NCBI RefSeq assembly: GCF_000981225.1
Contig: NZ_LAJC01000043.1
Coordinates: 1 to 48,203, forward strand
DNA: 48,203 bases
Reading direction: 5' to 3'
DNA from: Allosalinactinospora lopnorensis
GTDB taxonomy: Bacteria > Actinomycetota > Actinomycetes > Streptosporangiales > Streptosporangiaceae
Shown here: positions 1-48,203 of the stretch, in pieces
How the letters are laid out: the number at the start of each line of letters is the position of its first letter
How positions within the stretch are numbered: position 1 is the stretch's first letter
Program-made: the position numbers and the translations under genes
The notes under the pieces: model-generated
Seen by the model: the letters and a program-made list of their open reading frames with translations, nothing else
Told to the model about the DNA's origin: nothing
The model's database searches: none

Positions 1-946
1 ACTCGACCCTGTTCAGCGCGAGGAGGCTGACCAGGTCGTAGGCGACATGCGACGCCGCTGTCGCGGTGATCTGCGCGTGATCGTACGCCGGAGCCACCTC
101 GACCACGTCGGCTCCCACCAGGTGGCAGCCGGCCAGTCCACGCAGGATCTCCAGCAGTTCCCGGCTGCTGAGTCCACCCGCCTCGGGGGTGCCCGTCCCC
201 GGCGCGTAGGCCGGATCCAGCACGTCGACGTCCACCGACACATACACCGGGCGCGACCCCACACGCTCCCGCAACGCCTGGGAGACGGCGTCCACCCCCT
301 GGCGCAGCACGTCGGCCGCGGTGACGATGCCGAACCCGAACCGGCGATCCTCCTGCAGGTCCCGCGGCCCATACAACGGGCCGCGTGTCCCCACATGGCA
401 GATCGCCTCGGTGTCGAGTACCCCTTCCTCCACCGCCCTGCGGAATGGGGTCCCGTGCGTGTAGGGCTCGCCGAAGTAGGTGTCCCAAGTGTCCAGGTGG
501 GCGTCGAAATGCACCATCGCCACCGGCCCGTACCGCCGGTGCAGGGAACGCAGCAGCGGCAGCGCGATCGTGTGGTCCCCGCCCAGGACCACCATCCGGG
601 TGCCGGCCCGCGCGTAACCGTCGGCGGCCGCGTCCACGGTCTCGATCGCCTCACTGATCGAGAACGGGTTCACCGCGATGTCGCCCCCATCGGCCACCTG
701 CACCTTGGCGAACGGCGCCACGTCCAGGGCCGGGTGGTAGGGCCGTAGCAGCCGGCTGGCTTCCCGGATCCCCGCGGGGCCGAACCGCGCCCCCGGCCGG
801 TAGGAGACCCCGGTGTCGAAGGGCACCCCCACGACCGCGATGTCGGCGGCACCGACCTCGTCGAGCCCCGGCAGGCGCGCGAACGTCGCAGGCCCCGCGA
901 AGCGCGGCACCCTGCTGGAATCCGTCGGTCCGATCGGAGAGGTCAT
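1..946 (-). CDS. speB: Agmatinase / ureohydrolase family protein (3' end outside window)
   Basis: This is a ureohydrolase of the arginase/agmatinase family, which hydrolyses a guanidino compound (agmatine, guanidinobutyrate or similar) to urea and an amine at a di-manganese site in the cytoplasm. Reading the minus strand gives 315 residues with no stop before the window edge, almost the full family length of about 320. The metal ligands are all visible: H125 in GGDH, D148/H150/D152 in HFDAHLD, and D239/D241 in SVDVDVLDP. The ATG at 946 follows GTGAGGAACGGCCAC, a good ribosome binding site. It diverges from a PucR regulator across about 235 bp, so that regulator is a natural candidate to control it. 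The family is certain; the exact substrate cannot be read from sequence. Confidence 0.9.
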
Positions 947-1181
947 GTGGCCGTTCCTCACTGTCTCTTCACTGTTCCACTCCCCCGCCCGGCCCCGTAT
1001 GGAGCGCGGGCGCTACCGCTGGATCCGCACGGCTCCAGCTCCGAAGCCTCCTGCATGCTAGGTGGCGATTACACTCCGGATAAGTAGACGGATGGCACCG
1101 CTCTCCCGGTGCGTCTGTGCGATTCGACCCACCGCCGTTGGGCGGAGAACGCTACGGCCGGGTGTGAGCGGGGAGAACCAC

Positions 1182-2771
1182 GTGCGAACGGATACCGGCG
1201 GCCGTGACGGCGCCCAGGAGCGGCAGACGATCCCACTGCACGCGGTGACCGCGGGCCGACCGGAGCTCGCGCTGCGCACTCTCGTCACGGTCGCCGGCGC
1301 GGGGCCGCGCATCAGGTGGACGGCCATCAGCGAGGTCGCCGATCCGGTACCCTATGTGAACGGCGGCGAGCTGCTGCTGACGGCCGGGGTGAACATCCCC
1401 ACGACAGGGCCCGACATCGACCGCTACGTTGCGAGCCTGGTGGAGGCCGGGGTCAGCGCCCTCGGGTTCGGAGTCACGCCGGTTTACGACACCGTTCCCG
1501 CGGAACTCGTCGAGCGGTGCCGCGCGCACGGCCTGCCCCTCCTGGAAGTGCCGGGTACCACCCCCTTCGTCGCCGTCAGCCAGGCCGTGGGCGAGGCGCT
1601 GGAGGAGCTGCACCTGGAGGACCTGCGCCGGCTCGGCGCGGCACACCGTGCCCTCACCAGGGCGGTAACAGCGGACGACCCGGCCGGCCGGGTCGTCCGG
1701 GCGCTCGCCGAGGCACTGGAATGCTGGACGGCGCTGGTCAGCGGCACGGAGACCACCCGCGGCGCGGCGGTGCCGCCGCTCAACGACGAGGTCCTGGGAC
1801 TTGTCGGCAAGCTGCGCGAGCCCCGAGGGCCGCGCAGCGCCAAGGCGCGCCTGGGAGCCGACGAACTGTTCCTGCACACCGTCGGCGAGCCCCCGGAGGA
1901 GACCGGGGTGCTGATCATCGGCCGCCCCTCCCCCATAGGGGTGACCGACCGCGCGGTGCTCGGGACGGCCGTGGCACTGCTCAGGCTGGTGGCGCGGGAG
2001 GAAGCGGGCTCCGACCGGGCCCTGCGGCAGTTGGCCGCCCGGCTGCTCCTGGACTCCGCCTCCGGCGACGGCATCACTCCCCTGCTGCGCGAGCTGACCG
2101 CGGGGGACGCCGCGGCCTACCGCGTCCTGCACGCCGAACGGGTCGACCGCAGGCAGGGCCGCCCCGCTTCAGACGGCGCGCTCTCCTCCTTGCTCGGTAC
2201 CGATCTCGTCGACGCCCCCGGACCTGACGGCGGCGACACGGTCCGCGCGGTACTGGCCGACCCCGGCGACTCCGCGGCGAGCCTCCTCGCCGAACTGCGG
2301 AGCAGGGGATGGCTGGCCGCTCTGAGCGACCCCGCCGGCCCCGACTGCCTCGCCGACGCGAGCCGCCGTGCCGCCTCGCTCCTGGAACGCGCGCGTTCCG
2401 CCGGAGCGCCGCAGGCCTGGTCGGACGGTTCCGACCCGTTGGAGGCCGCGCTGGATCCGGAACTGGCCCGCAGTGCCGCTCGAACGATCCTGGGGCCGCT
2501 CGCCGCGGACACCGAATCGGCCGCGAGCCTGCGGGCGACGTTGCGGGTATGGCTGGCTCGGCACGGCAATTGGGACCGCACCGCCGCCGACCTGGACTCC
2601 CACCGCAACAGCGTGCGCTACCGGATCGGCCGCATCGAACGCGACCTCGGGGTCGACCTCGCCGACCCCGAGCACCGGATGCGCCTGTGGTTCGCCCTCA
2701 CGCGCCTGGACCGGAGGCCCGGGGACCAGGCCCCAGGTGCCGGCGGGAGGGGCGCAGGTCAGGGTTGTTGA
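1182..2771 (+). CDS. PucR family transcriptional regulator
   Basis: A 529-residue regulator with the PucR layout. The N-terminal ligand-sensing domain (about residues 15-140) contains VNGGELLLTAG and GLPLLEVPGTTPFV, as in purine-catabolism regulators. A poorly conserved middle follows, then a C-terminal helix-turn-helix of the PucR/CdaR kind near residues 460-510 (HGNWDRTAADLDSHRNSVRY). I chose the GTG at 1182 because GGGGAGAA lies just upstream; the frame stays open further 5' but without a binding site. The protein probably controls nitrogen or purine/guanidine catabolism and may regulate the divergent agmatinase; this is inferred from position only. Its last codons overlap the end of the convergent TetR gene by about 13 nt. 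Confidence 0.88.
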   Translation: MRTDTGGRDGAQERQTIPLHAVTAGRPELALRTLVTVAGAGPRIRWTAISEVADPVPYVNGGELLLTAGVNIPTTGPDIDRYVASLVEAGVSALGFGVTPVYDTVPAELVERCRAHGLPLLEVPGTTPFVAVSQAVGEALEELHLEDLRRLGAAHRALTRAVTADDPAGRVVRALAEALECWTALVSGTETTRGAAVPPLNDEVLGLVGKLREPRGPRSAKARLGADELFLHTVGEPPEETGVLIIGRPSPIGVTDRAVLGTAVALLRLVAREEAGSDRALRQLAARLLLDSASGDGITPLLRELTAGDAAAYRVLHAERVDRRQGRPASDGALSSLLGTDLVDAPGPDGGDTVRAVLADPGDSAASLLAELRSRGWLAALSDPAGPDCLADASRRAASLLERARSAGAPQAWSDGSDPLEAALDPELARSAARTILGPLAADTESAASLRATLRVWLARHGNWDRTAADLDSHRNSVRYRIGRIERDLGVDLADPEHRMRLWFALTRLDRRPGDQAPGAGGRGAGQGC

Positions 2772-3394
2772 ATATCGCCGGTGTGGAAGCGTTCCACACC
2801 GGCGAGCGCGAGGTTCATCACCCGCTCCGAAAGGCTCTCCGGAGTCTCCTCCGGATTCTCCAGTAGCCATTCGGTGAGCGCGTCGGCGGCGCCCGCCGCC
2901 ATGCGCGCCAGGATCTCGGCGTCCCTCTGGGCGATGATTCGTTCGCCTCCGGGCAGCTCCGTCCCGGCCACCACCAGGGCGGTGATCTCGTCCATGACCC
3001 GGCGGCGCGCTTCGGCGATCTCCTTGGAGAAAGGCTCGCCCTGGGTCCTGGCCTGCTGGTAGAGCACCTTCCAGCTGTCGCGGTTGTCCGCCACGAACCG
3101 GAAGAACGTCCCAAGCCCCTGCCACAGTCCGAGCTCGGGAGGGTCATAGGGGCGGACGGCCTCGCGCAGCGCCCGAACCAGCCGGTCGGCCTCCCTGTGG
3201 ATACAGGCGGTGAAGACCCCCTCCTTGGAACCGAGGTAGATGTAGACCATCGGTTTGGAGATGCCCGCAGCCTCGGCGATCTCCTCGACGCTGGAGGTGT
3301 GGTACCCGGAGCGGGAGAACACCTGCACAGCGGCATCGATCATCTGCTGTTCCCGAATCTGACGCGGCAACCGCTTCTGCTGTCTTGTGACCAC
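2759..3394 (-). CDS. TetR/AcrR family transcriptional regulator
   Basis: A cytoplasmic one-component repressor of about 211 residues. The N-terminal TetR DNA-binding domain is clear: QQMIDAAVQVFSRSGYHTSS, then EEIAEAAGISKPMVYIYLGS, the recognition helix and its YxYxxSK-type end. The C-terminal two thirds is helical and variable, so the ligand is unknown. The GTG at 3394 has AGGAAG just upstream, with tight spacing. The frame is open back to a TTG at 3424 with no obvious binding site, so the start is uncertain. Upstream, near 3431-3443, lies the palindrome TATGCATA, a possible autoregulatory operator. The last codons (VERFHTGDIQ) are written inside a perfect hairpin that probably terminates both this gene and the convergent pucR-type gene. 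Confidence 0.85.
   Translation of the reverse strand: MVTRQQKRLPRQIREQQMIDAAVQVFSRSGYHTSSVEEIAEAAGISKPMVYIYLGSKEGVFTACIHREADRLVRALREAVRPYDPPELGLWQGLGTFFRFVADNRDSWKVLYQQARTQGEPFSKEIAEARRRVMDEITALVVAGTELPGGERIIAQRDAEILARMAAGAADALTEWLLENPEETPESLSERVMNLALAGVERFHTGDIQQP
2775..2805. terminator. Perfect 14-bp hairpin between convergent genes, inside the TetR coding end
   Basis: TCGCCGGTGTGGAA and TTCCACACCGGCGA form a perfect 14-bp stem around the loop GCG, starting 3 nt after the PucR-gene stop. On the minus strand it is followed by ATATTCAACAA, weakly A/T-rich. It probably acts as a bidirectional terminator while also encoding the last residues of the TetR protein. Confidence 0.7.
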
Positions 3395-3424
3395 GCTTCC
3401 TGACCCTACCGACCGCCTTGACAA

Positions 3425-3831
3425 CAGTATGTATGCATAAAATCACTCAGCGCGTGGTATACGTGCTGTAACGGTTACGATACGCAAAAATAACCACGCT
3501 CGTGGCACTCGCCACATTGAGCGCTGTGCCGAAATCGAGTAGTAGGAGGCCCGGATTGAGCATGACGCACCCGGCGCTTCGGCGCTTCCCGGCCATCCGC
3601 GCACTCCGGCATGAGGGGGGCACTGCGGGCTCCACCCCCGCCAACGGCGGTCCGGTATGACCGCGCCCGTCCCCGACCGCTTCCCACTCCGTTGCGGAAC
3701 GGAGCGGTCGGTGGCACGCGGCCAGGCCGGCCACCAGGACGCGGCAACCTCTGAACGGCCCACCGCCGGAACCGGCCGCCGGACCGCGGTCCGGCGGCTG
3801 CCTCGTTCTCTCCGAACAAGGAGCAGGAAAC
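3425..3831. promoter_or_regulatory. Intergenic region between the TetR gene and the protease, rich in palindromes
   Basis: No gene was recognised here. It holds the minus-strand promoter region of the TetR gene, the inverted repeat GTAAC-G-GTTAC at 3468-3478, a hairpin at 3687-3704 (CTCCGTT, loop GCGG, AACGGAG) that can extend through CCGACCGC at 3673 and GCGGTCGG at 3704, and a perfect 24-bp palindrome at 3775-3798 centred on GACCGCGGTC. The last two lie within about 160 nt of the protease start and could be operators or 5'-leader structures for it. Confidence 0.5.
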
Positions 3832-4967
3832 GTGCGGAAATCCTCTCTGACCACGTCACTCGGCGCGGCCGTGGCGGCCACCGGACTGCTCACCGTGGCG
3901 CCCGGAACCGCCGCGGCGTCCACGGAACCGACCGCCGGCCCATTCGAGCAGGCGCTCCAACGCGACCTCGGCCTTCCCGCGGACGAGGTGCCGCGGCTGC
4001 TCGAACAGGAGCAGCACGCCCGCGACCAGGAGCGGCGGATACGCGATACGATCGGCGGCGCCTTCGGCGGCGCCGTGTTCGACATCGAGACCCGGCAGCT
4101 CACCGTACTGGTCACCGACCCGTCGGCGGTCACCGCCGTCGAGGAGGCCGGCGCGCGGGCGAGGGTCGTGCAGTACGGCGAGGATGCGCTCGACGACATG
4201 GTCGCAGCCCTGAACGCCGAGGCCTCCTCCGCGGACCCGAACGTGCAGGGCTGGTACACCGACATCGACGCCGACACCGTTGTCGTGAGCGTCCACAACG
4301 GCGCGAGCGAGGCGGCGGAGGGGCTGGTGGCCGACGCCGGTGTGGAGGCCGACGCGGTACGTGTCACAGAGGGGGCCGCCGCGCCCCGGGTGTTCGCCCC
4401 GATCATCGGGGGCAACGGCTACATCATCGACGGCGCCGGCCAGTGCTCCGTCGGCTTCTCGGCCGAGAGCGACGACGAGAGCGGATTCGTCACCGCCGGC
4501 CACTGCGGTTCCGCCGGCACCCCCGTGGAAGGAGTCGACGGCGGCAATGGAACCGTCGCCGGCTCCACCTTCCCCGGGCGCGACACGGATGGGTCGTCAC
4601 CGACGACGACTGGTCCCCGACGCCCTATGTCAACGACTACGACGGCGGCGAGGTGGCCGTCACCGGGAGCGAGGAGGCCCAGGTCGGCGCCTCCATCTGC
4701 CGGTCCGGAGCCACCACCGGCTGGCGCTGCGGCACCGTCGAGGCGAAGAACCAGACCGTGACCTACCCCCAAGGGGTCGTCTACGGCCTGACCCGCACCG
4801 ACGCCTGCGCCGAGCCCGGTGACTCCGGAGGATCGTTCGTCAGCGGCGACCAGGCCCAAGGGGTCACCTCCGGCGGCTCGGGCGACTGCAGCTCCGACGG
4901 TGTCACCTTCTTCCAGCCGGTCGCGCCCATCCTCGAGGAATGGGACCTGGAGCTGTTCACCGACTGA
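3832..4967 (+). pseudogene. Secreted streptogrisin-type S1 serine protease precursor, frame broken once
   Basis: A chymotrypsin-fold protease made as a prepro-enzyme and secreted. Residues 1-30 are a Sec signal peptide (GTG start behind AAGGAG). Residues 36-185 match the alpha-lytic-protease prodomain that folds and inhibits the enzyme. The mature part starts near residue 191 (IIGGNGYI). Catalytic H224 sits in TAGHC and D251 in FPGRD, both in the first frame. The rest, including GDSGGS with the nucleophile, reads in the -1 frame from about 4587. The gene lacks one base at 4585-4587: GAC-TAC-GGA-TGG (DYGW, the family sequence after the catalytic Asp) appears as GACACGGATGG. Repaired, it would be about 378 residues. 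It is either a sequencing error or a recent null allele; I favour the error because both halves are otherwise intact. Confidence 0.85.
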
Positions 4968-4972
4968 TCCGT

Positions 4973-5004
4973 GCCCGGCACGGGTGCCACCGGCCGTGCC
5001 GGGC
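4973..5004. terminator. Terminator hairpin after the protease gene
   Basis: GCCCGGCACGG and CCGTGCCGGGC form a perfect 11-bp stem with a 10-nt loop, beginning 5 nt after the protease stop. There is no T-tract, which is common for actinomycete hairpin terminators. It also lies between the convergent protease and DUF6221 genes. Confidence 0.65.
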
Positions 5005-5036
5005 CCGCCGCGGCCTGCGGAGGAAGCGGCAGAGGC

Positions 5037-5366
5037 TCAGGACTCCCAGGTCCGATCGTAGTCAGGGTGGTCGGAGTAGACGGACGCGAGGTGCTTCAGG
5101 GCCTCGCGCCACGCCCAGAGCGCCGAAAGGGTGCCGTCCGCGTCGGCCGGGTCCGGTCCCCTCCCCTGTCCATGGGCCGCGCTCGCCTGGACGGCGACCA
5201 CCGAGGTGCACGCACGATAGGCCTCCTGATAGCCGGCCACGATACGCCGTTTCGCCCGGATGTCCGCGAGCGCGCGCTGCCGTTCGCGCTGCCCTGGAAA
5301 GCTCCCGCGATAGGCGTTCCACTCGTCCTCTCCGAGGCGCTCCTCGAGGAACTCGACAATGGTCAC
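5037..5366 (-). CDS. DUF6221 family protein
   Basis: A small protein of about 109 residues with no signal peptide or membrane segment. It matches the DUF6221 family, common in actinomycetes and of unknown function: the start TIVEFLEERLGEDEWNAY, the central AKRRIVAGYQEAY, and the closing YSDHPDYDRTW, which is the family's typical C-terminus. I chose the GTG at 5366 (protein starting VTIVEFL, the usual start for the family); a TTG two codons upstream is the alternative. The gene is convergent with the protease and divergent from the alcohol dehydrogenase. I infer no function. Confidence 0.72.
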   Translation of the reverse strand: MTIVEFLEERLGEDEWNAYRGSFPGQRERQRALADIRAKRRIVAGYQEAYRACTSVVAVQASAAHGQGRGPDPADADGTLSALWAWREALKHLASVYSDHPDYDRTWES

Positions 5367-5550
5367 CGCCAACCCCGCCTCTCACATGGTTACGCGACTC
5401 TACCGACGTTCCACGCCACATGCCCGGTTCCACCCCGGCGGTGAACCGGCGCGAGCCTGCCCTCCGACCGAGGCTACGACGCGGTCATAGCCGTCCTATA
5501 CCCGGGAACCGGTGTTCACCGAGCGTTCCCGGACGCCCCTTCTGGTTACC

Positions 5551-5569
5551 GACCAGTTGGTCTTATAGG
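5551..5569 (+). promoter_or_regulatory. Candidate operator and -10 upstream of the alcohol dehydrogenase
   Basis: The imperfect palindrome GACCA-GT-TGGTC (5551-5562) is followed directly by TTATAGG, a plausible -10 element (TATAGG). A repressor bound here would block the promoter of the dehydrogenase and acyl-CoA synthetase pair. No clear -35 was seen. Confidence 0.4.
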
Positions 5570-5614
5570 GTCTTCAGCACGTCGGACAGAGCAGGACGCA
5601 CCCGGGAGACACCG

Positions 5615-6704
5615 ATGACCACGACTGTCAAGGCCGCAGTCTTCACCGGCAGCGGTGAGGCGCCGCGTATCGACGAAGTGGCGCTGCCCGATCCCGGACC
5701 GGGTCAGGTCCGGGTCCGCCTCGCGGCAGCGGGCGTCTGCCACTCCGACCTGTCGCTGTCCGACGGCACCCTCCCGCAGCCGATGCCCGCCGTGCTCGGT
5801 CACGAAGGGGTGGGCACGGTCGAGGCGACCGGTCCCGGCGCGGAGGGAGTCGAGCCCGGCCAGCGGGCCATCCTCAACTGGGCGCCGCCGTGCCGCTCCT
5901 GCTGGTTCTGCGAGCACGGCGAGCCCTACCTGTGCGAATACGCCACCGAAGCGGCCCGGAATCCCTACGCAGCCCTGTCCGACGGGACGCCCGTCTACGC
6001 GGGCCTGGGAACGGCCGCGTTCGCCGAAGCAACGATCGTGCCGGCCAAGGCGATCGTCCCGCTGCCCGAAGGCTCGACACCGGTGCCGCCGCGCTCCTGG
6101 GGTGCGCGGTGCTGACCGGATGGGGCGCCGTCACCAACTCCGCGAAGGTCCGTGCGGGCGACTCCGTGGCCGTCGTCGGCCTGGGCGGGGTCGGGTTGGC
6201 CGCCGTGCAGGCCGCGCGGCTCGCCGGTGCCGATCCGGTGATCGCTGTCGACCTCTCCCCGGACAAGGAGGGGCTGGCGCGCGAGACGGGGGCGACCCAC
6301 TTCGCGACCGCGAGCGACACGCTGGCGAAGGAGGTCCGGGCGCTCACCGGCGGCCGCGGGGTGGACCACGCGTTCGAGGTCGTCGGGTCCTCCAAGGCCA
6401 TCCGCACGGCCTGGAGCATGACCCGGCGCGGGGGGAGCACGACCGTTGTCGGAGTCGGCGCGAAGGAGGACATAGCGGGGTTCAGCGCCCTGGAACTCTT
6501 CCACTTCGCCCGCACCCTGCGCGGCTGCGTGTACGGATCCTGCGACCCGGCCCGCGACATCCCTGTTCTTGCGGGGCACGTGCGCGATGGCGGCATCGAT
6601 CCCGCGGCCTGGTGACCGATGAGATCGCTCTCGACGACCTCCCCGATGCCTTCCGGCGGATGCGGGACGGCAAAGGCGCACGCTCGCTGATCCGGTTCGA
6701 CTGA
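5615..6704 (+). pseudogene. Zinc-dependent medium-chain alcohol dehydrogenase, frame broken twice
   Basis: A cytoplasmic NAD(P)-dependent MDR-family alcohol dehydrogenase. Catalytic-zinc residues appear in GVCHSD and GHEG. The structural-zinc loop is complete, with four cysteines in CRSCWFCEHGEPYLC. The Rossmann motif is GLGGVGLAAVQAARLAGA. The product is split over three frames: residues 1-153 in the first, then from DTGAAALLG in the -1 frame (base missing near 6071-6073, PEG-L-DTG), then from RGLVTDEI in the next -1 frame (base missing near 6601-6602). With both bases restored it gives one normal protein of about 363 residues ending in SLIRFD. The ATG follows CGGGAG. An acyl-CoA synthetase starts about 80 bp downstream, suggesting alcohol/aldehyde oxidation followed by acid activation. 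The two breaks are probably sequence errors. Confidence 0.83.
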
Positions 6705-6783
6705 CAGGGCGGAGCGGTCCGCGGTCGCCGTCCCGCCCCTTGCTCCCCGGGCCCTGCCGGGGAACCGATCGATCGGAGTGGAC

Positions 6784-8514
6784 ATGACGGATCCGAACAT
6801 CCCGCGCCCGCTGCGTTCGTTGGCAGCGGTCACCACCCGGCTTCTCACCGGCGGCAGCCCGTTCGAAACGGACACGGCCGAGATCAGCGGCAGACCCACC
6901 CGCGTCTGGAGACACGCCCCTTCGCACCTGCGCGCCTGCCTGGAGGCCAGCCTGGAGCACGGCGACACGCCCGCCCTGGTGTACGGCGAGGAGAGGATGT
7001 CCCACGCCGAGTACTACCGGACCGCGGCCACGCTGGCGCACCGGCTCGTCGACGTCTACGGGGTGGCCGAGGGCGACCGGGTCGCGGTGGCCATGCGGAA
7101 CTACCCCGAGTGGGTGGTCGCGTTCTTCGCCACGGTGAGCATCGGCGCGATCGTGGTGCCCCTCAACTCGTGGTGGACCGCCGATGAGCTGGAGTTCGGC
7201 CTGGCAGACAGCGGCGCCAAACTGCTCGTCGCCGACGGCGAGCGGATCGAGCGCCTGGCCGGTGCGCTGCCCGGACTCGCGATCCCCGCCCTCGCCGTAC
7301 GCGCGGACGGCCCTCTGCCAGAGGGCATCCGGACATGGAGGGAGGTGCTCGGCGAGATCCCCGGCGACGCACGGCTGCCCGCGGCCGCCCCTACTCCGGA
7401 CGACCCGGCGACCATCTTCTACACATCGGGGACCACGGGCGTGCCGAAAGGGGCGGTCGGCTCGCACCGCAACATGGTCACCAACATCGTCTCAGGGGAG
7501 TTCACCCGGGCCCGCGCGCTCATGCGGCTCGGCCTGGAACTGAGCGGTTACCAGGCGTTCCGGGACGCGCTGCCCACTCCGTCGATCCTGTGCGCGCTGC
7601 CGTTGTTCCACACCACCGGGGCGCAAACGGTCATGCTGCCCACGCTCTACAGGGGCGGTGCCCTGGTGCTGATGTACAAGTGGGAGACCGAGGAGGCGCT
7701 GCGGTTGATCGAACGGGAGCGGATCACCTCGATCACCGCCGTTCCCGCGATGATCTCGCAGCTGCTGGCCTTTCCCCGGCTCACCGACTACGACCTGTCC
7801 AGCCTGCTCGTCCTTGGCAGCGGCGGTGCGCCGGCGCCCCCGGCACTGGTTTCGCGCGCTCGCAGTACCCTGCACGAACTCCTGCTCGGCCAGGGGTACG
7901 GACTGACCGAATGCTCGGCGACCGCAGTGGTCAACGGAGGCAGCGATTACCTGCTTCGCCCGGAGAGCTGCGGGGCCCCGGTGGCCACCGTGGACGTCAA
8001 GATCGTCGATCCGGCGGGCGCGGAGCTGCCACCGGGGGAAATCGGCGAGGTCTGGCTGAACGGCCCCGGCGTGGTCCTCGGCTACTGGGGAAGACCCGAC
8101 GCCACCGCCGAGACCTTCGTCGACGGCTGGCTGCGCACCGGCGACCTTGGACACCTGGACGAGGAGGGGTTCCTCTACATCGTCGACCGCGCCAAAGACA
8201 TGATCATCCGCGGCGGGGAGAACGTCTACTGCGCCGAGGTGGAGGCCGCGATCCACGAGCACCCCGCGGTGGGTGAGGTGGCGGTGGTCGGTGTACCGCA
8301 CGACGTCTACGGCGAGGAGGTCGCAGCCGTGGTGCGGCCACTGCCCGGGTACCGGCTGGGCGCCGACGATCTGCGGCACCACTTGGAGTCGCGGATCGCC
8401 GCGTTCAAGGTCCCCGGGCACATCCGGATCACCGTGGAGGAGCTGCCGCGCAACGCCGCCGGAAAGCTGCTGAAGAAGCAGATCAAGCGGGACCAGGGCT
8501 GGGCCGAGGAGTGA
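6784..8514 (+). CDS. Acyl-CoA synthetase / AMP-dependent ligase (class I adenylate-forming)
   Basis: A 576-residue cytoplasmic enzyme of the ANL superfamily that activates a carboxylic acid with ATP and joins it to CoA. The P-loop signature YTSGTTGVPKGAVGSH lies near residue 215, the A5-type motif GYGLTECSA near 375, the A7/A8 hinge GWLRTGDLGHLDEEGFLYIV near 450, and the C-terminal lysine region NAAGKLLKKQIK near 562. The ATG at 6784 has CGGAG six bases upstream; a GTG two codons earlier overlaps that site. It probably forms one transcript with the alcohol dehydrogenase just upstream. The substrate (fatty, branched or aromatic acid) cannot be fixed. A strong hairpin follows the stop codon. 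Confidence 0.9.
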   Translation: MTDPNIPRPLRSLAAVTTRLLTGGSPFETDTAEISGRPTRVWRHAPSHLRACLEASLEHGDTPALVYGEERMSHAEYYRTAATLAHRLVDVYGVAEGDRVAVAMRNYPEWVVAFFATVSIGAIVVPLNSWWTADELEFGLADSGAKLLVADGERIERLAGALPGLAIPALAVRADGPLPEGIRTWREVLGEIPGDARLPAAAPTPDDPATIFYTSGTTGVPKGAVGSHRNMVTNIVSGEFTRARALMRLGLELSGYQAFRDALPTPSILCALPLFHTTGAQTVMLPTLYRGGALVLMYKWETEEALRLIERERITSITAVPAMISQLLAFPRLTDYDLSSLLVLGSGGAPAPPALVSRARSTLHELLLGQGYGLTECSATAVVNGGSDYLLRPESCGAPVATVDVKIVDPAGAELPPGEIGEVWLNGPGVVLGYWGRPDATAETFVDGWLRTGDLGHLDEEGFLYIVDRAKDMIIRGGENVYCAEVEAAIHEHPAVGEVAVVGVPHDVYGEEVAAVVRPLPGYRLGADDLRHHLESRIAAFKVPGHIRITVEELPRNAAGKLLKKQIKRDQGWAEE

Positions 8515-8515
8515 G

Positions 8516-8564
8516 GGCGTAGCGGGTGCCCGGGGACGGTCTGCGCCCCGGCACCCGCTACGCC
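8516..8564. terminator. Long terminator hairpin after the acyl-CoA synthetase
   Basis: GGCGTAGCGGGTGCC pairs perfectly with GGCACCCGCTACGCC and the stem continues inward through CGGGG/CCCCG with a one-base bulge, giving about 19 paired bases starting just after the stop codon. There is no T-tract. Confidence 0.75.
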
Positions 8565-8684
8565 TGACCACTCGGGAACCGGCACCTCTCCCGGTGTACC
8601 GGCGCGCCTGTCCGCTCAGGGACCGCCTGCCACATCACCGCCGGCCCTCTGCGTGGTCCGCCCCTTCGTCCGAGGGGCGTCGGG

Positions 8685-9525
8685 CTACCCTTCCTCCTCG
8701 TCGTTCGGGTCGCGGACTCCCAGCGCCGGCCCATGGTAGAACTCCTGCTCCGGTTCGTTCTCCGGGGCTCCGGGCGAAGGCGGCAGCGGGGTGGTCCTGA
8801 GGTCGGAGTCCGACACGCCCATTTCGGCCACTGCCGCGCTGACCGCGGCTCGCAGGTCGTCGAGCACCCCGTAGAGGCGGTCCCCCGGGCACTCGGTAGC
8901 GCCGAGGGCGCGGTGGCCGACGACGTTGGCCGGGCTGACTCCGTACTGGGCGACCAGCCACGCGACGGTTTCGACCAGCGAGTCCCAGAGGGCACCGGTC
9001 GGCGGTTCGGAGGTGTAGGTTCCATCGTTCTCGATACCGACGGCCTCGGAGTTGTGGTTCGCGACGTGCGCACCGACCACATGCTCACCTCTGCGGACGG
9101 CCTCCAGTGACCTGTTGCGGCCCTCCATGATGTAGCCGCCGCGGCTGATGGTGAGCTGCTGGCCGGTGTCGGACCACCCGTTGCTGTCCATGTGGTGGTC
9201 CTGGATCGAACGGGACAGCGCGAAGGCGTGCGCCTGCGAGTAGTCCGTGCTGTTCGGGGCCGCCGTGTGGTGGACGACGATGTAGTTCGGCGGTGCGGTG
9301 ACTACCTGCGGCGGCGGAGCCGAACGCGCCCCAGTCGCTCCGGGTGAAGACGGTCGGTTCGGCCTGCAGCGTGCTTGACGCGGCAGCCTCGTTCATGGAG
9401 CTTCCGAGCACCGTGGCACCGCTGAGCAGCGCGGCCCCTCCACCGAGCACCACTGCGCCCCGGAGTACGTTCCTCCTGGTCATTCCGGAACACGTAGAAG
9501 CGACACTCTTCCCATGTCGGGACAT
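8685..9525 (-). pseudogene. Tat-exported N-acetylmuramoyl-L-alanine amidase (PGRP fold), frame broken once
   Basis: A zinc amidase that cleaves the lactyl-peptide bond of peptidoglycan outside the membrane. The N-terminus carries a twin-arginine signal (MTRRNVLRGAVVLGGGAALL). The mature start TRSDWGAFG is typical of PGRP/amidase_2 domains. Zinc ligands are present: VVHHT, GHRALG and ECPGD. The signal and the first part of the domain are in one frame. From VVTAPPNYIVVHHT onward the protein reads in another frame. The change lies at about 9305-9320, within a GCCGCCGC run, and equals one extra base or two missing bases. The ATG at 9525 has GGGAGG about 10 nt upstream; another ATG at 9534 sits too close to it. 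After the domain there is an acidic tail of about 45 residues. Probably an intact gene with a sequence error. Confidence 0.82.
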
Positions 9526-9938
9526 TCGCCTCATGCCTCCCTTATGGAGAATAGAGGGACGCGGCGCAGAAAAGCATGATCACGAACGACGGCAAAGGGG
9601 GTATCATGGGGTGAATTTCGTCCGAATACGGTCAGAAAACCCCCATTGACGCGCATCCGGAATTAAGGACTTCCCGGACAGCGGCGCGGCGAGGTTTCCG
9701 GTTCCTCCTGCGCGGTGGTGGGGGCGGAAAGCGCCGTCGGCGCCGAACTCGGACGGCTGGCCGCGGGAAACGGCGGCGCGCCGGACGGCCGCACTGGAAA
9801 GGCGGGGCCGACGGTCGGGGCTGCCACGATCCACGGGGCAGCAGTGGCGCGGACCTGCGAACACGGCGCTGTTACGGCAGTTTGGACAGCAACCGCGGTG
9901 GTCGGCGGTGATTCATCCGTGGGACGGCGGGCGCCTGC
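9526..9938. other. Gap without a recognised gene
   Basis: This stretch separates the start of the amidase gene from the end of the STAS gene, both on the minus strand. Its part nearest the amidase is less GC-rich (AGAATAGAGG, GGTATCATGGGG) and presumably holds that gene's promoter. I see no convincing ORF, repeat or RNA gene in the rest. Confidence 0.4.
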
Positions 9939-10349
9939 TCACTCACTTCCCGAAACGCGCTTGGCCCCGCCGGCGAGTCGGGCGCTGCGCGCGTGGGTGA
10001 GCGCCATCTCCACGATGGGATAGATCTCGAAGGTCTTCTGCAGACCGAGCGCCTGGAGGGTGCGCATGACCACAGGCTGCGGCTCGGCGAGGAGTACGTG
10101 TCTCCCGTCCCGGGTGAGCAACCGGTAGACGGCCATCAGAGCGCGGACGGCACTGGCGTCGAAGAAGTCCACACCCGACAGGTCGACGACCACACAGGCG
10201 CCGCGGGAACACCGGGCAGCGTGCAGCAGCTGCTCGCGCATCCCGTCGGCGGTGGCGATATCGATCTCACCGCAAACGGGAACGACTACGGCCTCCGCAC
10301 ACTCGAAGCGTTCCCGATCTCGTCCGGACACGCAGCTCCGCCTCTCCAT
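9939..10349 (-). CDS. STAS-domain anti-sigma factor antagonist
   Basis: A cytoplasmic protein of 130-136 residues with a single STAS domain. These domains bind an anti-sigma kinase and release an alternative sigma factor until a conserved serine is phosphorylated. The diagnostic segment VDLSGVDFFDASAVRALM holds that serine in DAS-A (the usual family form is DSSG). CGEIDIATADGM matches the first strand and helix. The ATG at 10349 is the longest start, but a GTG at 10331 has a better binding site (GAGAGGCGGAG) and may be the true one. No kinase or sigma partner lies next to it, so it is an orphan here and its pathway (stress, development) is unknown. Confidence 0.83.
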   Translation of the reverse strand: MERRSCVSGRDRERFECAEAVVVPVCGEIDIATADGMREQLLHAARCSRGACVVVDLSGVDFFDASAVRALMAVYRLLTRDGRHVLLAEPQPVVMRTLQALGLQKTFEIYPIVEMALTHARSARLAGGAKRVSGSE

Positions 10350-10730
10350 GCGACCCCGAGTAGCTTCTCCATTACCCCCCCGCGCAGAAGATCGTAACGC
10401 CTCCGCGACTGTCCGGGCACCGTTTCGCGAAATCGGCGTCTTACCGGGAACGGCTCGGTATGGCCCCGAGTTCCGTTCTCGGACCCGCTGCGATGAACAC
10501 GGTGAACCCGTCCGTCAGGGGTGGGATTCCGGGGTTTTATTGTGCAGATCTACAGTGCCGCACTGCACGGGCCCAAAGTCCTTCGCGGAGCGGAGACCGG
10601 GTGGGCGATGGCTCACACCGGTTCCGCCGCAGGAAGGTGCCTCTCCACCGGGAGGTCGCGGACCTCCGTGATGCACGGGCCCGGTTCGCACAGCAGAGCG
10701 CCGCGTTCCTCGACGATGCGCTCTCTTCCC
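10350..10730. other. Gap without a recognised gene
   Basis: This segment lies upstream of the STAS gene and downstream of the small His/Cys-rich ORF. It contains a short inverted pair GTGCAG/CTGCAC near 10541-10568. The open frames across it do not resemble known proteins. Confidence 0.35.
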
Positions 10731-10955
10731 CTAGCCCTCACCATCATACGCAGGTCGAAGACGGGTGTCAGCCGCAGAATGACGAGAAACCGGACCGCTC
10801 GCGCACGCCCCTTCCCCGCCTTGCGTTCGCGCGCGGCCGCCGGGCTTCTCGGCCTCGGAGCCGGCGCACCACGGCGTCCGGACGGCGACGTGCCCGCACC
10901 CCGGGCCGTGGGTGTGCGGGTGCTCCACATGGATCGGGTGGTCGGTCCTGGCCAT
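10731..10955 (-). CDS. Small His/Cys-rich protein, possibly a truncated metal-binding protein
   Basis: A 74-residue ORF with a good binding site (AAGGGAAC before the ATG). Its first 25 residues are strikingly histidine-rich: MARTDHPIHVEHPHTHGPGC followed by GH. That segment resembles the start of small actinobacterial His/Cys proteins, in which more HxH motifs normally follow. Here the sequence after about residue 27 turns into low-complexity Arg/Gly/Ala-rich text without further metal-ligand pattern, so the gene may be a broken copy or may use a different frame. I assign no function; metal binding is only suggested by composition. It lies antisense to nothing recognisable, between the STAS and AlkB-like genes. 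Confidence 0.45.
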   Translation of the reverse strand: MARTDHPIHVEHPHTHGPGCGHVAVRTPWCAGSEAEKPGGRARTQGGEGACASGPVSRHSAADTRLRPAYDGEG

Positions 10956-11203
10956 GCCGTTCCCTTCCCTGCGTTCTCCGGGACCCGGCGCCCCGGCCGC
11001 CCAGGATCGGCCACGGGCGGGAACATCCGAGCAAAGACGATCCCAGGTCCGGGCAAAACGCGCAGCTTGGCGCTCCTCCGGCCCGCGGACGCGCGGCGTG
11101 CTCCGCGGGAAGGCGCGAACACGGCGGGACGGTCGCCGCGCTCACCCGCAGATCCCGACGGCTCCGAGGTGCACGTTCCCGCTCCGGCGGGAAGACCGTT
11201 CGC

Positions 11204-11866
11204 ATGAGCGAACCGCTCTTCGAGGCAGGGGCCGTCACTGTCGCGCCCGGTGCGGTGCACGTACCCGGGTGGTTGGACATCCGGAGTCAGCGCGAGCTGG
11301 TCGAGCGCTGCCGGGAATGGGCGGGCGGCCCCGGCGGGATGCGCAGGCACCGCACACCGCGCGGCGGCACGATGAGCGTGCAGATGACCGCGCTCGGTTG
11401 GTACTGGGAGCCCTACCGTTACTCGCGCGAGGTCCCCGGCGCCGGTCCGGTCGCCCCGTTTCCGCGGTTGCTCGGGGACCTCGCCCGCGCCGGGGTCCGG
11501 GAGGCCTGCGGTGCTCCGTTGCCCGGCAATGCCCCCGACTACGACGTCGCCCTGATCAACTACTACGGCGCCGAGGCCAGAATGGGGATGCACCAGGACC
11601 GCGAGGAACCGGCCGACGTCCCCGTCGTCTCGCTCAGCCTCGGCGACACCTGCGTCTTCCGGTTCGGCAACACCGAGACGCGCGGCCGCCCCTACACCGA
11701 CATCGAACTGCGCAGCGGCGACCTGTTCGTGTTCGGCGGCCCCTCCAGGCGGGCCTATCACGGCGTGCCCCGTACCCGACCGGGCAGTACCGACCCCGAC
11801 TGCGGGCTCGCGTCCGGTCGGCTCAACATCACCATCCGCGCGACGGGCCTGGCTCCTTTCCCGTGA
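11204..11866 (+). CDS. alkB: AlkB-like 2-oxoglutarate/Fe(II) dioxygenase
   Basis: A 220-residue cytoplasmic dioxygenase of the AlkB family, which removes alkyl groups from damaged bases in DNA or RNA. The iron ligands are H130 and D132 (MHQDREE) and H186 (YHGVPR). The 2-oxoglutarate arginine pair R206 and R212 is in SGRLNITIR, matching the E. coli AlkB arrangement. The nucleotide-recognition part is visible as MTALGWYWEPYRYS. The ATG at 11204 follows GGCGGGAAGACC. The upstream frame is also open but has no protein-like sequence, so I reject a longer start. No ada-type alkylation gene is adjacent, so its regulation is unknown. The family assignment is firm. Confidence 0.88.
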   Translation: MSEPLFEAGAVTVAPGAVHVPGWLDIRSQRELVERCREWAGGPGGMRRHRTPRGGTMSVQMTALGWYWEPYRYSREVPGAGPVAPFPRLLGDLARAGVREACGAPLPGNAPDYDVALINYYGAEARMGMHQDREEPADVPVVSLSLGDTCVFRFGNTETRGRPYTDIELRSGDLFVFGGPSRRAYHGVPRTRPGSTDPDCGLASGRLNITIRATGLAPFP

Positions 11867-12725
11867 TGCGTTGACCGCGCACGTGGTCATGTGGTGCGGG
11901 CACAGTCGAACGCGCAGCGCCCCGCAGGTCACCTTCAGCAGGGCTCCACCGGCGGACGCGGCCGCCCGCCCCCCTTCCCCCGACTCCTCTTTCCGGTAAA
12001 AAGTGTGCGGATAAACCACCCGGTGAAATAGGACACCGCATTCGCGCCGGCCCGAGGTAATCCGAAAACACGGGAGAGCCGTCCAGTGGGGTGCCGTTCA
12101 CCAGAAGTCGGGAGAGATCCGCAGTCCACACCGGTTATCGAGGGAACCGCTCGACCAGTGCGCCGAAATCCCATCCGGCACGGTCACCGGTTTCGGAGGG
12201 AACGAGCACGCGCACCGGGCCTTTACACGGAGAGTCAGACCAATATCATTCGGTGCGGCCGCCTGTTATCCGGCAGGAATGACTCGGCAAGGCGATCGGG
12301 AATCCGGATCGCCGTCGAACTTCCACCTGACCGGTGGGCGCCATTCGGTACCCGGCGAAGGCGACGGCACTCACCGTGCGCAGAACGGAGGACCTCCGAA
12401 AGCGCGCGTTTTCTCCCCCTCGACGGGAGGCCGCGCCTCCGGTCGCTCCCGTCCTCCCGCTCCGCGCCGGCCGGGCCGCCGACGGCCGTTCCGGCAGGCG
12501 CGGAAGAGGGGAGCCAGGTACGAAACCGGTGCGACCCTCCGTGCCCCCGAGGGCCGCACCCCGCCGCCGATGACTGGATACGGTTCACGCGGCAACCGGC
12601 ACTCGGCACTCGGCAGATGGGAGGAGCCGCGGCGCGCGGCACCGAATCCGCGGGGCCGGGACGCGTGCGACGGCTCTGAGAGCAGGCGCCGCCGGGAACC
12701 GGCCGCACCAGCCGTAGGCTCGCCG
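11867..12725. other. 859-bp gap without a recognised gene
   Basis: This is the largest apparently empty stretch of the window. It contains several less GC-rich patches (about 11995-12060 and 12230-12290) and a tandem CACTCGG pair near 12601-12615. Its open frames are short or Arg/Pro/Ser-rich in all readings and match nothing I know. It lies between the convergent ends of the AlkB-like gene and the Vps62-like/microprotein pair, so it may hold terminators or a non-coding RNA that I cannot identify. Confidence 0.4.
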
Positions 12726-12794
12726 TCACTTGCGCAGCAGGTCCCGGATGTTCACCACGAGAAGCACGGCGACGACGAAAGTAAGCGGCACCAT
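12726..12794 (-). CDS. 22-residue membrane microprotein, stop-start coupled to upstream gene
   Basis: A short ORF encoding MVPLTFVVAVLLVVNIRDLL followed by RK and a stop. Its ATG shares the A of the preceding stop codon (TGATG), the classic arrangement for translational re-initiation. The peptide is one hydrophobic helix (PLTFVVAVLLVV) with a charged end (NIRDLLRK), typical of small membrane subunits. The neighbour's own C-terminus is a set of membrane helices, so the peptide could pack against it. No homologue is known to me. It could also be a chance ORF, but the overlap, composition and position argue otherwise. Confidence 0.55.
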   Translation of the reverse strand: MVPLTFVVAVLLVVNIRDLLRK

Positions 12795-14524
12795 CAGGCG
12801 ATCCGCCAGTTCACCGTGAACACCCAGATGACCGCGGCTATCACGACGATCACGACGGTGAAGGCCGCCAGTCCCGCCAGGAACGACAGCAGCTTCCGGC
12901 GGGCGAAGCTGTCGAACATCGCGAACAGCAGGACCACGCCGATCATCGCCGGCACCGTGTAGGGCCCCTGGAGCAGCAGCATGGCGGACAGCGCGATGAT
13001 CAGCAGCGGGGTGCTCAGCGCCGCCCAGACGTGTACGAAGCGAGTAGGGCGGTGCTCGCCCGAGGCGTAGGGCAGGTGCGGCGAGCGCAGGTGGTCCTTC
13101 GGCCCGGGTTCGAGGGGTTCGCCGCCGTCCAGCGCCGCGTGGTGCGTGTCGCGCTCGTCGGACGCCAGCGCGCGCCGCCGGTAGACCTCGGCCAACTCCC
13201 GTTCCTCCGAGCGGATCTGCTCGGTGTACTCGCGCGCCCGTGCCCTGGTGTGGGCAGAGCGCGACAGCACCAGCTGGGCGGAGGACAGCCGCCGGAGCTC
13301 GGATCGCCGCCGGGCGATCTCGACGTCGATCTCCCTGATCTCCTCGTCCAGCCGGCCCAGGTGCTCTTTGAGCTCGGCGCGCGCGACGTCCTCGCTTGGA
13401 GGGGTCTTGTGCAGCCCGCCCCAGGCCAGCGGATCCGCCCAGGAACCGCGGATGGTGCCGTCGCGCTCATAGCGCGGCCCGCTTGGTGCGCGCTCCCCAT
13501 CGAAGAAATCGCGGGTGTCGCGTCCCCAGAGGCCGCGGAAACCGCGCACCCACGGGGTCTCGTCGTCGATGACCACGGCCCGCCACTCCCGGTCCCCTCC
13601 GGAGCCGACCCGCGTGCCGTCTCCCCTCGCGTAGTCGACGAACGGAACCCCGATGCCGTGGCGCACGATCGCGCTGGTGCTGGGGAACAGCCGCTCGGTG
13701 AGGCGCCGCCAGGAACGCACGACGCCGCGCAGCACGGCCGGGTCGACCTGGATCAGGTAGTCGCCGGGCAGCATCTGATGGGAGTGCGAGCCGGCGCCCA
13801 CGAAGATCACCGGGTGGTCGCCCTCGCGGTAGAGGTCCGGATCGTTCCAGCCGCGCCGCAGGTCGTCCCCGGTGTACTCGTGGGACGACGCCCCGACCCA
13901 CATCGGACGGGTACCGCCATCGGGGGCTTCGACGAGGTAGACGGTGACCTTCTCCCAGTCGGCCTCGTGGTCGTTGACGCCGCCGTATATGGAGCGCCAG
14001 TCGTTCATGGCGTAGAAGAGCCAGTACTGCAGGACGATGTAGCCGCCTTCGCGGACCACCCGGCCGTAGTAGGTGGCCCCGCCGTCGTCCACGTACTCCC
14101 GGTAGCGGGTCACGGCCGCCGCCGCGAGACCGCCCGGAACCGCACCGCGGATCAGCAGCGAGAACTTGACCAGAACGTCGAGGATGCGCCCGAAGACGCC
14201 GACGGCCGCCAGCCGGCCGCTCTTCGGGATCTCCGGCCGCGTGCCGTGCCGGAACCGCCGCGCCTCGGCCGCCAGGGACGCCTCCTGGACGAACCGCAGG
14301 TGCTTGTACCGGCCCGGCCACTCCTCCTCGGCGCCGGCCAGGCGCTCCACCGTGAGCTCCCCAGCGGGGACGACCTCGCGTTCCCTGTCCTCGTCGTCCC
14401 CGACCCACAGGCTGCAGCAGTTCAGGTAGGCCTCGATGCCGGTGGGGAAGAACAGCTCGCCCCGGGTGTACTTCAGCACCGGCTCGTACTGCCGGAGGAG
14501 TTCCAGATCAGTTTTCTCGCTCAT
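12794..14524 (-). CDS. Large membrane protein with a Vps62/DUF946-like domain
   Basis: A 576-residue protein of unknown function. Residues about 135-300 resemble the Vps62/DUF946 fold: VLQYWLFYAMNDW, NDHEADWEKVTVYL, WVGASSHEY and FVGAGSHSHQ. Residues about 395-455 are a charged coiled coil (LKEHLGRLDEEIREIDVEIA onwards). The C-terminal 75 residues hold two to three hydrophobic helices (LLIIALSAMLLL, VPAMIGVVLLFAMF, LAAFTVVIVVIAAVIWVF). There is no signal peptide, so the large domain is probably cytoplasmic and tethered by its tail. The ATG is at 14524. The gene ends in a TGATG overlap with a 22-residue membrane peptide. Cells use DUF946-type domains in varied settings, so I propose no reaction. 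Confidence 0.65.
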   Translation of the reverse strand: MSEKTDLELLRQYEPVLKYTRGELFFPTGIEAYLNCCSLWVGDDEDREREVVPAGELTVERLAGAEEEWPGRYKHLRFVQEASLAAEARRFRHGTRPEIPKSGRLAAVGVFGRILDVLVKFSLLIRGAVPGGLAAAAVTRYREYVDDGGATYYGRVVREGGYIVLQYWLFYAMNDWRSIYGGVNDHEADWEKVTVYLVEAPDGGTRPMWVGASSHEYTGDDLRRGWNDPDLYREGDHPVIFVGAGSHSHQMLPGDYLIQVDPAVLRGVVRSWRRLTERLFPSTSAIVRHGIGVPFVDYARGDGTRVGSGGDREWRAVVIDDETPWVRGFRGLWGRDTRDFFDGERAPSGPRYERDGTIRGSWADPLAWGGLHKTPPSEDVARAELKEHLGRLDEEIREIDVEIARRRSELRRLSSAQLVLSRSAHTRARAREYTEQIRSEERELAEVYRRRALASDERDTHHAALDGGEPLEPGPKDHLRSPHLPYASGEHRPTRFVHVWAALSTPLLIIALSAMLLLQGPYTVPAMIGVVLLFAMFDSFARRKLLSFLAGLAAFTVVIVVIAAVIWVFTVNWRIA

Positions 14525-14600
14525 GACTGGCCCGACCTTAGCCGATCGCTGAACTCCCTGGTCCGGCCGAATTCTCCGCTGAAGGGCCGCCCGTACCGCC

Positions 14601-15575
14601 TCAGGAGGTCGCGGGCGCCGACGCGCGGTCGACGCGCTCCAGTTCGGCGACGATCCGGGCCGCTACGGGGGTGTCAGCGCCGACGCGTCGGGCCGCCCGC
14701 AGGAGGGCGCCGCCCAAGGCGTCGACCTCCATCGGCCGCCCCGCCTCCCGGTCGCGCAGCATCGAGGGTTTGGTCCGGCCCGGGATCGCGTCGACCATCG
14801 CTAGGACCCCGGCGGTGTCGAGGCGCACCCCGAGGCGGACGGCGGTATCGGCGACTTCGCCGGCCACCCCGGCGAGGTCGTCTCGACGCGTCGTGCGCGC
14901 GCCCTCGACGGGCAGGCCCGAATGCGCGCAGACCAGCGCCATGGGCAGCAGGACATGGAGCTTCGTCCAGAGGACGGTGTTCTCGGCGTTCTCGCCGTCG
15001 TGCACCTGGACCGAGAAGCCGGTGGTCCGCACGGCCTCGGCCAGCGCCTCGACGCGTTCGGCCGGCACGCCGGAGCATGCGATGTCGAGCATGGTGAACG
15101 GGCTGCTCTGCACGATGCGTCCGGGAGCGACGCGTGTCGACTCCACCCGGATCGCGGCGGCGGGAACGTGCGCCCCGGGGTAGCACGACCGCAGGACGGC
15201 CATGTGCTCAAGGCCGTTGAGCAGCGGGAGCACGAGCGCACCGGAGACGCACTCGGCCGGTACCCGGCGCAGGGCGGCGTCAAGGGAGGTCGCCTTACAG
15301 CCGACGACGAGAACGTCCGTGGGGGCGGTCGCCTGGCTGACGGCCTCGACCTCGGCGGTGAAGTCGCCGAAGACGGCGGAGTCCACCCGCAGTCCCTCGG
15401 AGGCGATGTGCGCCGCCGTGGATTCGGTGGCGACGACCGTCACCTCGCGGCCGTCGCGCGCCAGGAGCCCCGCCAGCAGACCGCCGACGCCCCCCGGACC
15501 CAGGACGGTGATGCGTCCGGGGAAAGTGGGGGGAGGCGACTGGTCGGAGCCGGCGTTTCCGAGGGGTTGAGACAT
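14601..15575 (-). CDS. Ketopantoate reductase family protein (paralogue 1)
   Basis: A 324-residue NADPH-dependent reductase of the PanE/ApbA family, which reduces 2-dehydropantoate to pantoate in coenzyme A synthesis. The Rossmann motif is VLGPGGVGGLLAGLLARDGR near residue 25. The catalytic-type lysine is in LWTKLHVLLP and the substrate-binding segment is KPSMLRDREAGRPMEVDALG. The ATG at 15575 follows AAGGGGC; the open frame upstream is not protein-like. It lies 166 bp downstream of a closely similar paralogue on the same strand. Many PanE-family members act on other 2-keto acids, so true PanE function is likely for at most one of the two. Confidence 0.83.
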   Translation of the reverse strand: MSQPLGNAGSDQSPPPTFPGRITVLGPGGVGGLLAGLLARDGREVTVVATESTAAHIASEGLRVDSAVFGDFTAEVEAVSQATAPTDVLVVGCKATSLDAALRRVPAECVSGALVLPLLNGLEHMAVLRSCYPGAHVPAAAIRVESTRVAPGRIVQSSPFTMLDIACSGVPAERVEALAEAVRTTGFSVQVHDGENAENTVLWTKLHVLLPMALVCAHSGLPVEGARTTRRDDLAGVAGEVADTAVRLGVRLDTAGVLAMVDAIPGRTKPSMLRDREAGRPMEVDALGGALLRAARRVGADTPVAARIVAELERVDRASAPATS

Positions 15576-15741
15576 CGCTGCGCCCCTTGTCCATCGTGAG
15601 AGTGGCTGTCTCGGCTCCGGCCCGCTCCGCACCAGCGGTCGGCATCACGGTTCCGTGGCAGGCCGCGGAGCCCGCGCCCCGGTAGCCGAAACGGTCGGAC
15701 TCCACGATACGGGAACGCCGGTCCGCGTTACGGGGCCCGGT

Positions 15742-16683
15742 CTACGAGAGCCGTGCGCGGTCGACCGCACGCAGGCCGGCGACGATGCGCGCGGTGGTGG
15801 GGGTGTCGACCCCGGCGCGTTCCGCCGCGCGCAGCAGCGCACCGCCCAGGGGGTCGAGCTCCATGGGCCGCCCCGTCTCGCGGTCGAACAGCATCGACGG
15901 CTTGGTGTGGGCCGGGCGTTCGTCGGCCATGGCGATGATCGCGGCGGTGTCCAGGGGAACGCCTCTGGCGGAGGCCACCGCGGCCACCTCCTCCACCACC
16001 CCCACCATGTCGGTGCGGTGGCGCACGCGGGCCTCGCCGATGGGCAGCCCCGTGTGCGCGCAGACCAGGGCGGTCGGCAGCAGGAAACCGTACTTCTCCC
16101 AGAGCACGCGCTCCTCGTCCTCGACGAGCCGCACTCCGACGCCGGCATCACGCAGCACCGCGGAGAGCGTCTCGGTCCGCTCCCCCGCCGCCGCGGACCC
16201 GGCGAGCTCCACCCGTGTGTAAGGGCTGGTGTGTTCGATGTGCCCGGGGGCGACACGGGCGGCTCCCACGTGGATCGCGGCGCCGGCCACAAGCGAGCGC
16301 GGGTAGCGCGACCGGAGGAGCTCCATGTGCTCGAATCCGTTCAGCAGCGGGACGATGAGGGCGTCGGCCGCGGCCTCCGGGGGGACCCGGTCGAGAGCGG
16401 CGGAAAGAGACGTCCCCTTCGGCGCCACGAACAGCACATGGCGGGCGCGCTCCGACGCGTCCGGGAGTCGCCGCAGCCGAGGACGGGCGGCGACGCGGGC
16501 CGTGAAGTCGCCGAAGGCGGCCGATTCCACCCGCAGCCCCTCGGAGGCGATCCGCGCGGCGGTGGACCCGCCGGCGACGACGGTCACCGGGTGGCTCCGG
16601 CGCGCCAGGAGGCCCGCCAGCAGACCGCCGACGCCCCCCGGACCCAGGATCGTGAAAAACGGAGAAAATTTCTCTGTCGTCAT
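15742..16683 (-). CDS. Ketopantoate reductase family protein (paralogue 2)
   Basis: A 313-residue member of the PanE/ApbA family. It has the same dinucleotide motif as its neighbour (ILGPGGVGGLLAGLLARRSH), the catalytic-type lysine in LWEKYGFLLPTAL, and TKPSMLFDRETGRPMELDPL before the C-terminal helices. The ATG at 16683 sits behind a very strong binding site, AAAAGGAGGGGG. A 37-bp block over the Rossmann motif (16613-16649) is identical to 15469-15505 in the other paralogue, showing recent duplication or gene conversion. It diverges from a GNAT acetyltransferase gene, with a TTGGT/ACCAA palindrome between them. Confidence 0.83.
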   Translation of the reverse strand: MTTEKFSPFFTILGPGGVGGLLAGLLARRSHPVTVVAGGSTAARIASEGLRVESAAFGDFTARVAARPRLRRLPDASERARHVLFVAPKGTSLSAALDRVPPEAAADALIVPLLNGFEHMELLRSRYPRSLVAGAAIHVGAARVAPGHIEHTSPYTRVELAGSAAAGERTETLSAVLRDAGVGVRLVEDEERVLWEKYGFLLPTALVCAHTGLPIGEARVRHRTDMVGVVEEVAAVASARGVPLDTAAIIAMADERPAHTKPSMLFDRETGRPMELDPLGGALLRAAERAGVDTPTTARIVAGLRAVDRARLS

Positions 16684-16765
16684 TACACCCCCTCCTTTTC
16701 TTCGTGTCCTCCAACGCGCCCGCGAGGTCGGCACATACGCTTGGATGTACAGCTCACCACCGAGA

Positions 16766-16779
16766 TTGGTATGGACCAA
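16766..16779. promoter_or_regulatory. Candidate operator TTGGT-ATGG-ACCAA in a divergent promoter region
   Basis: Perfect 5-bp arms around a 4-bp spacer lie between the start codons of the reductase (minus) and the acetyltransferase (plus). A dimeric regulator bound here could control both. The arms resemble those of the GACCA-GT-TGGTC element at 5551. Confidence 0.35.
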
Positions 16780-16826
16780 AGCGGGGGTTGAGCGGCGTCG
16801 ATGCGGGTGGAACGGGTGAGAAAAAG

Positions 16827-17384
16827 ATGGAATCTTCGTTGGCGACCAAACCACATGTGGGTGTTTCGGACATGCTGCGTTTCCGCTACCTCGGACCGCG
16901 CGAGATCGACGAGCTCGCCGAACTCTGGACCGCCGTACACGAGCAGCACACCGCGGTCGCCCCGCACCTGGAGGACGTCATCATCTCCGTGGGGGCCGAT
17001 GAGTCCTGGCGGCGTCGGCGGAGCCAGTACCTGAACTGGCTGGCCGACCCCGACACCCTTGCGGTGCTCGCCGAACGCGGCGGCGAGCCCGTCGGCTACG
17101 CCATGGTGACGATCCGCGAGAGCCAGCAGGGATCGTGGGACCGGGGCGAGCGGGTCGGTGTCGTCCAGACTCTCGCGGTTCCCCCGGAGCACACCGGCAC
17201 CGGTGTGGGCTCCGGACTGCTGGAGGAGGTCCGGCGGCAGCTGGGCGCTCTCGGAATCCGCGAGATCGAGCTGTCGGCGCTCGCGACGAGCTCCGACGAC
17301 ATCCGCTTTTTCGAGCAGGAGGGGTTCCGCCCCTTCGTGACGACCATGGTCTGCCGGATCGTGGGGGTCGGCGCGCACGACTGA
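16827..17384 (+). CDS. GNAT family N-acetyltransferase
   Basis: A 185-residue cytoplasmic acetyltransferase that would transfer acetyl from acetyl-CoA to an amine. The CoA-binding motif A is VQTLAVPPEHTGTGVGSGLL near residues 115-135, followed by the usual helix LLEEVRRQLGALGI and the closing strand IRFFEQEGFRPF. The ATG at 16827 follows GGGTGAGAAAAAG. An internal ATG 15 codons later (MLRFRYL) is a possible shorter start. The substrate cannot be predicted. A perfect 17-bp hairpin follows the gene. Confidence 0.85.
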   Translation: MESSLATKPHVGVSDMLRFRYLGPREIDELAELWTAVHEQHTAVAPHLEDVIISVGADESWRRRRSQYLNWLADPDTLAVLAERGGEPVGYAMVTIRESQQGSWDRGERVGVVQTLAVPPEHTGTGVGSGLLEEVRRQLGALGIREIELSALATSSDDIRFFEQEGFRPFVTTMVCRIVGVGAHD

Positions 17385-17415
17385 CACGCACGGCCAGTAT
17401 CGCCGCATACGCGCG

Positions 17416-17469
17416 GCGCGGATCCCGCCGGGGCCCGGGTGCTCATCCGGATCCCGGCGGGATCCGCGC
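17416..17469. terminator. Terminator hairpin after the GNAT gene
   Basis: GCGCGGATCCCGCCGGG and CCCGGCGGGATCCGCGC form a perfect 17-bp stem around a 20-nt loop, about 30 nt after the stop codon. No T-tract follows. The rest of the 389-bp gap up to the next gene (17774) shows no gene or motif that I recognise. Confidence 0.72.
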
Positions 17470-17773
17470 GTTCCGGGCGCCGTGTCCGTCACCGCTCCGC
17501 CGGGCGCGGCCGATGGGGCCGCTGCGGCGCTCGATCCCGCGGTCCGGGGAGTGCGCGGGCTCCGGTGCGCGCGCCTGCGCGCGGAGCCGATCGCGGTGGC
17601 GGTCATGCCGCGAATCTACGCATCCCTCTTGTGCCTCGTTCGTGCGGGTCCGCACCGCGGCGCGGCTCCGTGTCCGAGGCGGCGGTCCGGCCCGCCGAGG
17701 AACGGCTCTTCCCGGCCGAACCGCTAGTCTCGTCCTGGTGGCCCCCGCACCGGCGGCGCAGAGAGTGAGGAAC

Positions 17774-18967
17774 GTGAGCGCGCAAGGTAGCACCGACGCG
17801 AACACCTGCAACTTTCCCGGGTGCGAGCGTCCTGTCCCGCGTGGTTCCTCTCCCGGTCGGCCGCCGGAGTACTGCGACCTGCCCGAGCACACCCGCTGGC
17901 GCGCTTGGCGGGAGCGTCAGCGGCTGCAGCAGGAGGCCGCGGAGCGGCAGCGTTCCGCTGAGGAGGAGGGGGTCTCCCGGGGCTCCGCCTCCTCACCGGA
18001 TGGCCCTCCGGTCGGTTCGGCCGATCCCGCTCCCGTCAGCAGTGCCCGGCTGCGCGCTGATGATCTGCTGACCCGTTTCGCGGTCCAGGCGGAGCAGCTC
18101 ACCGCGACGCTGAACGCCGCCACGGAGGCTTTCGGCACCATGAGCGACCCGGCCAGCGCTGAGGCTCAGGTCGAGGCGGCCCGGTTGGATGCCGCCCGGC
18201 GGGTCGCGGAGGCGGACGGCGCCCGGCTGGAGGCGGAGAACCGCCGCCGCGAGGCCGAACAGGAGCGCGGAAGGGCGCGGGAGGCCGCGGCCTCGGCGGT
18301 CGCTGCGGCCGGGGCTGCCGAGCGCATGACCGATGAGGCCGTCTCCCGGCGTGAAGCCGGGCTGGCCGAGCGCGATCGCGCGCTGGTGCGCGCAAAGCGG
18401 GCCGCTGAGGAGCGCGACGCGGCTGTCGCTGAGGGAAACGCGGGCCTGGCCGATGCCGAGCGCCGTGTCCGGGCCGCCGAGCAGCGGGTCGCTGAGGAGC
18501 TGGAAGCGGAGCGGGAGCGCGCCCGGCGGGAGCTCTCCGAGGTCCGCCGGCAGGCGGCGGCCGAACAGGAGCGTCTCCAGGGGCTGCTGACGGAGCAGAG
18601 CCGTGGTCGCGAGGAGGCGGAACGCCGGGCCGAGCGCGCCGAGTCCGCCGCGGAACGCGCGCGTGACCGGGCCACTGACCTGGCTGCCGAACGCGATCGG
18701 CTTTCGGCCGAGTTGGAACGCACCCGTTCCGGGGCGGAGCAGGAACGCTCTCGTCTCAGGGCCGAACTCGACGATCAGCGTGCCGCGGCGGAGCGTGTCC
18801 TCGCCGAGGCGAGGGAGTCCGCGGCCGAGCGGCTCGCGGCCGTTGAGGATGCCCGCGCGCAGACCGTCCGTCGCGCCGAGCGCGCTGAACAGCAGTTCGA
18901 CGACGCCGCGTCCGAACTCAAACGGCTGCGCGGCGCTTCGGAGAGCGCCGCGCAGCACCGGCCGTGA
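17774..18967 (+). CDS. Zinc-knuckle plus long coiled-coil protein of unknown function
   Basis: A 397-residue protein. It begins with a compact putative zinc site: C12 and C17 in TCNFPGCERPVP, and C34 and H39 in EYCDLPEH, followed by WRAWRERQRLQQ. This resembles short DNA- or RNA-binding knuckles. Residues about 45-80 are a Gly/Pro/Ser linker. From about 95 to the end it is an almost unbroken Ala/Glu/Arg-rich coiled coil (repeated RAAEQRVAEELEAERERA-like heptads), which suggests an elongated dimer. I took the GTG at 17774, with GAGG three bases upstream; a GTG three codons earlier is possible. The layout recalls plasmid KfrA or chromosome-organising proteins, but I have no homology evidence for either. 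Confidence 0.6.
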   Translation: MSAQGSTDANTCNFPGCERPVPRGSSPGRPPEYCDLPEHTRWRAWRERQRLQQEAAERQRSAEEEGVSRGSASSPDGPPVGSADPAPVSSARLRADDLLTRFAVQAEQLTATLNAATEAFGTMSDPASAEAQVEAARLDAARRVAEADGARLEAENRRREAEQERGRAREAAASAVAAAGAAERMTDEAVSRREAGLAERDRALVRAKRAAEERDAAVAEGNAGLADAERRVRAAEQRVAEELEAERERARRELSEVRRQAAAEQERLQGLLTEQSRGREEAERRAERAESAAERARDRATDLAAERDRLSAELERTRSGAEQERSRLRAELDDQRAAAERVLAEARESAAERLAAVEDARAQTVRRAERAEQQFDDAASELKRLRGASESAAQHRP

Positions 18968-19091
18968 CCGCCTAAGGTTCCGAGGCGCTCGGCGTTCCGG
19001 CTCCGACAACGCCAGGACCGCCGAAGCCGCTGCAAGAACGCCCGTGTAGCCGGCGTCATCGGAGATCGCGACCCCTCCTACCATTGGGGAT

Positions 19092-21206
19092 GTGCGAGAC
19101 CAGGAGGCGGCGAGCAGCGGTGAGTCCGGCGATTCCACGCACGAGGGGCCCGAGTGGCGGCCGCCGGAGAGGGGCCGGCCGCGGGTCGCCGACCGGCCGC
19201 GGTACCGGGTGGACCTCGCCGCGATCTTCGGTCTCGGTTCCGGCGGGTGGGGCTGGGCCACCGGTTTCCAGGCCGCGGTCGCCATGGCGGTCTCCTTCGC
19301 CCTGGGAACGTTCCTGTTCGGTCCGCAGCTCGGGACACTCGCCGCGCTGGGCTCCATGACGGTCCTGTATGAGAAGAACACTCCTTACGGGTACCGGGCC
19401 ATCGCTCTGTCCCTCGTCGGTCTGGGGTTCGTCGGCAGCGTGACGCTGGGGTCGCTGTCCGCGCTCAATCCGTGGGCGGCCGCGGTGACCATCGGAGTGG
19501 TGGCCGGCGTCGCCACCTGGCTCTGCCAGGCACTGCGCGTCGACCGTCCCGGCCCGCTCTTCTTCGTGCTGGTCGGCGCGATCTCCACGATCGCTCCGGG
19601 CGGGCTCGCGGAGGTTCCGCTGCACGCCGGTATCGCCGCGCTCGGCGCGGCCATGGGCTGGCTGGTGTCGATGTCGGGGGCGCTGCCGCGTGGCCGGCGC
19701 CCGGAGAACCAGGCGGTCGCGCAGGCGTTCGTGCAGCTGGCGGCCCTGCTGCGGGCGATCGGCACGCCCCGGCTCGACCATGTCCAGCACGAGGCGTCGG
19801 TCGCGGTCGCGCAGGCGTGGCGGATCATGCTCCTGGCCCAGTCGCGCGGATACCGCGACACTCCGGCCGCCGCGCGGCTGCGCGCCCTGCTGCGCTGGGT
19901 CTCCGACATCCACCTCGCGGCCACCGACGTCTCCATGGCCCGCATCAAACCTCTCCCCGAGGAGGCCGCCCGCTTCGCCGATGCTCTGGCCGCTACCGTG
20001 GCCAGACCCACGCTCTGCCCGGATCCTGACGACCTCGACGAGCTGCGCAAGGGTCTGCGCCCGCGCTCCCTGGAGTCCAGGCTCTACAACCAGCTGTCCC
20101 GCGCGGCCCAGGCCGCGCGCCGCCCCGAGCACGAGAGCGACGGGCAAGGCCTGGAACTGTACGACACGCGCTTCCCGTCGCTGACGGACTCGTTCCGCTC
20201 CAGCCTGAGCCGGGAGTCGCTGATCCGGCCGACCGCGCTGCGGATGGGGATCACGGTCGCGCTGGCCGGGGTCGCCGGGCTCGCGCTGGGGATCGACCGC
20301 TTCTACTGGATCTCGATCACCACGACCGCGGTCCTGCAGGGCGGAAACGTGGTACTGACCGTGAACCGCTCCATGCAGCGCGCGCTCGGGACGCTGCTGG
20401 GCGTCGTCATCGGCGCCGGCCTGCTCCTCCTAGCCCCGCCGATGCCCGCGGTCATCGGCCTGGCCGCGCTCTTCCACGGGCTCGCCCAGTTCACGGTCAC
20501 CCGGAACTTCTTCCACGCCACGTTCTTCCTCACTCCGATGGCGCTGCTGCTGGCCCACACCGCCGCGCCCTATCCCGTGGAGGCGCTCGCCCAGGAGCGC
20601 GTCGTCGACACCCTCTTTGGTTCGATAGCCGGGATGGCGGGGGCGGTACTGCTGTGGCGCCGGGCTTCGGCGACCCGATTGCCGCAGACCATCATCGATG
20701 TTCTCGACCACGCTCGGACCTCGATCACGGCGGTTCTCGACCCCGATGTCGGGCTCGGCCCGGAACGGCGATACCGCCTCCGACGGGATCTGCGTGCGGC
20801 CCTGGTGAGCCTGCGCGGTGTCTATGACAGCGCCATCGGCGACGTACCGCGCGCCACGGCGACCCGGCCGCTGTGGCCGGTGGTGGTCGCGGCCCAGCGA
20901 ACCGGTTACCTGGCGTTGGCGGCGCTGGCGCTGGAGAATCCGCCCTCGGCCTCGCATATCACGCTGCAGCGCCTGGACCTGGCGTTCCAGGAACTGATGT
21001 CAGCGATGCGGGAGAGGCGCACCCCGCGGCTGGGCGCGCTGCCGCGGCTGGTGGACTATCCGCAGATCAACAGGGAGCTGCGCGCGCTCTCGGCGTCGAT
21101 GCGCACCGCGGTGGCCGAGGACACCCGGGCGGCGGCGTTGCAGGAGGAGCGCCGGGCGCAGCGCGAGAAGCGCCGCGCCCGGGAGGAGGTCGACGCCGAC
21201 CTCTGA
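19092..21206 (+). CDS. FUSC family integral membrane protein (aromatic acid exporter-like)
   Basis: A 704-residue inner-membrane protein with the duplicated FUSC layout. A first membrane block spans residues about 58-200 (GFQAAVAMAVSFALGTFLF, AIALSLVGLGFVGSVTLG, AAVTIGVVAGVATWLC). A long cytoplasmic helical region follows to about 375. A second block covers about 380-520 (MGITVALAGVAGLALGIDRF onwards, with the FYWISITTTAVLQ motif typical of the family). A charged helical C-terminus ends in many Arg/Glu. Family members export aromatic acids or similar amphipathic compounds, or act in envelope stress. The GTG at 19092 follows TTGGGGAT. No membrane-fusion partner is adjacent, as expected for a Gram-positive. 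Confidence 0.82.
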   Translation: MRDQEAASSGESGDSTHEGPEWRPPERGRPRVADRPRYRVDLAAIFGLGSGGWGWATGFQAAVAMAVSFALGTFLFGPQLGTLAALGSMTVLYEKNTPYGYRAIALSLVGLGFVGSVTLGSLSALNPWAAAVTIGVVAGVATWLCQALRVDRPGPLFFVLVGAISTIAPGGLAEVPLHAGIAALGAAMGWLVSMSGALPRGRRPENQAVAQAFVQLAALLRAIGTPRLDHVQHEASVAVAQAWRIMLLAQSRGYRDTPAAARLRALLRWVSDIHLAATDVSMARIKPLPEEAARFADALAATVARPTLCPDPDDLDELRKGLRPRSLESRLYNQLSRAAQAARRPEHESDGQGLELYDTRFPSLTDSFRSSLSRESLIRPTALRMGITVALAGVAGLALGIDRFYWISITTTAVLQGGNVVLTVNRSMQRALGTLLGVVIGAGLLLLAPPMPAVIGLAALFHGLAQFTVTRNFFHATFFLTPMALLLAHTAAPYPVEALAQERVVDTLFGSIAGMAGAVLLWRRASATRLPQTIIDVLDHARTSITAVLDPDVGLGPERRYRLRRDLRAALVSLRGVYDSAIGDVPRATATRPLWPVVVAAQRTGYLALAALALENPPSASHITLQRLDLAFQELMSAMRERRTPRLGALPRLVDYPQINRELRALSASMRTAVAEDTRAAALQEERRAQREKRRAREEVDADL

Positions 21207-21246
21207 ACCGCGCCGGCACGCTGGGGCGGCCGGGCGGCGGCTCCGC

Positions 21247-21915
21247 TCACTCGACCATGGCGAAAGCGCGGACCGGGAAGGTGGCCAGGCCGCGCATCTT
21301 CACCGGGACCGCGAAGAACGTGAATCCCGCCGCGGGCAGTCGGTCGAGGTCGCGCAGGTGCTCGACCACCGGGACACCGGCCGCCAGCAGTGTCGAGTGC
21401 GCCGGCCGCGCGCCGCCGCAGTGGGGAGAGGTGTCGTCGATGTTGACCGAGTCGATGCCGACGAGTACCGCACCCGCTCCCACCAGCGTCTTGGCTCCTT
21501 CTTCGGTCAGGTAGGGGTGTTCGGGATCGCCGTACCGCTCGGTCCTCCAGTGGCGGTCCCACCCCGTCCGGATGAGAACGGCCCTGTCCTGAACGTCGAC
21601 GCCCTCGAAGGAGTCCGAGCCGACCGCGCGCTGCCCCGCCTCCGCCGTCACGACCACACCCGGCAGCCCGGCGACCTTCTCCAGTTCGAGATCAGCCAGG
21701 TCCGCGCCCTCGCGGTAGCGGTGGGCCGGCGTATCCAGATAGGTGCCGGTGTTCGCCACCATCGAGACGCGCGCGATGCTGAACTCGGTACCAGGGGCAT
21801 AGTTGCGCTGGGAGTCCTCGAAGGTCAGATAGTCCTCGATGACGGGCCCGGGCAAGCCTGGATAAGTGGTCATCCCATCGGTGACCTGATGGCTGACGTC
21901 GACCAGGTGCGTCAC
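21247..21915 (-). CDS. Cyclase family protein (arylformamidase/isatin hydrolase-like)
   Basis: A 222-residue cytoplasmic protein of the cyclase superfamily, which includes kynurenine formamidase and isatin hydrolase. VDVSHQVTDGMTTYPG at the start, GIDSVNIDD near residue 150 and the closing FTFFAVPVKMRGLATFPVRA are family hallmarks. The metal motif HxGTHxDxPxH appears as NTGTYLDTPAH (residues 55-65): Asn replaces the first His and Tyr the second, while D61, P63 and H65 remain. It may bind metal differently or have altered chemistry. The GTG start at 21915 follows GAGGGCGGAACA. Just beyond its start, about 240 bp away, lies the IclR scar. Confidence 0.78.
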   Translation of the reverse strand: MTHLVDVSHQVTDGMTTYPGLPGPVIEDYLTFEDSQRNYAPGTEFSIARVSMVANTGTYLDTPAHRYREGADLADLELEKVAGLPGVVVTAEAGQRAVGSDSFEGVDVQDRAVLIRTGWDRHWRTERYGDPEHPYLTEEGAKTLVGAGAVLVGIDSVNIDDTSPHCGGARPAHSTLLAAGVPVVEHLRDLDRLPAAGFTFFAVPVKMRGLATFPVRAFAMVE

Positions 21916-22156
21916 TGTTCCGCCCTCTTCTCTGCGCGCCCTGCGCCCACCCTGCTCGGGGCCTGCGCCGGACTGTGGTCAACCTCCGACCTCACAAGAG
22001 GTCTAGACCGCACCCTAGCGCGTGAGACCCGTGTCACCCACCCTTTGGCGCAAACGCCTCGACCGGCGCCGGCGGGGAACGGCCGGCGGCACGCCAAGGG
22101 CGGGGCCGGCCCCAGGCTCCCGGTCCGGTGCCGCCGGACCGGGGCGCCGGGCATGC

Positions 22157-22270
22157 TCAGGACCCGATGATCATGTCGCTGACGTTGAACGGCTCGTCGA
22201 CGATCCCGTACTGCTCCATCAGGGCGGCCGTCGTCTGCAGCCGCTCGCTGTCGCCATCGCCTTCCGCAGC
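22157..22270 (-). pseudogene. C-terminal remnant of an ABC transporter substrate-binding protein
   Basis: About 37 codons read DSERLQTTAALMEQYGIVDE followed by PFNVSDMIIGS and a stop. This is the characteristic end of SsuA/ThiY/NMT1-like solute-binding proteins. The rest of the gene is absent: directly upstream, in another frame, is the DNA-binding part of an IclR regulator. The fragment is the 3' relic of a transporter gene removed by a deletion and has no start of its own. Confidence 0.72.
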
Positions 22271-22458
22271 CGGTCGGAGTCCCGCTCCAGCGGCCCCATC
22301 TCCACCAGCTCGCTCACCAGGCGGTGCGCGGTGGCGACAGGCAGATCGGCGCGGCGCGCGATCTGGGACACGGTCAACGCGGGACCGTCCTGCTCGAAGG
22401 CGTCCAGCACGCGCACGACGCGCGTCAGCACCGGCTCCCCAGCAGGTGACCTGGCCAT
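22219..22458 (-). pseudogene. IclR family regulator, DNA-binding domain only (truncated)
   Basis: The ATG at 22458 has a good binding site (AGGGAG). The first 62 residues are a normal IclR winged helix: VLTRVVRVLDAFEQDGPALT, then SQIARRADLPVATAHRLVSE and LLERDSD-like LERDSD. In intact IclR proteins, GRYRLG and a ligand-binding domain of about 180 residues follow. Here the frame instead runs into the tail of a substrate-binding-protein gene and stops after 79 residues. The junction is near 22273. A free DNA-binding domain without effector domain could still be made but is unlikely to work normally. This is a true deletion, not a one-base error. Confidence 0.75.
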
Positions 22459-22719
22459 AGGCGCTCCCTAAAGGCTGAACCCCACGGTAAACCAGCTCGG
22501 AACCTGCTCACGGAAGACCCGGCCGCGGCGCCGAGGAGTACCGCCGCTGTCCCCGCGGCCATGCGGCGCCGTCCGTTTTCCTTCGCGTTCCGAACCGGCG
22601 TGATCGTCCCGGTCGCCTATCCCAGGTCCGCACGGTTCCGGCGACCTCGATAATGTCAGGTCGGCGCCGCTGCCTGCGGCGCCTGCTCGACCGGCACATC
22701 AGAGGAGAGGGGACGCGCA

Positions 22720-23406
22720 GTGTCGCTGTACGGGGCCGCCAAACTGGCCATCGCACCGGCCACGCGGGCCATGTGGCCGTTGCACGTGGAAGGCACCCAC
22801 CACATCCCCCCACAGGGGCCGGTGATCCTCGCCTCCAACCACCTGTCCAACATCGACCCGCTCTTTATCGGCGTGGCCGTTCCGCGTCCGGTCGTCTTCA
22901 TCGCCAAGCGGGAACTGTTCGCGGAAGGCACCCTCGTCCAGCGCACTTTCACCCGCGCACTGCGCGCGATCGGCCAGCTCTCGATCGACCGCCGTCCCGG
23001 GCAGAGCTCTCAGGAGGCGATGGAGAACAGCCTCCGGGTGCTGAAGGAGGGCACCGCCTTCGGGATCTTCCCCGAGGGCACCCGCTCCCCCGACGGCCGG
23101 CTGTACCGCGGCCAGACCGGGCTGGCGTGGCTGGCTCTGAGCTCTGGCGCTCCGGTGGTGCCCCTCGCGCTGTCCGGAACCGACCGCATCCTGCCGGCCG
23201 GCGCCCGGACCCCCGCGTTCCGCCGAATCGGTGTCCGTTTCGGCCCCGCGGTGGACCTCTCCCCGTGGGCGGGGGAAGCCGGCCGCGCTCGCTCGCGCAG
23301 GTCCGCCACCGACGCCATTATGGCGGCCATCCAGCGGCTGTCCGGCCAGCAGCAGGTGCCGCGGTTCGCCGCCTCGGTCAAGGCCGAGCTGGAGGGGAAC
23401 CGTTGA
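22720..23406 (+). CDS. plsC: 1-acyl-sn-glycerol-3-phosphate acyltransferase (PlsC family)
   Basis: A 228-residue membrane-associated acyltransferase that puts the second acyl chain on lysophosphatidic acid in phospholipid synthesis. Motif I NHLSNID places H41 and D46. Motif III is FPEGTRSPDG at about 117-126, and the motif IV-like proline segment is APVVPLALSG. The GTG at 22720 follows AGAGGAGAGGGG. The stop codon TGA lies exactly at the boundary of an IS605-type element (TTGACATCCTCC), so the insertion occurred at or next to the stop and may have changed the last residues. Other PlsC-like enzymes use different acyl acceptors. Confidence 0.88.
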   Translation: MSLYGAAKLAIAPATRAMWPLHVEGTHHIPPQGPVILASNHLSNIDPLFIGVAVPRPVVFIAKRELFAEGTLVQRTFTRALRAIGQLSIDRRPGQSSQEAMENSLRVLKEGTAFGIFPEGTRSPDGRLYRGQTGLAWLALSSGAPVVPLALSGTDRILPAGARTPAFRRIGVRFGPAVDLSPWAGEAGRARSRRSATDAIMAAIQRLSGQQQVPRFAASVKAELEGNR

Positions 23407-23412
23407 CATCCT

Positions 23413-23432
23413 CCTGGGCCTTTAGGCCCGGG
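23413..23432. repeat. Right-end hairpin of the IS605-type element
   Basis: An 8-bp stem (one T-G wobble) with loop TTTA. In this family the right end is recognised by TnpA and also lies in the 3' part of the omegaRNA that guides TnpB. It is preceded by TTGAC, the kind of short target that such elements insert beside. Confidence 0.6.
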
Positions 23433-23710
23433 ATTCCTACTACCCGCAGGTCCGGGTCTTGGTGGGTTCCTGCTTCGCCTCGCTGGGCCTGAGCATGCTC
23501 GGGGCTTACCTGCGCTCCACAGGCTGACACGGCCAGTCCGACGGCTTGACGTCGGTCTTTGCGGGACTTGAACCGGGGTGCGCCCATGCGCGGACGCGTG
23601 CCCTTCAACGATTCGAAGAAGTTCCGGTAGGCGGTGTCCAGGTCCCGCAACGACTGTTGAAGAACGACCGCTGAAACCTCCGACAGCCATGCCCGATCGG
23701 GAGTCTTCAC
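23433..23710 (-). pseudogene. tnpB: tnpB remnant with an in-frame internal deletion
   Basis: The reading frame opens with a TnpB/OrfB N-terminal domain segment (KTPDRAWLSEVSAVVLQQSL, then LDTAYRNFFESLKGTRPRMG and PRFKSRKDRRQ). It then jumps directly to the extreme C-terminus of TnpB (AVGLAVSACGAQVSPEHAQA and the final VVGIPGL). The whole RuvC nuclease core and zinc finger are missing, about 250 residues. The first 40-50 residues are missing too, lost at the junction with tnpA. The frame survives the deletion and continues through the end hairpin. It cannot be a nuclease, but the 3' part that normally yields the omegaRNA is still present. Confidence 0.72.
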
Positions 23711-24080
23711 CCTTCACGCGCACTTGGTGTTCGTCACCAAATACCGCGGGGGCGTCTTCGATGACGCCATGCTCGCCCGATGCGAGGAGGTCATGCGCGA
23801 CGTGTGCGCCGACTTCGGAACCGAGTTACGCGACTTCAATGGTGAACACGACCACGTTCACCTGTTGGTATACTACCCGCCCAAGGTTGCGCTGTCGGTA
23901 CTGGTCAACAGCCTTAAAGGGGTATCGTCGCGCCGGTTGCGTTCAGAGTTCACCGGAAGGGTGAACCAAGCGGTGCTACAGGGGCGGTTCTGGTCACCGT
24001 CGTATTTCGCGGGCTCGTGTGGTGGCGCTCCGCTGCCCCTCGTCAAGGACTACATCTCGCAGCAAACCAGACCGGACTAG
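23709..24080 (+). pseudogene. tnpA: tnpA (Y1 HUH transposase) lacking its first ~20 residues
   Basis: This matches IS200/IS605 TnpA from LHAHLVFVTKYRGGVF to the end. The HUH motif is HDHVHLLV, followed by VLVNSLKGVSSRRLRSEF and FWSPSYFAGSCGGAPL. The catalytic tyrosine is in VKDYISQQ. The usual N-terminal start (about 15-20 residues ending in a VVYN-like strand) is absent. No ATG exists in frame after the preceding stop; only TTG 23721 and GTG 23724 could start it, and these omit a core strand. It is probably inactive, though all catalytic residues remain. Confidence 0.75.
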
Positions 24081-24547
24081 CCTCCGGCCTGGTTAGGGAT
24101 ACGATCCACCCCCGACCTGAAAGCCGGGACACTCCCGTACGATCATCGGTAGGCGCTTGCCCGGTTCCGCCCCGCGGTCGAGAGGACCGGCGGGACAGCG
24201 GAGCCGCTCTCCGGTTGTGTCCGGTCTCACCGCGCACGGGCGTCGAGCTCACCGTCGATGTGAGGCACTCCACACGCGCTGCGGGTCGATTGTCGCGAAA
24301 CCGCGCGTCGGCCGCGCCCTGAGGACGGATCACCCGGGTGACGTGCGTCGGAAGCACCAGGTAAGCATTGGCTACCCCCAGTACGGCCGCGGCGGAACCG
24401 ATTGTCTATCTTCGTAGTCGGTTTAATGGGACAATCCCGATTATTTAGGTTAGCCTTGCCTGTGCCACCGTGTCCGGTGGTGTGGAATGCGGAAGGACGC
24501 GGGCCCGCCGTGGCGCCCCGAGCAGACGCGAAGAATGGAGCCTGTCA
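24081..24547. promoter_or_regulatory. Region between the IS remnant and fprA
   Basis: The first part is the end of the IS element. The middle has no recognised gene. It contains a perfect 12-bp palindrome TCACCCGGGTGA at 24330-24341. The last 150 bp form the fprA promoter region: TTGTCT at 24402 with TAATGG at 24424 is a possible promoter, followed by the candidate iron box. Confidence 0.5.
24445..24463 (+). promoter_or_regulatory. Candidate DtxR/IdeR iron box upstream of fprA
   Basis: TTAGGTTAGCCTTGCCTGT matches 14 of 19 positions of the DtxR/IdeR consensus TTAGGTTAGGCTAACCTAA, with a perfect left half. It lies about 85-100 bp before the fprA start. Iron-dependent repression of the reductase is the natural reading. 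Confidence 0.6.
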
Positions 24548-25918
24548 ATGACGCGACCACTGCGAGTGGGGATCGTGGGGTCGGGCCCCGCGGGTATCTA
24601 CGCGGCGGACCTGCTGACCAAGAACGAAACCCTGGCCGCCGAGGGGCTCCCTGTCAGCATCGACATCCTGGAGAAGCTTCCGACCCCCTACGGCCTGGTG
24701 CGCTACGGCGTGGCACCCGACCACCCGCGCATCAAGCAGATCCAGGGGGCGCTCCACAAGATCCTGGACAAACCCGGGATCCGTTTCCTCGGCAACGTCG
24801 AGTACGGCGTCGACCTCAAGCTGGAGGACCTGCGCCGGCACTATGACGCCGTCATCTTCGCCACCGGGTCCGACCGCGACCGCCCCCTGGACATTCCCGG
24901 CGCCGACCTCCCCGGCAGCCACGGGGCGGCCGATTTCGTCTTCTGGTACGACAGCCACCCCGACGTCTCCTCCTCCTGGCGGGTCGACGGGTCCAGTGTC
25001 GCGGTCATCGGCGCCGGAAACGTGGCCGTCGACGTCGCCCGGATCCTCGCTAAGAACGCCGACGACCTGCTCGATACCGACATCACCGATAACGTGCACG
25101 AGGGGCTGCGCGCCAAGAAGATCACCGACGTGCACGTCTTCGCCCGGCGCGGTATCGCCCAAGCCAAGTTCACCCCCATGGAGCTGCGCGAGCTGGACAA
25201 GCAGCCGGGGGTGGAAGTGATCGTCCACCCCGAGGACTTCGAGCTCGACGATGACAGCCTCGCCGCCATCGAGGAGTCCAACCAGGTCAAGACGAACGTC
25301 AAGGTGCTGCAGAACTGGGCGATCCGCGACCCGCGCGGCGAAGAGCGCCGCCTGCACCTACACTTCCTGCACAGTCCGGTGGCGATCCTCGGCCAGGACC
25401 GGGTCAGCGGCCTGCGCACCGAACGTATGGAGCCCGCCGGCGGAGGGCGGGTACGCGGAACTGGCGAGTTCGTCGACCACGAGGTGCAGGCCGTCTACCG
25501 GGCGATCGGCTATCTCGGTTCTCCCGCCGCCGGCCTGCCGTTCGACGAGGAGCAGGGCGTCGTCCCCAACGACGGAGGGCGCGTACTCGACCTGGACGAG
25601 CAGCCGATCCCCGGGGTCTACGCGACCGGTTGGATCAAACGGGGGCCGGTCGGCCTCATCGGACACACCAAAGGCGATGCGCTGGAAACCGTCGGAAACC
25701 TCGTGGCCGACCGCGCGTCGTTCGCCCCGGCGCCCGACCCCGACCCGGTCTCCTTCCTGCGGCTGCTGGAGGAGCGCCACGTGCCCTACACGACGTGGGA
25801 GGGATGGCAGCGCCTGGAGGCCCACGAGGAGTCGCTCGGCGAACCGCACGGCCGCAAGCGCATCAAGGTCCGCTCCCGTGACGAGATGGTCCGGATCGCC
25901 CGCGGAGAGTCCGGCTGA
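24548..25918 (+). CDS. fprA: Ferredoxin--NADP+ reductase (FprA, adrenodoxin-reductase type)
   Basis: A 456-residue cytoplasmic flavoprotein that passes electrons between NADPH and ferredoxins. The FAD motif GIVGSGPAGIYAADLL is at residues 8-23. EKLPTPYGLVRYGVAPDHPR is the family's hallmark. The NADPH-binding site is VAVIGAGNVAVDVARIL near 155-172. The C-terminal FAD contact is GVYATGWIKRGPVGLIGHTK near 360-380. The ATG at 24548 has TGGAG nine bases upstream. An iron box in front suggests control by IdeR, so the enzyme may support iron acquisition or Fe-S/P450 chemistry. There is no N-terminal ferredoxin domain, unlike the FprB type. Confidence 0.93.
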   Translation: MTRPLRVGIVGSGPAGIYAADLLTKNETLAAEGLPVSIDILEKLPTPYGLVRYGVAPDHPRIKQIQGALHKILDKPGIRFLGNVEYGVDLKLEDLRRHYDAVIFATGSDRDRPLDIPGADLPGSHGAADFVFWYDSHPDVSSSWRVDGSSVAVIGAGNVAVDVARILAKNADDLLDTDITDNVHEGLRAKKITDVHVFARRGIAQAKFTPMELRELDKQPGVEVIVHPEDFELDDDSLAAIEESNQVKTNVKVLQNWAIRDPRGEERRLHLHFLHSPVAILGQDRVSGLRTERMEPAGGGRVRGTGEFVDHEVQAVYRAIGYLGSPAAGLPFDEEQGVVPNDGGRVLDLDEQPIPGVYATGWIKRGPVGLIGHTKGDALETVGNLVADRASFAPAPDPDPVSFLRLLEERHVPYTTWEGWQRLEAHEESLGEPHGRKRIKVRSRDEMVRIARGESG

Positions 25919-26236
25919 CCGTCGCCGCTACGCCTGATTGTGATCTCCTCCGCACGGTTCCGATACGGGACGCGGGAACATCAGGCGGACGCAATAGGTT
26001 AGAGTCTCTGGTGGCCGGTGTGGTAGCAAGTGTCCCCCGGGCCTCACCTATTGCCTTCGCGGAATACCGCGTGCGGTCTCCGCCCAGCCGGATGGCCGCA
26101 CGGTCACCTGGAACCGCGTTGTGCCACGCGCCGAGAGGCGACCGCCACATCGGCCACTTAGACATCCTCGCCCCGCTGTCCCGGCCCAAGGGACGCGGGG
26201 CGATCTCGTATTGGGCGAGCGGAAGGACGAATCGGC
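25919..26236. promoter_or_regulatory. Intergenic region before the PBP gene with a separated inverted repeat
   Basis: No gene was recognised here. GCAATAGGT (25991-25999) and ACCTATTGC (26046-26054) form perfect 9-bp arms 46 bp apart, either two operator half sites or a long hairpin. The binding site of the PBP gene (GGAAGGACGAATCGGC) is at its end. Confidence 0.4.
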
Positions 26237-29153
26237 GTGGACGAGAGGTGGACTCCAGGGCAGGGGGACGAGCGGCCCTCGCCTCCGCCCGACCCCGAAG
26301 GCCCGCATTCAGGTGAGTCGGCCCCGCCAGAGGCGCCGGCGGCCGAGGAGCCGCAGGCCGACACGGATATCCCGGAGAGTTCCACGGCCCCTGAGGAGCC
26401 GGGAGAGGTCGACAGCTCCGCGGCACCCGAGGACGGGGGCTCCGGCGCGGCCACGCAGGAGCCGAAGAGCTCGGCGAGCCCGTATCGACTCCCCACATCC
26501 GAGGGCACGGACAACACTTCGTGGAGTTGGACCTTCGCCGGCAAGCTGGACGACGGATGGGGGGCGACGGGATCCACCGCAGCACGGTCCTGGCCCGAAG
26601 AGGCCGGTTCCCAGGCGCAGCCGCCCACTGATCACGGGCGGCCCACCTCTGACCAGCAGCCCTCGGAGCCGCAGTACTCCGATGCGTCCGCGGAGTCGCC
26701 CGACGCCTTCTCCCCTGAGGCGTACGACCCCTACGAACCGCGATTCCACACCGACCCCACCCAGGACACACCGGAAACCCCCGGCGCAGACCCCATCCCC
26801 TCCCCACACACCCCCTGGGAAGACCCCACCGGACAACTCCCCTACACCCCAGAACAACCAAGCGACCACCACCAGCCCTGGGAACCCCCCACCACAGCCG
26901 ACCCGACCGCCCAGCCCTACTACGACACCCACCAGACCAACACACCCCCGCACGAACCCTGGGAACACTTCACCAGCTCCCCCACAACCGCATACGACCC
27001 CTACGAACCGCGATTCCACACCGACCCCACCTACGACATACCGGACCGTCCCGCTGCGGACCACTCCGGCGGCTACCAGCCCTACGAGCCCTCGCAGCCC
27101 GCTTACGACCACTGGGCTCCCTCAACCGCGGACTCGGCCGACCACACCCCCCGCTCCGCGCAGGCACCACCGCCCGCCCCCTTCGGCGAACCATGGGAGC
27201 GGCCCGCCGCATCGCACCCCACCGACCACCGGCACGAACCCCGACAGTTCGATGGGGCCTCCCACTGGTCCCAAGAGCTCCGGCCGAGGCCGCCCCTCCG
27301 GGGTACCAGTCCTATGGATCCGAACAGCGCGGTGAACCGTTCTACGAGCCTGAGGCGGCCGCCAAAGCGGAGCCGCCCACCGGGGACCTGCCCATCGCGT
27401 ATCAGCCTCCGACCCGAACCGGCCCCCCGCCGCAGGAGCGGCGCCCCCTTCCTCGTTCCAGGGCCCGGACGACTCCGCGGATTGGGAGGAGCCGCCGCGC
27501 CGCCGATCCCGCAAAGGGCTGATCATCGGTATCCTGAGCACCATGGTGGCCCTCGCCCTGGTTGGCGGCGGCGTCTCCTGGTACGTGCTGAACATGCCCA
27601 AGCCCGAGGAGACCGCCCAGGCCTACACCGCCGCCTTGGCCTCCGAGGACTACGGCGCAGCGGCGAACCTGGCCACCGGCGAGGACGTGGAGGAGACCCT
27701 CACCCGCTTCGCCGACAACCTCGGCATCACCGGAATCGAGGTGGAGCTGGGTCAGGTCAGTGCCGATGGGGACAGCGCCAGAACCTCCTACGAGGTCACG
27801 CTCTCGCTCAAGAACGCCGGCGACTGGAGCTACGAGGGTGAGTTGCCGCTCACCCGGAACGACGGGGAGTGGCTGGTGGAGTTCAGCCCCTCCGTGATGC
27901 ACCCCGACCTCGGTGAGGGTGAGACCCTCACGCGCGTCAATGCCTGGGGCGAGCGCGGGCGTATCCTCGCCGCCGACGGCTCCAGGCTGGACACCGAGGA
28001 AGGGGGCGGCTCGATCGGCATGATCGTCGGCGAGGTGGGCGCCGCCACCGAAGACGATCTGGAGCGGCTCGGGCCCGCCTACAACGTCGGCGACCCGACA
28101 GGGGTAAGCGGGCTGCAACGGACCTACGAGGAGCGTCTGGCCGGGGAGGCCGGAACCTCCATCCGGGTCGTGAACGAGGGTGAAGAGGAGGAGGCCGCCG
28201 CCCAAGAGGAACCCATCGTCGTCGAGTCCATCGAGGGCACCGACGGTGAGGACGTGCAGACGAGCCTCGACCCGGCGGTCCAGAGTGCCGCGGCGCAGGC
28301 CATCAACGGCGAGAGCGACCCGACGGCGCTCGTCGCCGTTCGCCCCTCGACGGGAGAGGTCCTGGCCGCCGCGAACATCCCCGGCGGCTACAACCGGGCG
28401 TTCGAAGGCCAGTACGCGCCGGGGTCGTCCTTCAAGATCGTCAGCTACCAGGCCCTTCTCGGCCACGGCCTCACCGCCGACGCCACCATGACCTGTCCGG
28501 AGACCGCCGAGGTGGGGGGCTGGGAGTTCAAGAACGCCGGCGATGCCGAGTACGGTCGGCAGAGCGTGACCGAGGCGTTCGCGACCTCCTGCAACACGGC
28601 GCTGGTCCAGGAGGTCGCGAACAGGCTCGACTCGCAGGCGCTCACCGCGACGGCGGAGCAGTTCGGCATGAACAGCGACCTCGACATCGGTGTTCCGACG
28701 ACCGAACCCGCGTTCCCGGCGCCCGACAGCACCACGATGCTGGCGGCGCAGAGCATCGGCCAGGGCCAGATCCTCACCTCGCCGCTGCATATGGCCACCG
28801 TGCCCGCTGCGGTCGCCGATGGCTCGTGGCGTTCGCCGACCCTGGTGAACGATCCCCAGATGGAGGATCAGCCGGAGCCCGCGCAGATCGCACACGCCGA
28901 TCAGCTGCGCCCGATGATGCGCGAGGTCGTGACGGAAGGCACCGCCGACGACGCGGGTTTCAACGGGGAGGTCTACGGCAAGACCGGCTCGGCGGAGTAC
29001 GGCACCGCGGAGGACGAGGACGACGAGCTCGACAGCCACGCCTGGTTCGTCGGCTACAAGGGCGACGTCGCTTTCGCCGTCGTGGTCGAGGGCGGAGGCA
29101 GCGGCGGAAAGGTCGCCGGTCCCATCGCCGCGGCTTTCGCGGACGCGATCTGA
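26237..29153 (+). pseudogene. Class B penicillin-binding protein with proline-rich cytoplasmic tail, frame broken twice
   Basis: A peptidoglycan transpeptidase of about 972 residues if two missing bases are restored. Residues 1-430 are an acidic, Pro-rich cytoplasmic tail. RRRSRKGLIIGILSTMVALA begins the single membrane anchor. Next comes an NTF2-like (MecA_N) domain (EETAQAYTAALASEDYGAAA onward), then a dimerisation domain and the transpeptidase. The active-site serine is in PGSSFKI, SxN is SCNTA and KTG is in YGKTGSAEYG. The tail reads in three frames: one G is missing near 27277 (GAG-GCT) and one near 27438 (GAG-GCG). The membrane and catalytic part (from about 27450) is uninterrupted. The GTG at 26237 follows AAGGA. 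I regard it as a working gene with base-call errors in a low-complexity tract. Confidence 0.82.
26723..27031. repeat. 39-bp in-frame direct repeat in the PBP tail
   Basis: Bases 26723-26761 and 26993-27031 are identical over 39 bp, exactly 270 bp (90 codons) apart, and encode YDPYEPRFHTDPT. The sequence between them is almost free of G and T on the plus strand (long runs of C and A), unlike the flanks. Related short peptides (PWEDPT, PWEPPT, PWEHFT, YQPYEPS) suggest growth by repeat duplication. Confidence 0.8.
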
Positions 29154-29168
29154 GCGGAGGGCCGGAGC

Positions 29169-29381
29169 TCAGCGGCGTCCCCAGAGGAGGTAGCTGATCG
29201 GCCCGACCCAGTTGACGAACGACAACGCCGCCCACACGGGCTTGGGTCCCCTGACACGTTCGGGTGGGCGGCGGGCGAGATCGGCGAGAGCAGCCGCTTG
29301 CAGGCTCACTTGGGCGGCTCCCAGAAGCATGATCGCCTTGCGCTTTCCGGGGGCGAGATCGCGCCACCGTTTCCGCGGCAT
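29169..29381 (-). CDS. PLDc_N-domain small membrane protein
   Basis: A 70-residue protein starting MPRKRWRDLAPGKRKAIMLL at an ATG behind GGAGGAGAGG. It ends PVWAALSFVNWVGPISYLLW-GRR, the motif of the phospholipase-D nuclease N-terminal (PLDc_N) family, which anchors in the membrane. The N-terminal half is basic, then an amphipathic or hydrophobic helix (AIMLLGAAQVSLQAAALADL). The function of stand-alone PLDc_N proteins is unknown. It converges with the PBP gene (15 bp apart) and lies downstream of a DUF3040 gene on the same strand. Confidence 0.75.
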   Translation of the reverse strand: MPRKRWRDLAPGKRKAIMLLGAAQVSLQAAALADLARRPPERVRGPKPVWAALSFVNWVGPISYLLWGRR

Positions 29382-29466
29382 GCCTGCCTCTCCTCCATAC
29401 CTGCGCGCCGTCGCCGCCCGGGCGGACCGGGTCCCCATGTCCGCGGCGCTGTCTCCGGTCGGACCC

Positions 29467-29766
29467 TTACGACGCGTCGGCGCCGGGCCCGGGCACGACC
29501 ACTTCGGAGTTGTTCGCCGGTGCCGGCGGCTGTTCACTGGGTGCCCCCGGTGTGAGGGCGAAGAGCAGCGCCAGCAGACCGATCACCACGACCGCGATCA
29601 TGGCGCACACGACCCACGGCTTCCAGCCGCCCCCCGGTGTCTCCTCGGCCTCGGAGGGGGCATCGGCGCCGAACGTCTCCATACGGTCGGCTAATCCCGG
29701 ATCGTCCTCGCAGAGGTGGTGCTCGATCTCGGCAAGGATCCGCCGCTCATACTCCCGCAGAGCCAT
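29467..29766 (-). CDS. DUF3040 family membrane protein
   Basis: A 99-residue protein. The N-terminal MALREYERRILAEIEHHLCE-DDP matches DUF3040, an actinobacterial family often found near cell-division and envelope genes. A single membrane helix (WVVCAMIAVVVIGLLALLFA) occupies residues about 50-70, followed by a short Pro-rich, probably external tail. The ATG follows GAGGAGGGTGCA. The family has no proven function. Its position between a PBP and a GHL10 lipoprotein fits an envelope role by inference only. Confidence 0.82.
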   Translation of the reverse strand: MALREYERRILAEIEHHLCEDDPGLADRMETFGADAPSEAEETPGGGWKPWVVCAMIAVVVIGLLALLFALTPGAPSEQPPAPANNSEVVVPGPGADAS

Positions 29767-29905
29767 TGCACCCTCCTCGGCCGGTAGGCGACCCTACGCA
29801 CTGGGCATGCCGGAAATCTCCCCGTTACACGATTTCTATCCGTCATTCGGACGGAATACATCAGGTTTCCCCTCTGGTATTCCTAACCCCTAGGTAATGA
29901 TTTTC

Positions 29906-31486
29906 TTACCCGTGATCTACAGGAGCGGGAGGGCTGGGGGCGCCTTCGCTCCGATGGTCGTCGAGCGCGGTCACGAAGTACTCGGCGGGCTCTTCCGTCG
30001 GGGAGGTGTCGGTGAAACGCACGGAGCCGTCCCCGCCCGGGCCGATGACGTCGAGAAGGTGCGTGGCATCGGCGAGATCGCACAACTCCGCGTCTTCTCC
30101 CGGCACGCGGTACACGGCGTAGAAGCGGGCATTCTCGACCGCGTCCCACTCCAGCTGCACCGAATCACCGGTGTGCTCGGCGTCCAGCCGGGGAACCGGG
30201 TCGGGGACGTCCTCGGACCCGGTGGCCCGCGGAGGCAGGGCCGCGCTGCGGTAGTGGTCCTCGACGAGGCGGTCCACGGCCTCGCCGGCGCGCCCGGTCA
30301 GATCCTTCTGGGAGAAGTAGACGTTCCCGCTGACCTCTGGGTGCTCCTTGTTGAAGTCGAGCTGACGGGAGAGCGAGTCGGCGTCGGTCCAGCCGTCGTC
30401 TCCGACCCTGTAGGCGGCCTGGCCGATGTAGAGATCGACCTCGCTCCCGCTGACCTCCTCGGACCACCAGCGGACCAGTTCCTCGTAGTCGGCGTTCTCG
30501 AACCCGCGCTCCCAGTACAGCTGCGGGAGCACGTAGTCGACGATGCCCTCCTGGATCCAGCTCCGGGTGTCCGCGTACTGGTCGTCATAGGACTGCAGGC
30601 CCTTGGTGGCGGAGCCGCTGGCGTCGCTCCCGTCATTCCGCCAGATGCCGAACGGCGAGATCCCGAACCGCACCCACGGCTTGGTCTTGCCGATCCGGGC
30701 GTGGACGTCGGCGATCAGGGTGTTGACGTTGCTTCGGCGCCAGGCCGAGCGATCGTCGAAGCCTTCGCCGTACTCCTTCCAGCTGGCGTCGTCGTCGAAC
30801 TCCTCGTCCCCATCGGGATAGGGGTAGAAGAAGTCGTCGAAGTGCACGCCATCGATGTCGTAACGCTCCACCACGTCGAGGATGACGTCGCCGACCCACC
30901 CCTGCACCTCGGGATTGCCCGGGTCGAGGTAGCCTTCGTCGCCGTACTCGATCAACCACCCGGGGTTCTGCTTCGCGGGGTGCTCGTCGACCAGGTTCTC
31001 CAGATCCGGATCCTTCAGGCCGACGCGGTAGGGGTTGAACCAGGCGTGCAGTTCCAGGCCGCGCTTGTGCGCCTCCTCGACGGCGAACGCGAGGGGGTCG
31101 TAGCCGGGATCGCCGCCCTGCTTACCGGTCAGGTAGCGGGCCCACGGCTCCTTGTCGGATTCGTAGACCGCGTCGGCGGTGGGGCGGACGTGGAAGAACG
31201 CGGCGTTGAAGCCGAGGTCGCGCAGGCTGTCGAGCTGGTCACGCAGTTCCTGCTGCTGCTCCTGCGCGCTGAGGCCCGGCTCTGAGGGCCAGTCGATGTT
31301 GCGCACGGTGGTGATCCAGGAGCCGCGCATGTCCCGTTTGTCGGACTCGGTGTCGGCCTCGCAGTCGCGTGGGATCCGCCCCGGCGCGTCCGCGTCCGCA
31401 CCTCCTCCGAACGGAGTACTGACACACCCTGCGAGCAGCGGCAACACGGCAACAGCGGCGGCCGCTCGGCCCACCCACCCGTTCAC
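29906..31486 (-). CDS. GHL10-type glycoside hydrolase lipoprotein (DUF187/DigH-like)
   Basis: A 526-residue exported lipoprotein. The signal ends in LLAGC with lipid-anchored C21. Residues about 50-390 form a (beta/alpha)8 glycoside-hydrolase-like-10 domain: RGSWITTVRNIDWPS, FFHVRPTADAVYES, LHAWFNPYRV, YDIDGVHFDDFFYPYP, VRFGISPFGIWRN and VLPQLYWERGF are all family motifs. The acidic pair in HFDD is a likely catalytic region. A fibronectin-III-like domain (about 425-515) follows. DigH, the E. coli relative, cleaves denuded peptidoglycan strands at the division site, so a cell-wall role is likely. The GTG follows GAGGGAG. Confidence 0.85.
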   Translation of the reverse strand: MNGWVGRAAAAVAVLPLLAGCVSTPFGGGADADAPGRIPRDCEADTESDKRDMRGSWITTVRNIDWPSEPGLSAQEQQQELRDQLDSLRDLGFNAAFFHVRPTADAVYESDKEPWARYLTGKQGGDPGYDPLAFAVEEAHKRGLELHAWFNPYRVGLKDPDLENLVDEHPAKQNPGWLIEYGDEGYLDPGNPEVQGWVGDVILDVVERYDIDGVHFDDFFYPYPDGDEEFDDDASWKEYGEGFDDRSAWRRSNVNTLIADVHARIGKTKPWVRFGISPFGIWRNDGSDASGSATKGLQSYDDQYADTRSWIQEGIVDYVLPQLYWERGFENADYEELVRWWSEEVSGSEVDLYIGQAAYRVGDDGWTDADSLSRQLDFNKEHPEVSGNVYFSQKDLTGRAGEAVDRLVEDHYRSAALPPRATGSEDVPDPVPRLDAEHTGDSVQLEWDAVENARFYAVYRVPGEDAELCDLADATHLLDVIGPGGDGSVRFTDTSPTEEPAEYFVTALDDHRSEGAPSPPAPVDHG

Positions 31487-31634
31487 CCGACTCCCTCACC
31501 CATCTACAACTATTTCGTAACGCACCTGGAAAGCTTAGGCGTGATCGTCAAATCGGGGCCCTTTCGCGTTGGTCGCGGCAACGCTGCCCCGGAAGGCACC
31601 CAACATCCCAGAGGACCTCCTATGCTGGGATGTC

Positions 31635-32894
31635 GTGAGCGTCGCCCGTGAAAGTCCGCGCCTGGTGGTTCGTACTGTTCCGCTGCGGGACCACCGTGAT
31701 CTCCTCGGGCATCTTCCGGGAACCACTCCCCTGGCCTGGCTGCGACGAAGCGACGGACTGGTGGGGTGGGGGGAGGCCGCGCGGCTCACCCTGCCCGCCG
31801 AGGACGGCCTGGACGGACAGCGCTTCAGCGCCGCGGCGCAGTGGTTGTCGGAACTGGTCGCTCGTACGGAGGTGGACGACGCGGTCGGCCTGCCCGGCAC
31901 CGGACCGGTCGCCTTCGGCAGTTTCACCTTCGACCCCCGATCCCCGGGCTCGGCACTCGTCGTCCCGCGCGTTCTGATCGGGCACCGGGCCGGGCACTCC
32001 TGGCTCACCACGGTCTGCGACCGGCCGGGCATGCACCCCGGCGATCTCCTCTCCCGCGTCACCCCCACCCGCAAAATCGGCCCGATGAACTGGAGCGACG
32101 GCCTCATGCCCGCGCCGCAGTGGGGCGAGGCGGTCGCCGCGGCGGTGCGGCGCATCAGGACAGGGGAGCTCCACAAGGTCGTGCTGGCCCGCGATCTCCA
32201 CGCCGAGGCCGATAACGCGATCGACGCCCGGACACTGCTCTCCCGGCTGGCGGGCGCCTATCCCGGCTGCTACACGTTCTCCGTCGACGGGATGGTCGGG
32301 GCCACACCAGAGCTGCTGCTCCGGCGCGACGGGGAGGAGGTCAGTTCCCTGGTACTGGCCGGGACCCGCCCCCGCGGAACCAGCGCCGAGCAGGACAGGC
32401 GGCTCGCCGACGAGTTGGTCGCATCGGCCAAGGAGAGCGAGGAGCACGCCTACGCCGTCGATTCGCTGCGCGCGGCGCTGTCCCCGCTGTCCTCCTCGAT
32501 CCAGATTCCCGACCGCCCGCGGCTGCTGCGCCTTGCCAACGTGCAGCATCTGGCCTCCCCCGCGCGCGCCACACTCCGGGAGGGCGTCTCCACTTTCGAC
32601 GCGCTCGCGGCGATGCACCCGACCGCGGCCGTCGGTGGCACCCCGGCCTGGACGGCGATGGAGCTCATCCGCGAACTGGAGGGTATGGACCGGGGCCGCT
32701 ATTCCGGGCCCGTGGGCTGGATCGACGCGCACGGCAACGGCGAATGGGGGATCGCGCTGCGCTGCGCGCAGATCGACGGGCCCCGCGCCCGGCTGCTCGC
32801 GGGCTGCGGCGTCGTCGCCGGCTCCGACCCCGAGTCGGAGATCGCCGAGACCGAGTCCAAGTTCCGGGTCATGCGGACCGCGCTGACGGACTGA
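31635..32894 (+). CDS. menF: Isochorismate synthase MenF
   Basis: A 419-residue chorismate-binding enzyme that makes isochorismate from chorismate, the first step of menaquinone synthesis. The conserved core is present: HKVVLARDLHAEAD, GATPELLLRR, LAGTRPRGTSAEQDRRLADE, KESEEHAYAVDSLR, HPTAAVGGTP, and the closing GAGVVAGSDPESE-like GCGVVAGSDPESEIAETESK with Mg-binding glutamates. I chose the GTG at 31635; the open frame continues upstream without protein-like sequence. TATGCT at 31621 could be a -10 that yields a nearly leaderless mRNA, but this is weak. The other men genes lie 3-10 kb downstream. An isochorismate role for siderophores is possible, but no partner genes for that are here. Confidence 0.87.
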   Translation: MSVARESPRLVVRTVPLRDHRDLLGHLPGTTPLAWLRRSDGLVGWGEAARLTLPAEDGLDGQRFSAAAQWLSELVARTEVDDAVGLPGTGPVAFGSFTFDPRSPGSALVVPRVLIGHRAGHSWLTTVCDRPGMHPGDLLSRVTPTRKIGPMNWSDGLMPAPQWGEAVAAAVRRIRTGELHKVVLARDLHAEADNAIDARTLLSRLAGAYPGCYTFSVDGMVGATPELLLRRDGEEVSSLVLAGTRPRGTSAEQDRRLADELVASAKESEEHAYAVDSLRAALSPLSSSIQIPDRPRLLRLANVQHLASPARATLREGVSTFDALAAMHPTAAVGGTPAWTAMELIRELEGMDRGRYSGPVGWIDAHGNGEWGIALRCAQIDGPRARLLAGCGVVAGSDPESEIAETESKFRVMRTALTD

Positions 32895-33107
32895 CGCCTC
32901 CGCGGCAGCGGCTCACGGCCGGCGTCGAGGCATCCGCGGGCGAAGACGGCACCGCCGCGGCCTCCGGCCATGCGGCCGCGGTGCCGGCCGCCTCACGCAC
33001 CCGGTCCCGCACGGGCGGTCCCCCGGACGCGGCTCCGTCCCCTACCTCGGCGGCCCGCCCTGCCCGGCCGGGACGAACGCGCATTTTTATTTAATTACGT
33101 AATTACG

Positions 33108-33113
33108 TATAAT
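33108..33113 (+). promoter_or_regulatory. TATAAT -10 for a leaderless ArsR-like gene, next to a palindromic operator
   Basis: A perfect TATAAT lies 7 nt before the ATG at 33121, so transcription should start on the A of the start codon. Overlapping the promoter spacer is the perfect 14-bp palindrome TAATTACGTAATTA (33092-33105), and AATTACGT is repeated in tandem (33093-33108). This A/T island in GC-rich DNA is a likely autoregulatory operator. Confidence 0.7.
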
Positions 33114-33120
33114 CAGTGGC

Positions 33121-33642
33121 ATGGAGCGACCGGACGATGAGCTGCGGCGGCGCCTGGCCGACCTCGAGGAGCGCGTGGCCCGGCTGGAATCCGCACCCGC
33201 GCAGGAAGCGGCGCCCACAGCCGGCGACGATCCGGAGTCGGTCTACTGGGCGCTGAACAGGCTGAAGTCACTCGCCGGCGACGGCGGCGGCGCGGTCCTG
33301 TTCACCGGTGTCACACCACTGCCCACCGGCGAGAAGTACGAGTGGCAGGAGGCCGGGACCGCCGCGGACCTGCTGGACAGCGACTGGACGGAGGTCAGCG
33401 GTGCGCTGGAGGCGCTCGGCCACCCGGTTCGGCTGCTGCTGCTGCAGCGGGTCCTCTCCGGTGTGACCGCGGCCGCGGACCTCAAGGAGGACCCGGCGCT
33501 GGGAACCACCGGGCAGCTCTACCACCACCTGCGGCGGCTCGTCGCCGCCGGCTGGCTGCAGACCGCGGGGCGGGGCCACTACCGGGTACCGCCGACGCGC
33601 GTTGTCCCACTGTTCATCGTGCTGCTCGCGGCGCGGCACTGA
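33121..33642 (+). CDS. ArsR-like winged-helix transcriptional regulator
   Basis: A 173-residue regulator. Residues 1-25 form a short coiled coil (ELRRRLADLEERVARLES). The C-terminal 80 residues are an ArsR-type winged helix: LGHPVRLLLLQRVLSGVTAA, then DPALGTTGQLYHHLRRLVAA with the recognition helix and GWLQTAGRGHYRV as the wing. There is no cysteine metal site, so it is not a typical metal sensor. The region between (about 45-85) may sense a ligand. The gene appears leaderless, and its palindromic promoter suggests autorepression. It is followed after 22 bp by a membrane beta-lactamase-like protein, which it probably controls. Confidence 0.8.
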   Translation: MERPDDELRRRLADLEERVARLESAPAQEAAPTAGDDPESVYWALNRLKSLAGDGGGAVLFTGVTPLPTGEKYEWQEAGTAADLLDSDWTEVSGALEALGHPVRLLLLQRVLSGVTAAADLKEDPALGTTGQLYHHLRRLVAAGWLQTAGRGHYRVPPTRVVPLFIVLLAARH

Positions 33643-33664
33643 CACGCCTAGGAGAGAAGCGGCC

Positions 33665-35211
33665 ATGACCATCCCCCACTCTGAGACCAGCCCGCGCCCG
33701 CCCCGAACCGTCTGGCTCGCGGGCTGCGCCGCGGCCGCCGCCGTAGCGCTCCCGGTCTTCCTCCTGGTGCCCCGCGCAGAGCCGCTCCCCGCCCACGAGA
33801 GCGGCGACGCCGGCGTGGCGGCGGACGTGCGGGGGCTGCTGCCCGAAGGGTCGGCCGTGGGCGTCTCGGTCGCCCTGATCGACGGAGACGAGGTCAGGCA
33901 GACCACGATCGGCACGACCGACGGATCGACTCCGGTGGAGCCGGACACGGCGTTCGAGACGGGGTCGGTGCAGAAGGTGCTCACGGCGGCACTACTCGCC
34001 GACATGCTGGAATCCGGCGACGTGGAACTCGACACGTCGCTCGGCGAGATCTGGCCCGAGATCGACTTCGCCGACGACGACGTCGCCGCGATCACCCTGG
34101 AGCAGCTCGCCACGCACCGCGCCGGCCTGCCCTCCATCTCCATGGACGCCGGATACCTTTTCTCGCTGTCCCTGCACAACTATTTCGGCGCCGATCCGTA
34201 CCGGGGGGTCGGCGACCCGGCGCAGGCGGCCGCGGACCTCACCGGCCATGGCCCCGACTCGGACACCGGGTTCGAGTACTCCAACCTCGCTTCGCCCTTC
34301 TCGGCCAGTCACTGGCGAAGGTCGCCGGCGACGACTACCCGTCGCTGCTCACCGAGCGTGTCCTGGAGCCGATCGGGATGGACGCCACCACGTTTCTGAG
34401 CGGCCCCGAGGTCCCGGAGAACGGAGCTCCTCCCCACCGCAATCCGTTACTGGAGGTCCAGCCGTCCTTCAACCCCGCGAACGCGCCGGCCGGCATTGGC
34501 ACCTGGACGACGAGCGGGGACCTGGTGAGACTGCTGGAGGCCGCCATGGCGGGAGACCCCCCGGCCATGGAGACGGCCCGGCAGCCGCACGCCGAACGGT
34601 CCTCGGACGCGGAACACGGGGAGCGCACCGGTCTGGGATGGGTGCTGTGGAACGTCGACGGCACCGAGATCACCTGGCACAACGGCGCGACGGCCGGCTC
34701 GCGCTCGTTCGTCGCCCACACCGACGACGGCCGCGGCGTCGTCGTGCTCGCCAACAGCGCGCGCGTTCCGGCCGAGACGATCGGCCTGCGCCTGCTGGAC
34801 GCGGACGCGCCCGGGTTCGAGGGCCCCTCGCTGGTGCCGCTCCCAACGACCCTGATGTCGGTGTTCTTCGCCGTGTGCTACCCGCTCTTCCTGCTGCTGC
34901 AGGTGGCGCGGCGCCGCGCCACCTGGTGGGCGCCCCGGCTCGACCGGACGGGCGCCGTCTCGCGCCTGATCCTGGGCGGCGCCCTGTGGGTGTGGTCGCT
35001 GCGTCTCGGCGACCTGGACCCGATGCCCGCCGTGTGGGCGACGGGAGGGGGCGCGCTCGCACTGGCCGCGGTGCTGGTCGCGTGGCGCTGGCCCCGGCTG
35101 CCGGTCACCCGCGGCACGCGGCCGCGGTCGCGCTGGACCGACTTCGGATTCTCGCTGGCGATCGCCGCAGCGGTGCTGTGCGGCGTGTTCTGGGTCCTGC
35201 TACGGCTCTGA
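33665..35211 (+). pseudogene. Membrane-anchored beta-lactamase-like serine hydrolase, frame broken once
   Basis: A protein of about 515 residues after restoring one G. It has an N-terminal anchor or signal (VWLAGCAAAAAVALPVFLL), then a class C beta-lactamase/PBP4*-type domain with S101-x-x-K104 in ETGSVQKVLT, the YSN motif in FEYSNL and HNG in ITWHNGATAG. At the C-terminus are four hydrophobic helices (LMSVFFAVCYPLFLLLQ to ISLAIAAAVLCGVFWVLL-like). The frame shifts at 34289-34290, where CTC-GGC-TTC reads CTCGCTTC. The ATG follows AGGAGAGAAGCGG. It is paired with the ArsR-like gene 22 bp upstream. The domain could be a D-aminopeptidase, esterase or lactamase; the extra membrane domain is unusual. 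Confidence 0.78.
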
Positions 35212-35230
35212 AACGGCGCCGGCCGCCGCG

Positions 35231-36015
35231 CTACTCGGGTGCGACCTCGAAGTCCGCGAACTCGAACCCCGGGGACACGAAGCAGCTGACCACCGCCTCC
35301 GCAGCGGTGAGGAGGCGCGCCGCCTGCCAGGTACCGCCCGGCACCAGAACCTGCAGTACCTGCCCCGCCTCGATACGCGGGCCGAGCGTCCAGGACCGCC
35401 CCTCGACCGGGCGCTCGCCCGTACCGCCCAGGGTCAGTTCCAGCGGCCCGCCGCGGTTGAAGACCCAGACCTCGTCGGAACGCACCCGGTGCCAGCGCGA
35501 ATGCTCGCCGGGACAGAGCAGGAAGTGGATGCCCGAAGCGGTGTCGCGCTCTCCCGGATATCCCGGCGGCCGGACGCCGACGCCGGTGCGCCAGGTGGGC
35601 CGGTACCAGCCCCCTTCCGGGTGCGGGAGCAGGTCCAGCGTGTCAGCGGTGTCGCTCCGCTGCTCCACCGCCGTGAACGCGCCCGCAGGGCCCCGGCGGA
35701 GGTAGCGCACACCGGTGACGGCCGCACGCCGGATCGGGCCGTAGATGTGCGGGAACTCCACCCGGGGACGGCCCCGGGCGGCGGGGCGGGCGACGCCGCT
35801 TCCCAGCGCACCTCGGCGTCCAGGCGCCCGGTGTCGATGACGAGTGCCACCTGCTGCTCGGCCGCGTCACGGTAGAACGCGTTGGCCACCGCGAGGAGGG
35901 TCGGGACGTCCGGCGAGGCGTGCGCGAACCCCTCGGTCTTCAACGAATCGGGCACGATGTCGCCGCGGGAGTCGCGCCACCGGCTCATCCCGGTCATATG
36001 GAGGACGTGGGGCAT
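35231..36015 (-). pseudogene. DUF952-cupin (DUF985) fusion protein, frame broken once
   Basis: A two-domain protein of about 261 residues once one base is restored. Residues 1-105 match DUF952: PHVLHMTGMSRWRD, EGFAHASPDV, LLAVANAFYRDA and EFPHIYGPI. Residues about 125-260 match the DUF985 cupin: DLLPHPEGGWYRPTWR, ASGIHFLLCPGEHSRWHRV and DEVWVFNRGGPLELTL, with its metal-type histidines, and VSPGFEFADFE. The frames join at 35762-35775 within a C/G-rich run (PG before VEFPHIYG). Both domains are uncharacterised small-molecule-type folds and are normally separate proteins. The gene follows menD by 59 bp on the same strand and may share its transcript. Confidence 0.75.
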
Positions 36016-36074
36016 GCGCCCAGTATCGCGTTCCGTTCGCCGGTCCGGCTCAGGCCCCCTGGGAACGGCGATCG

Positions 36075-37745
36075 TCACCCGCTCACGGCGCGGGTCACGG
36101 TGTCCTGCAGTCGGCGGCGAAGAGCAGCGGAGTCGACGCGGCCGGTGCGTACCTCGATGATGCGCATCCCCTCCCCCAGCAGGATCTTGGGCAGGTCGGT
36201 CGCCCACTCCAGCCGGGTATAGGGCAGATCGGCCATCGCGGCCACGCGCTCCATGGAGACTCCGTGCGGAGTACCGAAGACCCGCTCGAAATCGGGGTGT
36301 CCGGCCTGCTCCAGGCCGGAGAAGATACCGCCGCCGTCGTTGTTGACGACCACGATCGCCAGATCGGGTCTGGGCTCCTCAGGACCGATGACCAGGCCGT
36401 TCTGGTCATGCAGCAGGGCGAGGTCGCCGAGCAGCGCGTAGCCGCACCCTCCGCCGTCGCGCTGGTGGGCCAGCGCGGCTCCGGCGGCGGTGGAGACGGT
36501 GCCGTCGATACCGCTGACTCCCCGGTTGCCGATGATCCTGATCCCGCAACGGGCCTCCATAGCCGCGTCGAGATCCCGGACCGGCATGCTGGAACCGGCG
36601 AACAGCAGCGATCCGTTGGGCAGCTGACCGGCCAGGTCGCGCGCCAGGCGCGGTTCGCTGAGCGCCTCCTCCTCGTCGAGCAGCGCGTCCGTAGCGGCCC
36701 GGGCAGCGGTTTCGGCCGCCCACCACGAGGCCGACCAGTCGCTGTGGGGGGTCGCGTCCCGCGGGGCGGTGACAGCGGGGACCACATCGGTGGCGGTGCG
36801 GACCGGGTCGTCGAAGGACCTGGGATCGCCCACGACGACGTGCCTGGAGGCGCGCCGCAGGTAGGCCAGTAACTGCCGGGAGAGGCCGGGCCGTCCCACG
36901 CTCACCACGAGTTCCGGCTCGTGTCGGGCGACGAACCCGGGCACCGCCAGCAGTTGGCGGTACGACGAGGCCGCATCGCCGCGACGGGCGTTCGACGTGG
37001 GTTCGGCCAGCAGCGGCCACCCCGTCTCGGCCGCGAGCGCCAGGTAGGGAAGGGGGTCGTAGTCGCCGTCGCCGCAGACGATGACGCCTCGCTCCACCGG
37101 CGGCAGCTCCATCGGGGCGGGCTCCTGCGGGGGGGCCGGCCGCTCGATCCACGCCCGGCTGTTCGCGCGCCCGGCCAGCGGTTCGGGCCACTCCTGGCCC
37201 GCCTCCGAGTCGTCGGGAACCAGCGGGTCGCGGAAGGCCAGGTTGAGGTGGACCGGCCCGGGCCGGTCCATGATCGAGGCGGCCCAGGCACGGCAGGCCA
37301 GGGAGCGCCAGTAGTCGACCGCGCCCGGAACCGGCTCGGGAACGCCCACCTCGGTGAAGAACCGCACGGCGGTGCCGTAGAGCTCGATCTGGTCGATCGT
37401 CTGGTTGGCTCCGGTGCCGCGCAGCTCCGGAGGGCGGTCGGCGGTGAGCAGCAGCAGCGGAATCCGGCTCTGGTCGGCCTCCAGCACGGCCGGATGGAAG
37501 TTGGCGGCCGCCGTCCCCGAGGTGCAGACCAGGGCGACAGTGCGTCTGGACGCCCGGGCCAACCCAAGGGCCAGAAAGGACGCGGACCGTTCGTCGATGC
37601 GGACATGCACCCGGATCTCGGGGTGGGCGACCAGTGCCAGCGCCAAGGGGGTGGAGCGCGACCCCGGGGCGACAACGGCCTCGGCCAGCCCGCACCGGGC
37701 AAGCTCATCGACGAGGACACGCGCCAGAGCGGTAGACGGGTTCAT
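36075..37745 (-). CDS. menD: SEPHCHC synthase MenD (thiamine-diphosphate enzyme)
   Basis: A 556-residue ThDP-dependent enzyme that joins isochorismate to 2-oxoglutarate-derived succinic semialdehyde in menaquinone synthesis. The N-terminal pyrimidine-binding domain has APGSRSTPLALAL and the catalytic glutamate region RIDERSASFLALGLA. CTSGTAAANFHPAVLEADQS is a MenD hallmark. The C-terminal domain has GNRGVSGIDGTVSTAAG and the ThDP motif GDLALLHDQNGL through VNNDGGGIFS. The ATG at 37745 follows GAGAGCAGCCTGG. It is transcribed in the same direction as menC, 396 bp downstream of it. Confidence 0.93.
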   Translation of the reverse strand: MNPSTALARVLVDELARCGLAEAVVAPGSRSTPLALALVAHPEIRVHVRIDERSASFLALGLARASRRTVALVCTSGTAAANFHPAVLEADQSRIPLLLLTADRPPELRGTGANQTIDQIELYGTAVRFFTEVGVPEPVPGAVDYWRSLACRAWAASIMDRPGPVHLNLAFRDPLVPDDSEAGQEWPEPLAGRANSRAWIERPAPPQEPAPMELPPVERGVIVCGDGDYDPLPYLALAAETGWPLLAEPTSNARRGDAASSYRQLLAVPGFVARHEPELVVSVGRPGLSRQLLAYLRRASRHVVVGDPRSFDDPVRTATDVVPAVTAPRDATPHSDWSASWWAAETAARAATDALLDEEEALSEPRLARDLAGQLPNGSLLFAGSSMPVRDLDAAMEARCGIRIIGNRGVSGIDGTVSTAAGAALAHQRDGGGCGYALLGDLALLHDQNGLVIGPEEPRPDLAIVVVNNDGGGIFSGLEQAGHPDFERVFGTPHGVSMERVAAMADLPYTRLEWATDLPKILLGEGMRIIEVRTGRVDSAALRRRLQDTVTRAVSG

Positions 37746-38141
37746 CCAGGCTGCTCTCAAGTCGTCACGTAGCTGTCAGTATCAGCGGGTCCCCTGTGGC
37801 CTCCCTTCGCGCCACACCGCTCGGTCAGCGGCCGGCACACGGGCACGCGGTACCGCGCTTCCAGGCGCCCATTACCCCGAACGTGGCCTCCGATACTGGC
37901 TCCGGCCCCGCTTCCTCACGGCAACGCGTTCCGCCAGCCCGGTCATCTCACATCCGGAGGCGACACCGACCACATCGCCGCGGCCGCTACCGTCCAGTAT
38001 CACGGCAGTCTCCGAGGGCCGCTCCCCGAGGCCCCGGAACGCGCGGCGGCCGCGCGGACTCTCGCGCGCTGTCCGGCTCCGCCGCGGGGCGCGAAATCCC
38101 CGAGCAGCGGCGCGGACACTCCGCCGGCCATGTACCGGCGG
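37746..38141. other. Gap between menC and menD
   Basis: No recognisable gene lies in this 396-bp stretch in either strand. It is very GC-rich and must contain the translation signals and probably a promoter for menD. I saw no strong hairpin or palindrome. Confidence 0.4.
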
Positions 38142-39128
38142 TCATGGTGCGACCTCCGGGCCGGCCTGCCGTCGCCACTCCCTGCGGGCGGCCGCCATTC
38201 GCTCCTGCCAGGGCCCAGGCTCGATCTCGACGGCCTGCAACCGCTGCTCGTCCACTTCGGGCGCGCTCACCGGAAGGTAGCCGCCGACCGGCAGCAGCGG
38301 CTCGGCGCACACGTCCGCGGTGAGCAGGTGCATCGTCGCCAGTCCGCAGGCGTAGGGCAGCTTCGGCAGCGCCGCGGCGAGCGCGACACCCGCCGCGAGC
38401 CCCACGGAGGTCTCCACGGCACTGGAGACGACGACGGGCAGCCCGCACTCCTCAGCGACCCGCAACGCCGGGCGCACCCCGCCCAGCGGCTGCACCTTCA
38501 GCACCACGATGTCGGCGGCACCGGCCGCGCTGACCTTGAGCGGGTCCTCCGCCCGCCGGATCGACTCGTCGGCGGCGACCGGGACATCGCTGCGGCTGCG
38601 CACCTGCGCCAGCTCCGGCAGAGTGGCGCAGGGTTGCTCGACGTACTCCAGGTCGAAACGACGCAGCTCATCGAGCATCCGAACCGCGGTTTCGACGTCC
38701 CAGGCACCATTGACGTCAATACGCACCCGGCCCTGCGGGCCGATGGCGCCGCGCACCGCCTCCAGCCGCGCGATGTCGTCAGCGGAGGACTGCCCGGGGT
38801 CGGCGACCTTCACCTTCGCGGTCCGGCAGCCGGAGTGCGCGACGATCCGCTCGGCCTCGTCCGGGCCGACAGCAGGCACCGTGACGTTGACCGGTACCCG
38901 CTCGCGCACCGGAGCGGGCCATCCCGTCTCAGCGGCCTCGTAGCAGGCTGCCCACCAGCGGGCGCACTCGGCGGGACCGTACTCGGCGAAGGGGGAGAAC
39001 TCCCCCCAGCCCGCAGCGCCGCGCACCAGGACACCTTCGCGGGCCGTGACCCCGCGGAACCGGGTCTGCATGGGGATCGAGAATGCCGTCCGGGGGTCAT
39101 CAGGTTCTCGGGCGTGGGGATCCGGCAT
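38142..39128 (-). CDS. menC: o-Succinylbenzoate synthase MenC
   Basis: A 328-residue enolase-superfamily enzyme that dehydrates SHCHC to o-succinylbenzoate. The first catalytic lysine is in TAKVKVAD. Metal ligands appear in RIDVNGAWD, EYVEQPC and VAADES. The second lysine is in VLKVQPLGG. The N-terminal capping domain is visible (FRGVTAREGVLVRG, WGEFSPFAEYG). Its length and sequence match the actinobacterial menC type. The ATG at 39128 is the natural start. It lies between menB upstream and menD downstream on the same strand, with wide spacers, so separate promoters are possible. Confidence 0.92.
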   Translation of the reverse strand: MPDPHAREPDDPRTAFSIPMQTRFRGVTAREGVLVRGAAGWGEFSPFAEYGPAECARWWAACYEAAETGWPAPVRERVPVNVTVPAVGPDEAERIVAHSGCRTAKVKVADPGQSSADDIARLEAVRGAIGPQGRVRIDVNGAWDVETAVRMLDELRRFDLEYVEQPCATLPELAQVRSRSDVPVAADESIRRAEDPLKVSAAGAADIVVLKVQPLGGVRPALRVAEECGLPVVVSSAVETSVGLAAGVALAAALPKLPYACGLATMHLLTADVCAEPLLPVGGYLPVSAPEVDEQRLQAVEIEPGPWQERMAAARREWRRQAGPEVAP

Positions 39129-39393
39129 TCAGGCCGGATAGGGAACGCCCTCCTCCTTCCTGGCGGTATGGGCGCAGCCGCCGCGCCGCAGCGGGGGGGC
39201 ATGGTGGACGAGCCGGCCGTGACCGCGCCCGTCCAGGAAGCGGGGGTCGGGCGGCTGCTCCCCCGGGTCCCGGCGCCCGGCGGGCGGGCCGCGCAGCGGG
39301 GCGGGACCACTGGCCCGCAGGGGGCGTAGCCATCGAGGTCACCTCCATTCCGCGTTGGCCGGGACTCCGGTGACGACGGGGGCGCAGGGCCCG

Positions 39394-40229
39394 TTACGGG
39401 CGGCGCGGGAACCTGTCGAACTCCGGGCGGCGCTTCTCCTTGAAGCGTCGCGCCCCTCTTGGGCCTCCTCGCTCATGTAGTAGAGCATCGTGGCGTCCCC
39501 GGCGAACTGCTGCATGCCGGCCGCGCCGTCGCTGACCGCGTTGATGGCGCCCTTGACCATGCGCAGCGCCAGCGGGGACTTCTCCAGCATCTCCCGCGCC
39601 CAGGAGACGGTCTCCGTCTCCAGTTGCTCCAGCGGGACGACCGTGTTGACCATGCCCATGTCCAGAGCCTCCTGCGCGCTGTACTGGCGGCACAGGTACC
39701 AGATCTCACGCGCCTTCTTCAGCCCGACGGTCTGGGCGAGCAGCCACGACCCGTACCCCCCGTCGAACGAGCCCACCTTCGGCCCGGTCTGGCCGAACTT
39801 GGCGTTGTCCGCGGCGATCGTCAGGTCGCAACAGACCTGCAGCACGTTTCCGCCGCCGATCGACCAGCCCGCCACCATGCAGATCACCGGTTTGGGCAGC
39901 CGGCGGATCTGCACCTGCAGGTCGAGCACGTTGAGCCGGCCGATGCCCTGCCTGGCCACGTTGTCGTCGCCCATGTAGCCGTCGTCGCCGCGGATCCTCT
40001 GGTCACCGCCGGAGCAGAACGCCTGGTCGCCGGCGCCGGTGAAGATGATTACCCCGACCTCGGAATCGTCGCGGGCGACGTTGAACGCGTCCTGGAGCTC
40101 GAACAGCGTCTGCGGGCGGAACGCGTTGTGCCGCTCGGGCCGGTTGATCGTGATCTTGGCGATGCCCTCGGCGGTCTCGTAGATGATGTCGGAGTACTCG
40201 CCCGATCTCTGCCAGCTCAGACCATTCAC
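39394..40229 (-). pseudogene. menB: 1,4-dihydroxy-2-naphthoyl-CoA synthase MenB, frame broken near its end
   Basis: A crotonase-fold enzyme that cyclises o-succinylbenzoyl-CoA. [20 protein letters not shown] holds the oxyanion and disordered loop. [20 protein letters not shown] and [20 protein letters not shown] are diagnostic. The C-terminal family tail [16 protein letters not shown] lies in the next frame: one C is missing at 39445-39446 (GAC-GCC-TTC becomes GACGCTTC). Restored, the protein has the normal 278 residues. That tail helps form the active site of a neighbouring subunit, so the break would matter if real. MenB should be needed for respiration, so an error in the sequence is more likely. 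The GTG at 40229 follows AAGGAG. Confidence 0.9.
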
Positions 40230-40434
40230 GATTCTCGGTTCTCCTTACGCGACACTGCGGACGACGCTGTACAGCGGCGGGACGGCCGGCGGCACCGGAA
40301 TCCCCTCCGCCGCTGTACCGGTCAGAGGCCAACCTTAATAGTTCCGCCGCACGGCGCCGCACCGGACGTCCGCAAACCCCCTCCGCCACAGGGACGCCGA
40401 AGGGCCTCACCACCGGTGGCGTTAACGTGGGAGC

Positions 40435-41631
40435 GTGTCGAACCGACCCCTGCAAGCGGTGGCCGGGGTGGAGCCCGCCCACTTCAGCGCGCTCCTCTCC
40501 GGCGCCCTGGACGGACGCGGTCCCGCACTGCTACCGATCGACAAGGATACGCCTGCGCCGCGGGTGAACGCCCTGCTGCGGGCCCTCCGCCCCGCCTCGC
40601 TGCGGACTCCCGAAGGCGTCACCGCCCTGAACGGCGGAACAGGCACCTCCGAGGACACCGCTCTGGTCGTGGCCACCTCCGGCTCCACCGGCGAGCCCAA
40701 AGGCGTGGAACTGTCCTCCGCGGCGCTGCTGGCCTCGGCCCGCGCCTCGGTGCGCAGGATCGGCGCGGGCCGCGCCGACCCCTGGCTCTGCCTGCTGCCC
40801 ACCGCGCACATAGCGGGCATCCAGGTCATCCTGCGCGCCCTGGCCAACGGGCGCGAACCGGTGTTCCGGGATTTCAGCGTCGAGATGACGATGGCTGCCG
40901 CTGCCGATCTCCGCCCATACGTGTCCCTCGTCCCCACCCAGCTGCGCAGGCTGCTGGCCGCAGGCGCCGACCTGTCGCCGTTCCGGGCGATCCTCCTGGG
41001 GGGCGCCGCGGCCCAGGAGGATCTGCTCTTGGCCGCCCGCGACGCCGGCGGCCGGATCGTCACAACCTACGGGATGAGCGAGACCTGCGGCGGCTGCGTC
41101 TACGACGGCGTTCCGCTCGACGGCATGCGTGCCGAGTTGGAGCCCGGTGGCCGGGTGCTGCTGACCGGACCGGCCCTGTTCTCCGGGTACCGGCTCGACC
41201 CCCGGAGGACGGCCGAGCACCTGGTGCGGGAGGCGGACGGGCGAACCTGGTTCCGCAGCAGCGATCTGGGCCGGTTCGACGGGGAGGGCCGGCTCCGGAT
41301 ACGCGGCAGGGTCGACGACGTGATCAACACCGGCGGGCGCAAGGTCGTCGGTACCGAGGTGGCGGCGCTGCTCGCACGGCTCGATTCGGTCGCTGAAGCC
41401 GTCGTGGTCGGCCGCCCGGACCGTGAATGGGGTCAGCGCGTCACCGCGGTCGTGGTTCCCGCGGATCCCGGTGCACCGCCCACGCTTGACGCGCTGCGCT
41501 CATGGGTAGCCGGCCACCTACCCCGCTACGCCGCACCACACGAACTGGATCTGCGCCGGACGATACCGTTGCTCGTCACTGGAAAACCCGACATAGTCGC
41601 CCTTCGGCACCCGTCCACCGCTCCCGATTGA
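40435..41631 (+). CDS. menE: o-Succinylbenzoate--CoA ligase MenE
   Basis: A 398-residue adenylate-forming ligase that activates o-succinylbenzoate for MenB. The phosphate loop is TSGSTGEPKGVELS near residue 83. TYGMSETCGGCVYDG is the A5-type motif. RSSDLGRFDGEGRLRIRGRV is the hinge region. The catalytic lysine region near the end is VTGKPDIVAL. It is shorter than general acyl-CoA ligases, as is usual for actinobacterial MenE. The GTG at 40435 has GGGAG very close to it, so initiation may be leaderless from TTAACG at 40422; this is uncertain. It diverges from menB over about 205 bp, so they probably share a regulatory region. Confidence 0.9.
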   Translation: MSNRPLQAVAGVEPAHFSALLSGALDGRGPALLPIDKDTPAPRVNALLRALRPASLRTPEGVTALNGGTGTSEDTALVVATSGSTGEPKGVELSSAALLASARASVRRIGAGRADPWLCLLPTAHIAGIQVILRALANGREPVFRDFSVEMTMAAAADLRPYVSLVPTQLRRLLAAGADLSPFRAILLGGAAAQEDLLLAARDAGGRIVTTYGMSETCGGCVYDGVPLDGMRAELEPGGRVLLTGPALFSGYRLDPRRTAEHLVREADGRTWFRSSDLGRFDGEGRLRIRGRVDDVINTGGRKVVGTEVAALLARLDSVAEAVVVGRPDREWGQRVTAVVVPADPGAPPTLDALRSWVAGHLPRYAAPHELDLRRTIPLLVTGKPDIVALRHPSTAPD

Positions 41632-41766
41632 CCTGGCGGTGCGTGGGCAGGATGATCGACATCTGCGGTTGTATCCTGCGCGAACCATGAACCGGAACTT
41701 CCTGGCATTCGTGGGCGTCTATTAGGACATCCTGCTTTTCTCCCCCATGAGTAAGGAGGCGGCGCT

Positions 41767-41946
41767 GTGCTGATCACCCGGTTCTCGGGGCGCTCCGCGC
41801 ATGGCAGCGCCCCCGGGGAGCCCGCCCGAAGGCCACTGCCCCATACCCGCTCGGGGGACCTGTCGGCCACAACGATGAGCGTGAATTACACCACGAACGC
41901 CGATATCCAATCGAGACCGGGAACATTTGACTCTCTGACACGTTAG
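41767..41946 (+). CDS. Small 59-residue ORF of unknown function ahead of the sigma factor gene
   Basis: A GTG ORF with a textbook binding site (AAGGAGG ending 7 nt before the start). It encodes VLITRFSGRSAHGSAPGEPA, continues with Arg/Pro/Thr-rich sequence, and ends FDSLTR. There is no membrane helix or recognised domain. Its last codons overlap the sigma-gene promoter (TTGACT at 41927). Its stop is 81 nt before the sigma start. It could be a small protein or a leader peptide whose translation affects rpoD transcription. The strong binding site is the main support; there is no homology evidence. Confidence 0.45.
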   Translation: MLITRFSGRSAHGSAPGEPARRPLPHTRSGDLSATTMSVNYTTNADIQSRPGTFDSLTR

Positions 41947-41953
41947 ACATAAT
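41927..41953 (+). promoter_or_regulatory. Probable promoter of the principal sigma factor gene
   Basis: TTGACT (41927-41932) and CATAAT (41948-41953) are spaced 15 bp apart and would start transcription near 41960, giving a 5' leader of about 67 nt before the ATG at 42027. The local DNA is A/T-richer than its surroundings. Confidence 0.5.
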
Positions 41954-42026
41954 GGCGCGCCAAGACGGCGGAGAACGAACGAAGCCGCCGCGTGCCTCAC
42001 GTCTTGGAAGGGAGGGAGGTGCCCGC

Positions 42027-43376
42027 ATGACGCGCACTGCCCTAGCCACTTCTCCCACGGTGGCGGAGACCGCAGACGGCAAAGAGGTCGCGTCGGCGGC
42101 TCTCGACGAGCTGATCACACGGGGGCGCTCCCAGGGACATCTGTCCCTCGCAGAGCTCCGCGCCGCGTTTTCCGCCGCCGGGATCAGTCCGGCCGACGGC
42201 CGCTCCATTCTGCGCGAACTCACCGATACCGGAGTGCGGCTCGCCAACGGGGGCGACGACGCCGCAGCGGTGGAGTCCGTAGACGCCGACGCCGAGGACG
42301 ATGTGCTGGAGGAGACCCTCGCCACCACCAGTGAGCCCGTCGACACCAACGAGACTGGTGAACTTGACGAGATCGCCTCCGAGGGCCGTGGGCCGAAGGC
42401 ATCCCCGGAACCGGAGATTCCCGAAGCCGACCTCGACGACCAGTCCCCGGCCATGGGCGACTCGGTCCACACGTACCTGAAGACCATCGGCCGCCGCCAA
42501 CTACTCACCGCCGAGCAGGAGGTCGACCTCGCCAAGCGGATCGAGGCGGGGCTCTACGCCGAGTACCGGCTCGGAACCCTCGACGAGGCACCGGAGCCTG
42601 AGGAACTCGGCGACACCGAGCGCGAAGAGCTCGAATGGGTCGCCGAGGACGGCAGGCAGGCCAAGGCGCACATGCTGGAGGCCAACCTGCGACTGGTGGT
42701 CTCGGTCGCCAAGAAGTACAGCGACCGCGGCATGTCCCTGCTCGACGTCGTACAGGAGGGCAACCTCGGGTTGATCCGAGCGGTGGAGAAGTTCGACTAC
42801 ACCAAGGGCTTCAAGTTCTCCACGTACGCCATGTGGTGGATCCGCCAGGCGATACAGCGCGGCTTCGCGGACTCCGCACGCACCATCCGCCTCCCGGTCC
42901 ACGTGCTGGAACTGCTCAGCAAGGTCAGCCGGCTTGAGCGCGACATGCACCAGACGCTGGGGCGCGAGCCGACACCGGAGGAGCTGGCGTTCGAGCTGGA
43001 CAAGACCCCGCACCAGATCGAGGAACTGCTTCGGGTGACCCGTCAGCCGATCAGCCTCGACTCCACGATCGGCGAAGACGGCGAGACCCGGATCGGCGAT
43101 CTCATCGAGGACATCGACGCCTCTGAGGCGTCCGAGGTGGTCGACCGCCAGCTCATGGCCGACCAGCTGCGTCGCGCGCTCGACGACCTCGAACCGCGCG
43201 AGGCGACCATAATGTCCCTGCGGTTCGGCCTGATGGACGGCCGACCCCGCACGCTCGACGAGATCGGCAAGCACCTGGGGCTGACCCGCGAGCGCATCCG
43301 CCAGCTGGAGAAGCAGTCGCTGTCCAAGCTGCGGCATCCCAGCAGGGCCCAGCAGCTGCTGGACTTCGCGAGCTGA
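42027..43376 (+). CDS. rpoD: RNA polymerase principal sigma factor (RpoD/HrdB/SigA type)
   Basis: A 449-residue sigma-70 group 1 factor. After a variable, acidic N-terminus (residues 1-140) come region 1.2 ([20 protein letters not shown]), region 2 ([53 protein letters not shown]), region 3, and region 4 ([20 protein letters not shown] with the -35-binding helix), ending in LDFAS. Region 2.4 residues match factors that recognise TATAAT. The ATG at 42027 follows GGGAGGGAGG; an upstream in-frame ATG at 41952 lies inside the proposed -10. A perfect 13-bp terminator hairpin follows. It is probably the housekeeping sigma factor of the organism. Confidence 0.95.
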
Positions 43377-43404
43377 CCGCGGCCGACCGAAGCAACAGCA
43401 CCCG

Positions 43405-43446
43405 ACCCCGTGCCCGCCCCATTGGGAGCGGGCACGGGGTCTTTCG
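43405..43446 (+). terminator. Intrinsic terminator after the sigma factor gene
   Basis: ACCCCGTGCCCGC and GCGGGCACGGGGT form a perfect 13-bp stem with a 10-nt loop, followed by CTTTCGG. It lies 29 nt after the stop codon. Confidence 0.88.
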
Positions 43447-43556
43447 GTTCCGGCCGCGCCCACGCCGGGCCGCACCCTTCAGGGATGCCCCTGGGGTTTC
43501 CCTGAGTTTCCGGCCGAGCGAGCATACGGGGCGCGGGCCGGCGGGATACTGGAGCA

Positions 43557-43904
43557 ATGGCAGAAGAGACCGTCCCCAGAGGCGAGGTGGCCGCGTCGTT
43601 GCGGGCCGGCCGCGAACTCGGCCCGGACTACGACGACGCCATCGCGGACTCGCTGGCCGAGCGCCTGGAACACACCATCGACGAACGCGTCCGTGTCCAG
43701 CTCGCCCGGCACCGGCCCCAGCCCGCCCGGCACCAGGGCATCGGGACGAACACGGCGCGCATGATCCTCGGCATCATCGCGCTGGGGCTGTCCGTGCCCC
43801 TCTCAGCGATCGGGGGAGCGCTCGTCGGGCCGGCCGGCCTGGTCGCGGCCTGGCTCGGGCTGATCACCTTCTACATCCTCACGGTGCGCGGCTTCGGCCA
43901 TTGA
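43557..43904 (+). CDS. Small membrane protein of unknown function
   Basis: A 115-residue protein. The N-terminal 60 residues are charged and soluble (AEETVPRGEVAASLRAGREL, then DYDDAIADSLAERLEHTIDE, a helical segment). The rest contains two membrane helices (ARMILGIIALGLSVPLSAIG and GLVAAWLGLITFYILTV). The layout resembles DUF1707-like or other small actinobacterial membrane proteins, but I cannot assign a family. The ATG at 43557 has only a weak, close GGAG. GATACT at 43545 could be a -10 giving a nearly leaderless mRNA. It follows the sigma-gene terminator and is convergent with a GntR regulator. Confidence 0.68.
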   Translation: MAEETVPRGEVAASLRAGRELGPDYDDAIADSLAERLEHTIDERVRVQLARHRPQPARHQGIGTNTARMILGIIALGLSVPLSAIGGALVGPAGLVAAWLGLITFYILTVRGFGH

Positions 43905-43936
43905 CCCCGGGCGCGGGGCGCCGGCGGGCGGTGCGG

Positions 43937-44314
43937 CTACACCGAAGGAGACGACTGGCGCAGTGCCGCCCGCACGATGTCGAGAGCCTCGCCGGAGCCG
44001 AGCCCGAGCCGGGCGATCACATCGGCGTACTCCTGAGCGGCGGCCACCGCCTCCGCGCGCTGGTCGTCTCCGCCCGCCGCGACGAAGGTCCCGGAACGGC
44101 CGCGCGTCTCGACCACTCCGGCCTGCTCCAGCTCGCGATAGGCGCGGGCCACCGTGTTGACCGCGACCGACAGCCGTTCCGCGAGAGCGCGGACCGTGGG
44201 CAGTTTGAAACCGACGGGGACGTCGCCGTTGGCGGCCGCGTTGGCCACGGAAGCCCGGATCTGTTCATACGGGGGCACCTTCGACGCTGGGTCTATCCGG
44301 ATGAAATCCGGCAT
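43937..44314 (-). CDS. GntR family transcriptional regulator (YtrA subfamily)
   Basis: A 125-residue repressor. The GntR winged helix covers residues about 10-75: IRIDPASKVPPYEQIRASVA, LPTVRALAERLSVAVNTVAR and AYRELEQAGVVETRGRSGTF. The C-terminal tail is only about 45 residues of helix, the short form seen in the YtrA subfamily, which usually controls ABC transporter genes. No transporter lies beside it here, so the target is unknown. The ATG at 44314 follows GGGGGCGAGG. The frame remains open far upstream, but that sequence is not protein-like. Confidence 0.85.
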   Translation of the reverse strand: MPDFIRIDPASKVPPYEQIRASVANAAANGDVPVGFKLPTVRALAERLSVAVNTVARAYRELEQAGVVETRGRSGTFVAAGGDDQRAEAVAAAQEYADVIARLGLGSGEALDIVRAALRQSSPSV

Positions 44315-44427
44315 CCTCGCCCCCATTCCCTGCCGTGATCGGTGCCCGGGGCCCGGCCGTGACACTGCGCTTCCCACGATCCTGCCACCAATGGGCCGGG
44401 CGCGCACGTTCCGTTCCAGCTCGGCCG

Positions 44428-44826
44428 CTACCCGACCTCCAGGCTCCGCGGCACGCGCTCGATCCCGTGCAACCGGTGCGTTTCGCGTTCGGTGAGCAGC
44501 CGCTCGGCGAGCGCGGTGGTCTGCTTGACCTCGGGCCTGGCCAGGCGCTTGCGCCGGTAGATGCGATCGGTGAGACCGCGCGGGCCGATCAGCACACGCT
44601 CCTTGGCATAGGCCGCGCGCATCGCGTCCGTCAGCGCACGGTCGAGGGCCACTCCGCACCGCTTCAGTTCGGCGTAGTCCGTCCCATGCTCACGCGCGTC
44701 GTAGAGGTCGCGCTCGGCGGAGGCGACGGCCTTCAGCAGTTCGGGCAGCCGCTCGGCGAGCTCCTGGTCCTCGGCGTAGCGGCGCTGCGCGCTCTCATCG
44801 ACCTTCCGGGAGGCCAACAACCCCAT
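44428..44826 (-). CDS. Conserved-looking cytoplasmic protein of unknown function
   Basis: A 132-residue, highly charged, mostly helical protein (QRRYAEDQELAERLPELLKA, VASAERDLYDAREHG, RALTDAMRAAYAKERVL) with no membrane segment or recognised domain. The ATG at 44826 follows TGGAGCGAGC. The gene diverges from a TetR regulator across 154 bp and is the most direct candidate target of it. A short, helical, basic/acidic protein could be an adaptor or a DNA-associated factor, but nothing specific can be claimed. Confidence 0.62.
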   Translation of the reverse strand: MGLLASRKVDESAQRRYAEDQELAERLPELLKAVASAERDLYDAREHGTDYAELKRCGVALDRALTDAMRAAYAKERVLIGPRGLTDRIYRRKRLARPEVKQTTALAERLLTERETHRLHGIERVPRSLEVG

Positions 44827-44953
44827 GCTCGCTCCATTCCGGCGTGTTCGAAAAAGTTCGATGCTGTTCTCGGACGCATGCAGTGTGGTCGGGGATCTAC
44901 TTTAGAGGTGATGCGCGGCACCGCGCGCAAGGGGTGTCCCCGTATCACCACCT

Positions 44954-44973
44954 TTACAAAGTAAGTCTAGGAT
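44954..44973. promoter_or_regulatory. Candidate operator and -10 of the divergent TetR gene
   Basis: TTAC-AAA-GTAA (44954-44964) is a short inverted repeat in the divergent region, followed by TAGGAT (44968-44973), 7 nt before the GTG start. The mRNA may be leaderless, with the regulator binding just upstream. Confidence 0.4.
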
Positions 44974-44980
44974 AGGGTGC

Positions 44981-45640
44981 GTGAGCCGTAACTACGCCGG
45001 TCTCAGCACCGAACGCATCATCGTCGAAGCCCTGCGCATCATCGACGGCCAGGGCCTGCGCCGACTGACCATGCGCCGCCTCGGAGACGCCCTCGAAGTC
45101 GAGGCGATGGCCATCTACCACCACTTTCCGCTGGGCAAGGAGCAGCTCTTCGACGCGATCGTTGAGTACATCACCGACGTCTCCCCCAGCGGGGCCTCCC
45201 AGGATGACGCCGAGGAGGACGGAGACCCCGCCGCGGCCCCTCCCGACGAGGAGCGCCCCTGGGACGAACGGCTGCGGGCCTGGGCCCGCGACTACCGGAC
45301 GGCGCTGCTGGACCATTCCGGCGCGCTGAGCCTGCTCATCAACCGCAGACCGGACACGGCCGCCGCCATGCGCTCCCTGGAGATGCACTACGCCGCGTTC
45401 GCCGAGGCGGGGTTGACCGGCCGCGCCATTGTCGAGGCCGCGGCCGCGCTCGACTCCTATGTGACCGGCGCCGTCATCCACCAGGTGCGCGGTGAGGGAC
45501 TGGCCAGCCCGCACCCGGCGGCGATGGACGGACGCTACCCGCACGTCGCTCGGCTGACCGAGGAGGAGACCACCCCCGAACAGCGCTTCAGCGCGGGCCT
45601 GGAGACCCTGCTGGCAGCCCTGGCACGGAACTCCGGTTAG
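44981..45640 (+). CDS. TetR family transcriptional regulator (TetR_C class)
   Basis: A 219-residue repressor. The DNA-binding domain is STERIIVEALRIIDGQGLRR followed by LTMRRLGDALEVEAMAIYHH and FPLGKEQLFDAI, with the YHHF motif typical of the tetracycline-repressor class. The C-terminal ligand domain has the TetR_C pattern (ARDYRTALLDHSGALSLLI, ALDSYVTGAVIHQ). An acidic insertion (about residues 70-90) is unusual. It starts at a GTG that may be leaderless, behind a TTAC/GTAA inverted repeat. It probably controls itself and the divergent unknown gene; the DUF1326 operon downstream is another possibility. Confidence 0.83.
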   Translation: MSRNYAGLSTERIIVEALRIIDGQGLRRLTMRRLGDALEVEAMAIYHHFPLGKEQLFDAIVEYITDVSPSGASQDDAEEDGDPAAAPPDEERPWDERLRAWARDYRTALLDHSGALSLLINRRPDTAAAMRSLEMHYAAFAEAGLTGRAIVEAAAALDSYVTGAVIHQVRGEGLASPHPAAMDGRYPHVARLTEEETTPEQRFSAGLETLLAALARNSG

Positions 45641-45812
45641 CGCACACCGGCCCCGGAGAGGCGCTCACAGTGAGCCTCAGCGCCCGCCGGGCCGCGGCCC
45701 CGTCTCCCGCGTGTACGTTCTCGGCGCCAACCCTGCGTTTTTCCAGTCGAGCGGCGTAGACTTAGTGCCTCGCAAGTCACAGGGCCCATCCCCCCTCAGG
45801 AGGGGAGGAACC

Positions 45813-46457
45813 ATGAACCAGGTTCCGCAGTGGCGCCTACAGGGCGACTGGTTCGACGTCTGCAAGTGCGACATCCCGTGCCCGTGCTATTTCGCGCAAG
45901 CGCCGACCTACGGCTCCTGCGACGGGACGCTCGTGTGGCACATCCGTGAGGGCCGGTACGGAGACGTCGTCCTCGACGGTCTGAACGTCCTGGCTCTGGG
46001 TGCGTTCACCGGAAATATCTGGGCCGGCGGCACCAAGGCCGCGATGGGGGTGTTCTTCGACGAACGGGCCGATGAGCGCCAACGTGCAGCGCTCCAGGCG
46101 ATCTTCACCGGCCAGGCAGGAGGCTGGCCCAAGGGATTCGCCGAGCTCATCGGGGAGATGCGGGGCATGGAGTTCGCCCCCATCGAGTTCGACGTCGACG
46201 ACGATCTGGAGTCGTGGAGCGCGCGCATCCCCGGGCGCGTCGAGGCCCGCGCCGAGGCCCTGGCGGGGCCGACGAGCCTGCCCGGACGGCGCGTGCAGGT
46301 GCACAACCCCGCGGGAAGCGAGGTCGGTCCGGGAACCGTGGCCACCCAGGGGGTGTCGGTCGCCGACCGGGCCGAGGGGTTCGCGTTCCAATGGGACCGG
46401 TCCGGCCAGTCGAGCAAGCACATGCGGTTCGACTGGAGCGGCCCTGACGAGCCGTGA
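45813..46457 (+). CDS. DUF1326 domain-containing protein
   Basis: A 214-residue soluble protein of the uncharacterised DUF1326 family. Its N-terminus WRLQGDWFDVCKCDIPCPCY carries a conserved cysteine cluster, continued by FAQAPTYGSCDGTLVW. RYGDVVLDGLNVLALGAFTG and the AAMGVFFDE segment are also typical. The cysteine spacing suggests metal or redox chemistry, but no activity is known to me. The ATG follows GGAGGGGAGGAACC. Its stop overlaps the start of the DUF2182 membrane protein by 4 nt (GTGA), so the two are co-translated and presumably work together. Confidence 0.87.
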   Translation: MNQVPQWRLQGDWFDVCKCDIPCPCYFAQAPTYGSCDGTLVWHIREGRYGDVVLDGLNVLALGAFTGNIWAGGTKAAMGVFFDERADERQRAALQAIFTGQAGGWPKGFAELIGEMRGMEFAPIEFDVDDDLESWSARIPGRVEARAEALAGPTSLPGRRVQVHNPAGSEVGPGTVATQGVSVADRAEGFAFQWDRSGQSSKHMRFDWSGPDEP

Positions 46458-47260
46458 CCGGGCATACGACCCGCCGCGTGCGGCCGGAGTCGACCTGGGA
46501 GGCGGCACTGGTCGCGGGCCTGCTCGGGCTGGCGGCCCTGGCATGGGTGACCACCGGCCGGCTCGCCGATCCCCACATGCGCCTCGGACTGCTGACCGGG
46601 GTCGGCGAGATGATGCCCATGCACGCCGGGGGCGGCCCCGCGCCGGCGGCTCTGGGACTGTTCCTGGCCACCTGGGTCATCATGATGGCGGCGATGATGT
46701 TCCCGTCGGTCCTCCCGGTCGTCGTCACCTATGACCGCTGGGTCGCCCGGACCGACCGCCCCCGCGCGGCCACGGTCCTGTTCGTCAGCGGGTACCTACT
46801 CGTCTGGTCCGCCGCCGGGTTGCTCGCCTATACCGTCATCGTCCACCTGGTTCCGCTGCTGCCCTCGGGCGACACCGCCGTGAGGTTGGGGGCGGCGCTG
46901 CTCGTCCTGACGGGGCTGTACCAGTTCACGCCGCTGAAGCGGGCGTGTCTGCGCCAATGCCGGTCCCCGCTGGCATTCATCGCCGAGCACGCGGCGCGGC
47001 TCAGGTCAGGCGGACTGGCGGGGGTGCGGACCGGTGCCGTACACGGCGGCTACTGCCTGGGCTGCTGCTGGGCGCTGATGGTCGTCCTGGTACTTCTCGG
47101 TGTGATGAGCCTGGCCTGGATGGCACTGGTCGCGGGCGTGATCCTGCTGGAGAAGACACTGCCGCACGGCTGGCCGGTCAGTGGGATCGTCGGCGGTGCG
47201 CTCATGGCGGCCGGCGTCCTCCTGCTGATCGGAGCCCCGACGCTTCCGACGCCGGCCTGA
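46454..47260 (+). CDS. DUF2182 integral membrane protein, predicted metal-binding
   Basis: A 268-residue inner-membrane protein with about six to seven helices. Met- and Cys-rich motifs line several of them: GEMMPMHAGG, WVIMMAAMMFPSVLPVV, YQFTPLKRACLRQCRSP and HGGYCLGCCWALMVVL. These are the hallmarks of DUF2182 proteins, annotated as predicted metal-binding membrane proteins. The GTG start overlaps the DUF1326 stop. Thioether- and thiol-rich membrane helices suggest copper or another soft metal, but this is inference. The gene ends 13 bp from the convergent ABC ATPase. Confidence 0.87.
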   Translation: MTGHTTRRVRPESTWEAALVAGLLGLAALAWVTTGRLADPHMRLGLLTGVGEMMPMHAGGGPAPAALGLFLATWVIMMAAMMFPSVLPVVVTYDRWVARTDRPRAATVLFVSGYLLVWSAAGLLAYTVIVHLVPLLPSGDTAVRLGAALLVLTGLYQFTPLKRACLRQCRSPLAFIAEHAARLRSGGLAGVRTGAVHGGYCLGCCWALMVVLVLLGVMSLAWMALVAGVILLEKTLPHGWPVSGIVGGALMAAGVLLLIGAPTLPTPA

Positions 47261-47273
47261 GCCGCGGCGGCGT

Positions 47274-48203
47274 TCACACCGAGGTCGCGGCCTCCTCCGA
47301 GCCGGCGTGCCCGCGGAGCGCGGCCCGCTCGGCCCGGTGCTCGCGGGCCTCGTCGGGATCGAGCACCGGGGCGGCCGCCAGGAGCTGCCGGGTGTAGGGG
47401 TGGCTCGGGTTCTCATAGACCTCGTCGCCGTGGCTCATCTCCACGACCCGCCCCTTGCACATGACCGCGACCCTGTCGCTGACCTGGCGCACCACCGCCA
47501 GGTCGTGCGCGACGAAGATGAAGGTCAGCTCGAAGTCGTCCTGGAGTTCCGACAGCAACCGCAGCACCTGGTCCTGTGTCGACACGTCCAGCGCCGAGAC
47601 GGGCTCATCGCAGATCACCAGCTTCGGGCGGAGGATCAGCGCCCGCGCGATCGCGATCCGCTGCCGCTGCCCGCCCGAGAACGCGTGCGGGAACCGGTTG
47701 TAGTGCCGCGGTTCCAGCCCCACCCGTTCCAGCAGCTCCTGCACACGGGTCTTGATGAGCCTGGTGTCGCGCACCCCCTGAACACGCAGCGCCGTTCCGA
47801 TGCTGTCGCCGATGGTCACCCGCGGGTTCAGCGAGGAGTAGGGGTTCTGGAAGATCATCTGGACGTCGCGCCGCAGCGGGCGGAGCCGCCGTTCGGGCAG
47901 CCGGGTGATATCGCGCCCCTCGAAGGTGACCCTGCCCGCGGTCGGCTGCAGCAGCCGCATGACCATCCGCGCCAGGGTGCTCTTGCCCGAGCCCGACTCC
48001 CCGACGACGCCGAGGGTCTCCCCCTTGTACAGGTCGAAGGAGACGTCGTCGACCGCGTAGAAATCGCTGCCTCCGCTGAACGGGCCACCGCGCACCTTGA
48101 ACCGCATACGCAGGTTCTCCGCCTTCAGCAGCGGCTCGCCGGCGCCGGGTTCCGCCTGCCGCGCCGGCTCCGGCGCGGCCCCGGCGCTCTCCGGCAGCGG
48201 GGG
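47274..48203 (-). CDS. Oligopeptide/dipeptide ABC transporter ATP-binding protein (5' end outside window)
   Basis: An OppF/DppF-type ATPase that powers import of peptides or similar solutes through a membrane permease pair. Walker A is GESGSGKST, the Q-loop QNPYSSLNPRVT, the signature FSGGQRQRIAIARAL, Walker B LVICDEP and the H-loop VAHD. The C-terminal HPYTRQLLAAAP is the Opp/Dpp-specific motif. An ATG exists at 48107, but the frame stays open to the window edge with protein-like sequence (GEPLLKAENLRMRFKV), so the true start is further upstream. The partner ATPase and permeases should lie beyond the edge. Confidence 0.92.
   Translation of the reverse strand, partial: PPLPESAGAAPEPARQAEPGAGEPLLKAENLRMRFKVRGGPFSGGSDFYAVDDVSFDLYKGETLGVVGESGSGKSTLARMVMRLLQPTAGRVTFEGRDITRLPERRLRPLRRDVQMIFQNPYSSLNPRVTIGDSIGTALRVQGVRDTRLIKTRVQELLERVGLEPRHYNRFPHAFSGGQRQRIAIARALILRPKLVICDEPVSALDVSTQDQVLRLLSELQDDFELTFIFVAHDLAVVRQVSDRVAVMCKGRVVEMSHGDEVYENPSHPYTRQLLAAAPVLDPDEAREHRAERAALRGHAGSEEAATSV

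Follow-up and report, generated by a model that had tools for sequence, protein, structure and literature searches.

A DUF1326–PpoB2 gene pair of Allosalinactinospora lopnorensis: a functional module with a probable role in copper handling

Gene content of the locus

The window, i.e., the whole analysed stretch of 48,203 nt from Allosalinactinospora lopnorensis, carries a DUF1326 gene followed by a gene of the PpoB2 (DUF2182) family. The coordinates of these genes, of their features and of related loci are compiled in Table 1. As originally noted, the two genes overlap by 4 nt, and the motifs CKCDIPCPC, CLRQC, GYCLGCC, MMPMH and MMAAMM were all present. The DUF1326 protein matched PF07040 with an E-value of 1.1e-60 (205.3 bits, cut-off 25) and the PpoB2 protein matched PF09948 with 2.1e-57 (194.5 bits, cut-off 28.7; covering positions 1-187 of the 188 in the profile). 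Neither protein had a match in NCBIfam or in PDB sequence searches, apart from a single weak chain at chance level.

It had been stated that both families lack an assigned activity. This holds for DUF1326 in Pfam, where PF07040 has no assigned function, and has to be corrected for the second family: PF09948 is currently named PpoB2, 'Copper chaperone', and in the accessible part of a review by the founders' group the PpoB2 of Marinomonas mediterranea is the first member of COG5486 with an assigned role (PMC2855505). A literature search, outside which subscription papers mostly fell, returned no paper for DUF1326, DUF2182, PF07040, PF09948 or COG5588, and COG5486 only in the review cited. The 'PpoB2' of PMC7907043 was discarded since, in the accessible part of that paper, it is an unrelated ferredoxin.

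A search of the other loci at an E-value threshold of 1e-12 gave no relatives of the TetR protein encoded upstream; its link to the pair is therefore unproven. Promoter and terminator scans of positions 44900-47400 detected nothing.

Table 1. Genes and features of the window and of related loci. Positions with a locus code (L) refer to other fetched stretches.
Feature	Position	Strand	Remarks
TetR-family regulator gene	44981-45640	+	172 nt upstream of the pair
Candidate Shine-Dalgarno-like stretch	45798-45809	+	purine-rich, before the DUF1326 ATG; by reading the sequence
DUF1326 gene	45813-46457	+	ATG start; 214 aa; PF07040
Five-cysteine site codons C17-x-C19-x3-C23-x-C25-x10-C36, DUF1326	45861-45920	+	invariant in 29 aligned proteins
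GTGA, PpoB2 start codon overlapping DUF1326 stop	46454-46457	+	4 nt in common
PpoB2 (DUF2182) gene	46454-47260	+	GTG start; 268 aa; PF09948
PpoB2 codons 38-63, predicted outer Met/His-rich loop	46565-46642	+	includes MMPMH; from composition, 84 proteins
PpoB2 M77-x3-M81-M82	46682-46699	+	second membrane helix; from conservation
PpoB2 C165-x3-C169	46946-46960	+	long basic loop, predicted cytosolic; from conservation
PpoB2 H197-x3-C201-x-G203-C204-C205	47042-47068	+	membrane helix; C204 tracks the DUF1326 partner
OppF-like ATPase gene	from 47274	-	faces the pair; convergent neighbour
SBP56 with second PpoB2 directly after it	L175:11594-13871		own genome (G000:C5)
955-aa open frame whose C-terminal part is PpoB2	L307:3258-6122		PpoB2 at residues 760-946; no other Pfam match
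DMSP demethylase (DmdA) gene	L193:6495-9056, L225:6372-9068 (PpoB2-DUF1326 and DmdA)		own phylum
DMSP demethylase (DmdA) gene	L199:5202-7757, L064:5224-9339 (PpoB2-DUF1326 and DmdA)		roseobacter plasmids
FAD_binding_4 oxidoreductase gene	L178:8741-10210, L191:9185-10597, L192:8343-9773, L099:10805-13753, L181:8404-11349		L192 by clustering only
Small GDCCVxC-domain (seleno)protein gene	L063:8625-8852		Cupriavidus necator pHG1

Co-occurrence and adjacency of the two families

A check of co-occurrence, set beforehand, was run in two phyla: the window's own, with 198 genomes, and a second one, represented by 249 genomes, to which a Bradyrhizobium genome belongs. Independent occurrence of the two domains in most genomes was not seen. 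In the own phylum, 35 genomes carried both families, 7 PpoB2 alone, 5 DUF1326 alone and 151 neither; the corresponding numbers for the second phylum were 28, 6, 0 and 215. Both genes were thus present in 35/42 and 28/34 of the PpoB2-bearing genomes, mostly adjacent to each other, and DUF1326 was found in 40/198 and 28/249 of the sampled genomes. The Fisher values for the co-occurrence tables, as for the residue tables below, ignore kinship.

A DUF1326 gene lay within 3 kb of 41 of the 53 PpoB2 matches in the own phylum (39 on the same strand, both gene orders occurring) and next to 37 of 43 in the second phylum (21 DUF1326-first, 16 PpoB2-first). Fixed stoichiometry had been read from the overlap. 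This reading is not supported: among 14 plasmid records with both genes together the 4-nt overlap was found in only 4, with gaps of 4-112 nt in 9 and a divergent arrangement in 1. The reversed order and the few opposite-strand pairs speak for a working link without translational coupling. DUF1326 and PpoB2 form a real functional module, as had been proposed.

In the own class (394 genomes, some of them also in the first phylum sample), a by-eye count placed PpoB2 in 34 of the 38 DUF1326 genomes, and a by-eye count from coordinates gave a DUF1326 neighbour to only 36 of 65 PpoB2 matches. The looser pairing there reflects the different partners of other PpoB2 branches. Within the own family DUF1326 is patchy, occurring in 6 of 61 genomes among those listed, the own genome included (by-eye count). 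It also occurs on plasmids of haloarchaea and of a cyanobacterium. No open reading frame matched both models among 347 PpoB2 and 331 DUF1326 frames (duplicates included), i.e., no natural fusion was detected. One 955-aa open frame carries PpoB2 at its C-terminal end (Table 1).

Conserved residues and predicted structures

For the residue counts, fragments, contig-end copies and proteins below the cut-off (L210, L213, L221, L222, L311 and L012/L214) were omitted together with duplicates, as were the DUF1326 fragments L319, L325 and L326 and rows shorter than 90 aa. A set of 80 loci was left out of all residue counts because it had been chosen by a pattern containing Cys204.

In an alignment of 27 PpoB2 rows, M77, M81, M82, K162, C169, C201, E233 and K234 were invariant, and C165, H197, C204 and C205 nearly so. 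All 85 scored rows have M77, M82 and C169, whatever the partner, and C201 was retained in 85 of 86. M81 was retained in 77 of 85 rows. The family core of M77, M82, C169 and C201 is complete in the PpoB2 of the window. MMPMH, noted originally as a motif, is not conserved as such. Its loop, residues 38-63, is nonetheless rich in Met and His, with a mean of 3.05 Met+His and 0.90 Lys+Arg in 16.8 residues (84 sequences).

The AlphaFold2 model of PpoB2 (pLDDT 83.9) is predicted to have about seven membrane helices with the N terminus inside. Lys+Arg averaged 3.0, 4.9 and 2.0 in the predicted inner loops versus 0.9, 0.6 and 0.0 in the outer ones. From this distribution of positive charges, the C165-x3-C169 loop (4.9) and E233/K234 are predicted to lie inside and the Met/His-rich loop outside. 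Comparison of the model with solved structures gave no Foldseek match at E 0.001 and a best VIA-align Z of 4.9, which leaves room for a relative.

The five cysteines of DUF1326 were invariant in 29 aligned rows, and the window protein carries the pattern C-x-C-x3-C-x-C-x10-C, a feature derived in this analysis rather than from Pfam. All five were kept in 81 of 82 rows adjacent to PpoB2, the exception being a frame cut by the locus end, and in 10 of 14 rows that are not adjacent. The remaining four come from genomes whose sole PpoB2 is adjacent to a tyrosinase (G103, G124) or which have no PpoB2 match (G167, G186). The cysteine motif is missing from the DUF1326 relatives at loci L215, L216, L217 and L218, whose genomes lack a PpoB2 of the Cys204 type. 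A signal peptide of DUF1326 was not evident by eye.

The DUF1326 model (AlphaFold2; pLDDT 93.6, pTM 0.90) is predicted to adopt an acetoacetate-decarboxylase-like fold. The top 12 VIA-align rows were all chains of this kind (Z 10.1-11.3; 163-169 residues aligned, rmsd 3.9-4.2, identity 8-12%), and the next row had a Z of 8.6. The best Foldseek E-value against such chains was 1.2e-5, with TM-scores of only about 0.4. MppR (4jmc) was counted as a member of this group, to which we take it to belong. The acetoacetate decarboxylase superfamily has a conserved catalytic lysine; none of the 12 DUF1326 columns that are invariant or nearly so holds a lysine (29 proteins, positions not superposed on acetoacetate decarboxylase).

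Copper proteins beside PpoB2 without DUF1326

A DUF1326 neighbour was lacking at 46 PpoB2 matches. Of these, 36 were scored and 10 were left out as fragments, contig-end copies or matches below the cut-off (G183, G135 twice, G073, G152, G069, G170, G219, G400 and G609). Probes for CsoR, Cu-ATPase, multicopper oxidase, CopC, tyrosinase, SBP56 and CoxL were applied at E 1e-15 to these loci (stretches of 5-20 kb) and to 80 DUF1326-type loci (about 4-21 kb; DUF1326 detected in 76). A copper-protein gene was found within 8 kb at 24 of the 36 loci, compared with 2 of the 80 controls, in none of which it lay within 300 nt. This comparison of copper-protein neighbours is new here. The 24 loci comprise 13 with a directly adjacent tyrosinase, 5 with a Cu-ATPase, 5 with form-I CoxL and 1 with SBP56. 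Locus L383 has a tyrosinase at about 270 nt but was scored negative, because the model missed its PpoB2; L404-L406 extend loci that had been counted before.

Each of the nine full-length PpoB2 proteins that have no DUF1326 neighbour in the two phylum samples is short of one or more of the five PpoB2 cysteines, compared with 3 of 77 that have such a neighbour. A tyrosinase gene (PF00264 + DUF7868) immediately precedes four of the nine, and the class sample added nine further tyrosinase-adjacent loci. By eye, none of four tyrosinases inspected has an obvious signal peptide, so that their copper loading would be cytosolic. In the clade with genus code g4, which is probably Mycobacterium as judged by likeness to a plasmid island of M. 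avium, a Cu-ATPase lies beside 5 of 7 PpoB2 loci.

One PpoB2 group of the class sample adjoins XdhC/CoxI-like and MobA-like genes in the members checked. Five of these loci (L397, L398, L399, L402 and L403) have a CoxL gene with the motif AYxCSFR, the mark of form-I Mo-Cu CO dehydrogenase, at a distance of 2.8-5.6 kb; CoxL was above the NCBIfam cut-off in all three that were checked. CoxL-like matches without the motif (L395, L400, L406) were not counted. The PpoB2 proteins encoded there are candidates for supplying copper to the Mo-Cu site of CO dehydrogenase.

The own genome encodes a second PpoB2 directly after SBP56, with Ser-Ser at the positions of Cys204-Cys205; it is the only PpoB2 beside SBP56 in the first phylum. 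A Cu-ATPase-like part was noticed in an open frame ending 2.3 kb before the frame of this paralogue. A tyrosinase search, which rang in no control, gave no match in the own genome. Copper dependence of the SBP56 methanethiol oxidase family is reported in the accessible parts of two papers (PMC5739008; PMC10362175).

Since a copper protein often stands beside PpoB2 where DUF1326 is absent, DUF1326 appears to fill the copper protein's place.

Cys204 of PpoB2 and the partner gene

For the Cys204 count identical proteins were entered once, and L384 (contig end) and L388 (split frame) were also omitted; L384 keeps Cys204, and its genome has a DUF1326 gene near the end of another contig. Cys204 was present in 106 of 106 PpoB2 proteins adjacent to DUF1326 versus 2 of 34 others (tyrosinase-adjacent 0/13, g4 clade 0/6, SBP56 0/1, remaining 2/14). 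The dropped rows of G183, G135 (two) and G152, fragments or contig-end copies, keep Cys204, and DUF1326 was not found in their assemblies. A similar dependence was seen for C165, kept in 74 of 77 proteins with a DUF1326 neighbour versus 3 of 9 without.

On the tree each trait changes 7 times. Four independent pairs lie on supported branches, with a mean of 3.7 concordant (p 0.125 by sign test); two such contrasts had been available on an earlier tree with 86 rows. Relatedness could therefore explain part of the match between Cys204 and the partner.

DUF1326 without a Cys204-type PpoB2

Five g4 genomes (G074, G627, G697, G713 and G822) have a five-cysteine DUF1326 without a Cys204-type PpoB2, as has G040 in the form of a contig-end fragment. 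The intact proteins of the five g4 genomes indicate that PpoB2 is not always needed. Solo DUF1326 proteins of g4 (L185, L390-L394) are close to the window subtype (G-D/E-WFDVCSCKLPCPC), with intact cysteines and no adjacent PpoB2. No copper-gene probe matched at 14 solo DUF1326 genome loci; among all 18 solo loci examined, copper genes were near only two, both on plasmids.

Other neighbours of the pair

The idea of a universal third gene was rejected. Pfam scans and all-against-all clustering of 101 of 102 right-hand or middle genes and 94 left-hand genes, obtained with a simple ORF picker, showed mixed neighbours in 100 loci. Recurrent neighbour sets were mostly clade-bound (Mesorhizobium) or consisted of FAD_binding_4 oxidoreductases. 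The latter, of the berberine-bridge type or with an Fe-S part, made up 5 of the 101 right-hand or middle neighbours, a weak enrichment. On pHG1 of Cupriavidus necator a small GDCCVxC-domain (seleno)protein gene directly follows a DUF1326-PpoB2 pair.

An enrichment of copper genes around the pairs was expected and not found: at E 1e-6, CsoR was detected in 1 of 80 loci, a Cu-ATPase in the same one and CopC in 1. SBP56 was ruled out as a general client, as it was near only 1 of the 80.

Proposed function and alternative readings

The gene pairing, the conservation of the cysteines, the swap of partners and the match between residue and partner are observations on the loci themselves. Copper enzymes are frequent neighbours of PpoB2 relatives, which makes movement of copper the probable role of the pair; the tyrosinase-, SBP56- and CoxL-type contexts speak for this metal, and the scarcity of copper genes at DUF1326 pairs counts against it. 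The soft metal originally suggested as cargo is strengthened and narrowed, with copper as the best-supported candidate. We infer that the metal is copper, that it flows inward and that DUF1326 is its recipient.

We give an even chance to a copper-handling module in which PpoB2 carries Cu(I) inward and DUF1326 receives it on its five-thiolate site. PpoB2 would act as an inner-membrane Cu(I) carrier that catches copper at the outer Met/His-rich loop. The metal would cross along M77/M81/M82 and C201/C204/C205, reach C165-x3-C169 at the cytosolic face and pass to the protein encoded next door. In other branches this recipient would be a copper enzyme (tyrosinase, SBP56 methanethiol oxidase or Mo-Cu CO dehydrogenase); here it would be the putatively cytosolic DUF1326, whose five cysteines would form a thiolate site for Cu(I). 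C204 and, in most cases, C165 are additional cysteines of this PpoB2 branch and might provide a thiol-to-thiol handover suited to DUF1326, which may serve as a carrier or buffer or may itself be a copper enzyme.

More tentatively, PpoB2 could be a general copper-loading factor with an exchangeable cytosolic client (tyrosinase, SBP56, Mo-Cu CO dehydrogenase or DUF1326). DUF1326 would then represent a new copper-thiolate family, possibly an enzyme, on an acetoacetate-decarboxylase-like scaffold, with Cys204 as the client switch and PpoB2 as a candidate copper supply for form-I CO dehydrogenase. We regard this wider scheme as possible but less likely than not.

The opposite flow of copper, with DUF1326 scavenging or buffering cytosolic Cu(I) and feeding PpoB2 for export or storage in copper tolerance, is considered unlikely. 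It would suit the M. avium plasmid island, where PpoB2 lies between CsoR, Cu-ATPase and multicopper oxidase genes, the DUF1326 gene of M. gallinarum between CopC and a CsoR-like regulator, that of Chroococcidiopsis with a four-helix copper-binding protein at 4 kb, the Microvirga pair with a CusA/CzcA efflux gene at about 4 kb, and the Cu-ATPases of the g4 clade. However, as far as the sequences were fetched, no DUF1326 accompanies the PpoB2 of M. avium, which reads CLGSC and thus lacks Cys204, and no PpoB2 accompanies the DUF1326 genes of M. gallinarum and Chroococcidiopsis. A Cu-ATPase is near only 1 of 80 DUF1326-type loci, and the position of PpoB2 beside biosynthetic copper enzymes suits supply better.

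Quite unlikely, in our estimate, is a metal-free role in sulfur compounds or thiol redox, with catalytic or disulfide-exchanging cysteines and PpoB2 as a membrane protein for redox or sulfur compounds. A DMSP demethylase gene (DmdA) does follow PpoB2-DUF1326 in four loci, two in the own phylum, where it exceeds the NCBIfam equivalog cut-off, and two on roseobacter plasmids, directly in Antarctobacter and after one intervening gene in Marinovum. SBP56 belongs to the same Marinovum cluster, and one Geodermatophilus has it no more than 2 kb from the pair. Yet SBP56 methanethiol oxidase is itself among the enzymes reported as copper-dependent, and copper, not sulfur, is common to the other PpoB2 partners.

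A change of metal in the DUF1326-paired branch, to zinc or another soft metal, on gain of C165/C204 (or their loss by the others) is rated slightly lower still. Four or five thiolates would suit not only Cu(I) but also Zn(II) or Cd(II), and the cysteine difference falls exactly in this branch, but the core residues M77, M82, C169 and C201 are unchanged and common to the copper-enzyme branches. Least probable is an enzymatic role of DUF1326 within the acetoacetate decarboxylase superfamily, with structural cysteines and a substrate transported by PpoB2. The fold match, with Z 10-11 along most of the protein, speaks for it; the lack of lysine in the conserved columns, the five invariant cysteines, the Met/Cys pattern of PpoB2 and the copper neighbours of its other branches speak against it.

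Through the inward copper-handling reading, DUF1326 is linked to a family for which a role with copper has been reported, and gains a concrete candidate ligand, site and partner. The same reading makes PpoB2 a candidate copper-supply protein for bacterial tyrosinases, methanethiol oxidase and Mo-Cu CO dehydrogenase, with a single residue, Cys204, predicting the partner.

Comparison with known systems

Eukaryotic copper importers of the CTR1 type have an MxxxM motif in a membrane helix and a Met-rich outer segment. Both features have counterparts in PpoB2, which differs in its approximately seven predicted helices; the fold search gave no clear match for it. With members of the acetoacetate decarboxylase superfamily (4zbo, MppR 4jmc, 3bh2) DUF1326 shares a like predicted fold, but it has five conserved cysteines and no conserved lysine. 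In the mtoX operon, as described in the accessible part of PMC5739008, a SCO1/SenC protein, presumably for copper maturation, is encoded beside SBP56. This is a different kind of protein, and in the genome of the window a PpoB2 paralogue follows SBP56.

The closest known system is PpoB2 of Marinomonas mediterranea, encoded in an operon with the tyrosinase PpoB1, for which the accessible part of the review describes specific copper transfer to PpoB1 (PMC2855505). It belongs to the same family as the window protein, whose M77/M82/C169/C201 core is that of the tyrosinase-adjacent members, and in both cases the gene forms an operon with that of the presumed recipient. The partner is a tyrosinase in Marinomonas and DUF1326 in the window, and the window PpoB2 has Cys204, which is absent from all 13 scored tyrosinase-adjacent members, a set outside which the Marinomonas founder lies.
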